The position numbers and the translations under genes were made by a program. This document shows, one piece after another, positions 1 to 64,000 of a stretch of DNA of 64,000 nt (position 1 is the first letter of the stretch; each line of letters starts with the position of its first letter). This DNA is from Methyloprofundus sedimenti (lineage in GTDB: Bacteria; Pseudomonadota; Gammaproteobacteria; Methylococcales; Methylomonadaceae). The notes below the pieces were generated by a model that was given only the letters and a program-made list of their open reading frames with translations, did not search any database and was not told the origin of the DNA. The stretch lies in the NCBI RefSeq assembly GCF_002072955.1, contig NZ_LPUF01000001.1, positions 281,001-345,000 on the forward strand. The letters run 5' to 3'.

Positions 1-1
1 A

Positions 2-760
2 TTGCAATTGCAGAAGGCACGCCAGCCATACGTTTTGGCCACGGTGGTGGAAATCGTTGGTTCATCTTCGGCCAAACCCGCTGCCAAGGCGTTGATCGAT
101 CAGGATGGGAAATTATTGACAGGCTGGGTCGGTGGTGGATGTGCTCAGGCCATGATCACTGAAACTGCATTAGCATGTTTGGACAGCAATGAGCCTAAGG
201 TGGTTGAAGTGGATTTGGACGATGAAATTTTTGGAGCGGGTATGCCTTGTGGCGGTCATATGCGAGTCTATGTTGAACCGGTAATTCCCAAACCTCAACT
301 TTGGTTAATGGGGAACGGTCGTATCATCGAAACCCTTTGTGATTTTGCCGAGACTCTCGGATTCGAGGTGATTATCGATGATCCACAAGCCAAAGACGAG
401 AACTTTCCTTGGGCTAGTCGTATCATTACTGATGATCAACACTATCAAAAATTGCTACCGGACAGGGGTGATTTTGTTGTTATTGCCACTCACCATAAAG
501 GTGACTATGAGTCACTGACTCAAGCACTACAATCTGAGGCCTGTTATATCGCTTTGGTTGCCAGCCGTAAACGATCTGATTTGGTGTTAAAGCGTTTAGC
601 TGAAGCAGGTTTATCCGAGATAAGTTTAACCAGAATCCGTGCTCCAGCCGGTTTAGCTTTGGGAGCTAAGCTGCCGGAAGAAATTGCCTTATCGATTGCC
701 AGCGAAATGATTATGCTCAAACGAGGTGGTGACGGGCGACCATTGAGTAATTCTGAATAA
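2..760 (+). CDS. XdhC/CoxI family molybdenum hydroxylase maturation protein (5' end outside window)
   Basis: XdhC-family proteins bind molybdenum cofactor and help insert the sulfurated form into xanthine-dehydrogenase-type enzymes in the cytoplasm. An N-terminal CoxI-like half contains GGGCAQ and GAGMPCGG. It is followed by a Rossmann-like XdhC C-terminal half starting at LWLMGNGRI (about residue 100) and running to the end. The frame is open at the window edge and the first codon (TTG at base 2) has no visible ribosome site, so the gene probably starts upstream. It is followed after about 90 bases by the two subunits of a molybdenum hydroxylase, which is the expected client. Function is from family knowledge and context. 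Confidence 0.85.
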   Translation: MQLQKARQPYVLATVVEIVGSSSAKPAAKALIDQDGKLLTGWVGGGCAQAMITETALACLDSNEPKVVEVDLDDEIFGAGMPCGGHMRVYVEPVIPKPQLWLMGNGRIIETLCDFAETLGFEVIIDDPQAKDENFPWASRIITDDQHYQKLLPDRGDFVVIATHHKGDYESLTQALQSEACYIALVASRKRSDLVLKRLAEAGLSEISLTRIRAPAGLALGAKLPEEIALSIASEMIMLKRGGDGRPLSNSE

Positions 761-849
761 TCGATTGATGTCTTTACTGTCTGTGTTTCCTTGTATAGTA
801 TCTGTACAAAGACAGTTGGCATTAATCCATATATCCTGAGGAGGAATTG

Positions 850-1317
850 ATGATCACTCTTACTATTAACGGCATTATCCGCCAAATCGATATTCCGTTA
901 GATACCCCTTTGTTATGGGCTTTACGCGATACTTTGGGCTTGACCGGTACTAAGTTCGGTTGCGGTATCTCGATGTGCGGCGCTTGTACTGTGCATGCCG
1001 ACGGCGAGCCGATCCGTGCCTGCGTAACGCCAATCTCTGCCGTTGCAGGTAAACAAATTGTGACGATCGAAGCGATAGATCAGGATAAAACAGGCAAAAA
1101 AGTGCAACAAGCCTGGCTTAAAGTCAATGTACCGCAATGTGGTTATTGTCAGCCTGGACAAATCATGTCGGCCACGGCTCTTCTTAAAAAAAACCGATCT
1201 CCTAGTGATGCTGATATCGACAAAGCCATGCGTGGTAATTTGTGTCGATGCGGGACTTATCCTCGTATTCGTGCCGCAATTAAAGAGGTTGCAGGTACTC
1301 AGGAGGTAAAATCATGA
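850..1317 (+). CDS. (2Fe-2S)-binding small subunit of a molybdenum hydroxylase (IorA-like)
   Basis: Electron-transfer subunit carrying two [2Fe-2S] clusters, which passes electrons from the molybdenum subunit encoded next. The plant-type ferredoxin motif is C38-x4-C43-x2-C46 followed by C58. The second, helical cluster domain shows CGYCQPG and CRCGTYPR. Length (155 residues) is normal for isoquinoline 1-oxidoreductase alpha / CoxS-type subunits. The ATG at 850 is preferred over the TTG at 847 because GAGGAGG at 838-844 is well spaced for it. The stop overlaps the next start by four bases (ATGA), indicating translational coupling. The substrate cannot be told from sequence; aldehydes or N-heterocycles are typical of the family. 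Confidence 0.88.
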
Positions 1318-3671
1318 AAAAGCAGACAACGTACAATGATGTATCACTCAATACAGCGGATGATGACCAGACACTGAGTATAGTCAATGTAAGCCGACGT
1401 ACATTTTTAAAGGATTTGGCGCTATCAGGTTTTGTTCTGGCTGCTGGTTTTCCTTCGCTCGCTAAAGCAGATGAGACTCAGCCTGTTGTTAAGGGTAACA
1501 AATATGGTGCTGATGCGATGCCGCATGGCTGGGTCGATGATCCACTGATATTTGTTGCCATTGATGAATACAATACAGTCACCATTATTTGTCATCGTTC
1601 GGAAATGGGGCAAGGGGTACGCACGAGTTTGCCCATGGTAGTCGCTGATGAACTCGACGCCAACTGGTCGCATGTTAAAGTCGAGCAAGCGCCGGGTGAC
1701 GAGGAGAAATATGGCAATCAGGATACTGATGGTTCGCGCAGTATGCGGCATTTTTTTATGCCGATGCGGCGAGTCGGTGCGGCCGCCCGACAAATGCTGG
1801 AAACGGCTGCTGCAGCACAGTGGCAGGTGCCGGTACATGACGTGAAAGCTGAAATGCAGCGCATTGTACATACTGCAAGTGGGAGAAGTTTGAGTTACGG
1901 TGAGCTTGCAGTTGCAGCTGCAAAGTTGCCGGTACCGGCCCGCGAAACATTAAGACTGAAAAAGCCTGAACAATTTCGTTATATTGGTAAGGGCAAATTG
2001 AATATCTATGACGGTCAAGATATTGTCTCAGGAAAAGGTCAATACGGTATCGATACACGCATTGAAAATATGTTTTATGCGGTGATTGCCCGTCCACTGG
2101 TTCTGGGTGGTAAGGTGAAAAGCTATGATGCCAGTGAAGCACTGAAAGTGCCTGGCGTGGTGCGTGTCGTCGAGTTACCAAGTAGCCCATTGCCGGCAGA
2201 TTATCATCCGCTAGGTGGTGTGGCGGTCATTGCAGCTGATACCTGGTCAGCGATTCAGGGGCGTAAGGCTTTGAAAATCAAATGGGACAACGGTCCACAT
2301 GCGAGCTACGATTCAATGACCTATAAAGCGGAAATGGAGACTGCAGCTCGAAAACCAGGAAAAGTGGTGCGTAATAATGGTGATGTCGATGCTGCATTTC
2401 AATCAGCAGACAAGCATGTTGTTGCTGAATATTATGCACCGCATTTAGCACAAGCCCCGATGGAGCCTCCTGCTGCCACTGCGCGTATTGATAAAGGACA
2501 TTGCCGGGTATGGGCATGTACTCAGGGGCCTCAGTTAGCGAAAGATCGGGTAGCCAAGTGGCTGAAACTGCCTGCAGATAAGGTCACTGTAAACGTAACG
2601 TTATTAGGAGGGGGATTCGGTCGCAAGTCCATGTCGGATTATGTTGTTGAAGCGGCGTTGCTATCTAAAGCAATGAAAGGCAAGCCGGTTAAGTTAACCT
2701 GGACGCGAGAGGATGATTTGCAGCATTCTTTTTTTCATACCGTCTCGCTGGAACGGTTGGAAGCGGGTCTTGATGCTCAAGGAAAGACAGTAGCCTGGTT
2801 GCATAGAACTGTAGCACCCAGCATTTCGGCGACTTTTTCCGCCGACAGTAAACATCAAATGCCAAGCGAACTTGGTATGGGGGTGATCAACGTGCCGTTT
2901 GCAGTTGCCAATCTGCGTATCGAAAACCCAGAAGCCGAATCGCATACCCGTATCGGCTGGTTTCGTTCGGTATCCAATATTCCTCATGCCTTTGCGATAC
3001 AATCGTTTGTTGCCGAGTTGGCTACAGCCTCTGACCGTGATCATAAAGAGTTTTTGCTGGATTTAATAGGTCCACCTCGTCGTATTGACCCGCGTAGCCT
3101 GAACGACAGCTGGAATCAGGGCGAATCCCCTGAAATTTATCCGGTAGATACTGGTCGCTTACGCCGGGTGATTGAAACGGTAACAGACAAAGCAGGTTGG
3201 GGTAATAATTTACCTAAAGGACACGGGCTGGGCTTGGCTGCTCATTATAGTTTTGTTACTTATGTTGCTGTGGTTGTACATGCGGTGGTGGATGAATCGG
3301 GTATCTTAACGATTCCACGCGTCGATATCGCTGTCGATTGTGGTCCAATAGTTAATCCAGAACGTATCCGATCACAGTTGGAAGGTGCCTGTATTATGGG
3401 GATGACGCTGGCAATGCAGGGTGAAATCAGCTTTAAGGATGGCGCAGTCATACAGGATAATTTCCATACCTATCCGTTACTCGGAATTGATGATTCACCG
3501 CGCGATATCCGCGTACATTTTTTGCCTACAACTGACTATGATGCTCCGTTAGGAGGTATTGGCGAACCGGCTGTATCGCCTATTGCTCCGGCATTATGTA
3601 ACGCTATTTTTGCCGCCACTGGAGAGCGTATCAGGGCGCTTCGAATCAGGGATAAGCTAAGAAAAGACTGA
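1314..3671 (+). CDS. Tat-exported molybdopterin-binding large subunit of a molybdenum hydroxylase (IorB-like)
   Basis: Catalytic subunit of a xanthine-dehydrogenase-superfamily enzyme of the isoquinoline-oxidoreductase / membrane aldehyde-dehydrogenase branch (785 residues). A twin-arginine signal, [19 protein letters not shown], lies near residue 28 and is followed by a hydrophobic stretch and a likely cleavage site, so the folded heterodimer probably works in the periplasm with the small subunit carried along. Molybdopterin-contact motifs include GGGFGRKS and, near the C-terminus, [18 protein letters not shown], whose glutamate is the conserved catalytic residue. The gene is coupled to the small subunit by a four-base overlap and downstream of xdhC. 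Substrate unknown; no cytochrome partner gene follows. Confidence 0.88.
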
Positions 3672-3717
3672 TCTTCAATTAATATCTTTAAATGGTGGGA
3701 CAGGTTTAAAGAGGTTT

Positions 3718-3736
3718 AAAGGGGTCAGAGCCCTTT
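3718..3736. repeat. REP-like palindrome, class I, left copy
   Basis: The sequence AAAGGGGTCAGAGCCCTTT has complementary arms AAAGGG and CCCTTT. The same core returns inverted just after the transposase gene (4484-4507), again at 6738-6762, and in IS-interrupted form near 49.5 kb. It is therefore the REP partner of the adjacent RAYT gene. Confidence 0.75.
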
Positions 3737-3792
3737 AATAATAAATAAAATTATGTTATGTTTAAGCCTGTTGTTTTAAAAAGAGATTAATA

Positions 3793-4485
3793 ATGCCAAG
3801 AAAACCTCGTTTTTATTTACCAGGCGTGCCGGTTCATATCGTGCAACGCGGTAATAACCGTGACCCGATTTTCTTTGATGAAAGTGATTACACGACATAC
3901 CTTGGCTGGCTAAAAGAGGGGTTGGACAAATATCATTGTCAGCTTCATGCCTATGTATTGATGACTAATCATGTGCATCTACTGGTTACGCCGGTTGCAG
4001 AGAATTCAGTGAGTCGATTAGTGCAATATGTTGGCCGAAGGTATGTCCCCTATATTAATCATAAGTATGGTCGTTCCGGGACATTATGGGAAGGACGTTA
4101 TAAAAGCAGTCTTGTTCAGGAGGATTCTTATTTGCTGACTTGTATGCGCTATATAGAATTAAATCCGGTGCGTGCCGGGATGGTTAAAAATGCCATTGAA
4201 TACCCTTGGTCGAGTTATGCGTTTAATGCGCTGGGCAAACCAAATGAGTTACTAGAGCCTCATTCGATTTACCATTCGCTGGGGATTAATGTTAACGCTC
4301 GAATGGGTGCATATGCTAAATTATTTTTAGCGCACATGGCGGATAATATTACCCAGGAAATAAGAGATGCATGGCAAACAGGCACGCCATTGGCAAATGA
4401 TCGGTTCAAAGCTGAAATTGAGAGAACGCTGAATAAAAAAGTCGGTTATGCCAGAAGAGGGCGTCCCGTTGTTGAAAAAACATAA
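3793..4485 (+). CDS. REP-associated tyrosine transposase (RAYT, Y1_Tnp)
   Basis: Single-strand HUH endonuclease of the IS200/IS605-related RAYT family, domesticated enzymes that act on REP palindromes. The metal-binding HUH pair is H60 and H62 in TNHVHLLV. The likely nucleophile is Y120 in MRYIELNPVRAGM. The protein is 230 residues and appears intact. Class I palindromes flank it in inverted orientation, 57 bases upstream of the start and overlapping the stop codon, so gene plus palindromes form one unit. The family is known to be associated with REPs; that this copy is active is inference. Confidence 0.85.
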   Translation: MPRKPRFYLPGVPVHIVQRGNNRDPIFFDESDYTTYLGWLKEGLDKYHCQLHAYVLMTNHVHLLVTPVAENSVSRLVQYVGRRYVPYINHKYGRSGTLWEGRYKSSLVQEDSYLLTCMRYIELNPVRAGMVKNAIEYPWSSYAFNALGKPNELLEPHSIYHSLGINVNARMGAYAKLFLAHMADNITQEIRDAWQTGTPLANDRFKAEIERTLNKKVGYARRGRPVVEKT

Positions 4486-4507
4486 AAAGGGCTCTGACCC
4501 CTTAAAG
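4484..4507. repeat. REP-like palindrome, class I, right copy (inverted)
   Basis: Inverse complement of the left copy (AAAGGGCTCTGACCCCTT). It begins within the stop codon of the RAYT gene and closes the RAYT unit. Confidence 0.75.
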
Positions 4508-4617
4508 AAATATCAAAAAAATAAGCCAATCCATGGCTTGAAAGTAAACAAATTCCGCTTGTTTGAGTGCATCTCTCAAGTTCATCATATGACTTGAAGC
4601 TTTCAATAACCTTTCAA

Positions 4618-5304
4618 ATGAATATTTTATTAATTGAAGATGATGAAGTGTTGGCAGATGGACTCCGGCACACACTTAACAATAGCGGTTATACGGTAAC
4701 GGCTGTTTCTAAAGGCATGTATGCTAAACAACTGTTGCAGGCACAGGGCTTCGATTTGATTATTCTGGACCTGGGTCTGCCCGATATAGATGGGATGCAA
4801 CTGTTAAAATCATTGCGAAAAATGCAAATATCCTTACCCATTCTGATTTTAACGGCCAGAGACAGTATGAATGAGCGTGTTGAAGGCATAAGCCAGGGTG
4901 CGGACGACTATATGACCAAACCCTTTGACCTGAAAGAACTGGAAGCCAGGTTAAATGCCCTGGTCCGGCGCTGTTATGGCGGGTTCAGTAATTTTATAGA
5001 AGTTGGCCCTTTGCAGCTGGACACGAGCTGTGGACAAATCAAAGTTAATGATGAACTGCTTTCCATTTCTGCCCGGGAAATGGCTGTGCTGGAATTATTG
5101 ATGTTGCAACATGGAAAGGTTGTGAGTAAAGATCGCATTGCACAGCAACTTTCCACCTCCGGTGACACGCTTGCAGATAATGCTATTGAAATTTATATCC
5201 ACCGCGTTAGAAAGCATGTCGCACCATACGATGTTTCGATTAGAACGATCCGGGGACTAGGTTATCTACTTGAGGACCGGCCTGCGGATAAAAAAGATGA
5301 ATAA
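4618..5304 (+). CDS. OmpR-family response regulator (TctD/QseB-like)
   Basis: Two-component transcription factor of 228 residues. The receiver domain (1-115) shows the acidic pair E8-D9, phospho-acceptor D51 (LIILDLGLPD) and K101 (MTKPF). The C-terminal winged helix ends with the typical IRTIRGLGYLL. The start is taken at the ATG of MNILLIEDD; an upstream in-frame ATG at 4567 would add 17 residues unlike the family. It overlaps the histidine kinase gene by eight bases, so the two are one operon. Regulated genes are not evident. Neighbours are a RAYT unit on one side and a zinc-type transporter convergent on the other. Confidence 0.88.
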   Translation: MNILLIEDDEVLADGLRHTLNNSGYTVTAVSKGMYAKQLLQAQGFDLIILDLGLPDIDGMQLLKSLRKMQISLPILILTARDSMNERVEGISQGADDYMTKPFDLKELEARLNALVRRCYGGFSNFIEVGPLQLDTSCGQIKVNDELLSISAREMAVLELLMLQHGKVVSKDRIAQQLSTSGDTLADNAIEIYIHRVRKHVAPYDVSIRTIRGLGYLLEDRPADKKDE

Positions 5305-6673
5305 CTTTTCCAGCCTGAAATCCACCATTGTTTTTCGCATGATCATTCCGATCATGGTTTTTATCATACTTATCGAGTGTGCATTCTCCTATTTAGTGAC
5401 GTTACATAATGTCAACGAAACCTATGATCGTTGGCTGTTGAATTCTGCCCGTTCTCTGGAGCAGGAGGTGAACGTTATTGATCAAAAAATTTCAGTCAAA
5501 TTATCGGGTAGTGCGTTAAAGATTTTTAAATGGGATGATGTTGGCTCCACCTACTTTAATATTCAGACAGAATCTGGAAATATTCTGGTTGGGGATTTGC
5601 CGTTAATGGATAAGCCCGGTCAGGCTAATGGACAAGCAAGATTATTCTCCAATATCCTGCTGAATGGTGAAAAGCTGAGGATGGTCTCATTGAATGTATC
5701 TGCAGGGCTACCCGAAGCGGTTTTCATTAATGTCGCTGAAACATTAGACAGGCGTAGTGAAAGGTTTATTGAAATGCTTATCACTGATTTGGCACCGCAA
5801 CTGTTTTTAACTTTGATTATCGGTGCATTGCTTTATAAAGGCGTTGATCGAGTTTTGAAACCTTTGCATAAGCTCACTGATTATATTGCTCAACGCTCGC
5901 CAAGTGACTTAAGCCCTATACCTGATGATGATGTTTTTGATGAAGTGGTTGCCCTGACTGATACTATTAATTATTTATTTGAAAAACTGTCAAATTCCAT
6001 TGCTTCGCAACAGAGGTTTATATCCAATGCTGCGCACCAGTTACGCACGCCATTAGCGGGTTTGAAATTGCAGGCTGAAAGAGCGCAAAGGGAGCAAAAT
6101 ATAGAAACCATGAGACCTGCGCTGAAACAAATACAAAATAGTGCCGACAACGTTTCTCATTTGATTAGTCAGCTGCTGGTTCTAGCTCGCTCAGACCAGA
6201 TTGAAGGGCGACATTCTTTTCATCGTCTGGACTTGTTAGACCTGACTAAAAATATCTGTATGGAATGGGTGCCGAAAGCACTGGAAAAAGAGATTTCCTT
6301 AAGCTTTGAAAGTCTGGAAAAAGATGTTTTTGTTCAGGCCGACCCGATATTGTTAACGGAGCTATTAGCTAATTTACTCGACAATGGCATTAGTTATGGT
6401 CATCAGCAGGGCAATATACTGGTTAAAATCGTGAAGCAACCCACTCCTTGTTTAATTCTGGAAGACGATGGTCCCGGCATCAATGAATCAGAATGTCAAA
6501 AAGTGTTTGAACGCTTTTATCGAATTCCTGGAACTTCTGGTAAAGGCTGTGGCCTCGGACTTGCCATTGTTAAAGAAATTGCCGATTTACATTTGATTGA
6601 TTTAAAAATAGGTAAATCGGACATGGGAGGCGTCCAGTTTGCTTTAAACTTCAGACAAATCAATTTTGATTGA
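5297..6673 (+). CDS. Sensor histidine kinase (TctE/QseC-like)
   Basis: Inner-membrane kinase partner of the preceding regulator. One membrane segment lies near residues 12-34. A periplasmic 2CSK_N-type sensor region with the TctE-style sequence ETYDRWLLNSA follows, and the second membrane segment (LFLTLIIGALL) lies near 170-180. A HAMP-like linker follows. The phosphorylated histidine is H247 in SNAAHQLRTPLAGLKLQ. The ATP-binding domain has N (LLANLLDNGISYG), DDGPGI and GCGLGLAIV boxes. The ATG at 5297 is chosen because it overlaps the regulator stop. The signal sensed is unknown; TctE homologues respond to tricarboxylates, which is only a family hint. Confidence 0.87.
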   Translation: MNNFSSLKSTIVFRMIIPIMVFIILIECAFSYLVTLHNVNETYDRWLLNSARSLEQEVNVIDQKISVKLSGSALKIFKWDDVGSTYFNIQTESGNILVGDLPLMDKPGQANGQARLFSNILLNGEKLRMVSLNVSAGLPEAVFINVAETLDRRSERFIEMLITDLAPQLFLTLIIGALLYKGVDRVLKPLHKLTDYIAQRSPSDLSPIPDDDVFDEVVALTDTINYLFEKLSNSIASQQRFISNAAHQLRTPLAGLKLQAERAQREQNIETMRPALKQIQNSADNVSHLISQLLVLARSDQIEGRHSFHRLDLLDLTKNICMEWVPKALEKEISLSFESLEKDVFVQADPILLTELLANLLDNGISYGHQQGNILVKIVKQPTPCLILEDDGPGINESECQKVFERFYRIPGTSGKGCGLGLAIVKEIADLHLIDLKIGKSDMGGVQFALNFRQINFD

Positions 6674-6737
6674 ATTATTCTGATTTACTGTTCATGTAAA
6701 GTATAGAGTATTTCAGTGTAACAGGCGGTAAAAGCAT

Positions 6738-6762
6738 AAAAAAGGGCTCTGACCCCTTAAAA
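6738..6762. repeat. REP-like palindrome, class I, isolated copy
   Basis: AAAGGGCTCTGACCCCTT with flanking A/T runs, same orientation as the copy after the RAYT gene and about 2.2 kb away from it. It sits between the convergent histidine kinase and ZIP transporter genes. Nothing else is recognisable in the surrounding 290 bases. Confidence 0.7.
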
Positions 6763-6963
6763 GAAAGTAAATGGCAAGGTTCTACCGAGTGCAAAGATCA
6801 AGAGGTCAGCCAGTAATGCCGCTATCAGTCACACTAATTCCATCTAAATCAACGACACGCATATTCACGTCTTCGTTTGGTTATCAATGAATAGTCCTTC
6901 GGTCTTCGCTTAACAATACTAGATTGATTTGGTCTGGTTGGTTGCCCGATTTCCCTTTTAAAT

Positions 6964-7785
6964 TCAGGATAGTTGAATATCGTGAGCAAAACCATTTAAT
7001 ACAATGATCAACCCTACTCCAGCAAAAATTAAAGCTATTTGTTGCAGTGAAGATTTGATATCCGTTTTTTTATGTAGCGTTGGAATTAAATCAGAGACAG
7101 CAATATAAATAAAACTTGATGCTGCCATTGCTAGAAAATAAGGCAGGTTCTCCTGTAATCCATCTAAACTATAATAAGCTAAAATCCCGCCAATAACTGT
7201 CGTTAAACTTGCCAGAACATTATAAAACAATGCTTTTGTTTTAGAATATCCACTGTGTAACAAAATGGCAAAATCGCCTACTTCTTGAGGAATTTCATGT
7301 GCGGCAACTGCTAAACTGGTAACAATACCTAATTGTACGTTAGTTAAAAATGCAGCTGCTATCAATACTCCATCAACAAAATTATGGATACCATCACCGA
7401 TAATAATCATTGTTCCTGCAGACTTGTGAGAGCCATGAGAATGGCTATGATCATGGACATGTTCATCAATCTCCCCATGAACTTCACAAGTCCCGGAATG
7501 ACAATGTCGCCAGATTAACAGCTTTTCCAGCATGAAAAATAATAATAGGCCCAGCATAATTGAACCGGATAAGGTCTGTACCTGTTCTGTTCCAACTTCC
7601 TCAAAGGCATGTGGAATCAAACCCCAAAAGGCAACGGCCAATAAAGCGCCAGTAGCAAAACTAACCCCATGCGGCAATACTATTGCACGTGTCTTGTCAG
7701 ACAATAATAAAAACACAGATGCGACTAAAACGCTTAATACGCCACCTAGGGCAGTAAAAAAAATAATTAAAAATAGTAAATTCAT
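6964..7785 (-). CDS. ZIP-family divalent metal transporter
   Basis: Inner-membrane metal importer (273 residues, about eight membrane helices). A histidine-rich cytoplasmic loop (HEHVHDHSHSHGSH region, about residues 95-125) lies between helices three and four, as in ZIP proteins. The binuclear metal site motifs are present: IGDGIHNFVDG in helix four and AAHEIPQEVGDF in helix five. Zinc or iron are the usual substrates; selectivity cannot be read here. The start is ATG at 7785. The gene is transcribed alone and converges with the histidine kinase. It is a shorter ZIP resembling the GufA/ZIP-II type rather than clearly E. coli ZupT, so no symbol is given. Confidence 0.85.
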   Translation of the reverse strand: MNLLFLIIFFTALGGVLSVLVASVFLLLSDKTRAIVLPHGVSFATGALLAVAFWGLIPHAFEEVGTEQVQTLSGSIMLGLLLFFMLEKLLIWRHCHSGTCEVHGEIDEHVHDHSHSHGSHKSAGTMIIIGDGIHNFVDGVLIAAAFLTNVQLGIVTSLAVAAHEIPQEVGDFAILLHSGYSKTKALFYNVLASLTTVIGGILAYYSLDGLQENLPYFLAMAASSFIYIAVSDLIPTLHKKTDIKSSLQQIALIFAGVGLIIVLNGFAHDIQLS

Positions 7786-7911
7786 TGAGAATAGAAATAA
7801 GGAATTATCTGTGGAGCGGGCTTTAATCCACTAGTAAGTAATTGAAAAAATGAGTATAAACATGGCTTCATGTTTTAGACGCAACATCACCGCGATAAAA
7901 AAGCCAACGGG

Positions 7912-8640
7912 CTAGGTCTTCCAGATCATGCTTGCCATACGTCCTGTCTGGCCATCGCGTCGATAGGAAAAAAATTGATCTTTATCGCTTACAGTACAGT
8001 ATTGGCCGCCATAAATTTGCTCTACGCCAGCATTGTTTAATAGTATGCGTGCAATTTGATAAATATCCGCTAAATATTTGCCTTGCGAATGATCTTTGAA
8101 CGCACTGGCAAATTGCGTCGATTTATTTATAAAGGCAGTGCGCACATCATCACCTACTTCAAAGCATTGCGCACCAATGGCAGGGCCCAGCCATGCCAAA
8201 ACACCAGTATCAGGCATTTTAAGCAGTGTGCTTTCAATAATGCCATTTAACAGTCCGCGCCAGCCACCATGTATCGCAGCAATTACCCTGCCTTGCTGTT
8301 CACACAGTAACAACGGCAAGCAATCGGCCGTGAGTACTGTACAAACAATATTGTTTTTAGCGGTATAGCTGGCATCGGCTTCCGGGCTGACCTTGTTCAC
8401 TTGATCGGCACAAACAACTTGTGCACTATGTGTTTGCTGCAGCCAGACAGGTTCAGCAGGTAAAGTCAGCATATTTTTTATGCGTTGCCGGTTTTCTAAT
8501 ACATGATGCAATAAATCATTAACATGGCTTGCGGGATTTAAACTGCTAAATTCGCCCTGACTAACCCCACCTGTTCTTAGCGTTGTTGCTGAGTGAATAT
8601 TGTCAGGCACGGGCCAGTCAGGAGTGATCCAATGTGTCAT
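7912..8640 (-). CDS. pgeF: Multicopper polyphenol oxidase / purine nucleoside phosphorylase family protein PgeF (YfiH)
   Basis: LACC1/YfiH family protein of 242 residues. Family members have been reported as peptidoglycan editing factors, removing wrongly incorporated L-Ser, and as adenosine/purine nucleoside enzymes. Zinc-site motifs are visible: LQQTHSAQVV, TADCLPLLL and AIHGGWRGLL. The GPAIGAQCFEVGDDV signature is also present. The gene starts inside the 3' end of rluD (23-base overlap), the classical rluD-yfiH order. Which reaction dominates in this organism is not decided by sequence. Confidence 0.9.
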   Translation of the reverse strand: MTHWITPDWPVPDNIHSATTLRTGGVSQGEFSSLNPASHVNDLLHHVLENRQRIKNMLTLPAEPVWLQQTHSAQVVCADQVNKVSPEADASYTAKNNIVCTVLTADCLPLLLCEQQGRVIAAIHGGWRGLLNGIIESTLLKMPDTGVLAWLGPAIGAQCFEVGDDVRTAFINKSTQFASAFKDHSQGKYLADIYQIARILLNNAGVEQIYGGQYCTVSDKDQFFSYRRDGQTGRMASMIWKT

Positions 8641-9571
8641 TTGCTCTCAATGCTGTTAACAATTCTTGCATATCAGGAGGTACAGGCAATTGCCATTCGC
8701 AATATTCACCAGTACGTGGGTGTATTAAGCCTAGCTTTTCAGCGTGCAAGGCTTGCCGTTTAAAACTACGTAATACTTTTTCTAATTCTTGACCGCAATC
8801 CTTTGGCATTTGAAACCGGCCACTGTACATAGGGTCTCCAACCAGAGGTAGGCGCAAATGTGCCATATGTACCCTGATCTGATGGGTTCGTCCGGTTTCC
8901 AGTTTGACCTGTAGTAAAGTGTTACGTAAAAACCGCTCAAGAACCCGGTAATGTGTAACTGCAGGCTTGCCATTATCTCTGACTGCAAATTTCATGCGCT
9001 CGGTAGGATGCCTTCCAATAGGCTCATTGAGAGTTCCTCCACCGGTCATACGGCCTATGGTAATTGCCAGGTATTCACGATGAATTTCTCTTGCCTGTAG
9101 CTGCTCTACCAGGCTGTGATGCGCTGCCAGGGTTTTTGCGACCATCAATAAGCCACTGGTATCTTTATCAATACGGTGTACTATTCCAGAACGCGGAATA
9201 GTGACCGCATCGGGTAAATGAAAGAGTAAGGCATTTTGTAACGTACCGCTCCAGTTACCTGCTCCGGGGTGAACAACAAAACCGGCTGGTTTATTAACAA
9301 TTAAAATATCCTCATCTTCATAAATAATATCCAGAGGTATATTTTCCGCCAGGTATTCGGTGACTTCTTCTGCTTCTGCATCTAATATCAGTTCTTCACC
9401 ACCGACCAGGCGATCCTTTGCTTTTAGCTGTTCGGAATCAACCGTTACGCGACCCGCTTTAACCCAGGTTTGTAATTTATTGCGCGAATAATCAGGGAAA
9501 ATTTCCACCAAAACCTGGTCTAATCGCTTTCCCGCTAATTCTAAAGGTACATCGGCTGTTAAAATTGCCAT
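8618..9571 (-). CDS. rluD: 23S rRNA pseudouridine synthase RluD
   Basis: Makes the pseudouridines of helix 69 (1911/1915/1917 in E. coli numbering) in 23S rRNA. An S4 RNA-binding domain fills roughly residues 8-60, including GKRLDQVL. The RluA-type catalytic domain has HRIDKDTSGLL with the catalytic aspartate, and ETGRTHQIRVHMAHL. The first ATG (9571) gives 317 residues, close to the family norm. A TTG 33 bases upstream is also in frame, but the ATG has AGGAAA upstream. It is divergent from bamD with 144 bases between, and in an operon with pgeF; both neighbours are conserved in gammaproteobacteria. Confidence 0.93.
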   Translation of the reverse strand: MAILTADVPLELAGKRLDQVLVEIFPDYSRNKLQTWVKAGRVTVDSEQLKAKDRLVGGEELILDAEAEEVTEYLAENIPLDIIYEDEDILIVNKPAGFVVHPGAGNWSGTLQNALLFHLPDAVTIPRSGIVHRIDKDTSGLLMVAKTLAAHHSLVEQLQAREIHREYLAITIGRMTGGGTLNEPIGRHPTERMKFAVRDNGKPAVTHYRVLERFLRNTLLQVKLETGRTHQIRVHMAHLRLPLVGDPMYSGRFQMPKDCGQELEKVLRSFKRQALHAEKLGLIHPRTGEYCEWQLPVPPDMQELLTALRANDTLDHS

Positions 9572-9715
9572 ATAATATTTTTTCCTGACTAAATTTGTAT
9601 ACAAAATCTGTATTTACCTGCAACAGATGTATTTATGTATAAATTCTTTTACAATAATGCATAATTACTTAAATAAAAGAATAATTTATCAATCTTACAA
9701 CGTGTCGTTGCAACT

Positions 9716-10546
9716 ATGCCATCATTTTTCCATAAATTAGCATTTATCCTCTGCTTGTCTCTGTTTATACAGGCTTGTAGTATGTTCAATAAAGAAACAA
9801 AAGAAGACGAATATGTGGGCTGGACAGTAGAGCAATTTATTACTGCAAGCAAGCAAGATCTGGAGGATGAAAAGTATAAAAAAGCGATTGTGCTATTAGA
9901 GCAACTCGACTCGCGTTATCCATTTGGCGAACATTCTGCGCAAACACAGCTGGATCTGACTTACGCCTATTACAAAAATGGTGATGCCGAGGCGGCTTTA
10001 GCTTCAGCTGATCGCTTTATTAAAACTCATCCACGTAATCCAGATATTGATTATGCCTATTATTTAAAGGCGCTGGTAAATTTTAATCGTGAACTCGGTT
10101 TTTTCGAGCGTTTTGTACCCTCAGATACAACCCAGCGCGATACATTATTTACCCAGACGTCTTATTTAAATTTTGAAGAGCTGTTGCGTCGCTTCCCGAA
10201 TAGCCAATATGTACCTGATGTAAAACAACGCATGATTTATCTAAAAAATGCTTTGGCAAGACACGAGTTACATATTGCACGATTCTACATGGACAGGGAA
10301 GCCTATGTAGCAGCAGCAAATCGATCCAACTATATTCTACAGCATTATCAAGGCACGCCGGCAGTTCCTTATGCATTAGAAATTCAAATAAAGGCTTATA
10401 AAATTTTAGCTTTGCAAGGCCTGGTCGATGATAGTACTGAAGTTTATAACTACAACTATCCTGACGGCCCTGTCCTTCCTGAAGCTGATTCAAGTGATGT
10501 TGTTGTTGTGCCTTTTATCTGGAGTCTGTTTGCCTTTGATAAATAA
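9716..10546 (+). CDS. bamD: Outer membrane assembly lipoprotein BamD
   Basis: Essential lipoprotein of the BAM complex, which folds beta-barrel proteins into the outer membrane. The signal peptide ends in a lipobox with lipidated C21 (LFIQACSMF). The body is TPR-like helices starting with LEDEKYKKAIVLLEQLDSRYPFGEHS-type sequence and the conserved PRNPDIDYAYY and FFERF stretches. Length (276) is slightly longer than E. coli BamD owing to a C-terminal tail. The gene is divergent from rluD, as in many gammaproteobacteria. Confidence 0.93.
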   Translation: MPSFFHKLAFILCLSLFIQACSMFNKETKEDEYVGWTVEQFITASKQDLEDEKYKKAIVLLEQLDSRYPFGEHSAQTQLDLTYAYYKNGDAEAALASADRFIKTHPRNPDIDYAYYLKALVNFNRELGFFERFVPSDTTQRDTLFTQTSYLNFEELLRRFPNSQYVPDVKQRMIYLKNALARHELHIARFYMDREAYVAAANRSNYILQHYQGTPAVPYALEIQIKAYKILALQGLVDDSTEVYNYNYPDGPVLPEADSSDVVVVPFIWSLFAFDK

Positions 10547-10573
10547 GCGTATCGCTTATTATTCATCATTACT

Positions 10574-11284
10574 ATGTATTTTCGTCAGATTTTCTTAATT
10601 TCCTGCCTGAGTGCACTCGCTGCGAGCTTTTGCTTTAGTCTTTACCAGTGGTATCTGGTCAATCCCCTTATATTTGCCGCCGAGTTATATGAGCAGGCGA
10701 CACCTCCGGGTTCAAATGTAATTGAGCCGGCGCAACCCTGGAGCCCCGGCGATGGTATTGAGCGTAGCGTGTATACTTTATTAGCAAATTTCCTGATGAG
10801 CCTTGCGTATAGTTTACTACTTACGAGTGCTATGGTTTTTCGCGGCTCCAGTTCAAGCCTAAAAGGACTGGCATGGGGAATGGCCGCTTATATCTCCGCA
10901 TTTATCGCACCTGGTTTGGGTTTGCCGCCAGAAATCCCCGGCATGGACGTTGCCGACCTGGCACAACGCCAAAACTGGTGGTTGCTAACGGTCTCCTTGA
11001 CCGGAGCAGGCCTGGCAATATTAGCATTTAGTCCGCGTTACTATAAGGGAGCAGGATTTATACTTTTACTGTTGCCACATTTAATCGGTGCACCGGTATC
11101 TGCAGTACATGGTTTTAGTCACCCAGATCCTGAAGCAATTGCCATGCTAACAAAGCTATGGCATCAGTTCATCCTGCAAACCAGTATCGCAAACGCATTA
11201 TTATGGTTTATAATCGGCATCAGCACAGGTTTTTTATGCCACAAATTTATTGATACTGTGACACCCTTAGGAGTGAGGGGTTGA
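10574..11284 (+). CDS. cbtA: CbtA-type cobalt transporter subunit
   Basis: CbtA-family membrane protein (236 residues, five or more predicted helices) proposed to import cobalt, usually under cobalamin control. The N-terminal FCFSLYQWYLVNPLIFAAE and the internal GLPPEIPGMDVADL are typical. The partner CbtB gene lies downstream, whereas the usual order is cbtB then cbtA. A 130-bp inverted-repeat element begins at the last base of this gene and separates the two. No cobalamin riboswitch is recognised upstream (only 27 bases follow bamD). Cobalt specificity rests on the family assignment. Confidence 0.82.
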   Translation: MYFRQIFLISCLSALAASFCFSLYQWYLVNPLIFAAELYEQATPPGSNVIEPAQPWSPGDGIERSVYTLLANFLMSLAYSLLLTSAMVFRGSSSSLKGLAWGMAAYISAFIAPGLGLPPEIPGMDVADLAQRQNWWLLTVSLTGAGLAILAFSPRYYKGAGFILLLLPHLIGAPVSAVHGFSHPDPEAIAMLTKLWHQFILQTSIANALLWFIIGISTGFLCHKFIDTVTPLGVRG

Positions 11285-11413
11285 TAATACCCGAGTATGG
11301 CGCAGGATTCTGGCTTCACAAGCGTGTTAGGAAAACAGGCGCAAGCAGGGGCTACGCAACTAGTTTTCTAGCGCGGCTGTGAAGTCAAAAGACGAGTCAG
11401 ACTCGGGTATTAT
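11284..11413. repeat. 130-bp MITE-like long inverted repeat between cbtA and cbtB
   Basis: Perfect 13-base terminal inverted repeats, ATAATACCCGAGT at 11284-11296 and ACTCGGGTATTAT at 11401-11413. Imperfect complementarity continues inward: TGGCTTCACAAGC against GGCTGTGAAGTCA, and GTTAGGAAAAC against CTAGTTTTCTAGC. The whole element can therefore fold into one long hairpin. There is no open reading frame. It starts in the stop codon of cbtA. The size and ends fit a miniature inverted-repeat element; no target duplication is evident. Confidence 0.65.
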
Positions 11414-11457
11414 GAATTCTCGTTCCTTACAACCCACCAAATTTACCAGGGCTTAAT

Positions 11458-11643
11458 ATGAATGCCAATAACCCCGCTTCACTGGAACAAAGCGTTCCTG
11501 TTGCTACGACTAAAAATTTGCAACTCATTGCTGCAGCGGCATTAGGACTTATTATTTTATTTGGCGTAGGTTTTGCTCCGATGGATATTATGCACAATGC
11601 TGCACATGATACCCGCCATAGCGTTGCCTTTCCTTGCCATTAA
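11458..11643 (+). CDS. cbtB: CbtB-type cobalt transporter small subunit
   Basis: A 61-residue protein with one membrane helix (AAAALGLIILFGVGFAPMD) and the histidine-rich CbtB tail HNAAHDTRHSVAFPCH, a probable metal-binding end. It is the partner of CbtA, here placed after it and separated by the 130-bp hairpin element. The start ATG follows a weak purine stretch (AGGGCTTA). The family role is cobalt uptake; membrane location is predicted from the helix. Confidence 0.85.
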   Translation: MNANNPASLEQSVPVATTKNLQLIAAAALGLIILFGVGFAPMDIMHNAAHDTRHSVAFPCH

Positions 11644-11651
11644 CTGATGAT

Positions 11652-11685
11652 AAGATGGGTAAACTTTATAAAGTGGGCCCATCTT
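11652..11685. terminator. Probable bidirectional terminator between cbtB and nadE
   Basis: Arms AAGATGGG and CCCATCTT enclose a second small palindrome, ACTTTATAAAGT. The hairpin lies between two convergent genes. A strong T-run is lacking, so termination is inferred. Confidence 0.5.
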
Positions 11686-11702
11686 AATTAAGAGTGTCCA
11701 GT

Positions 11703-12536
11703 TTAATCATATATTGTGGGAATAGGCTGGCGTTTGTGTTGTGTTTTTTGAAATGTTTCAATAATTAATTGACTCACTTTTTCAGCAACCGGTTTACCTT
11801 CTAAAAAATCATCAATCTGATCATAACTCAATCCCAGAGCGCATTCATCAGTTTTACCCGGTTCCAGATCTTCCAGATCAGCTGTAGGCGCTTTTGCTAT
11901 CAACACAGCGGGCACACCCAGGGTTTTTGCGATCTGTCTGACCTGCCGTTTATTTAAACCAAAAAGCGGCGCAAGATCACAGGCTCCATCGCCCCATTTG
12001 GTAAAAAAGCCGGTTATATTTTCTGCTGAATGGTCGGTACCAATAACCAGTGCCTCCAACAATCCTGCAATTTCATATTGTGCAATCATCCTTGTCCGGG
12101 CTTTTACATTACCTTTACTAAAATCGAGTTTTAGCGTAGATGCAACCAGCTCCCCATGATCTTTAAGTACACGACATGTTTCTGCATGAATAGCATCTAC
12201 TCCGGTTTGCACATTGACTGAAATATTTTGTCCGGGCTGAATAAAGCTAATCGCAAGCTGTGCATCACTTTCGTCAGCCTGAATATTATAAGGCAGGCGC
12301 ACGGCAATAAATTGATATTCGTTGCTATTTTCTTCATTATTAAGCTGCTCAGTAGCTAATTGCGCTAGACGGCCACAAGTAGCTGAATCAATACCGCCGC
12401 TAATGCCTAACAACAGATTCTTTAAATTTGATTGTTTAAGCTGCTGTTTTATAAAATCAATGCGGCGCTGAATTTCAAACTCTGGCTCAATAACCGGGAG
12501 TACTTTCATTTCTTCAATAATGTCTTTTTGATTCAT
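11703..12536 (-). CDS. nadE: NAD(+) synthetase, ammonia-dependent type
   Basis: Catalyses the last step of NAD synthesis, amidating nicotinate adenine dinucleotide with ATP. It has no glutaminase domain and is 277 residues long, the size of the NH3-dependent form. The ATP-pyrophosphatase P-loop SGGIDS is at 46-51. Further conserved stretches are [30 protein letters not shown]-type sequence and [15 protein letters not shown]. The gene stands alone, converging with cbtB. Confidence 0.94.
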
Positions 12537-12692
12537 AGAATTTAATAGCGAGGATAGATAGTGTTACTGTTAAAACCGGGGTGTAATGACTAAATTAATT
12601 TTTGCAATTAATTGTATCTGAGTTAGCTACCATAAGTGCTAAAATATTACGCAAACTATTTAGTTCGGTTATTTAAGAAGCAATATCTTCAT

Positions 12693-13070
12693 ATGAGCGC
12701 AGAAAATAAAATATTAATAGAAGTTTTCCCTAGGTATATAGCAGATCAATCTATGCCTAGTGCACACAAATATGCCTTTGCGTATACTATTAAGATCACA
12801 AACGCCGGCGCAACGGCAGCGAAATTAATAAGCCGGCATTGGTTAATCACTGATGCTAATGGCAAGGTTGAAGATGTCCGTGGTGAGGGGGTTATCGGCA
12901 AGACTCCGTACTTAAAGCCAGGTGAGGAATTTACTTATACTAGTGGCGCGCTTATCGAAACAGCTGTTGGTGTGATGCAAGGGGAATATACAATGCTCTC
13001 TGATTCAGGCGAGAATTTTGATGTGCCTATTCCCCGATTTACTTTATCGATACCCAGAACATTACATTAG
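12693..13070 (+). CDS. apaG: ApaG protein (DUF525 / F-box-associated-like domain)
   Basis: Small single-domain protein of 125 residues with the ApaG immunoglobulin-like fold, recognised by FAYTIKITNAGATAAKLISRHW and VRGEGVIGKTPYLKPGEEFTYTSG-type sequences. It is related to polymerase-delta-interacting proteins in eukaryotes; the bacterial role is not settled. The start at MSAENKILIEV is chosen because it gives the usual length; an in-frame ORF continues 57 bases further upstream. apaH begins two bases after its stop, reproducing the apaG-apaH operon of enterobacteria. Confidence 0.92.
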   Translation: MSAENKILIEVFPRYIADQSMPSAHKYAFAYTIKITNAGATAAKLISRHWLITDANGKVEDVRGEGVIGKTPYLKPGEEFTYTSGALIETAVGVMQGEYTMLSDSGENFDVPIPRFTLSIPRTLH

Positions 13071-13072
13071 CT

Positions 13073-13897
13073 ATGACGATCTATGCGATTGGTGATATTC
13101 AAGGTTGTTACGATGATTTGCAGCGATTATTGGACAAGATTGATTTTAATCAACAAACCGATCAGCTCTGGTTTGTTGGGGACCTGGTTAATCGCGGGCC
13201 TAAATCATTAGAAACCCTGCGTTTTATTAAATCGCTTGGTGATGCAGCTGTTTGCGTCTTGGGAAACCATGATCTGCATTTACTTGCAGTAGCTTATAAA
13301 CATTCACCAATTCGCACAAAAGATACGATAACTTCGATACTGCGTGCAAAGGATAAAGACGAATTATTACATTGGTTAAGGCACAGGCCCCTATTTCATT
13401 ATAACGATGATTTTTGTATGCTACATGCGGGCTTGCCACCGCAGTGGGACTTTTCGATGGCAAAAAAAATGGCGGCGAAAGTTGAACAGGAATTGCGCGG
13501 TGATAGCCACGTAAAATTTTTTAAACAAATGTATGGTAATGAACCTGACAAATGGAGCGATAAATTAAAAGGTTATGAACAATTGCGCTTCGCTGTAAAT
13601 TGTTTTAGTCGTATGCGTTTTTGTGATGAAAAAGGACGCCTGGATTTTAAATATAATGGTAAACCAGGCAGTCAACCAAAAAATTTAATTCCCTGGTTCG
13701 ATTTACCGAATCGAAAAAATGCACATTTAAAAATTATTTTTGGTCACTGGTCTGCCTTAGGTTATCACCACTCGAATAATTGTCACGCAATTGATACTGG
13801 CTGCTTGTGGGGCGGGCAACTGACAGCCCTGAAACTAGATGCACAAATGCAACGAATCAGCGTTGATTGCGAAGGCTATAGAGTGCCCAATCACTAG
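13073..13897 (+). CDS. apaH: Bis(5'-nucleosyl)-tetraphosphatase, symmetrical
   Basis: Hydrolyses diadenosine tetraphosphate to two ADP and also removes Np4A-type RNA caps in E. coli. A metallophosphoesterase fold is indicated by GDIQGC (7-12), GDLVNRGP (36-43), GNHDLH (about 66-71) and FGHWSALG. The length of 274 residues is normal. It lies two bases after apaG and 24 bases before a Rof-like gene, so the three may be co-transcribed. Confidence 0.94.
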   Translation: MTIYAIGDIQGCYDDLQRLLDKIDFNQQTDQLWFVGDLVNRGPKSLETLRFIKSLGDAAVCVLGNHDLHLLAVAYKHSPIRTKDTITSILRAKDKDELLHWLRHRPLFHYNDDFCMLHAGLPPQWDFSMAKKMAAKVEQELRGDSHVKFFKQMYGNEPDKWSDKLKGYEQLRFAVNCFSRMRFCDEKGRLDFKYNGKPGSQPKNLIPWFDLPNRKNAHLKIIFGHWSALGYHHSNNCHAIDTGCLWGGQLTALKLDAQMQRISVDCEGYRVPNH

Positions 13898-13921
13898 TTG
13901 ACCTGTAAAAGATAAATACCA

Positions 13922-14179
13922 ATGCATCAACCCGCTATTATTTCCTGTGCCTTGCACGATTATATTGAAATTGCCTGTTTATATGGATATCAGATCAAAC
14001 TGTTATTAAAAGATGGGCAAACAGTTGCAGGTAAAGCGATTAATATCCTGAGTACTCCTGAAAAACGAGAATATTTGCTGCTCGCGTGTGAACAACAAAT
14101 AAAAATTGAACTCATTGAAATTAAAGAATTACAGGTATTAACACCACAGGCGAAATTTCAATCTGTTTCTTTTACATAG
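13922..14179 (+). CDS. rof: Rof/YaeO-like Rho-binding antiterminator
   Basis: An 85-residue protein resembling Rof (YaeO), which binds transcription terminator Rho and inhibits its RNA loading. The supporting pattern is an N-terminal ISCALHDYIEIACLYGYQIKLLL segment followed by LKDGQTVAGKA, then hydrophobic and charged strands EYLLLACEQQIKIELIEIKELQV, matching the Sm-like fold of Rof. Alternatives are another small Sm-like protein. It is possibly the last gene of the apaG-apaH operon. Confidence 0.7.
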   Translation: MHQPAIISCALHDYIEIACLYGYQIKLLLKDGQTVAGKAINILSTPEKREYLLLACEQQIKIELIEIKELQVLTPQAKFQSVSFT

Positions 14180-14337
14180 CAGTTAAGCATTATTTAAAAA
14201 GTAAGTGAGATAAAAAACTTAAAACCATCCAAAGGTCTTTAGCCTGAGAACTTATCATGCATTCCTGATAGAATACAAATTTTTTTATACAAGCCATATC
14301 AAGGCCTTAATACTTAGAACTAACACTAGAGAAAAAC

Positions 14338-16005
14338 ATGTTTTGTTACCATTGCCAGGAAGCTAAAAAAAATATTGCCTGTGATACGGCTGGAATTTGT
14401 GGAAAAAAAGCGGATGTTTCTAGCTTGCATGACTTATTGACCTATACATTAAAAGGCTTGGCTTTTTACGCCGTAAAGGCAGCCGAGTCTGGAATAACTG
14501 ACTCAAACATTGATAAATTCGTTGCTCGCGCTTTATATTCAATGGTAACCAATGTTAATTTTGATCCAGCCGTCTTTGTGCAATTAATTGCAGAAACTGT
14601 GCAAAGGCGCGAGCATTTGAAAAGATTATTGTCCAAAAGTGAAACGGTATTTATTACTGAGGAGCCCGAGGAAGCCCAATGGCTTTATGAAAAAATTGAT
14701 CAAGAGGCCTTCGTAAAGAAAGGAGAAACGGTTGGCGTGCAGGCCGGTGGCGAATTATCCGGTGATGATGCCGATTTACATGCCGCACGGGAAATGCTGA
14801 TCTATGCCGCAAAAGGTTTAGGGGCTTTATTAGAACATATTCAGGTGTTAGATGTGTTTGCGCCTGAACACTATGTTTTTATGTATCAAGCAGTTGCATA
14901 TACTTTGCAAAAACAGCGCAGTTTAAATGAGTTACTCGCCATGAATTATAAATGTGGTGAGCAGGCGATACTGGTTATGGCATTGCTAGAGCAGATCAAT
15001 ATTGAAAAATTTGGCCAGCCCTCTGCAACAACAGTGCATTTAGACTCCTGGGATAAACCTGGTATTTTAGTTTCCGGGCAAGATTTTCATGATTTACAGG
15101 ATTTATTAGAGCAAAGCGCTGGCTCTGGTGTTGATATCTATACCCACGGCGAAATGATTGCTGCCCATAGTTATCCGGCTTTTAAGAAATATTTTAATCT
15201 GGTCGCCAACTATGGTGGTGCATGGCAGGATCAAAAAACCGAGTTTGGCAAGTTTCAAGGCCCTGTTCTGGTAACCACAAACAGCCTGCAACAACCTAAA
15301 AAAGGCTACACTGCAAAGGCCTATACTTCAGGCATGGTTGGCTGGCCTGATATTGCGCATATTGAAAAACGTAGAACCGAAGATGCAAAAGATTTTTCTG
15401 AAATTATCCAGCAAGCACTGCAATGTGAGCCGCCTTTACCTTTAACAGCGGGCAGTGTCACAGTAGGTTATGGACGGCATGCACTCATTGCTTTAACGGA
15501 CACCATTACGCAGTCTATTAAGTCGGGTGATATTAAACGTATTATCGTTTTAATTGGCTGTGACGGGCGGCACAAAGAACGCCGCTATTACACCGATTTA
15601 GTTAAAGCCTTGCCTGCCGATACGCTTATTCTAACGGCTGGTGATACTAAATATCGATTTCATCAGTTAGAATTAGGTGAAATAAACGGTGTGCCACGCC
15701 TTTTGGATGCAGGACAAACTCATGATTTTTATGCAGTGATCGCATTTTTAACCCATTTGCAAAATACCATGCAGCTAGAGCATATTAACCAACTACCTGT
15801 CTCTTTTAATATCGCCTGGTATGAGCAACAAACCATTTTAATGATGCTGGCAATATTCGCTCTTGGTATTAAAAATTTGCGTATAGGCCCCACGTTACCG
15901 CCTTTTTTTAGCCCGGGCATTTTGCAAAAATTAACAGACGAACTGGCGGTTAAAGGAATTGATACGCCAGAAAATGATGTAGCGGCAATGCTTGAAGGTG
16001 AATGA
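14338..16005 (+). CDS. hcp: Hybrid cluster protein (Hcp) homologue with altered hybrid-cluster ligands
   Basis: A 555-residue protein aligning along its length with Hcp, the NO/hydroxylamine reductase. The N-terminal cysteines C3-x2-C6-x8-C15-x5-C21 match the class-1 (anaerobe) 4Fe cluster pattern. Around the hybrid cluster, aligned by flanking motifs to Desulfovibrio numbering, E272 (E268), C408 (C406, IGCDG) and E496 (E494) are kept. Five positions are changed: H244 is Q248 (VSGQDF), C312 is S316 (TTNSLQ), C434 is D436 (TAGDTKYRF), C459 is T461 (AGQTHD) and K496 is Q498 (YEQQ). A normal hybrid cluster therefore seems unlikely and the reductase function is doubtful. The reading frame is intact. 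There is no hcr gene beside it. Confidence 0.8.
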   Translation: MFCYHCQEAKKNIACDTAGICGKKADVSSLHDLLTYTLKGLAFYAVKAAESGITDSNIDKFVARALYSMVTNVNFDPAVFVQLIAETVQRREHLKRLLSKSETVFITEEPEEAQWLYEKIDQEAFVKKGETVGVQAGGELSGDDADLHAAREMLIYAAKGLGALLEHIQVLDVFAPEHYVFMYQAVAYTLQKQRSLNELLAMNYKCGEQAILVMALLEQINIEKFGQPSATTVHLDSWDKPGILVSGQDFHDLQDLLEQSAGSGVDIYTHGEMIAAHSYPAFKKYFNLVANYGGAWQDQKTEFGKFQGPVLVTTNSLQQPKKGYTAKAYTSGMVGWPDIAHIEKRRTEDAKDFSEIIQQALQCEPPLPLTAGSVTVGYGRHALIALTDTITQSIKSGDIKRIIVLIGCDGRHKERRYYTDLVKALPADTLILTAGDTKYRFHQLELGEINGVPRLLDAGQTHDFYAVIAFLTHLQNTMQLEHINQLPVSFNIAWYEQQTILMMLAIFALGIKNLRIGPTLPPFFSPGILQKLTDELAVKGIDTPENDVAAMLEGE

Positions 16006-16077
16006 AACAGTACAAACTACAATAATTGTGTATCTCCGACTAGACTTCCAAACTGCTTAAGGCGCAATATTTAGATA

Positions 16078-16566
16078 ATGCTAGAAAAAATAATTGAACG
16101 TTTAATTTATGCAAGCCGCTGGCTGTTAGCGCCTATTTATTTGGGGATGAGTTTTGCTTTAATGGCTTTGACGGTTAAGTTTTTTCAAGAACTATATCAC
16201 TTTATCCCTGCAATTTTAACGATAGAAGACAATCAGTTAATTCTGAAACTGCTGACTTTTATCGATTTATCCTTAGTTGGCAGCCTGACCATTATAGTGA
16301 TGTTTAGTGGCTATGATAATTTTGTTTCCCGTCTGGATATTACCGAAGGAACAGAAAAACTATCCTGGCTGGGCACGCATGATTATGGCTCGCTAAAAAT
16401 GAAAGTCGCCTCATCAATAGTGGCTATTTCATCGATACATTTATTAAAGGTTTTTATGAATGTGGAACACATAGCAAATGATAAACTGACCTGGTATGTG
16501 CTCATTCATATTACTTTTGTGCTTTCCGCGTTTTTGATGGGCTATTTAGAAAAACTAAAAGAATGA
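16078..16566 (+). CDS. YqhA/UPF0114 family inner-membrane protein
   Basis: A 162-residue protein with about four membrane helices. The UPF0114 hallmarks are [14 protein letters not shown] near the N-terminus, [19 protein letters not shown] in the middle and [16 protein letters not shown] near the end. The family is widespread; its role is unknown. The stop overlaps the start of the next gene by four bases, so it is co-translated with a glutaredoxin-like protein. Confidence 0.87.
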
Positions 16567-16784
16567 ACAAACTTTTACTGTTAAGCACTTCGGCCTGTCA
16601 TTTATGTGAACAGGCGGAAAGTTTATTATTGCAACTCAATATTGCCTATCAAAAAATTGATATCGCTGAACAGGATCAGTGGCAGGAGCGCTATGCGATT
16701 AAAATCCCGGTGCTATTGAATACCCAGGAACAGCGAGAACTTTGCTGGCCTTTTTCCACTGAAGATATACAGACTTTCGTATAA
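16563..16784 (+). CDS. Glutaredoxin-like (DUF836) thioredoxin-fold protein
   Basis: A 73-residue protein with an N-terminal CHLC redox motif at residues 12-15 ([15 protein letters not shown]) and a cis-proline region IKIPVLL, as in glutaredoxin-like DUF836 proteins. It probably acts on disulfides in the cytoplasm; partners are unknown. It is coupled to yqhA by an ATGA overlap. Confidence 0.8.
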
Positions 16785-16895
16785 ACTAACCAATGGACGT
16801 TGTAGAGTGGATTTTATCCGCTGCTAACTCTATACACTATCCCTCAAAATAGCGGGCTACAGTCCGTTCAACATATGTTGAAGAGCAAGCTTAAA

Positions 16896-18278
16896 ATGAA
16901 TACTAACTACAGAATAGAAAAAGATAGCATGGGAGAATTACAGGTTCCCAGCGATGCTTTGTATGGCGCACAAACTCAACGCGCTATTAATAACTTTCCT
17001 ATTAGCGGCTTAACGATGCCGCCCGCTTTTATTCAAACCGTGGCTCTGATTAAACAGACAGCCGCAAAAGTAAATATGCAACTTGGCGTATTAGATGCTG
17101 CGCGAGGTGAAGCTATTATTAAAGCGGCAGAACAGATTATTCAAGGTGAATACGCAGATCAATTCCCTCTCGATATTTTTCAGACGGGTTCTGGCACCAG
17201 TACCAATATGAATGTTAATGAAGTATTGGCGCATCTTGCATCAGCAATTACTACTGAAGCTGTGGGGGCAAATGACCATGTCAATATGGGGCAAAGCAGT
17301 AATGATGTTATTCCTACCGCGATCCACATCAGTACGGCGATTGAGTGTCACCGTCAATTATTGCCGGCCCTGGAGCATTTAGCTGCAACTCTGGAAAATA
17401 AAGCGCTTGCCTGTCGTGAGTTCACTAAAACCGGGCGCACCCATTTGATGGATGCGATGCCTATGACACTTGAGCAAGAATTAGGTGCATGGACTTTACA
17501 AATTCGTAATGGTATAGCCCGGATAAACAGTGCTTTGCCTAGAATACAAAAGCTGGCACAAGGAGGTACCGCGGTGGGCACAGGAATTAATGCACACCCA
17601 GAATTTGCGGCATTATTTGCAGCCACAATGAGTAAGGTTACCGGTATTACGTTCAGTCCGAATGACTCTTTTTTTGAAAGTTTAAGCTGTCAGGATGCCG
17701 TTGTTGAATTATCGGGACAATTAAAGACTATTGCTGTCAGTTTAATGAAAATTGCCAATGATTTGCGCTGGATGAATAGTGGACCTTTAGCCGGTTTAGG
17801 TGAAATTGAGTTAACAGCTTTGCAACCGGGTAGCAGTATTATGCCAGGCAAAGTCAATCCGGTGATACCTGAAGCAACTGCAATGGTAGCCGCACAAGTG
17901 ATTGGTAATGATGCGACGATTACTATCGCAGGCCAGTCCGGGACATTTCAGTTAAATGTTATGCTGCCGGTGATTGCCTATAATATTTTACAAAGTATAG
18001 ATATTATCAGTAATGCAAGTATCGCACTTGCAGATAAGGCCATTGCAGATTTCACCGTGCGTGAAGCTAACTTACAAGATGCACTGGCCAGAAATCCAAT
18101 ACTGGTCACAGCCTTAAATCCGATTATTGGCTATGCAAAAGCGGCTGAAATTGCAAAATCCGCCTACAAGCAAGGGCGAGCCATTATTGATGTTGCCGAA
18201 GAAATGACGGATATTTCACGTGTCGAATTAGAGAAAATCCTGGAACCGAAACATCTAGCTGCGGGCGGTGTGAATTAA
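16896..18278 (+). CDS. fumC: Class II fumarate hydratase
   Basis: Iron-independent fumarase of the citric acid cycle, interconverting fumarate and malate; 460 residues. The fumarase/aspartase superfamily signature GSSIMPGKVNP is present, with TGSGTSTNMNVNEV, MGQSSNDVIPTAIH and KTGRTHLMDAMPMTL. The TGRTHLMDA form and overall length favour FumC over aspartate ammonia-lyase. The start at MNTNYRIEKDSMG is chosen by analogy; an in-frame ATG at 16875 would add seven residues. It is monocistronic, with a short perfect palindrome just after its stop. Confidence 0.92.
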   Translation: MNTNYRIEKDSMGELQVPSDALYGAQTQRAINNFPISGLTMPPAFIQTVALIKQTAAKVNMQLGVLDAARGEAIIKAAEQIIQGEYADQFPLDIFQTGSGTSTNMNVNEVLAHLASAITTEAVGANDHVNMGQSSNDVIPTAIHISTAIECHRQLLPALEHLAATLENKALACREFTKTGRTHLMDAMPMTLEQELGAWTLQIRNGIARINSALPRIQKLAQGGTAVGTGINAHPEFAALFAATMSKVTGITFSPNDSFFESLSCQDAVVELSGQLKTIAVSLMKIANDLRWMNSGPLAGLGEIELTALQPGSSIMPGKVNPVIPEATAMVAAQVIGNDATITIAGQSGTFQLNVMLPVIAYNILQSIDIISNASIALADKAIADFTVREANLQDALARNPILVTALNPIIGYAKAAEIAKSAYKQGRAIIDVAEEMTDISRVELEKILEPKHLAAGGVN

Positions 18279-18297
18279 TACACTGAAAATTTCTAGT

Positions 18298-18319
18298 AGA
18301 ACGGACTTCAGTCCGTTCT
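18298..18319. repeat. Perfect short palindrome after fumC
   Basis: Arms AGAACGGACT and AGTCCGTTCT with a two-base loop, 20 bases after the fumC stop and 23 before gph. It could act as a terminator stem, though no T-run follows. A partial copy, CAGTCCGTTCAAC, occurs upstream of fumC near 16860. Confidence 0.5.
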
Positions 18320-18341
18320 ATATTTCTGACAGGTTATTACA

Positions 18342-19022
18342 TTGACTCCCTTTAAACCCAAACTTATTGTTTTCGATCTGGATGGTACGCTAGTAGATTC
18401 ATCGCCAGATATTTCAAATGCTATCAATCTGATGCTATCCGCCTTAAACCAGCAAACCTATTCAAAGCAACAAATAAGACATTGGATGGGCAATGGCGTG
18501 ACGATGTTAATAAAGCGCGCACTGACTGGTGAATTGAACCCTTTAACAGATCCTGACAATCTGCAACTGGCTAAGCGCGTGTTTAGTGATTTCTACAGAC
18601 AAAATGTTTGCGTGGAGAGTCAGTTATACGCAGGAGTAAAAGAGGGTTTAGATCAACTGCAGGCAGCTAAAATTAATTTAGCCTGTGTGACCAATAAACC
18701 AGCACTATTTACCTCTTCCTTGTTAACTGAAATTGGCATTATAGATTATTTTCCATTTATTGCCTCGGGAGATACCTATAGTAGAATGAAGCCTGATCCT
18801 TTACCTTTGCTAGAAGCAGCAAATTTTTTTGCTAATGAAACAGAGCATGCCTTAATGGTAGGTGATTCAATTAATGATATACGGGCAGGAAAAAGCGCCG
18901 GCTTTAAAACAGCATTAGTGCCTTACGGTTATATCGGAAAATATAGTTGTGATCAGTTAGGAGCCGATTATCAAATTGATAGTATTGCGCATTTAAGTGA
19001 GCTATTATCGCTAGCATACTGA
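18342..19022 (+). CDS. gph: Phosphoglycolate phosphatase (HAD superfamily)
   Basis: Removes phosphate from 2-phosphoglycolate formed during DNA repair or photorespiration-like oxygenation. HAD motif I is VFDLDGTLVDS (residues 10-20). The cap domain follows. Motif II is VTNKP and motif III-IV is MVGDSINDIRAGKSAGF. It begins at a TTG codon, supported by CTGACAGG nine bases upstream and by the family's N-terminus. It is two bases from the next gene, so they are co-transcribed. Other HAD substrates cannot be excluded, but length and motif spacing match Gph. Confidence 0.87.
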   Translation: MTPFKPKLIVFDLDGTLVDSSPDISNAINLMLSALNQQTYSKQQIRHWMGNGVTMLIKRALTGELNPLTDPDNLQLAKRVFSDFYRQNVCVESQLYAGVKEGLDQLQAAKINLACVTNKPALFTSSLLTEIGIIDYFPFIASGDTYSRMKPDPLPLLEAANFFANETEHALMVGDSINDIRAGKSAGFKTALVPYGYIGKYSCDQLGADYQIDSIAHLSELLSLAY

Positions 19023-19024
19023 TC

Positions 19025-19591
19025 ATGAAAATTATTTTTATACGCCATGGCAAGCCTGATACTCCAAAATCAGGTAAATTGAATACCCATGAATTCCATA
19101 GATGGATTGCAGCCTATAATCTGGCGAACTTGGATACCAGCCAGCCACCACCAGAACAGGTGGTGGCAATAGCATGTCAATGTAATGTCGTGATCTGCAG
19201 TGATTTGCGGCGTTCTGTTCACTCTGCAGAGTTACTGGGAGTCAGAGATATTGCCCGTATAGACTCAATATTCCGTGAAGTGGAATTGCCTTATTGCACA
19301 ACGTCAATACCCAAACTATCGCCTGCAAGCTGGTTGATATTGTTAAGAATTCTCTGGTTTTTGGGCTTAGCTGCCAATTGTGAATCTAAGGCTACAGCGA
19401 TGCGGAGAGCCGCTACTGCAGGAGATTTATTGCATGATAAAGCATTAGCTAATAACACTGTTCTATTAGTTGGCCATAGCATATTCAACAATTTTATTGG
19501 TAAACAGCTCAAAGCAAAAGGGTGGCAAGGTTCTGCAAGTATTCTTAGTAAATACTGGGAGATAAGTGAGTATGAGTTTATTGCACCATAG
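19025..19591 (+). CDS. Histidine phosphatase family protein (SixA/phosphoglycerate-mutase-like)
   Basis: A 188-residue member of the branch-1 histidine phosphatases. The catalytic RHG is at residues 7-9 (IIFIRHGKPD), the second-half histidine in LVGHSIFNNF, and a SDLRRSVHSAELL stretch lies in between. The substrate is unknown. It is directly downstream of gph. Confidence 0.82.
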   Translation: MKIIFIRHGKPDTPKSGKLNTHEFHRWIAAYNLANLDTSQPPPEQVVAIACQCNVVICSDLRRSVHSAELLGVRDIARIDSIFREVELPYCTTSIPKLSPASWLILLRILWFLGLAANCESKATAMRRAATAGDLLHDKALANNTVLLVGHSIFNNFIGKQLKAKGWQGSASILSKYWEISEYEFIAP

Positions 19592-19933
19592 CTATTTATC
19601 CAATGGTTATGGCGCTTGAGTCACCCCGGAAAATTTACAAGGCAGAGAACCTTTGCGCTCCCACAGGGAAAGAGAGGGGGATACGGTGTCAGTTCGCAAT
19701 TGCCACAGTAAGAAACAGGGCAGAGATAAATACTGATTGAACAACCTGCCTCTGGACGCAATTTATATGTACTAACATCACGGCGAAAGACTGCTGCTAC
19801 AATATATTTAATAACATTATTAAATACAGCAACATTCGTTTAAAATACTATGTTTTATTAAAGTAACTCGAATTTTATCCAGGCTAGGCTTTATGCGTAA
19901 AGTCACCGTGTCACCATCATAAAATACACCCCC
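19592..19933 (+). other. Intergenic region upstream of trpE; no gene seen
   Basis: A 342-base region with an AT-rich stretch (near-palindrome TTAATAACATTATTAA around 19807) before trpE. I looked for a trp leader peptide with tandem tryptophan codons and an attenuator hairpin and did not find one. The trpE promoter is presumably here. Confidence 0.5.
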
Positions 19934-21421
19934 ATGACACCAGAACAATTCAAGCAATATTCCGATCAAGGCTACAATCGTATTCCTATCGCACGTGAAG
20001 TGCTGGCAGATTTAGACACCCCGCTGAGCGCGTATCTTAAATTAGCTGATGGTGCTTATTCATATCTATTTGAATCGGTGCATGGCGGAGAACAGTGGGG
20101 GCGTTATTCCATTATCGGCTTGCCTTGCAAGTCGCTGATCAAAGTTTTCGGCAATGAGATTCGAATTGAAGAATCAGGAACCGTTGTTGAAAGCTTTGAA
20201 CATGCCAGCCCTCTGCTCTGGATTGAAGAATTCAAACAGCGATTTAAAGTCCCGGATATTGAAGAGTTACCTCGCTTTAATGGAGGACTGGTCGGTTATT
20301 TCGGTTATGAAACGATAGGATATATAGAGCCACGGCTGAAATCAGCTGCTAAAGATGACCCAATAGGCAGTCCTGATATTTTATTGATGATCTCTGAAGA
20401 AATTTTAGTCTTCGATAATCTATCTGGCAAAATGATGCTATTAACGCATGCGAATCCGGAACTAGCTAACGCTTATGAAAGCGCACAAGCACGTCTTGAC
20501 GAGCTGATCTTAAAATTACGTGAATTAAAAGCAAAAACCAACACCGAACATACCCCTAAGCAGGTAAATGAAGCCGATTTTGTTTCGGGCTTTACTGAAC
20601 AAGGTTTTAAAGAGGCGGTATTAAAAGTGAAAGACTACATTACTGCAGGGGATATTATGCAAGTAGTGTTATCGCAGCGTCTATCTATTCCTTTTTCTGC
20701 TGCGCCGATAGATTTGTATCGTGCCCTACGCTGTTTAAACCCATCGCCATATATGTATTATCTTAATTTAGAGGATTTTCATATAGTTGGTTCATCCCCT
20801 GAGATCCTGGTACGTTTAGAAGACGGAATGGTTACGGTTCGACCTATAGCCGGTACGCGCCCACGCGGTAAAACGCCGGCTGAAGATATTGCCCTGGAAA
20901 AAGACTTATTGGCCGATCCAAAAGAATTAGCCGAACATCTTATGTTAATTGATTTGGGGCGTAATGATGCGGGACGCGTAGCTAAAATTGGCACGGTGGA
21001 GTTGACGGACACCATGCTGATTGAACGTTATTCGCATGTTATGCACATCGTCTCTAATGTGACGGGAGAATTAAAGGCCGACAAGGATGCTTTTGACGTT
21101 TTGGCGGCAACTTTTCCAGCGGGGACTGTGAGCGGAGCACCTAAAATTCGAGCAATGGAAATCATAGGTGAACTGGAGCCTGTAAAACGTGGGGTTTATT
21201 CAGGTGCAGTAGGTTACATTTCCTGGTCCGGAAATATGGATACCGCAATAGCTATCAGAACAGCGGTTATAAAAGATAAAACTTTACATATACAAGCTGG
21301 AGCAGGAATCGTTTATGATTCAATACCCCAGAATGAATGGGATGAAACCATGAACAAAGGGCGGGCAATTTTTCGCGCAGTATCGATGGCTGAAGCTGGA
21401 TTAAATGGAGGCGGAGCATGA
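19934..21421 (+). CDS. trpE: Anthranilate synthase component I
   Basis: First step of tryptophan synthesis, chorismate to anthranilate, using ammonia from TrpG. At 495 residues it has the chorismate-binding motifs [58 protein letters not shown] and [11 protein letters not shown]. The N-terminal regulatory region keeps LESVHGGE-like sequence ([14 protein letters not shown]), so tryptophan feedback is likely. It overlaps trpG by four bases. Confidence 0.95.
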
Positions 21422-22008
21422 GCGCATGTAAAGTTGTAATGGTCGATAATTACGACTCTTTTACTTATAATCTGGTGCAATATTTTGGCGAATTAGGTGC
21501 TGATGTAACAGTGGTGCGTAATGATGAAGTAAGTATTGATGATATTCGTGCTTTAACTCCTGATAAAATCGTGATTTCCCCGGGGCCTTGTACGCCCAAA
21601 GAAGCAGGAATTTCAGTAGAAACTATTCTTAGCTTTGCTGGAAAGCTGCCTATTCTGGGTGTCTGCTTAGGACACCAAAGTATTGGTTATGCTTTTGGGG
21701 GTAAAATTGTTCATGCAAAAAGCATAATGCACGGTAAAGTGTCACCTGTTTACCATAATAATTGCGGAGTGTTTAAAGGTTTGAATAACCCGTTTACAGC
21801 AACTCGCTATCATTCGTTGGTGATTGATCAACAATCGTTACCTGACTGTCTGGAAATAACGGCATGGACGCAAGACGAACAAAACAATATCGATGAAATT
21901 ATGGGGGTACGTCATAAAGAACTGGATATAGAAGGTGTTCAATTTCATCCCGAATCTATTTTGACTGAGCACGGTCACGATATGTTGCGTAATTTTTTAG
22001 AAAAATAA
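21418..22008 (+). CDS. trpG: Anthranilate synthase component II (glutamine amidotransferase)
   Basis: Class I amidotransferase (196 residues) that hydrolyses glutamine and feeds ammonia to TrpE; in many bacteria it also serves p-aminobenzoate synthesis. The nucleophile cysteine lies in [16 protein letters not shown]; the histidine-glutamate pair is in GVQFHPESI. It begins in the TrpE stop codon. Confidence 0.94.
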
Positions 22009-22079
22009 ATAGTGGATGCATTTCATATACTTTCTCATTCGCGGAATAATAACGTGTAAAACGCTCCTTGCCAGATAAA

Positions 22080-23093
22080 ATGAATATACAAACAGCCTTA
22101 CAAACAGTCCTGAATCGGCAAGACCTCACTCGTTTGGAAATGCGTGATGTTATGCGCAGCATTATGGGTGGAGAAGCAACTTCGGCACAAATAGCCGGAT
22201 TTTTAATTGCTTTACGCTGCAAAGGTGAGGCTGTTGAAGAAATTATTGCTGCCGCTGAAGTGATGCGTGAACTTGCTGGCAAGGTAAACATATGTGGTAA
22301 TCATATTATCGATACCTGTGGTACCGGTGGTGATGGAGCAAATACCTTTAATATCTCCACAACATGTGCCTTCGTCGTTGCCGCAGCAGGTGGAACTGTT
22401 GCTAAGCACGGTAATCGTTCCGTTTCCAGTCGCTCGGGCAGTGCTGATGTCCTGGAAGCTGCCGGGGTTAACCTGGAGTTGTCTGCTGATCAGGTTGCAC
22501 AGTGTGTGAACAGTATTGGCGTGGGTTTCTTGTTTGCGCAAAAACATCATGGAGCAATGCGTCATGTAGCAAAGCCACGCAAAGAAATGGGCGTACGAAC
22601 GCTGTTTAACTTACTTGGCCCATTAGCAAATCCGGCAGGCGCTCCAAATCAGTTGATTGGTGTTTTTGATAAACAATGGATAGAACCGATAGCTCATGCT
22701 CTAAAGGCTTTGGGTAGCGAGCATGTCTTAGTGGTCAATGCCGATGATGGTTTGGATGAAATCAGTATTGCAAGCAGTACTTCGATTGCTGAATTAAAAG
22801 ATGGCACAATTACCTGTTATTCCATTTGCCCCGAACAATTTGGTTTACAGCGAGCTGATTTGGCAGCTCTGGCCGTCAATGACGTACAAGATAGTTTAAC
22901 TATGCTGCAAGCTGTCCTGGATAATCAACCGGGACCAGCTCGAGATATAGTTGCCTTGAATGCCGGCGCGGCTATTTATGCTGCAAACCTGGAAAACTCA
23001 TTATCTACAGGAATAACTAAGGCACTGGAAGTGATTGCCTCAGGCGCAGCTAAAGAAAAGCTCTATGCACTAATAAATTTTAAACCGGTTTAA
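22080..23093 (+). CDS. trpD: Anthranilate phosphoribosyltransferase
   Basis: Transfers phosphoribosyl from PRPP to anthranilate. Glycine-rich PRPP motif [17 protein letters not shown], then [19 protein letters not shown] and [16 protein letters not shown] are all present. The ATG at 22080 gives 337 residues; a TTG twelve bases upstream is also in frame, and neither has a strong ribosome site. It lies 71 bases after trpG in the same operon. Confidence 0.94.
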
Positions 23094-23116
23094 TTTTCAA
23101 TTTAAAACATACATTT

Positions 23117-23917
23117 ATGACCGATACACCTGATATTTTAAAAAAGATACTTGCAACAAAAGCAGAAGAAGTTGCTAAACGTAAATTACGCATGTCAATT
23201 GCTGATTTAGCTGACATTATCAGCGATACAGAAGCGCCACGTGGTTTTGCCCGTGCGCTACAAGGTAAGGCCAGCAGTAAAAAACCAGCTATAATTGCTG
23301 AAGTAAAGAAAGCATCACCAAGCAAAGGCATCATTAGAGAAAACTTTAAGCCTGTTGAAATTGCTCAGGATTACGCAATGAATGGAGCGACCTGCCTTTC
23401 AGTTTTGACTGACAAAGAATATTTTCACGGCGGTGAGGTTAATTTGCAAATGGCTAGACAAGCCTGTCCTTTACCCGTATTACGTAAGGATTTCATGATT
23501 GATCCATACCAGATACATGAATCACGGGCATTAGGCGCAGATTGTATTTTATTAATTGTTGCTGCTTTAGCAGATGCACAAATGCACGAATTAGCCGATA
23601 CTGCTACACAATTAGGAATGGATATATTGGTTGAAGTTCATGATAAGGCAGAAATGGAACGTGCCTTAAAACTGAATACCCCGTTAATGGGTATTAATAA
23701 TCGTAATTTACGAACCTTTGAAACGTCATTACAAACCACACTGGATTTGCAAGCGATGGTACCGGATGATCGTTTGGTAATTACCGAAAGCGGTATTCAT
23801 ACTCCAGAAGATGTGCGCTTAATGATGGATAATGATATCTACACTTTCCTGGTCGGTGAGGCATTTATGCGTGCTGAACACCCTGGTGCAAAGATGCGCG
23901 AGTTATTTTCAATTTAA
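23117..23917 (+). CDS. trpC: Indole-3-glycerol-phosphate synthase
   Basis: Monofunctional TrpC, a (beta/alpha)8 barrel of 266 residues that closes the indole ring. Conserved motifs are [51 protein letters not shown] and [12 protein letters not shown]. It is the last gene of the trpEGDC cluster; trpF, trpB and trpA are not in the window. Confidence 0.95.
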
Positions 23918-23997
23918 TAAGGAAAATGTACAGCAGGTCGGGTCGTATATTAATCGTAACTTGATAATATAGCCCGACATAGACTTACACATAAACG

Positions 23998-24462
23998 CTA
24001 GGCTTTATATTTATCCATTGCCTTAATAATCGCAAGTGCATCAGCTACGATCACTTTGGCAGTGTCGTCCAGCTCATTGTTTTTATATATTTTTTCCAGT
24101 AAACCCTCTTCGACCAGGGCTTCTTTTACCCAGCGTTTGACCATTCTATAATTACTGGAAACCTTTACTTCTTCTCCCGTTGCCGGATTTTTCATCACAA
24201 CGGTACGTAATTCGATTTTAGGTGCTGCTAATTTATTAACTTTAGGCTTCGATTGAACAGGCTGCACAGGCCTGGTTTTTTTTTGTGATCCGGAGTTAGT
24301 CGCGGTAGCCGTTATTTCAGCTGCAACGGTTTTTGTTACAGGAGGATTAAGTGTGTTCACATCATGTATTTTTTTGTTGATACCCTGCTTGCCGTTATTT
24401 TCGTCTTCGAAAACAATATAAGCTATAAAGATCACCGTTAAAATAAAAACAAACTCTGACAT
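23998..24462 (-). CDS. Hypothetical membrane-anchored protein with a lysine-rich linker
   Basis: I do not recognise this 154-residue protein. One membrane helix at residues 4-18 (FVFILTVIFIAYIVF) is followed by a polar, low-complexity linker rich in T, K, P and S (about 25-85). A compact C-terminal domain (about 88-154) contains VVMKNPATGEEVKVSSNYRM and a helical VKRWVKEALVEEGLLEKIY segment. A good ribosome site (GGGGAGG) precedes the ATG. The helix has no basic residues before it, so topology is uncertain. It is convergent with trpC and its neighbours give no functional hint. Confidence 0.65.
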   Translation of the reverse strand: MSEFVFILTVIFIAYIVFEDENNGKQGINKKIHDVNTLNPPVTKTVAAEITATATNSGSQKKTRPVQPVQSKPKVNKLAAPKIELRTVVMKNPATGEEVKVSSNYRMVKRWVKEALVEEGLLEKIYKNNELDDTAKVIVADALAIIKAMDKYKA

Positions 24463-24600
24463 GCGCCGCCTCCCCTAAATATTTAATTATTATAATTATG
24501 TAATATCTAACTGAATTCCTGAGTATATTGCAAACAAACAAAATACACCAGAATCAATTCACTGATGTGGTCATCATAAAATAGTTCAAAACACATAAAA

Positions 24601-24633
24601 AAGGGCGAAACCTCTAAACAAGGTTTCGCCCTT
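24601..24633 (-). terminator. Rho-independent terminator downstream of csp
   Basis: A 13-base perfect stem, AAGGGCGAAACCT / AGGTTTCGCCCTT, with a 7-base loop. An A-run on the plus strand gives the U-tract for minus-strand transcription. It also carries a T-run on the other side. Confidence 0.8.
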
Positions 24634-24637
24634 TTAA

Positions 24638-24660
24638 AGCCTGCCCGTTTAGGGCAGGCT
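24638..24660 (-). terminator. Second stem-loop downstream of csp
   Basis: A nine-base perfect stem, AGCCTGCCC / GGGCAGGCT, with a five-base loop, placed five bases from the preceding hairpin. Tandem stems after a highly expressed cold-shock gene are plausible terminators or 3'-end stabilisers. Confidence 0.6.
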
Positions 24661-24707
24661 AAGCCTACATTGCATTAATGTAAGCCAATAAACTGCGAAC
24701 TCGTAAC

Positions 24708-24914
24708 TTATAGCGCTACGATATCCTCTGCTTGAGGGCCTTTGTCACCCTGAGTCACAGTAAATTGAACTTTTTGGCCTTCAGCTAAAGTTTTGAAGCC
24801 AGAACCTGAGATTGCGCTGAAATGAGCGAAAACATCAGGACCAGATTCTTGCTCAATAAAGCCAAAACCTTTAGATTCGTTGAACCATTTTACTGTACCA
24901 GTTGTAGTAGACAT
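24708..24914 (-). CDS. Cold shock domain protein (CspA family)
   Basis: A 68-residue single-stranded nucleic-acid-binding OB-fold protein, an RNA chaperone. RNP1 is KGFGFIEQ (15-22) and RNP2 is DVFAHFSA (27-34). The initiation site has AGGA upstream. A long untranslated leader appears likely: no gene is seen for several hundred bases upstream, and GCCTTGTAATAAGGC (24948-24962) can form a hairpin. Which Csp paralogue it is cannot be decided. Confidence 0.93.
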
Positions 24915-25345
24915 AATAATATCCTATTTATTTCAAGAGTAATTGAAGCCTTGTAATAAGGCCGTTTTGCTGGAAGTGATGCTATTACTTATAAAAACAG
25001 GACGAGCTACTAAAGATATAACACTAAAGATAAAACATCGAAATGGTGTGCATAAATATAAGACGTACTTTCAAGCTTAGTAAATTATATACGGCTTTTC
25101 GCAGTAGTCAATTATTATTCCTCATAAACAGGATAGTTTTTATAAATAATGACTCAGAAAATTAAATTAGCTTAATGCGTATAAAAAGTACATTAGTGCT
25201 GAAAATGACAGATAAAGAGACACGATGTTCAATTAAATCAAACACAAGTGTAAAGTAAAGCAGCTACCAAACGATTTACAAAAGCTACAAATGGGTTAAA
25301 AACACTTATTTCTTGAAGAGAAACATTATACAAAAAAGCGATTAA
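24915..25345 (-). other. Upstream region and probable leader of csp; no gene seen
   Basis: AT-rich DNA with a small hairpin at 24948-24962 close to the csp start and no convincing reading frame. Csp genes usually have long 5' leaders with thermosensing structure; I cannot fold it reliably by eye. Confidence 0.4.
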
Positions 25346-25349
25346 AAAA

Positions 25350-25650
25350 TGAGTATCCCAGAATAAAATTGCTGAAGCCCTGGATCGAAACCAAAGCAAT
25401 TTTTCACGTGAGCTTTCTGAAAATAAAAGGCAATAAGGCGGCTAGCGACATAAACAGGCGGGTGAATTTGCTCAAGAATGAGATAAAAAATAAGCCTAAA
25501 AGCGTTAAAATTAAACGATGAATAAATGCCTCGTGCAATGGTTATATTGAATAAAACTGGAATCCTGAGCAAATTACAGGCAGGTTAAAAATGAGGATGT
25601 TATCCGAATTTACCATGATAGCTTCCCGAATTCATATAGTAATGTAATAG
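25350..25650 (+). pseudogene. Degenerate IS30-family transposase fragment
   Basis: Translation shows IAEALDRNQSNFSREL followed, across stop codons, by G-x-RHKQAGEFAQE. In a shifted frame NPEQITGRLK follows. These match the IS30 pattern of a helix-turn-helix (LGRSPSTISREL), GYRPKQA, and WSPEQIAGRL. At least two stops and a frameshift show that it is dead. It ends just before modA. No inverted repeats could be assigned. Confidence 0.55.
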
Positions 25651-25666
25651 TAACGAGGCTATAATC

Positions 25667-26497
25667 TTGGCTCTTCTTTACCGTAGCAAATCTTACCAGG
25701 AACATACAATAAACAACTCCCTGAATAAAAATCGATCACGGCTAGCCCTGGTTTTATTGATGCTACTATCCAGCCCAATGATAATGGCAACTGATGTTCC
25801 CGTGATTGCAGCAGCAGCAAGTGTTAAATTTGCACTGCAGGAGATCTCTGAGGCTTTTCAACTGGATACTGGAAAAAGAGTACGTATTAGCTATGGCTCA
25901 TCTGGTAATTTAACACGACAAATTCAGCAGGGCGCTCCTTTCGAATTGTTTTTATCAGCTAATACCAGATATGTAGCAGAACTTGAGCGGCGGCAAAAAA
26001 CTCTGGGACCAGGCACTGTTTATGCTTTGGGACGTGTAGCTTTGTTAACTAGCAAAAACTCTTCATTATTGCTTGATGAGCAATTAAATGGAATTAAGCT
26101 AGCCTTGCAAAATGGGCAACTGCAACGTTTTGCCATCGCCAATCCTGAACACGCACCTTATGGTATTGCCGCTCGAGACATATTGCAGAAATTAAACTTA
26201 TGGGTATTGGCACAGCCACATCTAGTATTAGGTGAAAATGCAGCGCAAGCGGCACAATTTGCCAGTTCTGGTGCTGCTCAAGCTGGCTTGATAGCGTATT
26301 CTCTGGCACTGGCGCCCACCTTGCAACAGCGTACTCGTTACTTATTAGTTCCGGAGAATCTGCATCAACCACTGCAACAAACAATGGTGCTGTTAAACAA
26401 TGCCGGTGATACCGTTAAATCATTTTTTCTGTATTTACAGCAGGATAAAGCACGGACTATTTTAACCCGTTATGGTTATACAATTCCCTATAGATAA
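25667..26497 (+). CDS. modA: Molybdate ABC transporter, periplasmic binding protein
   Basis: Captures molybdate/tungstate in the periplasm. A hydrophobic signal segment (SRLALVLLMLLSSPMIMA) is followed by mature sequence starting near TDVPVIAAAASVKFALQEI. The ligand-site YGSSGNLTRQIQQGAPFELFLSA region is typical of ModA. It starts at TTG, supported by ACGAGG nine bases upstream; the N-terminal extension before the signal is longer than usual. It is first in modABC, spaced three bases from modB. IS30 debris lies immediately upstream where the promoter should be. Confidence 0.88.
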   Translation: MALLYRSKSYQEHTINNSLNKNRSRLALVLLMLLSSPMIMATDVPVIAAAASVKFALQEISEAFQLDTGKRVRISYGSSGNLTRQIQQGAPFELFLSANTRYVAELERRQKTLGPGTVYALGRVALLTSKNSSLLLDEQLNGIKLALQNGQLQRFAIANPEHAPYGIAARDILQKLNLWVLAQPHLVLGENAAQAAQFASSGAAQAGLIAYSLALAPTLQQRTRYLLVPENLHQPLQQTMVLLNNAGDTVKSFFLYLQQDKARTILTRYGYTIPYR

Positions 26498-26500
26498 GCG

Positions 26501-27169
26501 ATGGATTGGCAAGCTTTAAGCTTATCGGTAAAGCTGAGTCTGGTGACGCTAGCATTTTTGCTGCCGATCGGTATTTTTTTCGGTCGCTGGCTGGCGTATC
26601 GGCAATTTTTTGGTAAATCATTATTACAAACTGTTTTAGCTTTGCCGCTAGTATTGCCACCTACTGTTCTTGGCTATTATTTATTGGTTGCTTTTAGTCC
26701 CAATCAGGGCGTCGGACTATGGCTGGTAAACACTTTCGGTGCTACGCTAGTATTTAATTTTCAAGGATTGGTGCTGGCTTCGATTATTTTTAATTTACCT
26801 TTTGCCATTCAACCCATGCAACGCGCTTTTGCAGCTATTCCTAGAGAAATTCGCGAGGCGGCCGCCTGTTGTGGCATGCCCCCAAGGCAAGTGTTATGGA
26901 AAATTGAATTACCGCTCGCCTGGCCTGGCATCGTCTCGGCAATGGTGATATGTTTTGCACATACTCTGGGGGAATTCGGTATTGTTCTTATGGTGGGCGG
27001 AAATATTCCCGCAGAAACTCAAACTATTGCAATCTCGATTTATGACCGGGTACAGGCTTTTGATGATCATTCTGCCTCGATTATGTCATTCAGCTTATTA
27101 TTATTTTCCATGCTGACGATTTCAATTACCTACTGGTTAGCTGAGCGAAACCAACACACTCATGTCTGA
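26501..27169 (+). CDS. modB: Molybdate ABC transporter permease
   Basis: Inner-membrane permease, 222 residues and about five helices. The ABC-coupling EAA loop is REAAACCGMPPRQVLWKIELPLAWPGI, followed by AHTLGEFGIVLMVGGNIP, a ModB hallmark. It overlaps modC by eight bases, as is common in this operon. Confidence 0.93.
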   Translation: MDWQALSLSVKLSLVTLAFLLPIGIFFGRWLAYRQFFGKSLLQTVLALPLVLPPTVLGYYLLVAFSPNQGVGLWLVNTFGATLVFNFQGLVLASIIFNLPFAIQPMQRAFAAIPREIREAAACCGMPPRQVLWKIELPLAWPGIVSAMVICFAHTLGEFGIVLMVGGNIPAETQTIAISIYDRVQAFDDHSASIMSFSLLLFSMLTISITYWLAERNQHTHV

Positions 27170-28286
27170 TTCAGCGATTCATATCAGCGTGCAACAATCT
27201 CAGCCTATACCTCTGGCTGTAGAGCTGGAATGTCGTGCAGGAGAATTACTGGCACTGGTTGGGCCTTCCGGTAGTGGCAAAACAACGCTGTTGCGAGCTA
27301 TTGCAGGATTGTATCATCCTGAAAATGGCTCCATACGCTGCCAGGGGGAAATCTGGCAAGACAGTACCCGTAAAATTTTTTTAGCGACTTACCAGCGTCA
27401 TGTCGGGTTGGTGTTTCAGCATTATGCGCTGTTCCCGCATATGACTGTACTGGAAAATATTCAACAGGCGATCACTCATTTACCAAAATATCAGCGTTAT
27501 GCAGAGGCGATGAAACTATTAGAAAAGGTTCATCTTGACGGCCTGCAACAGCGTTATCCGAAAAATTTGTCCGGCGGACAACAGCAACGGGTTGCTGTCG
27601 CCAGGGCTTTAGCCAGACAACCTAAAGTGTTATTACTGGATGAACCTTTTTCAGCAGTTGATCAGGTCACACGACGCAAACTATACCGTGAACTACGCTC
27701 GTTAAGACAGTCGTTAGCCATACCGGTGATACTCGTAACTCATGATCTGGAAGAATCAAGCTTACTTGCGGATCGAATCGCTGTATTGCATAAAGGCGTA
27801 GTCTTACAAACAGGTGCTCCCGAGTTTGTCGCTGCTCAACCAAAAACTGCTATCGTCGCACGCTTAATGGATCAACAAAATTTGTTTACCGCTGAGGTAC
27901 TCACCCATGACCAAGAAAGACAAAAAACCTGCATATATTGGCGAGGCATGATACTGGAAGCAAGCTACCAAGCACAATTTGCAGTGAATGAGCGTATTTG
28001 CTGGATGATTCAACCCGCTAATATTCTGTTACATAGACGCGGTCGTCCTGCTAAAGGTGATCGTGAAAACCCCTTACAGGCTCAAATTATTGAATATATC
28101 GAAAGTAACGGCCTGGCCAATATGCTGGTGCGTGTTGATAAGGAATTAAGTATCAATATTGTCATCAATGTGCCCTTGCATGTCGCTAAACGTAATTCCT
28201 TGGGGCTGCATGAAAAAATCGGTATTTCTTTATTAGCCGAAGGCATACACCTCATGCCCTATCAGACATTACGTCACGAAGTATAA
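27162..28286 (+). CDS. modC: Molybdate ABC transporter ATP-binding protein
   Basis: ATPase driving molybdate import, 374 residues. Walker A is GPSGSGKT (34-41), the signature LSGGQQQRVAVARAL, Walker B LLLDEPFSAVD, and the H-loop VTHDLEE. The C-terminal extension (from about 300) resembles the TOBE/Mop domain that binds molybdate in ModC. It completes modABC. The system would supply the molybdenum needed by the hydroxylase at the left edge of the window. Confidence 0.93.
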   Translation: MSDSAIHISVQQSQPIPLAVELECRAGELLALVGPSGSGKTTLLRAIAGLYHPENGSIRCQGEIWQDSTRKIFLATYQRHVGLVFQHYALFPHMTVLENIQQAITHLPKYQRYAEAMKLLEKVHLDGLQQRYPKNLSGGQQQRVAVARALARQPKVLLLDEPFSAVDQVTRRKLYRELRSLRQSLAIPVILVTHDLEESSLLADRIAVLHKGVVLQTGAPEFVAAQPKTAIVARLMDQQNLFTAEVLTHDQERQKTCIYWRGMILEASYQAQFAVNERICWMIQPANILLHRRGRPAKGDRENPLQAQIIEYIESNGLANMLVRVDKELSINIVINVPLHVAKRNSLGLHEKIGISLLAEGIHLMPYQTLRHEV

Positions 28287-28411
28287 ATGAATATTCGACA
28301 TAGTTTGCGATACGTTTTCCACGAAGATAGACAGCATGCGCAAGAGTTCAACTGATATAGCGAATGCGTGTTATTAAAAAGTATGCAAAACGGATAGTGT
28401 GCCCGCGCTAA

Positions 28412-28849
28412 TCTCATCCGTTTCATATACACGTAAATCCATTCTGGTTAAGTCGTGTAGATGTACCTATTGCGGATGGGACTCTGGTTCATATACTGAC
28501 TGAACCCCGTTGGCCGGATGTTACCTGGCTTCCTCGTGGTCGAGCGATATTTCGTTCACGCTTTCCTGATTATGTCGGTGAGTATGTCAATCATTGCCAC
28601 ATTCTTTTACATCAAGATAACGGCATGATGCAATTAGTGGAAGTTGTCGCGAGTGCAGGAGGCAGTAACGATGTTGCACGCTTTAAAGTTTCCCAATCCA
28701 GTATGAGTGCTGAGCAGGTTACAGCTATCTACCCACGTGTCAGCTTATCGGAAGCGTTTGTACAGAGCGGTTCTTTTGTCGATGCTAATTCGGGTATCGG
28801 GCAAATATTTCCTGGATTTGATATTCAGTACCAGGATGAAGAGAAGTAA
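28412..28849 (+). pseudogene. 3' fragment of a multicopper oxidase
   Basis: The frame reads HPFHIHVNPF near its start and YVNHCHILLHQDNGMMQ further on, the type 1/2/3 copper-ligand motifs of the last cupredoxin domain of multicopper oxidases. About 145 codons remain. The frame is closed by TAA immediately upstream, so the N-terminal two-thirds are missing. An ATG inside the fragment could start a 74-residue peptide, but that would lack the copper ligands. It is a remnant left between modC and the next gene. Confidence 0.72.
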
Positions 28850-28934
28850 TATTCTGCAAGGCACAATAGCCTTTTAGGAGATAAAAGGGAAATATGCTTT
28901 ATAAATAACTGCCCTTTCATTATAAGAAATTAAA

Positions 28935-28959
28935 CAGGACACCCCCAAAAGGTGTCCTG
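28935..28959 (-). terminator. Terminator stem downstream of the small exported protein gene
   Basis: Perfect nine-base stem CAGGACACC / GGTGTCCTG with a seven-base loop, 24 bases beyond the stop of the minus-strand gene; AT-rich on both sides. Confidence 0.65.
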
Positions 28960-28982
28960 ATATAAATAACGGCAATAGCTAA

Positions 28983-29342
28983 TTATAAAAAACCTTTCAA
29001 TTTAGCATAATCACTTGCAGCTTTCTCTAAATGAGCTTCAGCAGCGGCTCTATTATCTTTTTGAAGTGCCTGACGCGCTTTTTTCAAGTGTGCATTTGCT
29101 CTTTGGCGTTTTGAAACCAGTGAATCAGGCAACATTACTACTTTAGTTAAATCATTTGCCTCTTTGATTAAGTTGATAACGTCATCATTAGTCGCACCGC
29201 TTTTAAGCGCATGTTCAGCTGCAGCAATTTTTGTAGACACATTGTCAATGTCTGAAAAGACAGAAGCAAAAGCGACAGAAGAAACGCCCGCTGTAGAAAT
29301 GGCTAGAAAAAGACTTAAAGCAATATATTTAAAAAATTTCAT
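28983..29342 (-). CDS. Hypothetical exported small helical protein
   Basis: I do not recognise the family. The 119-residue product has a clear signal peptide (KFFKYIALSLFLAISTAGVSSVAFA, residues 2-26). The mature part is almost entirely helical with alternating charged and alanine positions (AAAEHALKSGATNDDVINLI; LKKARQALQKDNRAAAEAHL), suggesting a helical bundle in the periplasm. There are no cysteines or histidine runs. An AAGGA ribosome site and a terminator support expression. Confidence 0.7.
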   Translation of the reverse strand: MKFFKYIALSLFLAISTAGVSSVAFASVFSDIDNVSTKIAAAEHALKSGATNDDVINLIKEANDLTKVVMLPDSLVSKRQRANAHLKKARQALQKDNRAAAEAHLEKAASDYAKLKGFL

Positions 29343-29623
29343 TCGTTATATCCTTTGTGTTATTTAATATTATTGTAATAAATATATAGTAAGCAACTAT
29401 ATACCGGCTTCGATTCTACCATAATAAAACAAACGTTTAATAGTACAGTAGGATCTAGTCAGGCACGCAAGCTAAAATGACGGTAAGAATATTTGTAAAT
29501 CAGCACTTGTGTTATAAGTGAGTGCCAATGTTGCACACGTTGTTATTTAATGAAATGCTTCCTGACTTAATGGTAGAACTACGAAGCATACAAACTATAC
29601 AGTTAGTGTTGCAAAAGTTAGAT

Positions 29624-30073
29624 TCAGGCAACTGATTCTTGATAATCCACAGAAAAATCATGCATAGACTGAATAACTTGTTGCGCATTTTCCTGGTCGT
29701 TTAGCTCAAAACTAGTGACACCGACACGGTTTAGATAAAAAACCTGGTCGCGCATAAAATCTCCACTGGCACGAATATCGCCAGTAAATCCATAGCGACT
29801 GCGCAATAAGCGTGCATGAGTAAAAGCACGTCCATCGGTAAACACTGGAAAATATAGCTCAATCAATTGAAAGTGAGATAAATCATTGGCGATTTCTTCT
29901 AACTCAACATCAGGCTCAAGCCTTAAACCCAGGTGTTTAATCTTGGATAGTTGATTGCGTTCTTGCCTCCATCGGACTAAAGAAACAATTATATAGTCAG
30001 CCTTTAAGGGTGTTTCATCGACGATATATACCCAGTTATCCTGAGTTATTTGCTTATCTTTAATTAGTTGCAT
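29624..30073 (-). CDS. DUF934 family protein of the sulfite-reduction locus
   Basis: DUF934 proteins nearly always follow a CysI-like sulfite reductase gene and are thought to assist sulfite or adenylylsulfate reduction; the biochemical role is unknown. Visible family motifs are FPVFTDGRAFTHARLLR and GFTGDIRASGDFMRDQVFYLNRVG. The ATG at 30073 (MQLIKDKQ) gives 149 residues and overlaps the cysI stop by 14 bases; the longer ORF upstream is not used. Confidence 0.85.
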   Translation of the reverse strand: MQLIKDKQITQDNWVYIVDETPLKADYIIVSLVRWRQERNQLSKIKHLGLRLEPDVELEEIANDLSHFQLIELYFPVFTDGRAFTHARLLRSRYGFTGDIRASGDFMRDQVFYLNRVGVTSFELNDQENAQQVIQSMHDFSVDYQESVA

Positions 30074-31715
30074 AGGTTTTCTCCTTGAATGGGCCAATGC
30101 CAACACGTCTGACAGTAGCGAGAAAAGGTTCATCTTCATCAATGCGTTGCTCAAGATAGACCTCGAGCAAAATTTTAATGACCGGAGCAATATCTTGTTT
30201 ACTCACTGCAGGGCCTAAGCGCTCGCCAATCGCGGCATCGTTTTCAGAACTGCCGCCTAGGGTCACTTGATACCACTCTACTCCTTTTTTATCGACGCCC
30301 AGAATTCCAATATGTCCTACGCTTTGGTGCGCACAACCATTCATACAGCCAGAGATATTAATTTTCAGATCTCCCAGGTCATGCACGTAATCCATAGAAT
30401 CCAGCGTTTCATTAATCTCTTTAGCCACGCCAATCGAACCGGCATTAGCCAATGAGCAATAATCCAGGCCCGGGCAACAGATCATATCGGTTGCTTTACC
30501 AATATTAGGCGTTGCACAGTTGATAGCATCGAGTTTTTGCCATAAATCAAATAAATCAGCTTGTTTTATATCTGCAAGAACCAGATTTTGACGATGGGTC
30601 ACACGCACCATTCCAAAACTGTATTGATCGGCCAAATCTGCAATTGTATCAAGTTGGCTTTCGGTGCAGTCTCCAGGAGGGCTATCAGGTGCTTTTAATG
30701 AAATATAGGCAGCACGGTAACCATCAATTTTATGTTCCGCAGTGTTGTGCTTGACCCATGTCGCAAAGTCAGCATTATTTGCTAATTTATCGGCATAGCT
30801 TGTATCTTGCACTGCATCCAGTTGATAGTTCGGTGGTCTAAATTGCTCCTGTATTTCTTTAATCCGCTCTGGACTCAGTTCAAGCTTATGTTTAATTAAA
30901 GCCCATTCTGCGTCTATTTTTTTGCGAATTTTAGCGAGCCCTGCTTCTCTAACCAGGATTTTTATGCGTGCCTTGTACTTGTTATCACGGCGCCCATAGA
31001 GGTTATAAATTCGTAATATGGCTTCCAGATAAGAAAGTAAATGTTTCTTCTCTAAAAATGGCTTGATTACCTGGCCAATAACTGGCGTACGTCCTAAACC
31101 ACCTCCGACAAAGACTTTAAATCCCACTTCTCCATGCTCATTTTGCACCAGATGTAGGCCTATATCATGGAACTGTGTTGCAGCGCGGTCCAATTTGGCT
31201 CCGCTCACAGCAATCTTGAATTTGCGTGGTAAATAGGCAAATTCCGGATGAAAAATTGTCCATTGGCGAATAATTTCACAATAGGGGCGCGGGTCCTCCA
31301 GTTCATCTATCGCAACACCAGCCAACTGGTCCGATGTTGTATTTCTAAGGCAGTTGCCGCTGGTCTGGATAGCGTGCATTTGCACACTGGCTAGTTCCTC
31401 TAGAATATCAGGAACTCTTTCCAGTGCTGGCCAGTTAAACTGAATATTTTGTCGGGTAGTAAAATGACAAAAACCTTTATCATAATCACGGGCAATAGAG
31501 GCTAGTTTCCTGACTTGTTTGCTGGACAAGAGACCGTAAGGTCCGGCTACACGCAATAAAGGCGCATGTGTTTGCACATACACACCATTCATTAAGCGTA
31601 AAGCCCGATATTTATCGTCAGGTATTTCGCCTTTTAAAAAGCGTTCAGTTTGATCACGAAACTGAACGACTCGTTCGTTGATGAGGGTTTGATCTTTATC
31701 GTTATATTGATACAT
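30060..31715 (-). CDS. cysI: Sulfite/nitrite reductase hemoprotein subunit (CysI-like)
   Basis: Siroheme and 4Fe-4S enzyme (551 residues) with duplicated ferredoxin-like and catalytic halves. Cluster/siroheme cysteines are visible in CCPGLDYCSLANA and ISGCMNGCAH. The substrate-binding arginine/lysine region is in FTTRQNIQFNW. The DUF934 gene directly downstream points to assimilatory sulfite reduction rather than nitrite reduction, but the family includes both. The ATG at 31715 is preferred over an in-frame TTG at 31733. Confidence 0.85.
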   Translation of the reverse strand: MYQYNDKDQTLINERVVQFRDQTERFLKGEIPDDKYRALRLMNGVYVQTHAPLLRVAGPYGLLSSKQVRKLASIARDYDKGFCHFTTRQNIQFNWPALERVPDILEELASVQMHAIQTSGNCLRNTTSDQLAGVAIDELEDPRPYCEIIRQWTIFHPEFAYLPRKFKIAVSGAKLDRAATQFHDIGLHLVQNEHGEVGFKVFVGGGLGRTPVIGQVIKPFLEKKHLLSYLEAILRIYNLYGRRDNKYKARIKILVREAGLAKIRKKIDAEWALIKHKLELSPERIKEIQEQFRPPNYQLDAVQDTSYADKLANNADFATWVKHNTAEHKIDGYRAAYISLKAPDSPPGDCTESQLDTIADLADQYSFGMVRVTHRQNLVLADIKQADLFDLWQKLDAINCATPNIGKATDMICCPGLDYCSLANAGSIGVAKEINETLDSMDYVHDLGDLKINISGCMNGCAHQSVGHIGILGVDKKGVEWYQVTLGGSSENDAAIGERLGPAVSKQDIAPVIKILLEVYLEQRIDEDEPFLATVRRVGIGPFKEKTYATN

Positions 31716-31875
31716 ATAAATGTGCTTATACAACCGTGTTTAACAGAATTATTTATCATATACTGCTATCGATTAAATGACAAAGTTAATTATAAAATGC
31801 TATTATTAGCGGTTGATTTTTATGTTACTTATCAATAAAAATAATTTATAAATTTAAGGGTCTAGGGGGGTTGTT

Positions 31876-33249
31876 TTGTTTCGCTTATTATTAGTTTTCG
31901 CTGCGCTATTTTGTATGCCGCAGATGGCAATGGCTGAAGAGCAAATTGTCAATTTAGGTCTTACCGGGACCGAGCGCGGTATTTATACCGTGCTGATTTT
32001 TATCATCGCCTATGGCTTTGTTATGGCGGAAGAGTTTACCGGCTTACGCAAATCTAAACCGGTTATTGTTGCAGCAGCGATAATCTGGGCACATGCAGCT
32101 GTTCTAGCTGCTGAAGCAGGGGTTTCTACCGAAGCCTTGCATCAGGCTTTTGAGTTTAACCTTAAAGAATATGCGGCATTAATGCTGTTCTTGCTGGTTG
32201 CCATGACTTATATCAATGCCATGGCAGAACGTAATGTGTTCGAAGCGTTACGCTCGTGGATGATTAGAAAAGAATTTGGCTATAAAAAGCTATTCTGGAT
32301 TACCGGAATTATTACCTTCTTTTTATCAGCGGTTGCAGACAACCTGACATCTGCTTTATTAGTAGGCGCTGTTGTTTTAGCTGTGGGTAAAGATAACGAA
32401 AAATTTATCGCCATTGGTTTTGTTAACCTGGTTGTTGCTGCAAATGCGGGTGGCGCATTCAGCCCCTTCGGTGATATTACTACGTTAATGGTATGGCAGG
32501 CGGGTTATGCAGAATTCTTTGATTTCTTCAAATTATTTATACCTTCAGTCGTTAACTATCTTGTACCTGCTTTCTTTATGTACTTAGCAGTACCTGATGA
32601 GCAACCGCATGCAACTAATGAAGCAGCGATTAAGCTAAAACCAGGTGCAATTCAAGTTTGTGTTTTATTTGCACTAACCATCGTGACTGCCGTTAGCTTT
32701 AAGCAAGTGCTTCATTTACCGCCATTTATGGGTATGATGGCAGGACTTGGTGTATTAATGATTTATGGCTTCAGAATCAAAACCTTATATAGTTCAGGTG
32801 AAGGTGAGGAACATGATTCTTTTGATATCTTTGATAAAGTGCGTGACGCAGAGTGGGATACGCTGTTCTTCTTTTTTGGGGTTGTGTTTGCTGTCGGTGG
32901 TTTAGGTTATATCGGCTATCTGGAGCTCATCTCTGCAGGTATGTACGACGGACTGGGTCAAACACCAGCTAATATTTTAGTCGGACTTATTTCAGCGATT
33001 GTGGATAATATTCCGGTGATGTTTGCGGTCTTAAGTATGAATCTGAATATGGATTTATATCAATGGTTATTAGTCACACTAACAGCAGGTACCGGGGGGT
33101 CACTGTTATCGGTTGGTTCAGCAGCCGGGGTTGCTTTAATGGGTTCATCTAACCATAAATATACTTTCTTCAGTCATATCAAATGGACACCTGTGATTGC
33201 TTTGGGCTATATCGCCAGTATTTTTGTCCATTATTTAATTAATGGATAA
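31876..33249 (+). CDS. nhaD: NhaD-type Na+/H+ antiporter
   Basis: Inner-membrane sodium/proton antiporter of the ion transporter superfamily, 457 residues and about 12 helices, preceded by a hydrophobic leader ending MAMAEE. Family motifs include FFLSAVADNLTSALLVGAV in one half and SAIVDNIPVMFAVLSM in the other, each with the conserved D-N pair, and AANAGGAFSPFGDITTLMVW. It starts at TTG with a GGGGGG tract upstream. A terminator follows. The antiporter suggests a haloalkaline or brackish sodium load, an inference only. Confidence 0.88.
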   Translation: MFRLLLVFAALFCMPQMAMAEEQIVNLGLTGTERGIYTVLIFIIAYGFVMAEEFTGLRKSKPVIVAAAIIWAHAAVLAAEAGVSTEALHQAFEFNLKEYAALMLFLLVAMTYINAMAERNVFEALRSWMIRKEFGYKKLFWITGIITFFLSAVADNLTSALLVGAVVLAVGKDNEKFIAIGFVNLVVAANAGGAFSPFGDITTLMVWQAGYAEFFDFFKLFIPSVVNYLVPAFFMYLAVPDEQPHATNEAAIKLKPGAIQVCVLFALTIVTAVSFKQVLHLPPFMGMMAGLGVLMIYGFRIKTLYSSGEGEEHDSFDIFDKVRDAEWDTLFFFFGVVFAVGGLGYIGYLELISAGMYDGLGQTPANILVGLISAIVDNIPVMFAVLSMNLNMDLYQWLLVTLTAGTGGSLLSVGSAAGVALMGSSNHKYTFFSHIKWTPVIALGYIASIFVHYLING

Positions 33250-33289
33250 AGACCGGCACAATCAATAAAAATCTGATTGTACATCTCAA

Positions 33290-33323
33290 GGGAGTAGAGT
33301 TTTATATTCTGCTCCCTTTTTTT
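33290..33323 (+). terminator. Rho-independent terminator after nhaD
   Basis: GGGAG/CTCCC stem reinforced by an inner AGA/TCT pairing, followed by a seven-base T-run. Confidence 0.75.
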
Positions 33324-33353
33324 ATTTCCAGAACATTTGTAAATACCCTTGAT

Positions 33354-34694
33354 ATGATTAAGCACAGTTGGAAACAATCGTTTTCTGCCTATACGCGCCC
33401 TCAGGTAATGGGCATGGCTTTTCTTGGCTTTTCTGCGGGACTTCCTTTTTTACTGGTTTTCTCTACCCTATCGGCCTGGTTACGCGATACTGGTGTCACA
33501 TTATCAGTTATCGGTTTTTTTAGCTGGGTAGGCTTAACCTATTCCATCAAGGTTATTTGGGCACCGGTTGTGGATAGATTGCCTTTACCTTTTTTAACCA
33601 GACTACTGGGTAAACGGCGTAGCTGGATGTTACTCGCTCAAGTAGGTATATCAGCCGGCTTAATGACTTTAGCCGAATTAAACCCGCAGGTACAAATTGA
33701 ATTTATTGCCGCAACGGCAGTATGGATCGCTTTTTGTTCAGCAACACAAGATATAGTGATTGATGCTTATCGTATTGAAGCCATAGCACCTGAATACCAG
33801 GCAGCAATGGCTGCCATGTATGTCTTTGGTTATCGAGTTGCCTTACTGGTTTCCGGTGCAGGTGCTTTTTATATCGCCGAATATATAGGCTGGAATGCGG
33901 CCTATTCTGCGATGGCTTTGTGTATGTTTGTTGGCATAGTCGCAACTTTACTAAGCTCTGAACCCAGACATAAGCAAGACAAACAAACCATAAAACTGGA
34001 AAGCAAGGTTGAGACAGCATTGGGAGTGCAAGCCCATAAAGGTGCACTGCAACGCTTAAGCGCCTGGTTTTCTGATGCGGTAATTAGCCCATTTGCTGAT
34101 TTTTTTATTCGCAATGGCAAAATGGCTATATGGATTTTAGCCTTGATAGCGCTGTATAAGATGAGTGATATCACCATGGGAGTGATGGCTAATCCCTTCT
34201 ATCTGGATATTGGCTTTAGCAAAAAGGAAATTGCTGATATTAGCAAAGTTTTTGGCTTTTTTATGACCATCTTTGGCGCCGCGTTAGGAGGTGTTCTGGT
34301 ATTACGTTATGGCCTGATGAAGCCTTTATTATTAGGTGCTGTACTGGTTGCGAGCACGAATTTATTATTTGTTCTGCTCGCTCGCTCTGAGCCCAATATC
34401 AGTTTACTGGCTATTGTAATCAGCGCGGATAATTTAAGCGGCGGAATTGCGACATCTGTGTTTATCGCTTATTTGTCCAGCCTAACCAATAGTGCCTATA
34501 CTGCAACACAATACGCATTATTTAGTTCATTAATGACTTTACCCGCTAAATTAATGGGGGGGTTCTCTGGTCTAATTGTTGATAGTTATGGTTATGCGAT
34601 GTTCTTTTTATATGCTTCCTCAGTAGGATTGCCTGCAATCATTCTGGTGCTGGTATTGATGCGCTTACAACAACCAGTTGATAAAGCCTTATAA
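33354..34694 (+). CDS. ampG: AmpG-like muropeptide permease (MFS)
   Basis: Major-facilitator transporter of 446 residues and about 12-14 helices. The N-terminal GFSAGLPFLLVFSTLSAWLRD and the loop FSWVGLTYSIKVIWAPVVDR are diagnostic of AmpG, which imports anhydro-muropeptides for cell-wall recycling and, in some species, beta-lactamase induction. Also visible are STQD-type SATQDIVIDAYRIE and LSSLTNSAYTATQYALFSSL. It stands alone after the nhaD terminator. A signal-transducer paralogue of AmpG with another substrate remains possible. Confidence 0.87.
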   Translation: MIKHSWKQSFSAYTRPQVMGMAFLGFSAGLPFLLVFSTLSAWLRDTGVTLSVIGFFSWVGLTYSIKVIWAPVVDRLPLPFLTRLLGKRRSWMLLAQVGISAGLMTLAELNPQVQIEFIAATAVWIAFCSATQDIVIDAYRIEAIAPEYQAAMAAMYVFGYRVALLVSGAGAFYIAEYIGWNAAYSAMALCMFVGIVATLLSSEPRHKQDKQTIKLESKVETALGVQAHKGALQRLSAWFSDAVISPFADFFIRNGKMAIWILALIALYKMSDITMGVMANPFYLDIGFSKKEIADISKVFGFFMTIFGAALGGVLVLRYGLMKPLLLGAVLVASTNLLFVLLARSEPNISLLAIVISADNLSGGIATSVFIAYLSSLTNSAYTATQYALFSSLMTLPAKLMGGFSGLIVDSYGYAMFFLYASSVGLPAIILVLVLMRLQQPVDKAL

Positions 34695-34841
34695 ACTCAA
34701 AACTTTCGTCCTTCAGTTGACAAATAAACTTTGTGTAGGTGAGTAAAAGGTTCACCCAGAAGAGTCAACTGGAGTAAGCGCCACAGGACAATCAAGCTTA
34801 AATAAGGCATTCGCCTAGAGCAGATGGCGGTATTTTATTCT

Positions 34842-34868
34842 ACAATATACCAATATTAGGTATATTGT
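34842..34868. promoter_or_regulatory. 10-bp inverted repeat ahead of a 13-codon reading frame
   Basis: ACAATATACC and GGTATATTGT separated by seven bases. GGAGAG follows, and an ATG at 34883 opens a frame of only 13 codons (MSKERARNKIYNK). It could be the operator and start of a truncated gene, since mobile-element debris begins immediately after. No more than that can be seen. Confidence 0.35.
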
Positions 34869-34924
34869 GGAGAGAACAAAAAATGAGTAAGGAACGTGCA
34901 CGAAATAAAATCTACAACAAGTAA

Positions 34925-34981
34925 TGGAAGCGGGATCTTTAGTCCCGCCATTTCGATGCGGGACTAAAGATCCCGCTTCCA
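34925..34981. repeat. Long perfect hairpin repeat (24-bp arms)
   Basis: Two perfectly complementary 24-base arms (34925-34948 and 34958-34981) with a nine-base loop. The arm begins TGGAAGCGGGATC and ends TTTAGTCCCGC. The perfection suggests a recent or active repeated element, perhaps a REP/MITE. It marks the left edge of the mobile island. Confidence 0.65.
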
Positions 34982-34992
34982 AGTTGACTAAG

Positions 34993-35105
34993 TTATTTCA
35001 TGTACATTCCTAAAAGCACCAGCATGGCCCTTGGAACGGGTGCATACATTAGGCCAGCGAAGTGGATAGCCCTTTTATCATATTTGGCTTTCTTCACTCT
35101 GTTTT
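34993..35105 (-). pseudogene. C-terminal scrap of an IS5-like transposase
   Basis: Minus-strand translation ends AKYDKRAIHFAGLMYA..., resembling the TRYDK-A-F-L-YLA tail of IS5-family (IS427-type) transposases. Only about 37 codons are recognisable and the rest is lost. Family identification is tentative. Confidence 0.35.
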
Positions 35106-35618
35106 GATTTAAAATTCATTTTTTCAAGTTGGCTTGATCTCGATAAAATATTGCCAAGAAGTAGGGCGCTGCTTTAGCCCGCCGGTATCGCACAATAGTT
35201 ACGACCTGAATTCGCAATTCGGGACTTGAACATCCCTCTGGAATTTGCAAGCTATTTTTCTAAATCAACTCATAAATTTGACGCAATTATCCGCCTCTCA
35301 ACAAAAATTTGAGTAAAAGATAGAACAGGATACTGGTGTATCTCTAATTATTATTTAGGCAATTATGCCTTACCCTCATTATCATACACGTCAGCATAAG
35401 TGCGCACCTCACACTAACTGTTAAGCCGCTTTTTCATTGAAGGCGGACAGGAAACGAAGTAGCTTTAGCGGTGTGACTGGCATGATAGTCAGCTAGCTGG
35501 TGGAAGTCCAGCCTTTGCCCTGTGAGAAGGGAAGAAGTAGGCGAAAGTGTAGTGGTCTAATAATCCTGTACTAAACGATAGGAGTTTATAATAACCCCTT
35601 AATCAAAGATGCAGACCA

Positions 35619-35921
35619 ATGAGTAAACGAAAAAGTTATACAACAGAATTTAAACATGAAGCGGCCAGTTTGGTATTAGATCAGGCATATTCCATAAATG
35701 ATGCTTGCGAAGCTATGGGCGTTGGAACTACAGCAATGCGCCGTTGGGTCACTCAATTAAAAGAAGAGCGTCATGGTGTTACGCCAAAAGGAAGCCGAGC
35801 GATTACTTCTGATCAGCAAAAGATTCAAGATTTGGAAAGTCAGATAAAGAAACTAAAGAGGGAGAAAGAGATTTTAAAAAAGGCTTCAGCTCTCTTAATA
35901 TCAGACGCGTATCAATTCTAA
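35619..35921 (+). CDS. IS3-family transposase OrfA
   Basis: A 100-residue DNA-binding protein with an N-terminal helix-turn-helix (YTTEFKHEAASLVLDQAYSI; GVGTTAMRRWVTQLK) and a C-terminal leucine-zipper-like coiled coil (QDLESQIKKLKREKEILKKA) that carries the dimerisation region. Its stop overlaps the orfB start codon (TAATG). The gene is intact. Confidence 0.88.
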   Translation: MSKRKSYTTEFKHEAASLVLDQAYSINDACEAMGVGTTAMRRWVTQLKEERHGVTPKGSRAITSDQQKIQDLESQIKKLKREKEILKKASALLISDAYQF

Positions 35922-36758
35922 TGCTAATTGATGAGTTAAGAGAGCAATACAAACAATGCGAATTATTGCAAACATTTGAGATGAGTCGTAGTAGTTACAA
36001 CTACCACCGTAAGCATGCAAACAGGGCAGATCCTGAGCGAGACAGGTTAAAATCCAAGGTTATTGCGCTACAAAGCCAGCCGCAGTTCAGCGGGGAGTCG
36101 TACCCTTTCTGCTCAATTAAAACAGCAAGGTGAATCTGTTGGACGTTTCAAAGCACGGAGTTTAATGCAAGAAGCGGAGCTGACAAGTAAACAGCCAGGC
36201 TCACATCGTTATAAGGTGGCTGAAAAGTCATCAAACATAGCGGATAACCACTTAAACCGTGAATTTTCTACCGAACTGGTTAATCAAGTTTGGTGTGGTG
36301 ATGTCACCTATATTTGGGCGGGTACAGGCTGGATATATTTAGCATTGGTGATTGATTTAAATGCGCGCCGTATCGTGGGGTGGGCTTGCTCAACTAGTCC
36401 TGACTCAGTATTGACTACACGAGCGTTAAAATTAGCTTATGCGGCTAGAGGAGAGCCCAAGAACTTGATGTTTCATTCTGATCAGGGGTGCCATTACACC
36501 AGTAAGGTATTCCAGCAGCAATTGTCGGAATATGAGATAACGCAAAGCATGAGTCGACGTGGTAACTGTTGGGATAATGCACCTATGGAACGCTGTTTTA
36601 GAAGCTTTAAATCTGAATGGATGCCTAAGACTTTTTATTCATCTTATGAACAGGCAGAGAAAGATATTATGCAATACATCAAGTATTACAATAGCTTCCG
36701 TGTACACAGTTATAACAACTATTTAACCCCAACCCAAGCGGAAAAAGAAGCCGCTTAA
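35921..36758 (+). pseudogene. IS3-family transposase OrfB, frameshifted
   Basis: DDE integrase-type transposase. The first segment (MLIDELREQYKQCELLQTFEM to VIALQ) runs in one frame. The catalytic part continues in another from about 36070 (ASRSSAGSRTLSAQLKQQG). The DDE core is complete: WCGDVTYIW, HSDQGCHYTS and PMERCFRSFKSEW. A one-base indel near 36065-36075 separates them; this is not the usual orfA/orfB programmed slippage site, so the copy is probably inactive or carries a sequencing error. Confidence 0.82.
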
Positions 36759-37304
36759 AAAACCGATCGTTATGTACGAATTTACTTGACCACTACAAAG
36801 GTAGGTAGATCGAGAAAAGGGTGACTATCTTACCCAGTGAAGAGCCGTCGGATTTGAGTCGGAGTAACTGCGACTCCTTAAGCTCTAAGCGCTGTAGTAA
36901 TACAGACGTTATGAACCGAGGGTTTTCGGATGAAGCCATAGTAATCGTAAAATTTGGTGCCAGTGATTTCATGGTGACATGGATGAGGATAAAACATCAA
37001 ATCAGTGACAGGAAGTTGGAGTTGAAGGGCGGAACACGTAAGTGAACATAAAGACAGGTAATATATTGGTATCTGAGATCAGCCTTTAAAGGAGCAGTTA
37101 ACTATTTGCGTCGTAAACAGTGAACGAATTGATTGTGCGAGATTATTGAAAGAATACTACTAGAGTATGGCTTGTGGCTATGAACTGCTGAAAGTTAAAA
37201 CTAGTTTCTATAGGAAGAGCGTAAACAAGGGGAAGGGAGAGCTCTTCTGGTTTGTTTAGGAAAAGGACTGTATAAGTTTTAAAATTGAGTATGTCTTATG
37301 TGAG

Positions 37305-37372
37305 GAGCCGTGTACGGACCCGTACGCACGGTTCTGTGGGCAGACGGGAGCTGCGGCTCCCTCTGACCCGAC
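37305..37372 (+). ncRNA. Group II intron domains V and VI
   Basis: Domain V carries the AGC catalytic triad (in GAGCCGTG) and a two-base CG bulge. The distal stem is only four pairs (TACG/CGTA) capped by GACC instead of the usual longer stem with a GNRA loop. Domain VI follows with a bulged branch adenosine at 37366 and the intron terminates GAC at 37372. Confidence 0.78.
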
Positions 37373-37409
37373 AAGGTGGAGACAAAATACAAGGCATTCC
37401 GACACGGCG

Positions 37410-38786
37410 TCAAGTCATTTGTGGTAGTACTGCGAAGCCAGTACCGAGCTTGCGATGGTATGGCGAAGCGGTACGGACGCAGGACGAACGCGGGCCGCCG
37501 AAGGCATAGACGCCACGCAATTTTTCGCTGCGGAGACCGGACGGACCCCGTCGCAGCTTTCGCGAAAAATAGTGGAGCGCTGAGATGCTCGCAAGTTCAA
37601 TGTAATCTCGGTCATGACGCAACATAGACCAGATGACTCGTGATATATGTCGCCCCAATGCCCGAACGGCGTTGTTGTGCGTCTTTCCTTCGGAACGTTT
37701 TTTATCATAGTAAGCGCGAGATTCAGGCACATAAGCCATGTGACGACAAACTGCGGTCATCATCGCTTTACGAGCTCGGGTATTGACGTGTTTAGGTGAT
37801 TTAGTTCCTTGGTAGCCTCCAGATTGGTTGTCCAGAGGTGCCATGCCGATATAGATTGAAAAGCTACTCTGTTTCGGAAAGCGGTCTGTAGTACCGATTT
37901 CACCCGCCAATTCGGCACTACAGACCAAACCAAAGCCAGGAATCGAATCAATGTGCTGAGCATATGCAGACTTTTGAATCTGTGAGTCGATTTTTGCATC
38001 CATGGTTTTAATTGATGCCATCAAGGCTAACAAGCGGCGTGCATCCTCTTGGATCATCGGGCCGACTTCTTCGATTTCATTAGAAAATTCTGCCTGTTTC
38101 TGCCAGTCAAGAATGAGGTTGAGATATTTCCGGCCAACCCCTTGAATGGCAAGCAGGCTTTTGGTTTGTAGTCGCATTAATTTTGTCAAATCATCGCGAC
38201 AAGTTAGAAAGTGCAGAAACCATAGATTATCAATACTTCCTGTCATATCCAAAAGCGTCGGGCAGGTGGCTTGCAGGTCAGGCTGTATACGGTTTTGCAG
38301 AGCAACCTTTTCATTGATCAACTGACGTCGCCGCCGTGTCAGACGCTTTAACCGACGATTGGCATCGGGTACCGGTAGCACTGCCTGCAGAACACCTTTA
38401 GCGAGCGGCAAATGATCCTGAAGTTGAAACAACTCAAGCATTTTGTGAGTATCAACCAAATCAGATTTTGCGGGTGCGGGAAAGATCTCTTTAAACCGGG
38501 CGAGCTTGAGGTTGTTGACGTTGTAAAGCTGATAGCCGTGGCTCTGAATCTGGCTATCCAATGGTCGAGCCCAGCCATTGTAACCTTCCATAGCAACGTC
38601 TACAGGTCGGTTGTATAAATACTCTTGCAGCTCAATACGGCTAAAAAAATACTGAAACCCTGCTGGTGTATGCGTAATCGAAAATTCATCCAGAATCCCT
38701 CCCTCAGAAAGGCCAATAGCCACATAATGTTCGTGACTACCGATATCAACTGCAACTTGTAAATGGGCTAAATTATGAATGTTCAT
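37410..38786 (-). CDS. IS110-family transposase
   Basis: DEDD (RuvC-like) recombinase of 458 codons. The N-terminal catalytic residues lie in VAVDIGSHEHYVAIG (Asp), AMEGYNGW (Glu) and PAKSDLVDTHKML (Asp pair). The C-terminal Tnp domain has DSIPGFGLVCSAELAGEI, then FSIYIGMAPLDNQSGG with the serine typical of the family. Recognisable homology ends near RHDRDYIEL; the last 40-50 residues read past the probable element end (37540) into flanking DNA. The start is ATG at 38786 with GGAGG upstream. IS110 enzymes act with a bridge RNA. Confidence 0.88.
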   Translation of the reverse strand: MNIHNLAHLQVAVDIGSHEHYVAIGLSEGGILDEFSITHTPAGFQYFFSRIELQEYLYNRPVDVAMEGYNGWARPLDSQIQSHGYQLYNVNNLKLARFKEIFPAPAKSDLVDTHKMLELFQLQDHLPLAKGVLQAVLPVPDANRRLKRLTRRRRQLINEKVALQNRIQPDLQATCPTLLDMTGSIDNLWFLHFLTCRDDLTKLMRLQTKSLLAIQGVGRKYLNLILDWQKQAEFSNEIEEVGPMIQEDARRLLALMASIKTMDAKIDSQIQKSAYAQHIDSIPGFGLVCSAELAGEIGTTDRFPKQSSFSIYIGMAPLDNQSGGYQGTKSPKHVNTRARKAMMTAVCRHMAYVPESRAYYDKKRSEGKTHNNAVRALGRHISRVIWSMLRHDRDYIELASISALHYFSRKLRRGPSGLRSEKLRGVYAFGGPRSSCVRTASPYHRKLGTGFAVLPQMT

Positions 38787-38985
38787 GACGGCCTCCATAG
38801 GTCAACGTTAACAGTGGATACAACACCATCCTGCGTCTCGTCTACTTAGTAGAGCCACAAATGACCCCAAAAAAAGCCACATGAAATCACTCGGCACCAT
38901 CCCAATAAAGACGTCTCGGACGGCGCAAGTGGCGGGGGCGGCATTTCAAGTTCGAGCCGTTACCCTAAAGTACGACGGACCCCGT
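37540..38985 (-). mobile_element. IS110-family element (probable limits)
   Basis: Limits are proposed from a perfect 12-bp direct repeat, GACGGACCCCGT, at 37540-37551 and 38974-38985 around the transposase. About 1.45 kb is the normal size for IS110 elements, which have no inverted repeats. The non-coding stretch upstream of the transposase (38787-38973) is where IS110-group elements encode bridge RNA. Confidence 0.6.
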
Positions 38986-39499
38986 GAGCCACACCCCCAC
39001 CAGGTTCAATTTTACACCCCTGGCAAGATGCTCGCCACTTGCTTTGGAGAGAATTTCAGATTGTTGAATAATCGAAAAAAATTCGGCTTGCACTTGCAGA
39101 TATAAATATATAGATAACTTTTCCTATAAACATCATATCTATTACTCACTTGTCATTTCTCTCCATAATTCTATAGTAGACCCTCTATTTTTTCGGTACT
39201 GGTCATTTTTAATGCATAATATTTTTCTTGGTCACTCAGTTGGATCTTTTTTGCGAGTGCGACTGCCAGTAAAATAAAGTCCAGAAATAACAGGGGTTAC
39301 CCTCGTAAGGAATAAATAATATAGTTTCTTAACGGGGGGCACCTATAAAATATAATGGTAGATTTCCGTCTTTCCCATGAAAGAAGAACTCTTCTAAAAT
39401 GATGAGTAGCAGCTTACAAGCTTCATCATATTTGTTCTATATTTTGAGCAATTTCTCATCATTCATATTGGTATTACTATTAGATTGATTGAAGTGCAG
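38787..39499 (-). other. IS110 non-coding end (bridge RNA candidate region) and AT-rich gap
   Basis: From 38787 to about 38985 the sequence is GC-rich with small palindromes (TCTACTTAGTAGA at 38841-38853), suitable for a structured RNA. Beyond 39060 the DNA is AT-rich, with no recognisable gene up to the end of trkH. One unannotated frame (39171-39293, minus) could give a 40-residue peptide with a hydrophobic start but has no ATG. Confidence 0.4.
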
Positions 39500-40954
39500 T
39501 TAATAGCGCCAATAGCGAGGTGATAACAATACCAGAATGGTGAAAATCTCCAGACGGCCAAGTAACATAGCGAAACACCCCAACCATTTGACCGGATCAG
39601 AAACGGTTATGAAACTCACTGCAACTTCACCAAGCCCTGGGCCTACGTTGTTGATGCAGGCTGCGACTGCGGCAAAGGCGGATACCTGATCGAGGCCAAA
39701 CTCCATCATCAGTAACATGATGATGACAAAGGCGACAACATACAGTGAGAAAAATCCCCAAACCGCTTCGATAATGTTTTCTGGCTGCACTTCATTATTC
39801 ACCTTTACTGGGATATATGCGTCCGGGTGTATCAACCGTTTGATTTCTCTTTCTCCCTGTTTGTAGAGGAATATGACTCGAATGACTTTCAATCCGCCGG
39901 CTGTCGAGCCCGCACAGCCGCCGATGAAACCGGCAAACACCAACAAAACCGGAACGACGCCCGGCCACAGATAAAAATCGGTGGTAATGAATCCAGATGT
40001 GGTCATGAAGGAAACGGTTTGAAATAGGCCGTGCCGCATGGCGTCCATCAAAGACAACCCCGTAGTTCCTTTGAAGTAGATATGCGTTCCGACCAGTCCG
40101 CCGCAAATCAATAGCACAGAGATGTAGGTCAATGCTTCGCTGTCCCTGAAATAGCAAGAAATTGATCGTTTTTGCAATGCCACGAAATGCAAGGCGAAAT
40201 TGAGGCCGGATACCATCATGAAGAAAATCGCGATGGACTCTAGAACAGGACTGTTGAAGTAACCGAAGCTGGCGTCATGAGTCGAATAACCGCCGTTGGC
40301 GACGGTCGAAAAGGAATGGGCGATGGCGTCGAACCAATCCATACCGGCGAGTCGATAACAAATTGCACAGACCACAGTGATAAAAAGATAAATGGTCCAT
40401 AATGCCTTGGCGGTCTCGGTAATGCGTGGCTTCAATTTCGCATCCTTGACCGGTCCCGGCACCTCCGCCCGATATAACTGCATGCCGCCGATACCGAGGA
40501 TGGGTAGAACGGCCAACGCCAACACAATGACGCCCATACCGCCCAGCCATTGCAATTGTTGCCGGTAAAACAGGATCGATGGTGGCAATTGGTCTAACCC
40601 TTCCAGTACTGTGGCGCCTGTGGTGGTAAAACCGGAAACCGATTCGAATACAGCATCTGTAAAACTCATATTCGGGGTATCGGCTAGCTGAAAGGGAACC
40701 GACCCAATGGTGCCCAGAATCATCCAATAAAAGGCCACAATTAAAAAACCGTCCCGGTGGCAGAATGGATGCTTTTCTTTGCGTAATGGAAACCATAGCA
40801 ACAAACCGATTGTCAGAATGATTAAAAAACTTTGCCAAAATAAATGTTCATTATCATCATGAAAAATGAACGAAACTAGCAACGGCGTGAACATCGTGAA
40901 ACTAAACAAGATCAGTAATAGGCCGATGCTTCTGAGGACGACTTTAGCTTGCAT
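39500..40954 (-). CDS. trkH: Trk potassium uptake system membrane subunit TrkH
   Basis: K+-translocating subunit of 484 residues built of four M-P-M repeats. Selectivity-filter stretches are visible: SGFTTTGATVL, FSTVANGGYST, VSFMTTSGFITTD and CINNVGPGLGEV. It partners with TrkA, encoded 20 bases upstream in the same operon. Located inside the mobile island between IS110 and IS3 debris. Confidence 0.93.
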   Translation of the reverse strand: MQAKVVLRSIGLLLILFSFTMFTPLLVSFIFHDDNEHLFWQSFLIILTIGLLLWFPLRKEKHPFCHRDGFLIVAFYWMILGTIGSVPFQLADTPNMSFTDAVFESVSGFTTTGATVLEGLDQLPPSILFYRQQLQWLGGMGVIVLALAVLPILGIGGMQLYRAEVPGPVKDAKLKPRITETAKALWTIYLFITVVCAICYRLAGMDWFDAIAHSFSTVANGGYSTHDASFGYFNSPVLESIAIFFMMVSGLNFALHFVALQKRSISCYFRDSEALTYISVLLICGGLVGTHIYFKGTTGLSLMDAMRHGLFQTVSFMTTSGFITTDFYLWPGVVPVLLVFAGFIGGCAGSTAGGLKVIRVIFLYKQGEREIKRLIHPDAYIPVKVNNEVQPENIIEAVWGFFSLYVVAFVIIMLLMMEFGLDQVSAFAAVAACINNVGPGLGEVAVSFITVSDPVKWLGCFAMLLGRLEIFTILVLLSPRYWRY

Positions 40955-40974
40955 AAGAATAGTGTAATTTCGTA

Positions 40975-42336
40975 TTAGAGACGTTGAAAATAGCCTTCAA
41001 TATATTTAATCAACATTTTATCGAGCGCGAACATGACGATGTGGTCGCTTTCTTCGAAAACGGTATCATGATGAATAGGGATTATCTTTCCGAGCCGGAT
41101 TAACGAACCAAGCACTACGCCTTCGGGTAGCTTCACCTGTTCTACTGTCAGGCCGACCACGGAGCGCATCGCGCCGTCTTTGTGGGCGACCGCCTCCAAT
41201 GCTTCGGCGGTTCCGCCGCACAGCGAACTGACTCGTGCGACATCGCCTTTGCGTACATGTTTCAGAATACTGCCCAAGGTTTCTTGATTCGGCAGAACGA
41301 CGACATCGATATTGGTTTCTTCGACCAGCTTAACGTAAGCGCTATGATTGAGCAGACAAATGGCTTTTTTGGCGCCCAGTTTTTTTGCTAAGGCGGCTGA
41401 AATGATGTTTGCGCCGTCATTATTGGTCACCGCGCAAAACAAATCGGTTTTTTCGATCATTTCATCCAACAGAAGATTCTCATCGGTGCTGTCACCGTGC
41501 AGCAAGGTGGTCTTTTTCAGATCGACCGAGATGTTCTTGATGCGATTAAGATCCTGTTCGATGACTTTGACTTGATGCTCGTTCTCCAAAGCCATAGCCA
41601 AGCGCTTGCCGACATGTCCTCCACCGGCGATCATGACGGTTTTGATAGGCTCTTCCAAAGTATGGAGTTCGGTTAGCACTTTACGAATTTTCTCTCTGGG
41701 AGAAACGAAGAAGACCTCATCACCTTCTTTAATGATGGCTTCACCATTGACCAATATCGGTTCACCTTCCCTGAATATTGCGACAACGCGAATTTTTCCG
41801 CTGGTCAATCGCTCCTTCAGATCCTTGATTCGTCTTTCTGTCAGAAAGCCTTGTGTAGCCGCTTTGATCGAGAACAGTCTGACCATGCCATTGGCGAAGG
41901 AAGAGATATGTTTAACACCCGGAAACTTGATCAGGTTATGAATGGCTTGCATCACGATCTGTTCGGGACTGATCACAATGTCAATGGGAATGCCGCCGGG
42001 ACGAAACAACTCAGGATGCTTTAGATAGTCAATTGCTCTGACTCTGGCAATGGTTTTCGGTTTGCTATAGAGTGTATTGATGATCTGGCAGGCGAGCATA
42101 TTGGTTTCGTCCTGATCCGTGACGGCTATGACGATATCAGCATTTTGCACACCGGCTTGTTCCAATATACTGGGATGGCCGGCATTGCCCGTTACCGTGG
42201 CGATATCCAAACGCTCTTTCAGGTTAGCTAGCAAATGAGTTTTGGTATCTATTACGACAATATCATTTTCTTCACTGGCTAATGCGGTGGCAACAGATGA
42301 ACCAGTCACTCCGGCCCCTAATATAACAATTTTCAT
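40975..42336 (-). CDS. trkA: Trk potassium uptake regulator TrkA
   Basis: Peripheral NAD(H)/nucleotide-binding gating protein of the Trk system; 453 residues with two Rossmann/RCK-N domains (MKIVILGAGVTGSSVATALA at 1-20 and TVMIAGGGHVGKRLAMALE near 233) each followed by an RCK-C domain. First gene of the trkA-trkH operon. The start codon fits the conserved N-terminus exactly. Confidence 0.94.
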   Translation of the reverse strand: MKIVILGAGVTGSSVATALASEENDIVVIDTKTHLLANLKERLDIATVTGNAGHPSILEQAGVQNADIVIAVTDQDETNMLACQIINTLYSKPKTIARVRAIDYLKHPELFRPGGIPIDIVISPEQIVMQAIHNLIKFPGVKHISSFANGMVRLFSIKAATQGFLTERRIKDLKERLTSGKIRVVAIFREGEPILVNGEAIIKEGDEVFFVSPREKIRKVLTELHTLEEPIKTVMIAGGGHVGKRLAMALENEHQVKVIEQDLNRIKNISVDLKKTTLLHGDSTDENLLLDEMIEKTDLFCAVTNNDGANIISAALAKKLGAKKAICLLNHSAYVKLVEETNIDVVVLPNQETLGSILKHVRKGDVARVSSLCGGTAEALEAVAHKDGAMRSVVGLTVEQVKLPEGVVLGSLIRLGKIIPIHHDTVFEESDHIVMFALDKMLIKYIEGYFQRL

Positions 42337-43124
42337 TTCTCGTAATTATGATGTAAGTGTTTTGATAAAAAAATAGTTGACACCCTCATTAGCGGCCTCT
42401 GGCATAATTAAAGCGACTAGAGCAACATAAAAAGGGATAGCAACATAAACCTTAAAAGTCCGCACCGCATAGAAATTAATTCGCAATTCATTCGTTTTTT
42501 TTCTTTGATTTTCTAAACACTAGTTCGCTGACGGTTCCCCTCGACAGAAAATATACGTTGTGCAAAATTGATGGAATTCGTATTTGTTGACTTTCATGAA
42601 ATAGTTATAAATCCCGCAAGCAAGTAATAAGGATTGTTGAAGATCTTCTTGGGTGCTAATGATTTAGCATCGATAGTCTGATCTATGAAATAAAACAAAA
42701 ATCACTCGTAAAGAAAAATAAACCAAAATAAACGCACGAAATTTTCTATAGTCGGATATAAACAGCCTAGAAATGAGATCTGTGCATGAAAGTATTTCAA
42801 TACCTTCTTCATTTTTTGAAAGGGATGTCGCAAAAGGGCATACGAACTTTCTACCAAGTGCGTGCTGAATGAGTAGCAACTATAGCAAGTGTAGAGAATA
42901 TGGTCGTAAAATTCCTACAATGTCTGGTTGGATATGTATAAAAAAAACGTAAAATTATGCTAGCTATTAAACTGATGCGTATTTTTTATGCCCGGAACAC
43001 ACAGATTAATTATCCCTGACTTGGACAGGAGGTAACTTCAAGTACGGTCAGCTAAACAACTGCATCGAGTGTTCGTGCGGTAAGCACACGATACCAATTA
43101 TTCCAAATAGTGCTCATCAGTTCT
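42337..43124. other. Gap between trkA and IS3 debris; no gene seen
   Basis: About 790 bases of AT-rich DNA. The trkA promoter should lie at its left end. A 71-codon frame at 42664-42879 (minus) has no recognisable domain and poor coding character. I see no repeats. Confidence 0.45.
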
Positions 43125-43310
43125 TTAAGCTGACTTCTTCGGTTTTGAATATTTACCTACCCAAGTTTGTAATGTATAAACATTCTGACTTAAATCTCTG
43201 GCTGTTGCTGCAATAGGTTGGTCAGATTCATTCGCCAGTTTAACGGCTGGTTCTTTAAACCCTGATGTATAGGTATTTTGTTTTTTAGCTTGTTCGCTCA
43301 TTTTAGACAC
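43125..43310 (-). pseudogene. Truncated IS3-family OrfA
   Basis: Sixty-one codons with YTSGFKEPAVKLANESDQPIA and ARDLSQNVYTLQTWVGKY, the helix-turn-helix half of an IS3-type OrfA. The coiled-coil half and OrfB are missing. It differs from the intact copy near 35.6 kb, so it represents another element. Confidence 0.65.
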
Positions 43311-43577
43311 ACTTATTTTCTTTATCAGTATTTTAAGTTGTGTGTTCTGTTTAGTGTAGCCACTTCAGGGTCCAGTGGCTACTGTTTCACGGATTTTCAG
43401 AAAGTAGGGCTGACAATGAATGCCTTGATTGGCATAGGCACATTGGTCGTATTGGTTGTCGGTTGGCCGATTTATCGATAGTTTTACCAAAATTGACGGA
43501 CGATAATGGAGCCACTATGCACCGGTAAAAGCCTTATCATGCTATCTTTCCTGATTCTGTGATTATCTCTTTCTGTG

Positions 43578-44270
43578 CTATTGACTATGCTCGTTAAAAA
43601 CCAGGCGATAACCGACACCCGCTTCAGTCTTAATATATTTAGGTTCGGATGGGTCGTCTCCAATTTTCTGACGTAAATGACTAACAATAATGCGTAAATA
43701 ATGGGTGTTTTCCAGATGGGATGGCCCCCAGATTTCCTTGAGCAGGTGAGTTTGAGTGATGACACAGTTTGGGGCTTTGGCCAAGAGAGACAAGACCGCA
43801 TACTCTTTGGGTGTTAAATCTATTTTATGACCGCGCACTGCGACTAAACGTTTCGTCAAGTCGATCTGTAAATAACCGTCATCCAAGATCGAAAAGGCTA
43901 TGGGCCGGTGATGATCTCGAATATTAGCCCGTACTCGGGCGAGAAACTCTTCTATGCTGAAGGGTTTGGTTACATAATCTTGAGCGCCGAAATCGAGAGC
44001 CATCACTTTTTCTTTTTCGCTGCTGCGGACTGACAATACAATCACGGGAGTGGTGGACCATCCGCGCAGTTGCGCAAGTACTTGATGACCATCCATGTCT
44101 GGTAGACCTAAATCGAGAACGACCAGATCGGGTTGTTGACGGGCGAGCAATGCTAGTCCTTTCTCGCCTGATTCGGTATCGATCACGTCATAGCCGTCAC
44201 TTTTCAGTGCAATACGCAGCATACGACGGATCTGTGGTTCGTCATCGATAACAAGAATCTTCGGGCTCAT
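43578..44270 (-). CDS. kdpE: KdpE response regulator
   Basis: OmpR-family regulator (230 residues), normally activating the kdpFABC potassium-ATPase operon at low K+. The receiver has D9 and D10 (VIDDEPQ), phospho-acceptor in VVLDLGLPDMDG and K in YVTKPFSIEEF. The winged helix has LTPKEYAVLSLLAKAPN and the typical end TEAGVGYRLVF. It overlaps kdpD by four bases. No kdpFABC is seen in the window, so its target is either elsewhere or different. Confidence 0.88.
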   Translation of the reverse strand: MSPKILVIDDEPQIRRMLRIALKSDGYDVIDTESGEKGLALLARQQPDLVVLDLGLPDMDGHQVLAQLRGWSTTPVIVLSVRSSEKEKVMALDFGAQDYVTKPFSIEEFLARVRANIRDHHRPIAFSILDDGYLQIDLTKRLVAVRGHKIDLTPKEYAVLSLLAKAPNCVITQTHLLKEIWGPSHLENTHYLRIIVSHLRQKIGDDPSEPKYIKTEAGVGYRLVFNEHSQ

Positions 44271-46972
44271 GAGTTAATTGTTTTTATGGGGTTGTTGGTC
44301 TCGGACACAATAGGATAATCAATTGGCAGTTCCACCACAATTCGCGTGCCTTTATGATCCATACCAGCCATCGCCTTGACCGAACCGCCATGAGCGCCAA
44401 CCATGCCTCGACAGATAGCCAAACCCAGACCTGTGCTTGGTTTTTTCCGGTCGCCATCGGACACCACATAAAACATATCGAAGATTTTCTCTCTGAAAGG
44501 CTCTGGTACACCAGGGCCTTGGTCTTCCACATTGATTAAACAGGTTTTGTTTTTGACGCTAACCGTGATTTTTATCGTTTCTTCGGGCGGAGAAAATTTA
44601 GCTGCATTTTCGAGTATATTGAACAAGGCTTGTTCTATCAATGCAGCATGGACGAAAAGCAAAGGTAATGGAGGATTTTCACGGTATTCCGTTTTAACTG
44701 TCGGAAAGCTGCGTTTCAGTCGTATGATAGCGCTCCCGATAATGTCGGTCACAGACGCCCAATCACGTTCGATTTTTAGCGAGCCATGCCCTAGACGGGT
44801 CATGTCCAACAGATTTTGAATATAACTATCTAGACGACGGCTTTCTGACAATATAGTGTCGACCAGTTCTAGTCGGTCTTCAGTATTTAATTGTTTGTCC
44901 AGTAAACGCATACTCTCGGCGGCCCCCATCATCGCCGCCAAGGGTGATTTTAGATCGTGAGAGACAGATGATAAAAGTGCGGATCTCAATTGCTCGATTT
45001 TGGTTTTGACTCGGGCGGATTCTAATTCACTGACCAATTGTATCCTTCGCCAGGTATCAGCGGCTTGCTGTATCATAGTTTGGATCAACTCTTTATCATG
45101 AGACCTTAGCCCGGACACCTTGCTATCTAGGCGCAGGATAACGGCAGCGATGGTCTCGCCATCTTTTGTAATAGGAAAAACTGTCCAGGCTGATTTTGTT
45201 ACCGTATCGGTGAAACGTCCGGAAGGCTCTGCATGATGTAGGGTCCATTCGATCGCCGAAAAGTCGATCGGTTGGAACTCGACAGGAGGGTGCGGATAAA
45301 TTGTATGGTTTTTGTGTTCCGTGGGCATGACAATACAGCATTCGGCCTGCATTATATTATGCAATTTTTTAACCAATGCATTCCATACTGCCTTAGAGTC
45401 TTCAGCGACCGATAGCTCTTGCCCAAGCAAGCGCATGGACTCTGAATAACGGTTAGCTTCGCGTAAGAGTATAAATTGACGACGAATACGCGAAGCAGCA
45501 GGACCGCTAAATAGCGCAATCATAAATAGAAAAACCAGTGTGTATAATTCATCTTGTCGATCGACCGCCAAACTGTGGCGAGGTTCAGTCAAAAAGAAAT
45601 TGAAGCTCAGGAAGGACAGGATCGATGCGAGTATCGCTGGCACCGAGCCGTGCTTAAGTCCTGTGATCATGACAGCCAAGACATAAAGCATAACCAAGTT
45701 AGCATTACTAAGCCAGTACTCTAGGGGAATGGCCAGTAGCGTGGCAAATAACACTGCGAAAATGCTGAAAACATGGCCGAATTTGTTACCCCAGATACAG
45801 ATGTTCGAATCCTCGACGCGCTTTACATCGACGGATGAAGGTTTTTTTCGGAAAACCGATACCTCGATCGGCAACCCGGATTCTATCAATCGTTGATAAA
45901 GATTTTTACGCCAAGGAAAAAACTTATGACGTTTTCCTGCTCCCACCAACACCGTATTAATCCGTTGTTCCGTAATAAAAGGGAGAATTGTTTGAAAAGT
46001 GTTGGGGCCACGAAGCGTTTCCGTCTTTGCCCCAAGGTTTTTGGCTAACGAAAAAGCCGCTTGCAAACGAGCGGAATCTTTTTGATACCGAGGTTGCCCG
46101 GTATCTACCCAGACTACTAACCATGGAATTTGCCTGCGATCGGCAATTTGTCGACCGAGACGAATCAAATACTTCTGGTCGCGTCGGTGGCTGATTAAAA
46201 CCAATAATTTCTCGTAAATAACAAAATCAAGAATATTGTCCTTGTTTTGAAGTTCCGATTTAAGATGGGCGTCCGAACGCTCGGTCACTTCACGTATCGC
46301 TAGTTCGCGTAACGCCGTTAGACTAGATGGCAAGAAAAAATTCTTTCCAGTAGGAAGTAGGAATTCGGGCAAAGATACTTTGCCGTTTCGAAACCGTTCA
46401 AGCAGTGTCTTGGTAGGGGGGGCGATGAGTATCAAGTCATCGGCGTTATCGATGATTTGATTGGGTACGGTTTCATCGATACGTACACCGGTCATTTGTA
46501 AAACGGTGTCACTAAGGCTAGCGAGATTGTAAATATTAAGAGTCGTGTAAACATCGACACCGGCCGTTAATAATTCGGCAATATCCTGATGGCGCCATCT
46601 ATGCCGTCCGCCAGGCAAATTACTGTGCGCCAGTTCATCAATCAGAATTAGTTGTGGTCGACGTCTGATAGCTTCGTCGAGATCAAATTCTTCTAATTCA
46701 CGCCCCTGAGAAAGAACAGATTTTTTAGGTAGTACTTTAAAGTTCTCCAACAACAGAGCCGTATCATGTAGTCCATGGGTTTCTACCCAGCCGGCCAATA
46801 CTGATTCACCATTTTTTAATCGTTCTTTTGCTGCGGTAAGCATCGCATAAGTTTTACCGGCACCTGAGGCTGCACCAACAAAAATTTTTAAGTGTCCATG
46901 GTTTGGATGTTTATTGTTATTTAAGAATGGTAAGGTGCCGGGGGAAATCTGACATGAATTATAGCCAATCAT
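44267..46972 (-). CDS. kdpD: KdpD osmosensitive potassium sensor kinase
   Basis: Large membrane histidine kinase, 901 residues, full length. The N-terminal KdpD domain has Walker A GAASGAGKT (33-41) and Walker B LILIDELAHS. A universal-stress-protein-like domain (about 245-370), four membrane helices (about 400-500) and a GAF-like region follow. Then come the phospho-histidine box SSVSHDLKSPLAAMMGA (His near 673) and the ATPase boxes NILENAAKF, EDQGPGVP and GLGLAICRG. The usual NVQHLESLND motif reads NIYNLASLSD here. It senses K+ and ionic strength in model bacteria. It is four bases downstream of a small membrane-protein gene. Confidence 0.9.
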   Translation of the reverse strand: MIGYNSCQISPGTLPFLNNNKHPNHGHLKIFVGAASGAGKTYAMLTAAKERLKNGESVLAGWVETHGLHDTALLLENFKVLPKKSVLSQGRELEEFDLDEAIRRRPQLILIDELAHSNLPGGRHRWRHQDIAELLTAGVDVYTTLNIYNLASLSDTVLQMTGVRIDETVPNQIIDNADDLILIAPPTKTLLERFRNGKVSLPEFLLPTGKNFFLPSSLTALRELAIREVTERSDAHLKSELQNKDNILDFVIYEKLLVLISHRRDQKYLIRLGRQIADRRQIPWLVVWVDTGQPRYQKDSARLQAAFSLAKNLGAKTETLRGPNTFQTILPFITEQRINTVLVGAGKRHKFFPWRKNLYQRLIESGLPIEVSVFRKKPSSVDVKRVEDSNICIWGNKFGHVFSIFAVLFATLLAIPLEYWLSNANLVMLYVLAVMITGLKHGSVPAILASILSFLSFNFFLTEPRHSLAVDRQDELYTLVFLFMIALFSGPAASRIRRQFILLREANRYSESMRLLGQELSVAEDSKAVWNALVKKLHNIMQAECCIVMPTEHKNHTIYPHPPVEFQPIDFSAIEWTLHHAEPSGRFTDTVTKSAWTVFPITKDGETIAAVILRLDSKVSGLRSHDKELIQTMIQQAADTWRRIQLVSELESARVKTKIEQLRSALLSSVSHDLKSPLAAMMGAAESMRLLDKQLNTEDRLELVDTILSESRRLDSYIQNLLDMTRLGHGSLKIERDWASVTDIIGSAIIRLKRSFPTVKTEYRENPPLPLLFVHAALIEQALFNILENAAKFSPPEETIKITVSVKNKTCLINVEDQGPGVPEPFREKIFDMFYVVSDGDRKKPSTGLGLAICRGMVGAHGGSVKAMAGMDHKGTRIVVELPIDYPIVSETNNPIKTINS

Positions 46973-46976
46973 TTAA

Positions 46977-47327
46977 TTAATTTTTGTTCTTCATATTTAC
47001 CCGCCATCTGCTGTAAGTAATACCGATAGCGAATCCTGTTAGTTTAAAGTAGGTTGTCAAACCAGCCCAAAAAAAACTATTTTCGTCGTATTTCCATAAA
47101 TCATTGTACGGAATTGCCGCCAAGGACGCTAGGCCGGAAAAGATAAAGCCCCACGAAAGACCATATTTCCAAGTTAAGAGGCACGCGGGAATTAGATAAG
47201 GAAAGATCGAGTAAATCGGGAACTGACTATATCGATTAACGAGCGCTAAGAAAAATAGCCACGCTACCATGATTATCAAATCACGTAAAAATTCCTGTTT
47301 GCTACCTGCTAGTCTAAAATATTGCAT
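46977..47327 (-). CDS. Hypothetical membrane protein in the kdpDE operon
   Basis: I do not recognise this 116-residue protein. About three hydrophobic segments are visible (DLIIMVAWLFFLALVN; YLIPACLLTWKYGLSWGFIF; FFWAGLTTYFKLTGFAIGI), ending in a basic tail RWRVNMKNKN. It is separated from kdpD by four bases, so it is probably translated with it. The layout resembles the membrane module of some sensor kinases, hinting at an accessory sensing role; this is inference. Confidence 0.65.
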   Translation of the reverse strand: MQYFRLAGSKQEFLRDLIIMVAWLFFLALVNRYSQFPIYSIFPYLIPACLLTWKYGLSWGFIFSGLASLAAIPYNDLWKYDENSFFWAGLTTYFKLTGFAIGITYSRWRVNMKNKN

Positions 47328-47559
47328 TTATGATACCCAATGGCGATAAAATTGTCTGTGTTGAATATGCACTTCGCAAGTAGCTTGAGTGCATCAATAC
47401 AGATTCGCCAATTCATAGTAAATAAAGGTATATTATAGAGCTCGAATGTGTAAAATTTTTAGAAGGATAGGAGGCGTGCACATAAAAATTTCGTAAATAA
47501 TTTCTATGTAAGATTCACAATAATTTCGATGGCATCAATTCTTTCCTAATAATTCATTA

Positions 47560-47919
47560 ACTAGCTTGCTTAGAGAGTTGCTTTCTGAGCTGTATGATTA
47601 AATGGTTCACCTTGATGAACGTGCCAATACCTTAGACGGTAAATTAGAAATAGTATGTGGACAAAATGAAGGTAGCCAGCACTTGTTATCTATCTCTGGT
47701 GTTGTGTTGTTGAGTGCTACCATAATATCTCATGGAGGACGCTCGGTCGTTAGAGTGGCGCATTTATATACAGATAAACGAAACTTATGGATTAGTGAAT
47801 TCGACCAACGAAGAGGGAAAAATATTTCTGCTGTTGATGTAGTAGTGACTAATAAGAATACACTTATTGCATGGGCACTATTGACCAACAAGCAATGTTA
47901 TGAGGCTGCAATTATATGA
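47560..47919 (+). pseudogene. IS110/IS1111-type transposase C-terminal remnant
   Basis: Contains VHLDERANTLDGKLE, then HLLSISGVVLLSATIIS, and ends VVTNKNTLIAWALLTNKQCYEAA, the order found at the C-terminus of IS1111-group transposases (LDERI, IPGVGPLTATAL, ANK-A-WALL). The central GLVPRQ-S-GGK block is missing or scrambled, and a stop precedes VHLDER. Unrelated in detail to the IS110 copy near 38 kb. Confidence 0.6.
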
Positions 47920-48149
47920 TTGGCAGCTACCAATATTTTAGAAATGGTGTTCAGGAATATTTAAATAACTGGGGGCATATATGGTCTGCCCCGTATTGCA
48001 AGTAAAATTTTGCTCGTAACATAAAGAAATATTGCACCCATATATTCGGTCTTTGTATGAGGTTGTCTAATGTCTAATACCTCTGGCCCTGATGGAATTC
48101 GCGCATTTCACACCTTATCAGAGCGATAAAAGATAAAAGGGGTAAGTAC

Positions 48150-49502
48150 CTGAGGTATCCCCACAAATTAACCCTAAAAACAGCTGGATACGCTATTTTT
48201 TTTTGTAAAACAAAACTAGGGTAGACTTTTCCGGCCTAAGCATTTGATTTTCGTCTTATCATTTCATCACGGGTAGGGGTATTTATGTCAGTCGTCAAAA
48301 CCTTGTATTCTTTCTTGAAGCAATCACTTCCTTCAATGCATACCGCACGCCTTCAGGCACTGATGGTAGCAGTCGAAGCGGGGCTAAGTGGTGCGCCTCT
48401 ATCAATTACTACGCTAGGGCGCGCAGTATCCGGTGACTCCTTCATCAAACATAAAATTAAGCGTATGGATCGTCTTATTGGAAACACTCATCTCTCGGAA
48501 GAGCGGCTGTCCATCTACACAACCATGGCTTCCTGGTTATTGAAGTCCCTTCCCCTGCCTACTATTTTAGTCGACTGGTCGCCGTTGCCTGATGACCAAA
48601 GTCAACAACTGTTACGCGCATCGCTTCCCGTAGGTGGTCGGAGCATCACTTTGTACGAAGAAGTCCATCCTGGTCGTAAATTGGGTAATCGACGTGTACA
48701 AAAACAGTTTCTGGCTCACCTGAAACGAGTATTACCGCTTCATGTGACACCTATCGTGGTAGCAGATTCTGGCTTTCGCACCCCGTTTTTCCGCGAGGTT
48801 GAGCACTTCGGTTGGCACTGGCTTGGGCGGATTCGTAACCGTGACACTCTTGCTTTTGCTGACCATCCTGATGAGTGGGTATCAGCAAAATCACTGTACG
48901 CCAAAGCGACTCGTAAGCCTAAGCTGTTGGGATCGGCTCATTGGGTGCGTAGCAACCCCTTGGATGGGCTGTTAGTAGCATTCTATCGAAATCCTAAAGG
49001 CCGGAAACATTTGACTGCGCATAGGAATCCTGCTCGATCCGGGCAAAGCCGGAAGCAGGCCAAACGTGAAAAGAACCGTGGTTACTGGTTGTCTCACCCT
49101 CCTTGCAAGCCTATTCGGCGATTCGGGTCGTCGAGCATTATCGCACCCGCATGCAAATTGAAGAGGGCTTCCGTGATACCAAAAGCACTCATTATGGGCT
49201 AGATTTAGCCAACGAAATCCGTATTCAAGCTGATCGTAGGGCTAATCTGTTGTTGATAGCTGCATTGGTGACCTTTGCGCTTTGGTTGATCGGTGCTAGC
49301 TTGAAAGGCTCAGACACTGAGCGGCATATCTGGGTCAATACCGGTAAAAATCGAACACCCTATTCTGTAATTTTCCTTGCTCGAATAGCGTGCAAATATG
49401 TTCAGTTTGATCTTCCAGCGGACTATCTAGAATTAGCGCAGACGATGTTGAAAGGATATTTTGGGAAGCTGGAGGCTGTCTAAATTCGTGGGGATACCTC
49501 AG
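48150..49502 (+). mobile_element. IS10-like IS4-family insertion sequence (1353 bp)
   Basis: Terminal inverted repeats CTGAGGTATCCCCAC at the left and GTGGGGATACCTCAG at the right match the CTGA-type ends of IS10. The flanks reconstruct a class I REP: AAAAGG, then the 9-bp target GGTCAGAGC, then CCTTTT. The left copy of the target now reads GGTAAGTAC (6 of 9 identical). The transposase is frameshifted. Confidence 0.82.
48285..49483 (+). pseudogene. IS10-like IS4-family transposase, frameshifted
   Basis: First part (305 codons) has LGRAVSGDSFIKHKIKRMDRLIGN, TILVDWSPL (first Asp) and PIVVADSGFRTPFF (second Asp), as in the IS10 transposase. The last part continues in another frame from about 49100 and includes the YREK signature in EHYRTRMQIEEGFRDTKS. 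One indel near 49085-49105 breaks the gene. If it is not a sequencing error, the element is inactive. Confidence 0.82.
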
Positions 49503-49589
49503 GGTCAGAGCCCTTTTTAAGTAATATAAACATAACCATTTGTTTATATTGATTAAATTTCTTTAACCCTTAAAAAAGGGCTACGACCC
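49503..49589. repeat. Class I REP pair, both arms invaded by IS elements
   Basis: GGTCAGAGCCCTTTTTAA at the left and, inverted, TTAAAAAAGGGCTACGACCC at the right, with about 50 AT-rich bases between. The right palindrome resumes after the next IS as GGCTACGACCCCTTTT (51131-51146). The left one is cut by the IS10-like element. Together they look like an inverted REP pair of the type flanking the RAYT gene at 3.8 kb. Confidence 0.65.
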
Positions 49590-51130
49590 GAATGGCACTT
49601 ACTTAAGAATAAAACACATAAATCACAGTGAGTTACTTTATTTTCTTCGGGTGTCCATTCTTTCTAATCACTGCTCTTGCTTCTTCTCTAGGTTTCATTA
49701 ACAAGGAAAAAGGCTTTGGTCTTCTTTTTACTGCACGAGGCTCTATTCGACCAGAACGATTTCCAACCCGCTGCTGAGCAATTAATACAAATAATGATTC
49801 TTCAATGACTCCTGTACCAGTAAGAGCCGTCTGTTGAGTCCATGCCAACCACAATTGTAGTGTATGCTTAAAGCTAAGCTGGCGTGGTAATATATCGGCT
49901 AATAAAGCCGCTTGAGCCATTAATAATCGAATCAGATTATAGGCCAGAAAATAGACCCATATCTCCTTTTCACTCATTTCGGGTGTTTTACAGCTGAGCG
50001 TTTCCATGCCCATCGTCGTTTTTATATTCCGGAAATCAACTTCAATCTGCCAGCGTTTTTTATACAAAACCTTGAGTTCTGGTTTCGATGCTTCTTTAGG
50101 GCATAGCAATGTTGTTATGAGTATCTTGCCATGAGTGCTTAACTCACGGATAAGTAACGTTTTCGGTGCAACATCATAGTGCGCTTGTGTCATCCAGTCT
50201 GGTTTGATCTTTGGTTTGGTTAGTTCGATTAAGTGATCTCTGGTGCCTATTCGTTTGCCTTTCCTAAAGTCAGTTACCCGTTTACGCGCGCCCATTTGCT
50301 CAAAGACGGCATCAATGCCTTTTTCACGCAGTGAAGCTAACAAAAAATAGGTACCATAAAAAGCATCGCCAAGAACAAGGTCTCCCGTATCAAAGGTGTC
50401 TATAATATTACGAAGCAAACTTTGCTCATCTGAGCCTTTTCCATTGAACCGTCCTATCGACGCATTTAAAACGGCCCCACTTGAAAGGCAGATAACGCCA
50501 ACCAACCGACAAATTGGAAAACCAAGTCCTGGTTTTTGACCACTCTGCTGAGGATATACTGCCTGATTTTCAACGGTGTCGGGCATTGTTACAGTGGTTC
50601 CATCAATTAAATGTACACGCCTTCCATGCCAGCGCCATTGCTCAGGGATTTGACAGTTAATGAGCTCACCTGTCTGGCAAACTAGGTCAGAAACCATTGC
50701 TAATGGCAAACGCTGTCTTGCTCGACAATAACCACCCGTAGAGGTACTAACAGGTGCAAGGCCACCAATGATACGTTTTATTGCTGCATCATTGACCGCT
50801 TTTTGACAGGAGCGATCTTCACTCAAGGCTTGTGCTAAAAAAATTGAAAGTGTTTCTGTGGGCGGATAAAGTCGCTCTCGATGTTCAGGTAATAAGGTGT
50901 CAATTCTTGATAGCAGTTCAGGGCAGGTGAGCAGGTTAAAAAATTGATACGAATCTGTCTTTTCTGCACATTTTTTTATTCTTTGTTGTTGGCAGCGTAA
51001 AAATTTGTTATTAATAAACATTAAGGCAGGTTCCTCGGTGATGGCTAAGTTGTTTTGTCGCAATCAGTTTATCATCGAACCTGCCTTTTTTAATATTTTC
51101 AGTAGCTTATATCTTAAGTAAGTGCCATTC
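49590..51130 (-). mobile_element. IS4-family insertion sequence with 11-bp target duplication (1541 bp)
   Basis: Perfect 18-bp terminal inverted repeats GAATGGCACTTACTTAAG / CTTAAGTAAGTGCCATTC. An exact 11-bp direct repeat GGCTACGACCC flanks it (49579-49589 and 51131-51141), showing a transposition not yet eroded. The single transposase frame is intact. The target lies inside a class I REP-type palindrome. Confidence 0.9.
49633..51021 (-). CDS. IS4-family transposase
   Basis: DDE transposase of 462 residues, apparently intact. First aspartate in HLIDGTTVTMPD, second in DLVLGDAFYGTYFLL, and the YREK motif in YKKRWQIEVDFRNIKT. The ATG at 51021 (MFINNKFLRC) is preferred; a TTG 42 bases upstream is in frame. 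It differs from the IS10-like element next to it and belongs to another IS4 subgroup. Confidence 0.88.
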   Translation of the reverse strand: MFINNKFLRCQQQRIKKCAEKTDSYQFFNLLTCPELLSRIDTLLPEHRERLYPPTETLSIFLAQALSEDRSCQKAVNDAAIKRIIGGLAPVSTSTGGYCRARQRLPLAMVSDLVCQTGELINCQIPEQWRWHGRRVHLIDGTTVTMPDTVENQAVYPQQSGQKPGLGFPICRLVGVICLSSGAVLNASIGRFNGKGSDEQSLLRNIIDTFDTGDLVLGDAFYGTYFLLASLREKGIDAVFEQMGARKRVTDFRKGKRIGTRDHLIELTKPKIKPDWMTQAHYDVAPKTLLIRELSTHGKILITTLLCPKEASKPELKVLYKKRWQIEVDFRNIKTTMGMETLSCKTPEMSEKEIWVYFLAYNLIRLLMAQAALLADILPRQLSFKHTLQLWLAWTQQTALTGTGVIEESLFVLIAQQRVGNRSGRIEPRAVKRRPKPFSLLMKPREEARAVIRKNGHPKKIK

Positions 51131-51181
51131 GGCTACGACCCCTTTTACTTTCGACCCCTTTTACTGTTCCTTTTACTGTTA

Positions 51182-51445
51182 CCTAAAACGGAAAGACGCA
51201 CCAAGGTAAGAAAGGTAGCAGGAGAACGAGGAATATGGCAACGACATTTTTGTGAGTATGTCATTCGTGATGACTTGGACTACCAGCGTCATGTGGATTA
51301 TATTCATGTAAACCCATTGAAGCATGGCTATGTAAAACGAATTATAGATTGGCCTTATTCAACTTTTCATCATTATGTAGCCCGTGGAATTTATTTGCCG
51401 AATTGGTGTTGTGATATAAATAACTCGGTTGACGGTGATGAATAA
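51182..51445 (+). pseudogene. RAYT C-terminal fragment
   Basis: Sequence GERGIWQRHFCEYVIRD, then HVDYIHVNPLKHGYV with the tyrosine of the Y1 transposase motif, then DWPYSTFHHYVARGIYLPNW is the C-terminal half of a RAYT of the MSNYRRA type. The HUH half is missing. It ends two bases before a REP palindrome of another class (51447-51480). Confidence 0.72.
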
Positions 51446-51446
51446 T

Positions 51447-51480
51447 ATGCGTCCGATTACGCTATGCTAATCGGACCTAC
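51447..51480. repeat. REP palindrome, GTAGGTCCGATTA class
   Basis: TCCGATTA (51451-51458) and TAATCGGA (51467-51474) around an eight-base loop, ending CCTACC. Typical of REP units with a GTAGG head. It lies between the RAYT fragment and the integrase fragment. Confidence 0.6.
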
Positions 51481-51951
51481 CGTGCTGCCCGGTTTGTTGA
51501 TACGAAGGAGCATTATTTTTCTGTTGTCTGTATGGTTATGATGAGGCGGTTCAGCAATAGGGTACGCAGCAGGCGAATGTTTCCTGATTGAAGTGGAGGA
51601 GTGATTAGAATCACTCCGGGGAAAAGGGTAGGCAGTTTTTTTATCAGTATGATGAGAATTTTGAGGTGTTTCGGTACGGTTATTGGCATTATTAACGAGC
51701 TTCATCCGATAAAAGAGCTGGATAGCTTGTTGAGCTTGTTGACATTGCTGTTCAGACTGCCGTTTTTCCCTTAATTTTTGCAAAAAAAGTGGTAAGCTGT
51801 TTTTATTATCAGGGCTATGCTCATATTTATGACAAAAATCCCAATAATAGCGTAGCCATTTTTTATAGTAACCTTGTTCCGGTTTTGGTACAGCTTCTTG
51901 AATTAATAAATCACAGAAATAGTGGTTAATATGTTTTGGAATAGTGAACAT
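51457..51951 (-). pseudogene. Tyrosine recombinase (integrase) N-terminal fragment
   Basis: The first 80 residues (QGYYKKWLRYYWDFCHKYEH; FLQKLREKRQSEQQCQQAQQAIQLFYRM) resemble the SAM-like core-binding domain of integron/phage-type tyrosine recombinases. The rest is a low-complexity H/P/S/T tail that runs into a REP. The catalytic domain with R-H-R-Y is absent, so the gene is truncated. Confidence 0.5.
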
Positions 51952-52044
51952 TGGAAGATATACTGAAACTGTTTTTTGATAGAAAAAGATGGATATACTG
52001 CCTAGAGATAGTAGCTTTCAGTAAAGTGCTTGTCAAATAAGCCC

Positions 52045-52136
52045 GGTAGGGTGGGCAGGTTTTTTTGCCCACCTTGTTTATCGGTCAATGATGGGTTAAT
52101 GGTGGGCAAACGGTAAAGCTGTTTGCCCACCCTACG
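52045..52136. repeat. REP pair, GTAGGGTGGGCA class
   Basis: GTAGGGTGGGCAGG with TTTGCCCACC in the first unit, and GGTGGGCAAAC with GTTTGCCCACCCTAC in the second, head to head over about 90 bases. It stands just upstream of an N-terminal RAYT remnant (52158), its likely partner. Confidence 0.68.
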
Positions 52137-52157
52137 TTGAATATGGGAAATCGTTGT

Positions 52158-52400
52158 TATGTCGAATTATCGCCGTGCGGATAAACCGGGGGCTTGCTAT
52201 TTCTTTACTGTGGTGACATTTCGATGACGGAATATTTTAACCGATGATGATTCTCGTGTCTGGTTACGCAATGCGCTAGGCAATACACGAAGACGCTATC
52301 CATTTAAAATGATGCCTGGGTATTGTTGCCCGATCATCTTCATTGTATTTGGACGTTGCCGGAAAATGATAACGATTTTTCGGTACGCTGGAATGGAATA
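52158..52400 (+). pseudogene. RAYT N-terminal fragment, frameshifted
   Basis: Opens MSNYRRADKPGACYFFTVVTFR then hits a stop. After a frame change, AWVLLPDHLHCIWTLPENDNDF shows the HUH motif (H-L-H) of RAYTs. Homology ends at RWN, where GGGGTCAGAATAAAG (52404-52418), a sequence like the class I REP head, begins. At least two lesions; the C-terminal half is missing here. Confidence 0.68.
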
Positions 52401-52623
52401 ACTGGGGTCAGAATAAAGTTAAATTGCGGGAACAACTGGAAAGTTAACGCTATATTCGTCAGTAATTTGGTAGGCTAAGGTAAATTGCCAGTATTGCTGA
52501 CTTAATGATAAGCCAGTAATGCGATGCAGATCATTTGATTTCGGTTTTTTACGCTTTATTTTATGCGAACACGACTCGAAGTTAAGCTTAAATAAACTTT
52601 ATAAAACAGAACTCAACCCCGCT

Positions 52624-53709
52624 CTACATCTGGACACCCATACGCTTAGCGCCCAAATTGCCAGGCTTTGCTGCAAAATGTCCCGCACATTGAGTACCAC
52701 AAGCTTTACATGCGCCTGTTTCAGTCAAATTCCATTCAGATAATTGATACCAGTCACGGCCTATTAATAATTGCCCACATGCATGACAATAGGTACTATC
52801 AGCAGCCTTATCGTGGATATTGCCAACATAGGCGTAATGTACGCCATTTTTTATAGCGATCTCTCGTGCCATTAACAATGTTGCGACTGGCGTTGATGGC
52901 GTATCCTGCATTTTCCAGTCAGGATGGAAGGCAGAAAAGTGCATAGGCACATCACTGCCCAGATTTTCTACCACCCATTGAGTCATCTTTTCCAGCTCTG
53001 CTCTAGAATCATTTTCGCCAGGAATTATCAGTGTTGTTAATTCCAGCCAGACGGATGTTTCATGCTGCAAATAAAGTAATGTATCCAGTACAGGCGCAAA
53101 ATGAGAGCCGGTTAATTTATGATAAAAATTCTCGGTAAACGCTTTTAAATCAATATTGGCGGCATCCATCACTCGATAAAACTCGGCTCTGGGTTTAGGG
53201 CACACATAACCCGCTGAAACAGAAACCGATTTGATGCCCAGTTCGCGACAGGCGATGGCTGTATCAATCGCATATTCATGAAAAATAACCGGATCATTAT
53301 AGGTGTAGGCGACACTTAAACAACCCAGTTCAGCGGCTTTTTGGGCAATCTGTTCAGGTCCGGCAATACTCATGATTGAATCCATTTCACGAGATTTACT
53401 AATATCCCAGTTTTGACAGAATTTACAGGCCAGATTGCAGCCAGCCGTACCAAATGAAAATACCGACGAGCCTGGATAAAAGTGATTGAGCGGTTTTTTT
53501 TCAATCGGGTCAACAGCAAATCCACTGGAACGTCCATAACTGGTTAATACAATTTTTTGTTCCTGGTTTTTGCGCACAAAACATAAGCCTCGCTGGCCTG
53601 CATGTAATTTGCAAAATCTTGGACATAAATCACACTGTATACGGCCATCACCTAAGTCATGCCAGTATTTGGTGGCGACTACTGTTGGGGTATGTTCTTT
53701 TATATGCAT
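52624..53709 (-). CDS. amrS: AmmeMemoRadiSam system radical SAM enzyme
   Basis: Radical SAM protein of 361 residues. The 4Fe-4S cluster motif is C91-x3-C95-x2-C98 (GCNLACKFCQNWDIS). Additional cysteines lie at the N-terminus (CDLCPRFCKLHAGQRGLC, C26 to C43) and C-terminus (CHACGQLL, CKACGTQCAGHF), as usual in the family, suggesting further metal or cluster sites. A strong GGAGG precedes the ATG. It is divergent from amrB-amrA across a palindromic element. The biochemical reaction of this widespread three-gene system is not established. Confidence 0.9.
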   Translation of the reverse strand: MHIKEHTPTVVATKYWHDLGDGRIQCDLCPRFCKLHAGQRGLCFVRKNQEQKIVLTSYGRSSGFAVDPIEKKPLNHFYPGSSVFSFGTAGCNLACKFCQNWDISKSREMDSIMSIAGPEQIAQKAAELGCLSVAYTYNDPVIFHEYAIDTAIACRELGIKSVSVSAGYVCPKPRAEFYRVMDAANIDLKAFTENFYHKLTGSHFAPVLDTLLYLQHETSVWLELTTLIIPGENDSRAELEKMTQWVVENLGSDVPMHFSAFHPDWKMQDTPSTPVATLLMAREIAIKNGVHYAYVGNIHDKAADSTYCHACGQLLIGRDWYQLSEWNLTETGACKACGTQCAGHFAAKPGNLGAKRMGVQM

Positions 53710-53735
53710 AGCTATCCTCCAAAGTCGTTAGCTAC

Positions 53736-53887
53736 AGAGACTGTGAAAGTATTCAATAATATACCTAAAAGGACAGGTTCCGTAGGTTGGGGTGAGATTG
53801 CGAACCCCAACAATCAATGGCTTACCTAGCCTCAGTGTTGGGGTTCATGTTTCACCCCAACCTACGCATAATACTTTCACAGTCTCT
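53736..53887. repeat. 152-bp nested palindrome between amrS and amrB
   Basis: Outer perfect 18-bp inverted repeats AGAGACTGTGAAAGTATT (53736-53753) and AATACTTTCACAGTCTCT (53870-53887) enclose a REP pair. Its units are GTAGGTTGGGGTGA...AACCCCAAC (53782-53811) and GTTGGGGTTCA...CACCCCAACCTAC (53837-53865). It occupies most of the divergent promoter region. Confidence 0.75.
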
Positions 53888-53972
53888 AAAGCTAACACAT
53901 AGAAACTTGTAATTTATCATCAATTGGCTTATACAGTTTAATTATTACATAAAAATAATAGGGGAAATAATC

Positions 53973-54758
53973 ATGAATAATATACGTCAGCCCGCAGTTG
54001 CTGGTTTGTTTTATCCTGATAAGCCGGATATATTAAAAAGCATGATTTCTGATTACTTACATCAAGTAGCTCCTGTGAATGAAGCTCCGCAGGCTATCAT
54101 CGTACCGCATGCAGGCTATATCTATTCGGGTGAGATTGCTGCGAGCGCCTATGCGCGATTGCAATCCAGGCGTAATAGCATTAAGCGCGTGGTTGTATTA
54201 GGTCCATCACATAAAGTTAGCTTTGCAGGTCTTGCGCTTTCTCACGCCGAGGCTTTCAGAACGCCAATAGGTGATATTCCTGTAGATACTGAAGCAATCG
54301 CCTCGATAATTCATTTTCCCTTTGTCGGATATAGTGATCAGGCGCATTTATATGAGCATAGCCTGGAAGTTCAATTACCCTTTCTACAAATGACTTTAGA
54401 CGCGTTTAAACTGCTTCCAATCGTCGTAGGCGATTGCCCGGCCGAACAAATTGAGCAGGTACTTGAACTGTTTTACGGTGCAGATGATACTTTAATTGTT
54501 ATCAGTTCCGATCTTAGCCATTTTCATGACTATGCTACGGCACAGCGACTCGATAAAGAAACCAGCGAGAAAATTGAACACCTTGATTATCAACACTTAG
54601 ACTATGGCAGTGCGTGTGGGCTAGCACCTGTTAGCGGGCTAATGGCGCTGGCCAAAAAGAAATCCTTGCAGATTGCAACCATTGATCTTAGAAATTCAGG
54701 TGATACGGCAGGTGATAAAAGCCGTGTGGTCGGGTATGGTGCGTATGTCATTAACTAG
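53973..54758 (+). CDS. amrB: AmmeMemoRadiSam system protein B (MEMO1 family)
   Basis: A 261-residue dioxygenase-fold protein related to human MEMO1. Conserved metal-site-like stretches are VPHAGYIYSGEIAASAY, VVLGPSHKVSFAGLALS, YEHSLEVQLPFLQ and ISSDLSHFHDYATA. Human MEMO1 has been linked to redox and metal handling; the bacterial role is unknown. The start follows AGGGGAAATA. The 3' end overlaps amrA. Confidence 0.9.
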   Translation: MNNIRQPAVAGLFYPDKPDILKSMISDYLHQVAPVNEAPQAIIVPHAGYIYSGEIAASAYARLQSRRNSIKRVVVLGPSHKVSFAGLALSHAEAFRTPIGDIPVDTEAIASIIHFPFVGYSDQAHLYEHSLEVQLPFLQMTLDAFKLLPIVVGDCPAEQIEQVLELFYGADDTLIVISSDLSHFHDYATAQRLDKETSEKIEHLDYQHLDYGSACGLAPVSGLMALAKKKSLQIATIDLRNSGDTAGDKSRVVGYGAYVIN

Positions 54759-55320
54759 ATCTCAGCAGCAACAATTATTACAAGTAGCGAGAGACTCGAT
54801 TGCTTATGGTCTTAAACACGGTCAGGCATTACCGCTAAACAGCAAAGAATATGCGCCGGAATTACAAGTACTGCGGGCAACATTTGTTACTCTGGAAATC
54901 AAACATCAACTGCGCGGTTGTATTGGCATGCTGGAAGCAGTCCGCCCGCTAGTTATAGATATTGCCGAAAATGCCTTTGCAGCGGCATTCAGAGATCCCC
55001 GCTTTCCACCTGTATCAGAACAGGAATTCCATGCTCCTTTAGACATTCACCTTTCTATTCTCAGCCCTGCCGAAGTGATGAGTTTCTACTCTGAAGAGGA
55101 TTTAATTCGCCAACTCCGCCCGGGTATAGATGGTCTGATTATGCAAGAAGGCAGCAAACGCGGTACATTTTTACCCTCCGTCTGGGAGTCATTATCTGAG
55201 CCGGATGATTTTTTACAACATCTCAAGCAAAAAACGGGATTAGCAAAAGAGTATTGGTCTGATTCATTGAAAATTTCACGTTATGAATGTGAATATATTT
55301 CTGAAAGTGATGATGTGTAG
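54745..55320 (+). CDS. amrA: AmmeMemoRadiSam system protein A (AMMECR1 family)
   Basis: AMMECR1-domain protein of about 191 residues with the invariant LRGCIGML motif, NAFAAAFRDPRFPPVS and KRGTFLPSVWESL. The cysteine in RGCIG may be catalytic or metal-binding, but the function is unknown. The start is taken at MSLTRSQQ; an ATG nine bases earlier (MVRMSLT) is equally in frame. It overlaps amrB by 14 bases, indicating tight coupling. Confidence 0.88.
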   Translation: MSLTRSQQQQLLQVARDSIAYGLKHGQALPLNSKEYAPELQVLRATFVTLEIKHQLRGCIGMLEAVRPLVIDIAENAFAAAFRDPRFPPVSEQEFHAPLDIHLSILSPAEVMSFYSEEDLIRQLRPGIDGLIMQEGSKRGTFLPSVWESLSEPDDFLQHLKQKTGLAKEYWSDSLKISRYECEYISESDDV

Positions 55321-55364
55321 GCTAAAGCTTGTTTCCAGCGTAAAACTAACAGGCGATGTTGGGT

Positions 55365-56018
55365 TTATTTAGCCGCGACAAACTGATTGTTTTCTATAAT
55401 GGCTAATTTAGCCTGTCTGTGTAATTGCGTATCGGCAAACACCTGGTTTTTTCTAACAGGAATTGCCATAGCTCGCTTAAAATAAGTGACTGCTTGCTGC
55501 TGTTTTCCCTGTTTCGCTAAAAAGTCACCATAAAAATAATTAGCATCAATGGTGTTAGGGTTGATAGCCAATGCCTTTTTCAGCATTGTATTGGCTTTAT
55601 CATTATCGCCATAGGCGATGGGCCAGCTAGGCACCATATAATAAAGCGATCCCAGAGTAACATAAGCAGCACCTTCAGAGGCATTTGGATCCAGTTCAAT
55701 TGCCCGTAATAGAAGGTCTCGCGCTTGATGAACAGCTTCCAAAGCTTTAAAAGCATCAACGTTTTCCGCATTACTTGCGATAATAATCGCCTGCTGAATT
55801 ATTAACTCGGCTTGATCAGGGTACTGTGCGTTTAAGGCTGTAACTTCAGCAAGTAATTGCATATATGCAGCTGTTTGTTGCTTTTTTGCAACACTGTAAT
55901 GAATATGCGCCCACTGAGCCTCAATATTTTGTACAGCCAGCCCTAATGCATCGGCATTAACAATCGCCGGCATAAAATTTAGCGTAAGTGAAAGAAAAAT
56001 AGCAATTATCTGTTTCAT
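55365..56018 (-). CDS. Exported tetratricopeptide-repeat protein
   Basis: A 217-residue protein with a signal peptide (KQIIAIFLSLTLNFMPAIVNADA) and two or three TPR units. The clearest are ARDLLLRAIELDPNASEGAAYVTLGSLYY and KALAINPNTIDANYFYGDFLAKQGKQQQAVTYFKRAM-type sequence. It is probably periplasmic and mediates protein contacts. It converges with amrA. No specific family name can be given. Confidence 0.75.
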   Translation of the reverse strand: MKQIIAIFLSLTLNFMPAIVNADALGLAVQNIEAQWAHIHYSVAKKQQTAAYMQLLAEVTALNAQYPDQAELIIQQAIIIASNAENVDAFKALEAVHQARDLLLRAIELDPNASEGAAYVTLGSLYYMVPSWPIAYGDNDKANTMLKKALAINPNTIDANYFYGDFLAKQGKQQQAVTYFKRAMAIPVRKNQVFADTQLHRQAKLAIIENNQFVAAK

Positions 56019-56076
56019 AAGTTAAATATAATTGCTTATTCACATTTTTGCAACATTTGTTGCAAAAAAGATACGA

Positions 56077-56544
56077 CTACCAGCGCGTGTAAGGGTTTTT
56101 TACTAACTGATTGTTGTAATAACGTATGTCTTCCGTGACCTCTTCGCCTACCCAGTCCATTTTTTCGAAAAGTTCATCTACGTGCGATAGCTCGATTTCT
56201 GCGACACACAGCCCCTGATTCTCGCCTGAAAATTCATCAATCTCCCAGGTATGTTGCTTAATAACAACAATATGCCTGGTTTTTTCTATTAAAGGTTTAT
56301 GGCATAGCGTATTTAGAAGTTCATGCGCATCATCTGCCGGTATATCGTATTCATATTCCTGACGTTGCGCTCCGATAGTGGCGCTTTTAATATTTAACTT
56401 TGCTGTATCATCGCTTACTCTGACCCTGACTGAGCTATGCTTATCACTATTTAAATAACCTTGACGGTAATTAATTGATTTTGAGACCAAGGCGCGCCAA
56501 TTATCATTAGCGAGTAAAAATTTACGTTCTATTTCTATTGCCAT
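56077..56544 (-). CDS. CYTH-domain protein (short tripolyphosphatase type)
   Basis: A 155-residue triphosphate tunnel metalloenzyme. The hallmark EIERKFL is at residues 3-9, then VRVRVSDDTAKLNIKS, QEYEYDIP, WEIDEFSGENQGLCVAEIEL. Single-domain bacterial members of this type hydrolyse inorganic tripolyphosphate. It follows galE by six bases and is probably in the same transcript. Confidence 0.87.
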   Translation of the reverse strand: MAIEIERKFLLANDNWRALVSKSINYRQGYLNSDKHSSVRVRVSDDTAKLNIKSATIGAQRQEYEYDIPADDAHELLNTLCHKPLIEKTRHIVVIKQHTWEIDEFSGENQGLCVAEIELSHVDELFEKMDWVGEEVTEDIRYYNNQLVKNPYTRW

Positions 56545-56550
56545 AACTTG

Positions 56551-57591
56551 CTATTCATATCCATTCGGGTTTTGATTTTGCCAACGCCAGGTATCAGCAA
56601 CCATATCATCTAATTTTTTCTCTGTTTGCCAGTTTAGTTCGCGTAACGCTAAGGCAGGATTGGCATAGAATTCAGCGATATCACCTGTACGACGCGCAAC
56701 GATTTTATAATTAATTGTTTTCCCTGTTATGCGTTCAAATGCAGTTATAACCTCAAGCACGCTATAGCCTTTGCCTGCCCCCAGATTATATGCCTTACAG
56801 CCCGCAATATTTTCCAGCGCATCCAGGGCATGTAAATGGCCTTTTACCAGGTCTACAACATGAATATAATCACGTACACCGGTACCATCCGGCGTAGGAT
56901 AATCATCACCAAACACAGATAATTGCGCCAGCTTACCAACCGCTACCTGAGAAACATAGGGAACCAGGTTATTAGGAATGCCATTAGGGTCTTCGCCAAT
57001 CAAGCCACTATGATGAGCGCCAATTGGATTAAAATAGCGCAATAAAATAATTGTCCAGGGATTGTCGCTAGCAAATACGGCATCAGCGCTGGATAAATCC
57101 TTTAAAATATCTTCCACCATGGCTTTCGACTTACCATAAGGATTGGTCGCACCAAATACCGGTAAATCTTCTGTGTATTTTACTGTATCAGGCTCACCAT
57201 ATACCGTTGCTGATGAGCTAAAAATCATTTTTTTAACGCCAAACGTTTCCATGACCTCTGCTAGCACCAGGGTACCGTAAACATTATTCTGATAATATCT
57301 AATCGGCTGTGCGCAAGACTCACCTACAGCTTTCAATCCAGCAAAATGCATAACCGCATAAATATCATGTGCAGAAAAAATTTCGTGTAACGCCTTTTTA
57401 TCTCGGAGATCTGCCTCTACAAAGCTCAACGTCTTGCCCGTAATTTTTTCTACCCGCTGCAAAGACTCAGATTTACTATTGGATAAATTATCAATCACGA
57501 TGACATCATAATTAGCTTGCAACAACTCTACGCAGGCGTGACTACCAATATACCCGGCCCCACCGGTCACTAGAATTTTTTTCGCACTCAT
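56551..57591 (-). CDS. galE: UDP-glucose 4-epimerase
   Basis: Extended short-chain dehydrogenase of 346 residues. NAD-binding GGAGYIGSH (10-18), catalytic region SSSATVYGEP and the Y-x3-K pair in NPYGKSKAMVED. The substrate-site RYFNPIGAHHSGLIGEDP and GTGVRDYIHVVDL are typical of GalE. It interconverts UDP-glucose and UDP-galactose for surface polysaccharide. It lies downstream of rfbBDC. Confidence 0.93.
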   Translation of the reverse strand: MSAKKILVTGGAGYIGSHACVELLQANYDVIVIDNLSNSKSESLQRVEKITGKTLSFVEADLRDKKALHEIFSAHDIYAVMHFAGLKAVGESCAQPIRYYQNNVYGTLVLAEVMETFGVKKMIFSSSATVYGEPDTVKYTEDLPVFGATNPYGKSKAMVEDILKDLSSADAVFASDNPWTIILLRYFNPIGAHHSGLIGEDPNGIPNNLVPYVSQVAVGKLAQLSVFGDDYPTPDGTGVRDYIHVVDLVKGHLHALDALENIAGCKAYNLGAGKGYSVLEVITAFERITGKTINYKIVARRTGDIAEFYANPALALRELNWQTEKKLDDMVADTWRWQNQNPNGYE

Positions 57592-57647
57592 TGTAACTAT
57601 TCCTTATGTTTACTCTATTTCTAAAACGGAGCATAGTTTGTCTTTAT

Positions 57648-58193
57648 TCAGGCAAAAAGCTCAGCATCTTTTAATAATAAACCTTGCTTGTCCTTACCTG
57701 AAAGTTGGGGTTCACCATCATATTGCCAATTAATATCAATAGCTGGATCATTCCAGGCAATGCAACGCTCATATTCTGGCGCATAATAATCGGTGGTTTT
57801 ATACAAAAAATCTGCACTGTCACTTAGTACCACAAAACCATGAGCAAACCCCGCCGGTACCCAAAGTTGTCGATGATTTTCGGCATTAAGCTCTACTCCT
57901 TCCCATTGGCCAAAAGTCGGTGATGAACGACGTATATCAACGGCCACATCAAACACTCTGCCATGTGTAACGCGCACCAGCTTTCCCTGAGGGTGTTGAA
58001 TCTGGTAATGCAGACCACGTAATACGCCTTTTGCTGAGCGGCTATGATTGTCCTGAACAAATTGAACATCCAGACCAGTCGCTTTACTAAATGCCAGTTG
58101 ATTAAAACTTTCAAAGAAAAATCCACGGCTATCACCAAAGACTTTTGGTTCAAGAATAATAACATCGGGAATATTTGTCGGGATAATTTTCAT
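57648..58193 (-). CDS. rfbC: dTDP-4-dehydrorhamnose 3,5-epimerase
   Basis: Cupin-fold enzyme of dTDP-L-rhamnose synthesis (181 residues). The pattern PKVFGDSRGFFFESFN, FVQDNHSRSAKGVLRGLHYQ and WVPAGFAHGFVVLSD supplies the catalytic His/Asp/Tyr network. It is 123 bases downstream of rfbD; that gap, where rfbA often sits, holds no gene. Confidence 0.94.
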   Translation of the reverse strand: MKIIPTNIPDVIILEPKVFGDSRGFFFESFNQLAFSKATGLDVQFVQDNHSRSAKGVLRGLHYQIQHPQGKLVRVTHGRVFDVAVDIRRSSPTFGQWEGVELNAENHRQLWVPAGFAHGFVVLSDSADFLYKTTDYYAPEYERCIAWNDPAIDINWQYDGEPQLSGKDKQGLLLKDAELFA

Positions 58194-58316
58194 AAAACAC
58201 AGTCTTCTTTAAGTAATTGCACAAGGAATGGCCATAGCCGGTTTTTCTGTTTAATAAAGGGAACAAGTAGTTACCCAAGTCTCCGGGCAAGAAATAATGC
58301 CTTTCTGTTGAATTCT

Positions 58317-59213
58317 TTATTTCTCTAAAAATTCAGTCAGCATACGCGTTACACCAGCCTGCCAATGCGGAAGCGTTAAAGCAAAATTAGCGTGTAGTTT
58401 ATCGGTGTTCATTCGTGAATTGTGCGGCCGTTTGGCAGGAGTAGGAAATGCACTAGTAGGAACTGGTGAAATAGTCTCAACCGTTGCCTGCAAATTATGT
58501 CCCATTTTCTGCGCAGTTTCGATGACGTAACTCGCATAACCATACCATGATGTTTCACCTGCTGCGACCAGGTGATATAGGCCACTTAATTCAGGCTGTT
58601 TTTGTACTGTACGAAGTGCGTGAGCCGTTATATCAGCCAATAAGTCCGCACCGGTGGGTGCGCCAATCTGGTCATTGATCACAGTCAGGGTGTCATGCTC
58701 TGCCGCGAGGCGTAGCATGGTTTTTGCAAAGTTATTGCCGCGCGTACCGTAAACCCAGCTGGTACGAAAAATCAGGTGCTTACATGCTGAGCTTTGTATT
58801 GCCCGCTCACCGGCCAGCTTGGTCGTACCATATACGCTTAGGGGGCCCGTTGCATCAGTTTCCTGCCAGGGCATAATACCCGTACCAGCAAAAACATAAT
58901 CCGTAGAATAATGTATCAGCCAGGCATTTAATAGCCTCGCCTCTTGCGCCAACACAGCGACAGCATCGGCATTAATGGTCTGTGCTAATTGCATTTCACT
59001 TTCCGCTTTGTCTACGGCGGTATGAGCTGCTGCATTAACAATAATAGCGGGTTTAATTTGTCGCACGGTCTCTGCCAGACCAGCAAGATTTGCCAGGTCG
59101 CCACAATAGTCTTTACTGCTTCTATCTAGAGCAATCACTTCACCCAGAGGTGCGAGGCTACGCTGAAGCTCCCAGCCTACCTGACCATTTTTACCTAATA
59201 AGAGTATTTTCAT
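58317..59213 (-). CDS. rfbD: dTDP-4-dehydrorhamnose reductase
   Basis: Final step of dTDP-L-rhamnose synthesis, NADPH-dependent. GKNGQVGWEL (7-16) binds the nucleotide. STDYVFAG and the Y-x3-K pair in YGTTKLAGE are catalytic. The length is 298 residues. It lies three bases after rfbB. Confidence 0.94.
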   Translation of the reverse strand: MKILLLGKNGQVGWELQRSLAPLGEVIALDRSSKDYCGDLANLAGLAETVRQIKPAIIVNAAAHTAVDKAESEMQLAQTINADAVAVLAQEARLLNAWLIHYSTDYVFAGTGIMPWQETDATGPLSVYGTTKLAGERAIQSSACKHLIFRTSWVYGTRGNNFAKTMLRLAAEHDTLTVINDQIGAPTGADLLADITAHALRTVQKQPELSGLYHLVAAGETSWYGYASYVIETAQKMGHNLQATVETISPVPTSAFPTPAKRPHNSRMNTDKLHANFALTLPHWQAGVTRMLTEFLEK

Positions 59214-59216
59214 GTA

Positions 59217-60275
59217 TCAATTCTGATAATTTGTTTCCATCCAATCGCGATAGGCACCCGATTGTACATTAGCGGTCCATTCATGATTATCTAAATACCA
59301 CTGTACTGTTTTACGAATCCCTGTAGCGAAAGTTTCGGCTGGCTTCCAGCCTAATTCACGTTCAATCTTCCGCGCATCAATAGCATAACGGCGATCATGC
59401 CCCAGACGATCGGTAACAAAGGTAATTTGCCCGGTATAGCTTTGATTATCGGTACGGGGACGTAATTCATCCAGCAACGCGCAAACAGTGTTCACAATGT
59501 CTATATTGGGCTTTTCATTCCAGCCACCTATATTATAAGTTTCTCCGGTAGTACCCGCAGCCAAAACCCGACGAATAGCACTACAGTGATCTTTCACATA
59601 CAGCCAGTCGCGTATTTGCTGACCATCACCGTATATAGGCAAGGATTTACCTGCCAAGGCATTAACAATTATCAAGGGAATCAGTTTCTCCGGAAAATGA
59701 TACGGTCCATAATTATTAGAACAATTGGTCGTTAAAACCGGTAAACCATAAGTATGGTGATACGAACGTACCAGATGATCACTGGCTGCTTTACTGGCAG
59801 AATAAGGGCTGTTCGGCTCATAGCGACTGGTTTCGCTGAAGGCCGGGTCATCCTTCGCCAGGGAGCCATAGACTTCATCGGTGGAGACATGTAATAAACG
59901 GAAATCTGCTTTACTATCCCCTTCAAGCTCATTCCAGTAAGCCCGAACCGCCTCTAGTAAATGGAATGTACCGACTACATTGGTTTGCACAAAAGCTTCA
60001 GGGCCATGGATAGAACGATCAACATGAGATTCTGCGGCAAAATTGATCACTGCGCGCGGCTGATATTTTTCCAGCAACCGGGTGATTAAATCAGCATCGC
60101 CAATATCTCCCTGAACAAAAATATGTCGTTTATCACCCTGTAAGGAAGCCAGGCTTTCCAGATTTCCTGCATAAGTGAGCTTGTCGATATTCACCACCGG
60201 CTCATCATTTTCAACCAGCCAATCTAGCACGAAGTTTGCGCCAATAAATCCTGCTCCACCTGTTACAAAAATCAT
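59217..60275 (-). CDS. rfbB: dTDP-glucose 4,6-dehydratase
   Basis: Second step of dTDP-rhamnose synthesis, 352 residues. [10 protein letters not shown] near the N-terminus binds [30 protein letters not shown] and [18 protein letters not shown] form the active site. First gene of the rfbB-rfbD-rfbC-galE transcript. rfbA, which makes its substrate, is not in the window. Confidence 0.95.
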
Positions 60276-60666
60276 TTTTTTAATTCCCTGGATAACTTTT
60301 TAGTACTATTAAAATGGAACTTTATTAAGCAAGTTAAAGTCTATTAGTCGTCTTGTTTTTTTAGCCGAAAATTGTAACATATTTTAACTAATTTTTTATA
60401 AGACCGCTTATCTTCAAGGCATGCAATTATAGACAAGTTTTTCAATAAGAAGGTTTTAAATGAGTGATATAACTCAATTCCTGATTGAATTCAACACACA
60501 AATATAATTCAATAAATGCAAGTCAACGGTAGAAATAATGGCTGGCAGTATTAAACAAATACAAGTTTTATAGAAAGGCTCCTGATGTGACACGTTTCAG
60601 CGCCTTGCTCTCGACTAAAATCAACTCGCTATACAAAACCGCATCCGTGGCCGCGCGAAGTACAGC
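60276..60666. other. Intergenic region upstream of rfbB; no gene seen
   Basis: About 390 AT-rich bases that should hold the rfbB promoter at the left side. No reading frame, repeat or strong terminator was recognised. Confidence 0.45.
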
Positions 60667-62349
60667 TTAAAACTCAGCCTCAAGCTGGAAATGCATTAAT
60701 TTATTAGTAACAGGATGGTGAAATTCTAGATATTCAGCATGCAGGTGTAGGCGGTTGGCTTTGCTGCCGTATAGGTCATCACCAACAATAGGCGTATTTA
60801 AGCCCTTTATATGAGCCGAATGGACACGTAACTGGTGTGTGCGCCCGGTGATAGGGTAGAAATAAACTCTGGTTTGATTGTTCTTGCGATCTATCACTTG
60901 CCATTGGGTTTGCGCAGACCTGCCATGCTCGTAGCAGACTAGCTGACGAGGCCGGTCATCCAGGTCTACTCGAAGAGGTAAGTCTATAATGCCTTTATCT
61001 CCAGTAATTAAGTCATCTAATAAGGCCACATAGCGCTTTTTAACCGTACGTTTAATAAATTGTCTTTGCAGGATTTTATGCACTTCTTTGGATAAAGCGA
61101 TCAACATTAAACCAGAGGTAGACATATCCAGTCGGTGTACGATTAATGGTCCTGTCGCTCGCGGATAGCTTTGCTGCATGCGCAGATAAACCGAGTCTTG
61201 TATGTTTTTCCCGGGGACAGATAAGAACTCTGCGGGTTTGTTGATCACCAGCATAACTTCATCCTGATAAATAATATCGAGGGTTTTTCCTGTCGCTGGA
61301 TTCGCCAGTAATGGATTTTTGTCCATCTTAATCCCTGCAAGCATATGCTTTAAGATAGGCTGACATTTCCCCTGGCAGCTCGGATAGAAATTTTGATGTT
61401 TGCGAATTTCTGATTTAGGTGATGCGCCCCACCAGAATTCAGCCATTGCCAAGGGTTTCAGCTGATTTTTAAATGCGTAGTGTAATAATTTTGGCGCTGC
61501 ACATTCTCCTGCTCCAGCGGGTGGAATAATCTGTGCCGTGTCTTTGAAAATATCACATAAGCTTCTGGAAATACCCTGGTTATTTAGAAATTGGTACTGG
61601 TCAAAAAGCCTTTTTTGTAAAGTAGCGGATAGATGTTTACGTCGACTTTTTAAAATAGCGATTTCAGCAGTCAGCTGATTAAGATTTTCTTCCGCTTTTT
61701 GAATGCGCCTACTCCACTCAAGATTCAAATCTCTTAGCTGAAGTTTTTGTTTAACACTGTCATTAGCCAATTGCTCTTTAAATAGTATGAGTTGATCCGC
61801 ATCTAGCGTTATTTCCGCCATTGCACGTTGAGATTTTCTGATTTTCCGGCTGGCAACGATGTGCTTTCTATATGTTGCACAAGCTGAAATAGACGCATCC
61901 GTTTCCGCTTGTACAATAGATTCAAGTTCTATAATTTGCGGATTATTTTCCAGGCTTTGAATATGCTCATTGATTTTATTTATCTCTAATTGTTCCACTG
62001 TAAAGAAGTCGTCTTCAGCCAGCATGTCAAAAACAGGAGGAACAAAATTGGGCAAATGATTTGTGCCGGCCAGTTTGCCTGAAAATGCGGCTAAATAGCC
62101 AATTTCATGGGCCTTATTTTGTACTAATAAAACACCAAACATCTTGCCTATAGCGGTTTCTTTATTGCCTGAAATGCCAAAATTATGTTGCCATATGGTT
62201 TGCGTTTCAAGATGCTCTTGTAATTCTTTTGCCGCCAATAAACACAAAGGGTGCGGCTGGTAATAGAAGGGGAAAGTAAAACGTTCAGGCAAGGCATGGG
62301 AATCAATAGACGCTTTAAACGAAGTAAAGTAATTTCTTGGCAAGTACAT
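60667..62349 (-). CDS. Long RluA-family pseudouridine synthase with N-terminal coiled-coil extension
   Basis: A 560-residue protein. The C-terminal 220 residues are an RluA-type synthase with IIYQDEVMLVINKPAEFLSVPG, catalytic HRLDMSTSGLM (Asp near 408) and ITGRTHQLRVHSAH. The first 340 residues include a long charged helical stretch (about 170-260, likely coiled coil) and a segment rich in conserved-looking motifs (PPAGAGECAAPKLLHYAF; YPSCQGKCQPILKHML) with two or more cysteines. Such long forms occur in other gammaproteobacteria; the RNA target is unknown. No S4 domain is visible. Confidence 0.85.
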   Translation of the reverse strand: MYLPRNYFTSFKASIDSHALPERFTFPFYYQPHPLCLLAAKELQEHLETQTIWQHNFGISGNKETAIGKMFGVLLVQNKAHEIGYLAAFSGKLAGTNHLPNFVPPVFDMLAEDDFFTVEQLEINKINEHIQSLENNPQIIELESIVQAETDASISACATYRKHIVASRKIRKSQRAMAEITLDADQLILFKEQLANDSVKQKLQLRDLNLEWSRRIQKAEENLNQLTAEIAILKSRRKHLSATLQKRLFDQYQFLNNQGISRSLCDIFKDTAQIIPPAGAGECAAPKLLHYAFKNQLKPLAMAEFWWGASPKSEIRKHQNFYPSCQGKCQPILKHMLAGIKMDKNPLLANPATGKTLDIIYQDEVMLVINKPAEFLSVPGKNIQDSVYLRMQQSYPRATGPLIVHRLDMSTSGLMLIALSKEVHKILQRQFIKRTVKKRYVALLDDLITGDKGIIDLPLRVDLDDRPRQLVCYEHGRSAQTQWQVIDRKNNQTRVYFYPITGRTHQLRVHSAHIKGLNTPIVGDDLYGSKANRLHLHAEYLEFHHPVTNKLMHFQLEAEF

Positions 62350-62661
62350 ATTCGGGTGGTTATCGCTATGACGTTAATTGCTAATCATTTTTAACGTTAA
62401 AGTTTAGAGTGAATTGATTTATTTTTTGCCTGAATTCGTATAATAAGCGCATAACCTCTGAAAGATATATAAAACTTGTCCATGGCTTTTAACGCAATTT
62501 ATGAGTCGCATAATGCTTTGTCAAAGAAGCTTTTATGCATACTGCGAAAATAGCAAATAAATGGGTGCAACATCGAGACCTGTGCCTATAAAACCTAACG
62601 CCCTATATGGTAAGCGAAACGATATAAATTGAAGACAATGCATACAAAAGCATGGCCTACC
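62350..62661. other. Intergenic region; no gene seen
   Basis: About 310 bases between the RluA-type gene and the hotdog-fold gene, without a recognisable coding frame, repeat or structured RNA. Confidence 0.45.
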
Positions 62662-63144
62662 CTATTTGGTTTGCTTATAACCAGCAGGACGGATTGCTAC
62701 CCTGGTTTCGATATGCGTACATAAAGAACCGTCGGCTAAATAATAGCCATATTCAAATAGCGGCGTACTTCTGCCTTTCTGTGCTAAATCAGCGCGAATT
62801 TGCTGTTCTATTTCTGGTGAAATATGGAAGCGTAATTCGAGATCACTTAAGCCTTGAACTCTGAAATCCAGGTTTAGCGATCGTGTCCAGACCGCATAGT
62901 CAGGAAATAGTTTCGTACAGGCCATTGCTGCAATAGGATCGGCAAGGCAGGCCTGGAAACCACCAAATAAACTCCCACCGGCATTAGTGGCAATCCAGCT
63001 GTGCGGCAGACGTATTTTAATATGCCGCCAGTCGGGAGATAAATCCAGTACCTTAATTCGCATTAGCCAAAAAGCAGGAAACCACTCGATTCTTTTTTGA
63101 TCAGACAATAAAGGGGTATTCCAGATAAAGCGACGTAAGTTCAT
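62662..63144 (-). CDS. DUF4442 hotdog-fold thioesterase-like protein
   Basis: A 160-residue protein with the hotdog-fold pattern of DUF4442/PaaI-like proteins: IRLPHSWIATNAGGSLFGGFQACLADPIAAMA forms the central helix, followed by strand-rich sequence (WTRSLNLDFRVQG; LCTHIETRVAIRP). These proteins act on or bind acyl-CoA thioesters; the substrate is unknown. It lies nine bases after pepN and is probably co-transcribed. Confidence 0.75.
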   Translation of the reverse strand: MNLRRFIWNTPLLSDQKRIEWFPAFWLMRIKVLDLSPDWRHIKIRLPHSWIATNAGGSLFGGFQACLADPIAAMACTKLFPDYAVWTRSLNLDFRVQGLSDLELRFHISPEIEQQIRADLAQKGRSTPLFEYGYYLADGSLCTHIETRVAIRPAGYKQTK

Positions 63145-63153
63145 AAGGCACTA

Positions 63154-64000
63154 TTAAGCTAAGCTTTTACTGGCAATTTCAAACACGTCTTTAGAGATGT
63201 TGTCAGTATTTATAATTCGTTCCAGTTGTTGTTTCATCAAATCTTGTCGCTGTTTATCAAACCTGCGCCATTGGGTTAAAGCGCTCACCATGCGTGAAGC
63301 AACTTGCGGGTTAAGGCTATTTAATGCAATAACCTGATCGGCTAGAAATTGATATCCCTGACCATTTTTAGCATGATAGTGAACAGGATTGGCCTGACTA
63401 AATGCCCCTACTAAAGAACGCACCCGGTTAGGATTTTTTAAATCAAATGCGGAGTGTCGTAATAAAGATTGCACTACTGTAAAAGTATCAGGCTGTGTGC
63501 TCGAGGCCTGTATGCTAAACCACTTGTCGATGACTAATGCTTCATCTTGCCATTGTTGATAAAACTGCTGTAAGCAGGCTTGTTTTTCTGGATTTTCAGA
63601 GTTTACTATCGAGCCCAGCGCGGCAATCTGGTCAGTCATTGTTTTTGCATTGGCAAACTGATTGTGTGCCAGCTGATGACTGTCATCTGTATTCAGTTGA
63701 CTTAAATAATCCAGGCACAGGTTTTTGATTCTACGTTTGCCTATGGCTGCTGAGTTAAGTTCCCCGGTTTCTTGCTGATGGTTTTGTAAATAAAGGGCTG
63801 AAATCTGTTCCGTTAAGTGTGCGGCCAGACTGCGTTTGACAAATTGTCTTGCATGATGAATAGCCTCTACATCGACGACAGGCATTTGTTCCGCGAGATA
63901 ATTTTCTGCGGGTAAAGAAAGTAAGCAGGCTAAATATGACAGGTCTGGCGAGGTCTGTTCGAGAATGGCTTTAAAGCTGTCAATCAGGATCTCAGGAATA
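63154..64000 (-). CDS. pepN: Aminopeptidase N, C-terminal part (continues beyond window)
   Basis: The frame stays open to the right edge, giving about 282 residues of the C-terminal domain (DUF3458_C). Diagnostic stretches are LPAENYLAEQM, IHHARQFVKRSLA, FDLKNPNRVRSLVGAFSQANPVHYHAKNGQGYQFL-type sequence and LNPQVASRMVSALTQWRRFDKQRQ. PepN is a cytoplasmic M1 zinc aminopeptidase of peptide turnover; its catalytic HEXXH part lies outside. The ATG at 63885 is internal, not the start. Confidence 0.92.
   Translation of the reverse strand, partial: IPEILIDSFKAILEQTSPDLSYLACLLSLPAENYLAEQMPVVDVEAIHHARQFVKRSLAAHLTEQISALYLQNHQQETGELNSAAIGKRRIKNLCLDYLSQLNTDDSHQLAHNQFANAKTMTDQIAALGSIVNSENPEKQACLQQFYQQWQDEALVIDKWFSIQASSTQPDTFTVVQSLLRHSAFDLKNPNRVRSLVGAFSQANPVHYHAKNGQGYQFLADQVIALNSLNPQVASRMVSALTQWRRFDKQRQDLMKQQLERIINTDNISKDVFEIASKSLA

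Follow-up and report, generated by a model that had tools for sequence, protein, structure and literature searches.

In the portion of PMC10502027 available to us, the seven ligands of the hybrid cluster are described as conserved in all classes of hybrid cluster protein (Hcp). The available portion of PMC8788690 lists strain INp10, Methyloprofundus sedimenti and the endosymbionts of Bathymodiolus japonicus and B. platifrons as having hydroxylamine reductase (hcp). Of the two hcp copies in INp10 one is highly transcribed, which that paper interprets as a sign that pMMO produces hydroxylamine. Here we analyzed a stretch of 64,000 nucleotides of the M. sedimenti genome (the window; contig NZ_LPUF01000001.1, positions 281,001 to 345,000), which contains the following gene:

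14338..16005, + strand: hcp-like gene, named hcp* here; 555 aa, Prismane fold (open reading frame list; PDB, Pfam and NCBIfam matches; AF2; Foldseek)

Judged from its sequence, the hcp* product is an Hcp by descent and predicted fold, yet it retains three of the seven hybrid-cluster ligands (His, two Glu and four Cys), namely Glu272, Cys408 and Glu496. We call it a variant Hcp. A search of PMC open-access papers, supplements aside, found no description of an Hcp without the hybrid-cluster cysteines. The reading frame runs through 555 codons with no internal stop, and the N-terminal motif of class I Hcps, C-x2-C-x8-C-x5-C, is present at Cys3, Cys6, Cys15 and Cys21, as an earlier sequence-only reading of this DNA had stated. 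The Pfam Prismane model matched residues 1-548 with 393 bits, and the two NCBIfam hydroxylamine reductase models gave 623.5 against a cut-off of 367 (NF003658) and 571.4 against 360.8 (TIGR01703), scores above curated cut-offs that do not check the ligand residues; no CODH family was found among the NCBIfam matches of the window protein. The closest solved structures by sequence were class I Hcps, the best being Desulfovibrio vulgaris 1e2u (phmmer, E 1.3e-151, residues 1-554). An AF2 model, for which 33 aligned proteins (the window protein and loci from the clade-peptide scan given below) served as input, had a mean pLDDT of 88.2 and a pTM of 0.90, and its sole segment below 50 was residues 1-20, the 4Fe loop. 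With this model, the 50 Foldseek matches listed were headed by 1e2u (TM 0.91, rmsd 2.2), followed by other Hcps and then by CODHs (TMq 0.52-0.59). Pfam, AF2 and Foldseek together predict the Hcp fold over the full length of the protein, and the comparison with solved Hcp structures that had been proposed earlier returned an unchanged predicted fold.

The site residues of D. vulgaris Hcp, which we take to be His244, Glu268, Cys312, Cys406, Cys434, Cys459 and Glu494 with Lys496 nearby, correspond in the window protein to Gln248, Glu272, Ser316, Cys408, Asp436, Thr461, Glu496 and Gln498, with five of the eight replaced. Every residue in the earlier list of replacements was borne out by both phmmer and MAFFT. 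The accompanying claim that the replacements were no alignment slip also held: from residue 204 on, the sole gap against 1e2u in the phmmer alignment is a two-residue D. vulgaris insert after window residue 323, and the site columns from MAFFT are those from phmmer.

We searched for orthologues in 61 relatives, then in 237 genomes of the family and then in 311 of the order. They were found in 41 of the 237 family genomes at 54-83% identity and only within this family. The carriers are 17 of the 18 genomes listed for the genus and 24 genomes from five other genera, and none of the 41 matches contains an internal stop. Hcp matches in other families of the order were 32-39% identical, with none above 39%. 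One genome of the order also contained a second, distant Prismane-like match (G678:C1:2169595-2170752; 32%, residues 151-551), which is either a class III Hcp or a CODH. Two clade-type peptide patterns were also scanned against one genome per species for 84,980 species, a procedure that detects only sequences holding one of the two patterns. It returned 37 loci, 36 from the methanotroph group, with Methyloprofundus, Bathymodiolus, sponge and Gigantopelta symbionts, Methylobacter luteus and M. marinus among the carriers, and one canonical Brachyspira protein. No relatives of hcp* were found in the viral collection searched.

After removal of duplicates, 41 distinct variants from 41 genomes were aligned, two of which (L017 and L022) are cut by contig ends. 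In a third, L005 from the B. japonicus symbiont, foreign sequence replaces the first 18 residues, and three of the four N-terminal cysteines are missing. A separate piece in the same genome as this locus (L005/L049, on G001:C9) lies at G001:C16:83296-83574 and matches residues 98-189 at 75%; this is either a disrupted gene accompanied by a displaced fragment or an artefact of the assembly.

A second near full-length Hcp homologue (36-45%) accompanies the variant in 20 of the 41 genomes, and five of these second copies were read at the site (L028, L029, L030, L031 and L082); the variant is alone in the other 21, including M. sedimenti. The second, canonical hcp that the earlier reading proposed looking for did not turn up: no second Prismane-family protein was found in the 4.29-Mb M. 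sedimenti genome (4,290,526 bases, completeness 100). With the Hcp-linked reductase of one relative, rather than E. coli Hcr, as query, the best match in this genome was 28%. Among the genomes marked for hcp in the available portion of PMC8788690, we found only the variant in M. sedimenti, in the B. japonicus symbiont (L049, gene head lost; assembly of about 5.0 Mb) and in the B. platifrons symbiont (L046), the assembly searched for the last being 4.0 Mb versus 6.59 Mb in that paper. The genome presumed to be INp10 (G009) contains one variant and one other Hcp copy.

The codons of the cluster ligands in the window, with the residues found in the variants, are:

14344..14400, + strand: Cys3, Cys6, Cys15 and Cys21, ligands of the N-terminal [4Fe-4S] cluster; all four in 38 of 38 variants having the whole N-terminus
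15079..15081, + strand: Gln248 (D. vulgaris His244), codon CAA; His 37, Ser 2, Gln 1 (window), Asn 1 (n=41)
15151..15153, + strand: Glu272 (Glu268), kept; Glu in 41 of 41
15283..15285, + strand: Ser316 (Cys312), followed by the clade-specific Gln318-Gln319; Ser 40, Asn 1 (n=41)
15559..15561, + strand: Cys408 (Cys406, the persulfide position), kept in the window; Cys 23, Thr 9, Tyr 5, Ala 3, Gly 1
15643..15645, + strand: Asp436 (Cys434); Asp 35, Glu 6, a carboxylate in 41 of 41
15718..15720, + strand: Thr461 (Cys459); Ser 18, Thr 14, Ala 4, Asn 2, Val 1, Ile 1, Gly 1
15823..15825, + strand: Glu496 (Glu494), kept; Glu in 41 of 41
15829..15831, + strand: Gln498 (Lys496), followed by Thr499; Gln 20, Lys 19, His 1, Thr 1

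In D. vulgaris numbering, Cys312, Cys434 and Cys459 are absent from all 41 variants and Cys406 is additionally lost in 18, which have no cysteine left at the site; position 459 is a non-ligating Ala, Val, Ile or Gly in seven. The pattern of loss is that sulfur ligands are replaced and that the oxygen ligands, Glu268 and Glu494, stay in 41 of 41. The sequence-only reading had asked whether a clade with the same Q/S/D/T/Q pattern exists. The exact pattern is private to M. sedimenti, but a clade signature does exist, consisting of Ser316 (Asn once), Asp or Glu at 436 and loss of the cysteine at 461. Likewise, the H and K replacements are true of the window protein but not of its relatives at large, since 37 of the 41 variants retain His248 and 19 retain Lys498; in assembled sequence, H244Q is confined to the M. 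sedimenti genome (1/41). New clade residues are found near the site: Gln318 and Gln319 in all 41 variants, Asn287 in 40 (His in 41 of 43 canonical rows), and at position 499 Thr in 39 and Ser in two, where all 43 canonical rows have Ala. Among 38 variants, the codons of the position-434 carboxylate lie two base changes (GAT or GAC) or three (GAA) from a Cys codon. The Cys-to-Ser changes at 312 and 459 (codons AGC or AGT) are single-base changes, and the serines at these two positions could be relics.

The eight sites were also read in 57 non-variant rows, representing 56 proteins from the same family, order, class and phylum, from Brachyspira and from the PDB. These rows sample part of the order's canonical-type copies, and two weak matches with no usable open reading frame (L157 and L158) are not among them. 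HECCCCEK was found in full in 55 rows, and the other two, pieces of one genome, are canonical where covered. Thus, there were no departures at covered sites in the 56 non-variant proteins versus at least three in each of the 41 variants, and independent ligand loss may have occurred among canonical-type copies outside this sample. A tree of 38 variants and 29 of the 44 canonical rows was built by a quick method with the eight ligand columns dropped, with SH-aLRT values as its only support and no bootstrap. The variants formed one branch (SH-aLRT 100), the sister of which was the canonical class I Hcp L082 (SH-aLRT 96), and together they grouped with the class I Hcps of D. vulgaris, D. desulfuricans, M. 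thermolithotrophicus and Brachyspira (SH-aLRT 98), apart from E. coli-type Hcp. On this tree the variants are descendants of a class I Hcp, and a single loss event would suffice. L082 itself (L082:5267-6937, on G260:C13) is a canonical class I Hcp in a variant-bearing genome, on a different contig from the variant, and was the sole such match in the family search.

Ratios of dN/dS were estimated by the Nei-Gojobori method for 25 pairs, four of which were saturated at synonymous sites. The window gene gave 0.054-0.083 against eight same-genus variants, for which dS was high (1.4-2.8), and 0.18 against L018. Three other variant pairs (dS 1.2-1.5) gave 0.056-0.076, six less diverged ones (dS 0.33-0.94) gave 0.084-0.128, and one very close pair gave 0.21; the values for two canonical pairs were 0.041 and 0.069. 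Judging by these ratios, the clade is under purifying selection and almost certainly has a selected function. Column entropies were compared in 38 variants and 41 canonical rows, leaving out L005, L017, L022, the fragment L081 and the class III rows L141 and L142. The 43 ligand-flanking columns had a mean of 0.59 bits versus 1.20 elsewhere in the variants and 0.57 versus 1.34 in the canonical rows, and none of 5000 random column sets was as low in either group. The eight ligand columns had 0.79 bits in the variants versus 0 in the canonical rows. Because the flanking columns are conserved and clade-specific residues occur near the site, the pocket is constrained, most likely for something new.

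Two genes follow hcp* in the window:

16078..16566, + strand: UPF0114 membrane protein gene, next downstream of hcp*; found at this place in 15 of the 41 variant loci
16563..16784, + strand: small glutaredoxin-like gene (Pfam Glrx-like, DUF836), 73 aa, overlapping the end of the UPF0114 gene; it comes after UPF0114 in the same 15 of 41 loci

Near hcp*, promoter-like sites were no more frequent than expected by chance (8 versus 9.3) and terminator-like sites numbered six versus 2.6 expected, with none found in the gap between hcp* and the UPF0114 gene. The neighborhood was counted over 41 variant loci, some of which are short. A different arrangement was found in 16 of them, with metG upstream and a gene for a soluble RnfB-like ferredoxin downstream of hcp*, all on the same strand and with the ends of the tblastn matches 3-266 bases apart. 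In one further locus, metG and the RnfB-like gene both lie about 1.7-1.8 kb away; two others, one of them at a contig end, have metG without the RnfB-like gene, and seven show none of these arrangements, among them L072, in which the rnfB-like gene is on the opposite strand. In the M. sedimenti genome, the two best RnfB matches (61% and 45%) lie beside other Rnf-type genes, as read from open reading frames with no family search. As a control for the ferredoxin link, we examined 19 genomes that do not have hcp*, six of which have another Hcp-like match. A good rnfB-like locus was found in 18 of the 19, and metG was on the same strand of the same 2.6-3.6 kb locus in seven of these 18. The distance between the two genes was 20 bases in one locus, about 260-380 bases in three others and 0.8-1.2 kb in the remaining three. 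Given that some relatives lacking hcp* have metG adjoining or near the rnfB-like gene, hcp* was most likely inserted into an older gene pair. The same control weakened the candidacy of the RnfB-like ferredoxin as a dedicated partner of hcp*, and we regard it as a weak partner clue. Co-location with the housekeeping gene metG suggests expression apart from nitrosative stress.

The explanation that we favor, with a rough probability of 0.45, is that hcp* encodes a class I Hcp paralogue of this methanotroph family that has lost the hybrid Fe-S-O cluster and gained a new use, keeping the [4Fe-4S] cluster and perhaps holding another metal in the pocket. Its parts differ in strength: we are highly confident that the product has no canonical hybrid cluster, the N-terminal [4Fe-4S] cluster is very likely kept, and a new carboxylate-ligated metal site is a tentative proposal drawn from the pattern of conserved residues. 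The N-terminal cluster would still be assembled and would act as an electron relay, while the old cluster pocket would have become an oxygen-rich site made of Glu272, Asp or Glu436, Glu496 and usually His248, which might hold a different metal centre, e.g. one or two Fe or Mn. If the hybrid cluster has been lost and a different metal occupies its pocket, the product would not be a hydroxylamine or NO reductase of known type. The sequence-only reading had proposed a neofunctionalised Hcp-like protein, with an electron carrier, a nitrosylase-type factor and a binder of another cluster as candidate roles that our data do not tell apart. The selected clade, the 4Fe cysteines in 38 of 38 variants, the absence of three or four hybrid-cluster cysteines and the lack of a canonical hcp among the matches in the M. 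sedimenti genome agree with neofunctionalisation, although the exact residue pattern on which the proposal was based is not clade-wide. Several findings count against our explanation. His248, a presumed part of the new metal site, has given way to Gln in the window protein and to Ser or Asn in three other variants; Cys406 is kept in 23 and Lys496 in 19 of the 41, which leaves room for an altered Fe-S cluster ligated by Asp and Ser; and no gene neighbor of hcp* points to a reaction. The greater entropy of the eight ligand columns in the variants, the possibly relic serines at 312 and 459, the truncated head of L005 and the low AF2 confidence over the 4Fe loop also weigh against it.

These findings bear on several alternatives. 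The N-terminal cysteines in 38 of 38 variants, the position of hcp* between metG and the ferredoxin gene in 16 of 41 loci and the dispensability of His248 and Cys408 in some variants would also suit an electron carrier, sensor or scaffold that has only the [4Fe-4S] cluster, its second site being metal-free and the pocket retained because it serves folding or binds a partner or small molecule. We consider this somewhat unlikely: a buried pocket with three invariant carboxylates and neighbors conserved at the canonical level is hard to explain without a bound ion, and the ferredoxin gene is a poor clue given the controls. The three strictly conserved carboxylates would favor a new oxygen-ligated site over a bare carrier. 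Distinctly unlikely is a modified Fe-S-O cluster that is still built, with Asp436, Ser316 and Ser or Thr461 as oxygen ligands and with some reductase chemistry kept. Both Glu ligands and mostly the His remain, as do the persulfide Cys in 23 and Lys496 in 19 of the 41 variants, and in the sister CODH family Asp or Glu replaces a C-cluster Cys in groups B-1 to B-3, according to the part of PMC6344411 available to us. However, 18 of 41 variants lack any site cysteine, seven have Ala, Val, Ile or Gly at position 459, and the 57 non-variant rows show no change at any covered site.

Two further alternatives would deny the gene a new role. Decay of an hcp heading for loss might explain why, at several ligand positions, the replacing residue differs between variants and why the copy in the IS-rich mussel symbiont (L005) lacks its first 18 residues, but the absence of internal stops in 41 matches, dN/dS far below 1, the clade-specific fixed residues, the N-terminal cysteines in 38 of 38 and the presence of the gene in 17 of 18 same-genus genomes searched make it very improbable. 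We therefore rejected decay for the clade as a whole, with one member (L005) broken at its head. Still less probable, to a vanishing degree, is that an alignment slip or sequencing errors make an ordinary Hcp look like a variant; we found no point in favor of this. The alignment is near-gapless over residues 204-554, and there are 41 distinct sequences from 41 genomes. An alignment slip was rejected, since the phmmer and MAFFT columns agree and the loss is common to the 41 variants; as the loss of Cys312, Cys434 and Cys459 is shared by 41 distinct homologues, sequencing error is ruled out as an overall explanation.

The clade breaks the all-class ligand rule given in the available portion of PMC10502027, and it does so across a whole bacterial group while the gene stays selected; it offers a natural experiment on the uses that the Hcp fold may have when its cluster is missing. 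The finding also corrects annotation, in that the hydroxylamine reductase label falls on a protein that is without most of the cluster cysteines and that probably does something other than reduce hydroxylamine. A more specific and doubtful proposal is that hcp* represents a fourth kind of Hcp-fold protein, in which [4Fe-2S-3O] would have been swapped for an all-oxygen/nitrogen metal site, made of the three carboxylates and in some members a His, wired to the [4Fe-4S] cluster. If true, evolution in marine methanotrophs would have converted an iron-sulfur-oxygen enzyme into one resembling a non-haem metal oxidoreductase.

Among known systems, the variants are most like the class I Hcps (D. vulgaris 1e2u/1w9m, D. 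desulfuricans 1gn9 and M. thermolithotrophicus 8cnr) in predicted fold, length, N-terminal Cys pattern, Glu268 and Glu494, with about 44% identity between the window and D. vulgaris proteins, and they differ in having no Cys312, Cys434 or Cys459 and, in 18 and 22 of 41, respectively, no Cys406 and no Lys496. The canonical L082 of a related methanotroph is 45% identical to the window protein and shares His5 and Met333 with it; however, all eight of its site residues are canonical.

Class II Hcps (that of E. coli and, in the available part of PMC6977074, Hcp/Hcr of M. tundripaludum) belong to the same superfamily, and E. coli-side Hcps occur in some relatives. They differ from the variants in having canonical ligands in those read, at 36-39% identity, and a flavin/2Fe-2S reductase neighbor in the six such loci examined. 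The reductase beside one canonical hcp (L023:3234-4262), the only copy scanned, scored 506.9 with the NCBIfam MmoC model (methane monooxygenase reductase; cut-off 500). A gene of the same group also follows canonical hcp in L027-L031, and the location of the L023 gene suggests that it encodes an Hcp reductase. A parallel for remodelled ligands lies in the CODH branch of the superfamily, where, in the part of PMC6344411 available to us, Ni-CODH groups B-1 to B-3 and G-1 have Asp or Glu in place of Cys; one C-cluster Cys is replaced there, whereas three or four hybrid-cluster cysteines are replaced in the variants.
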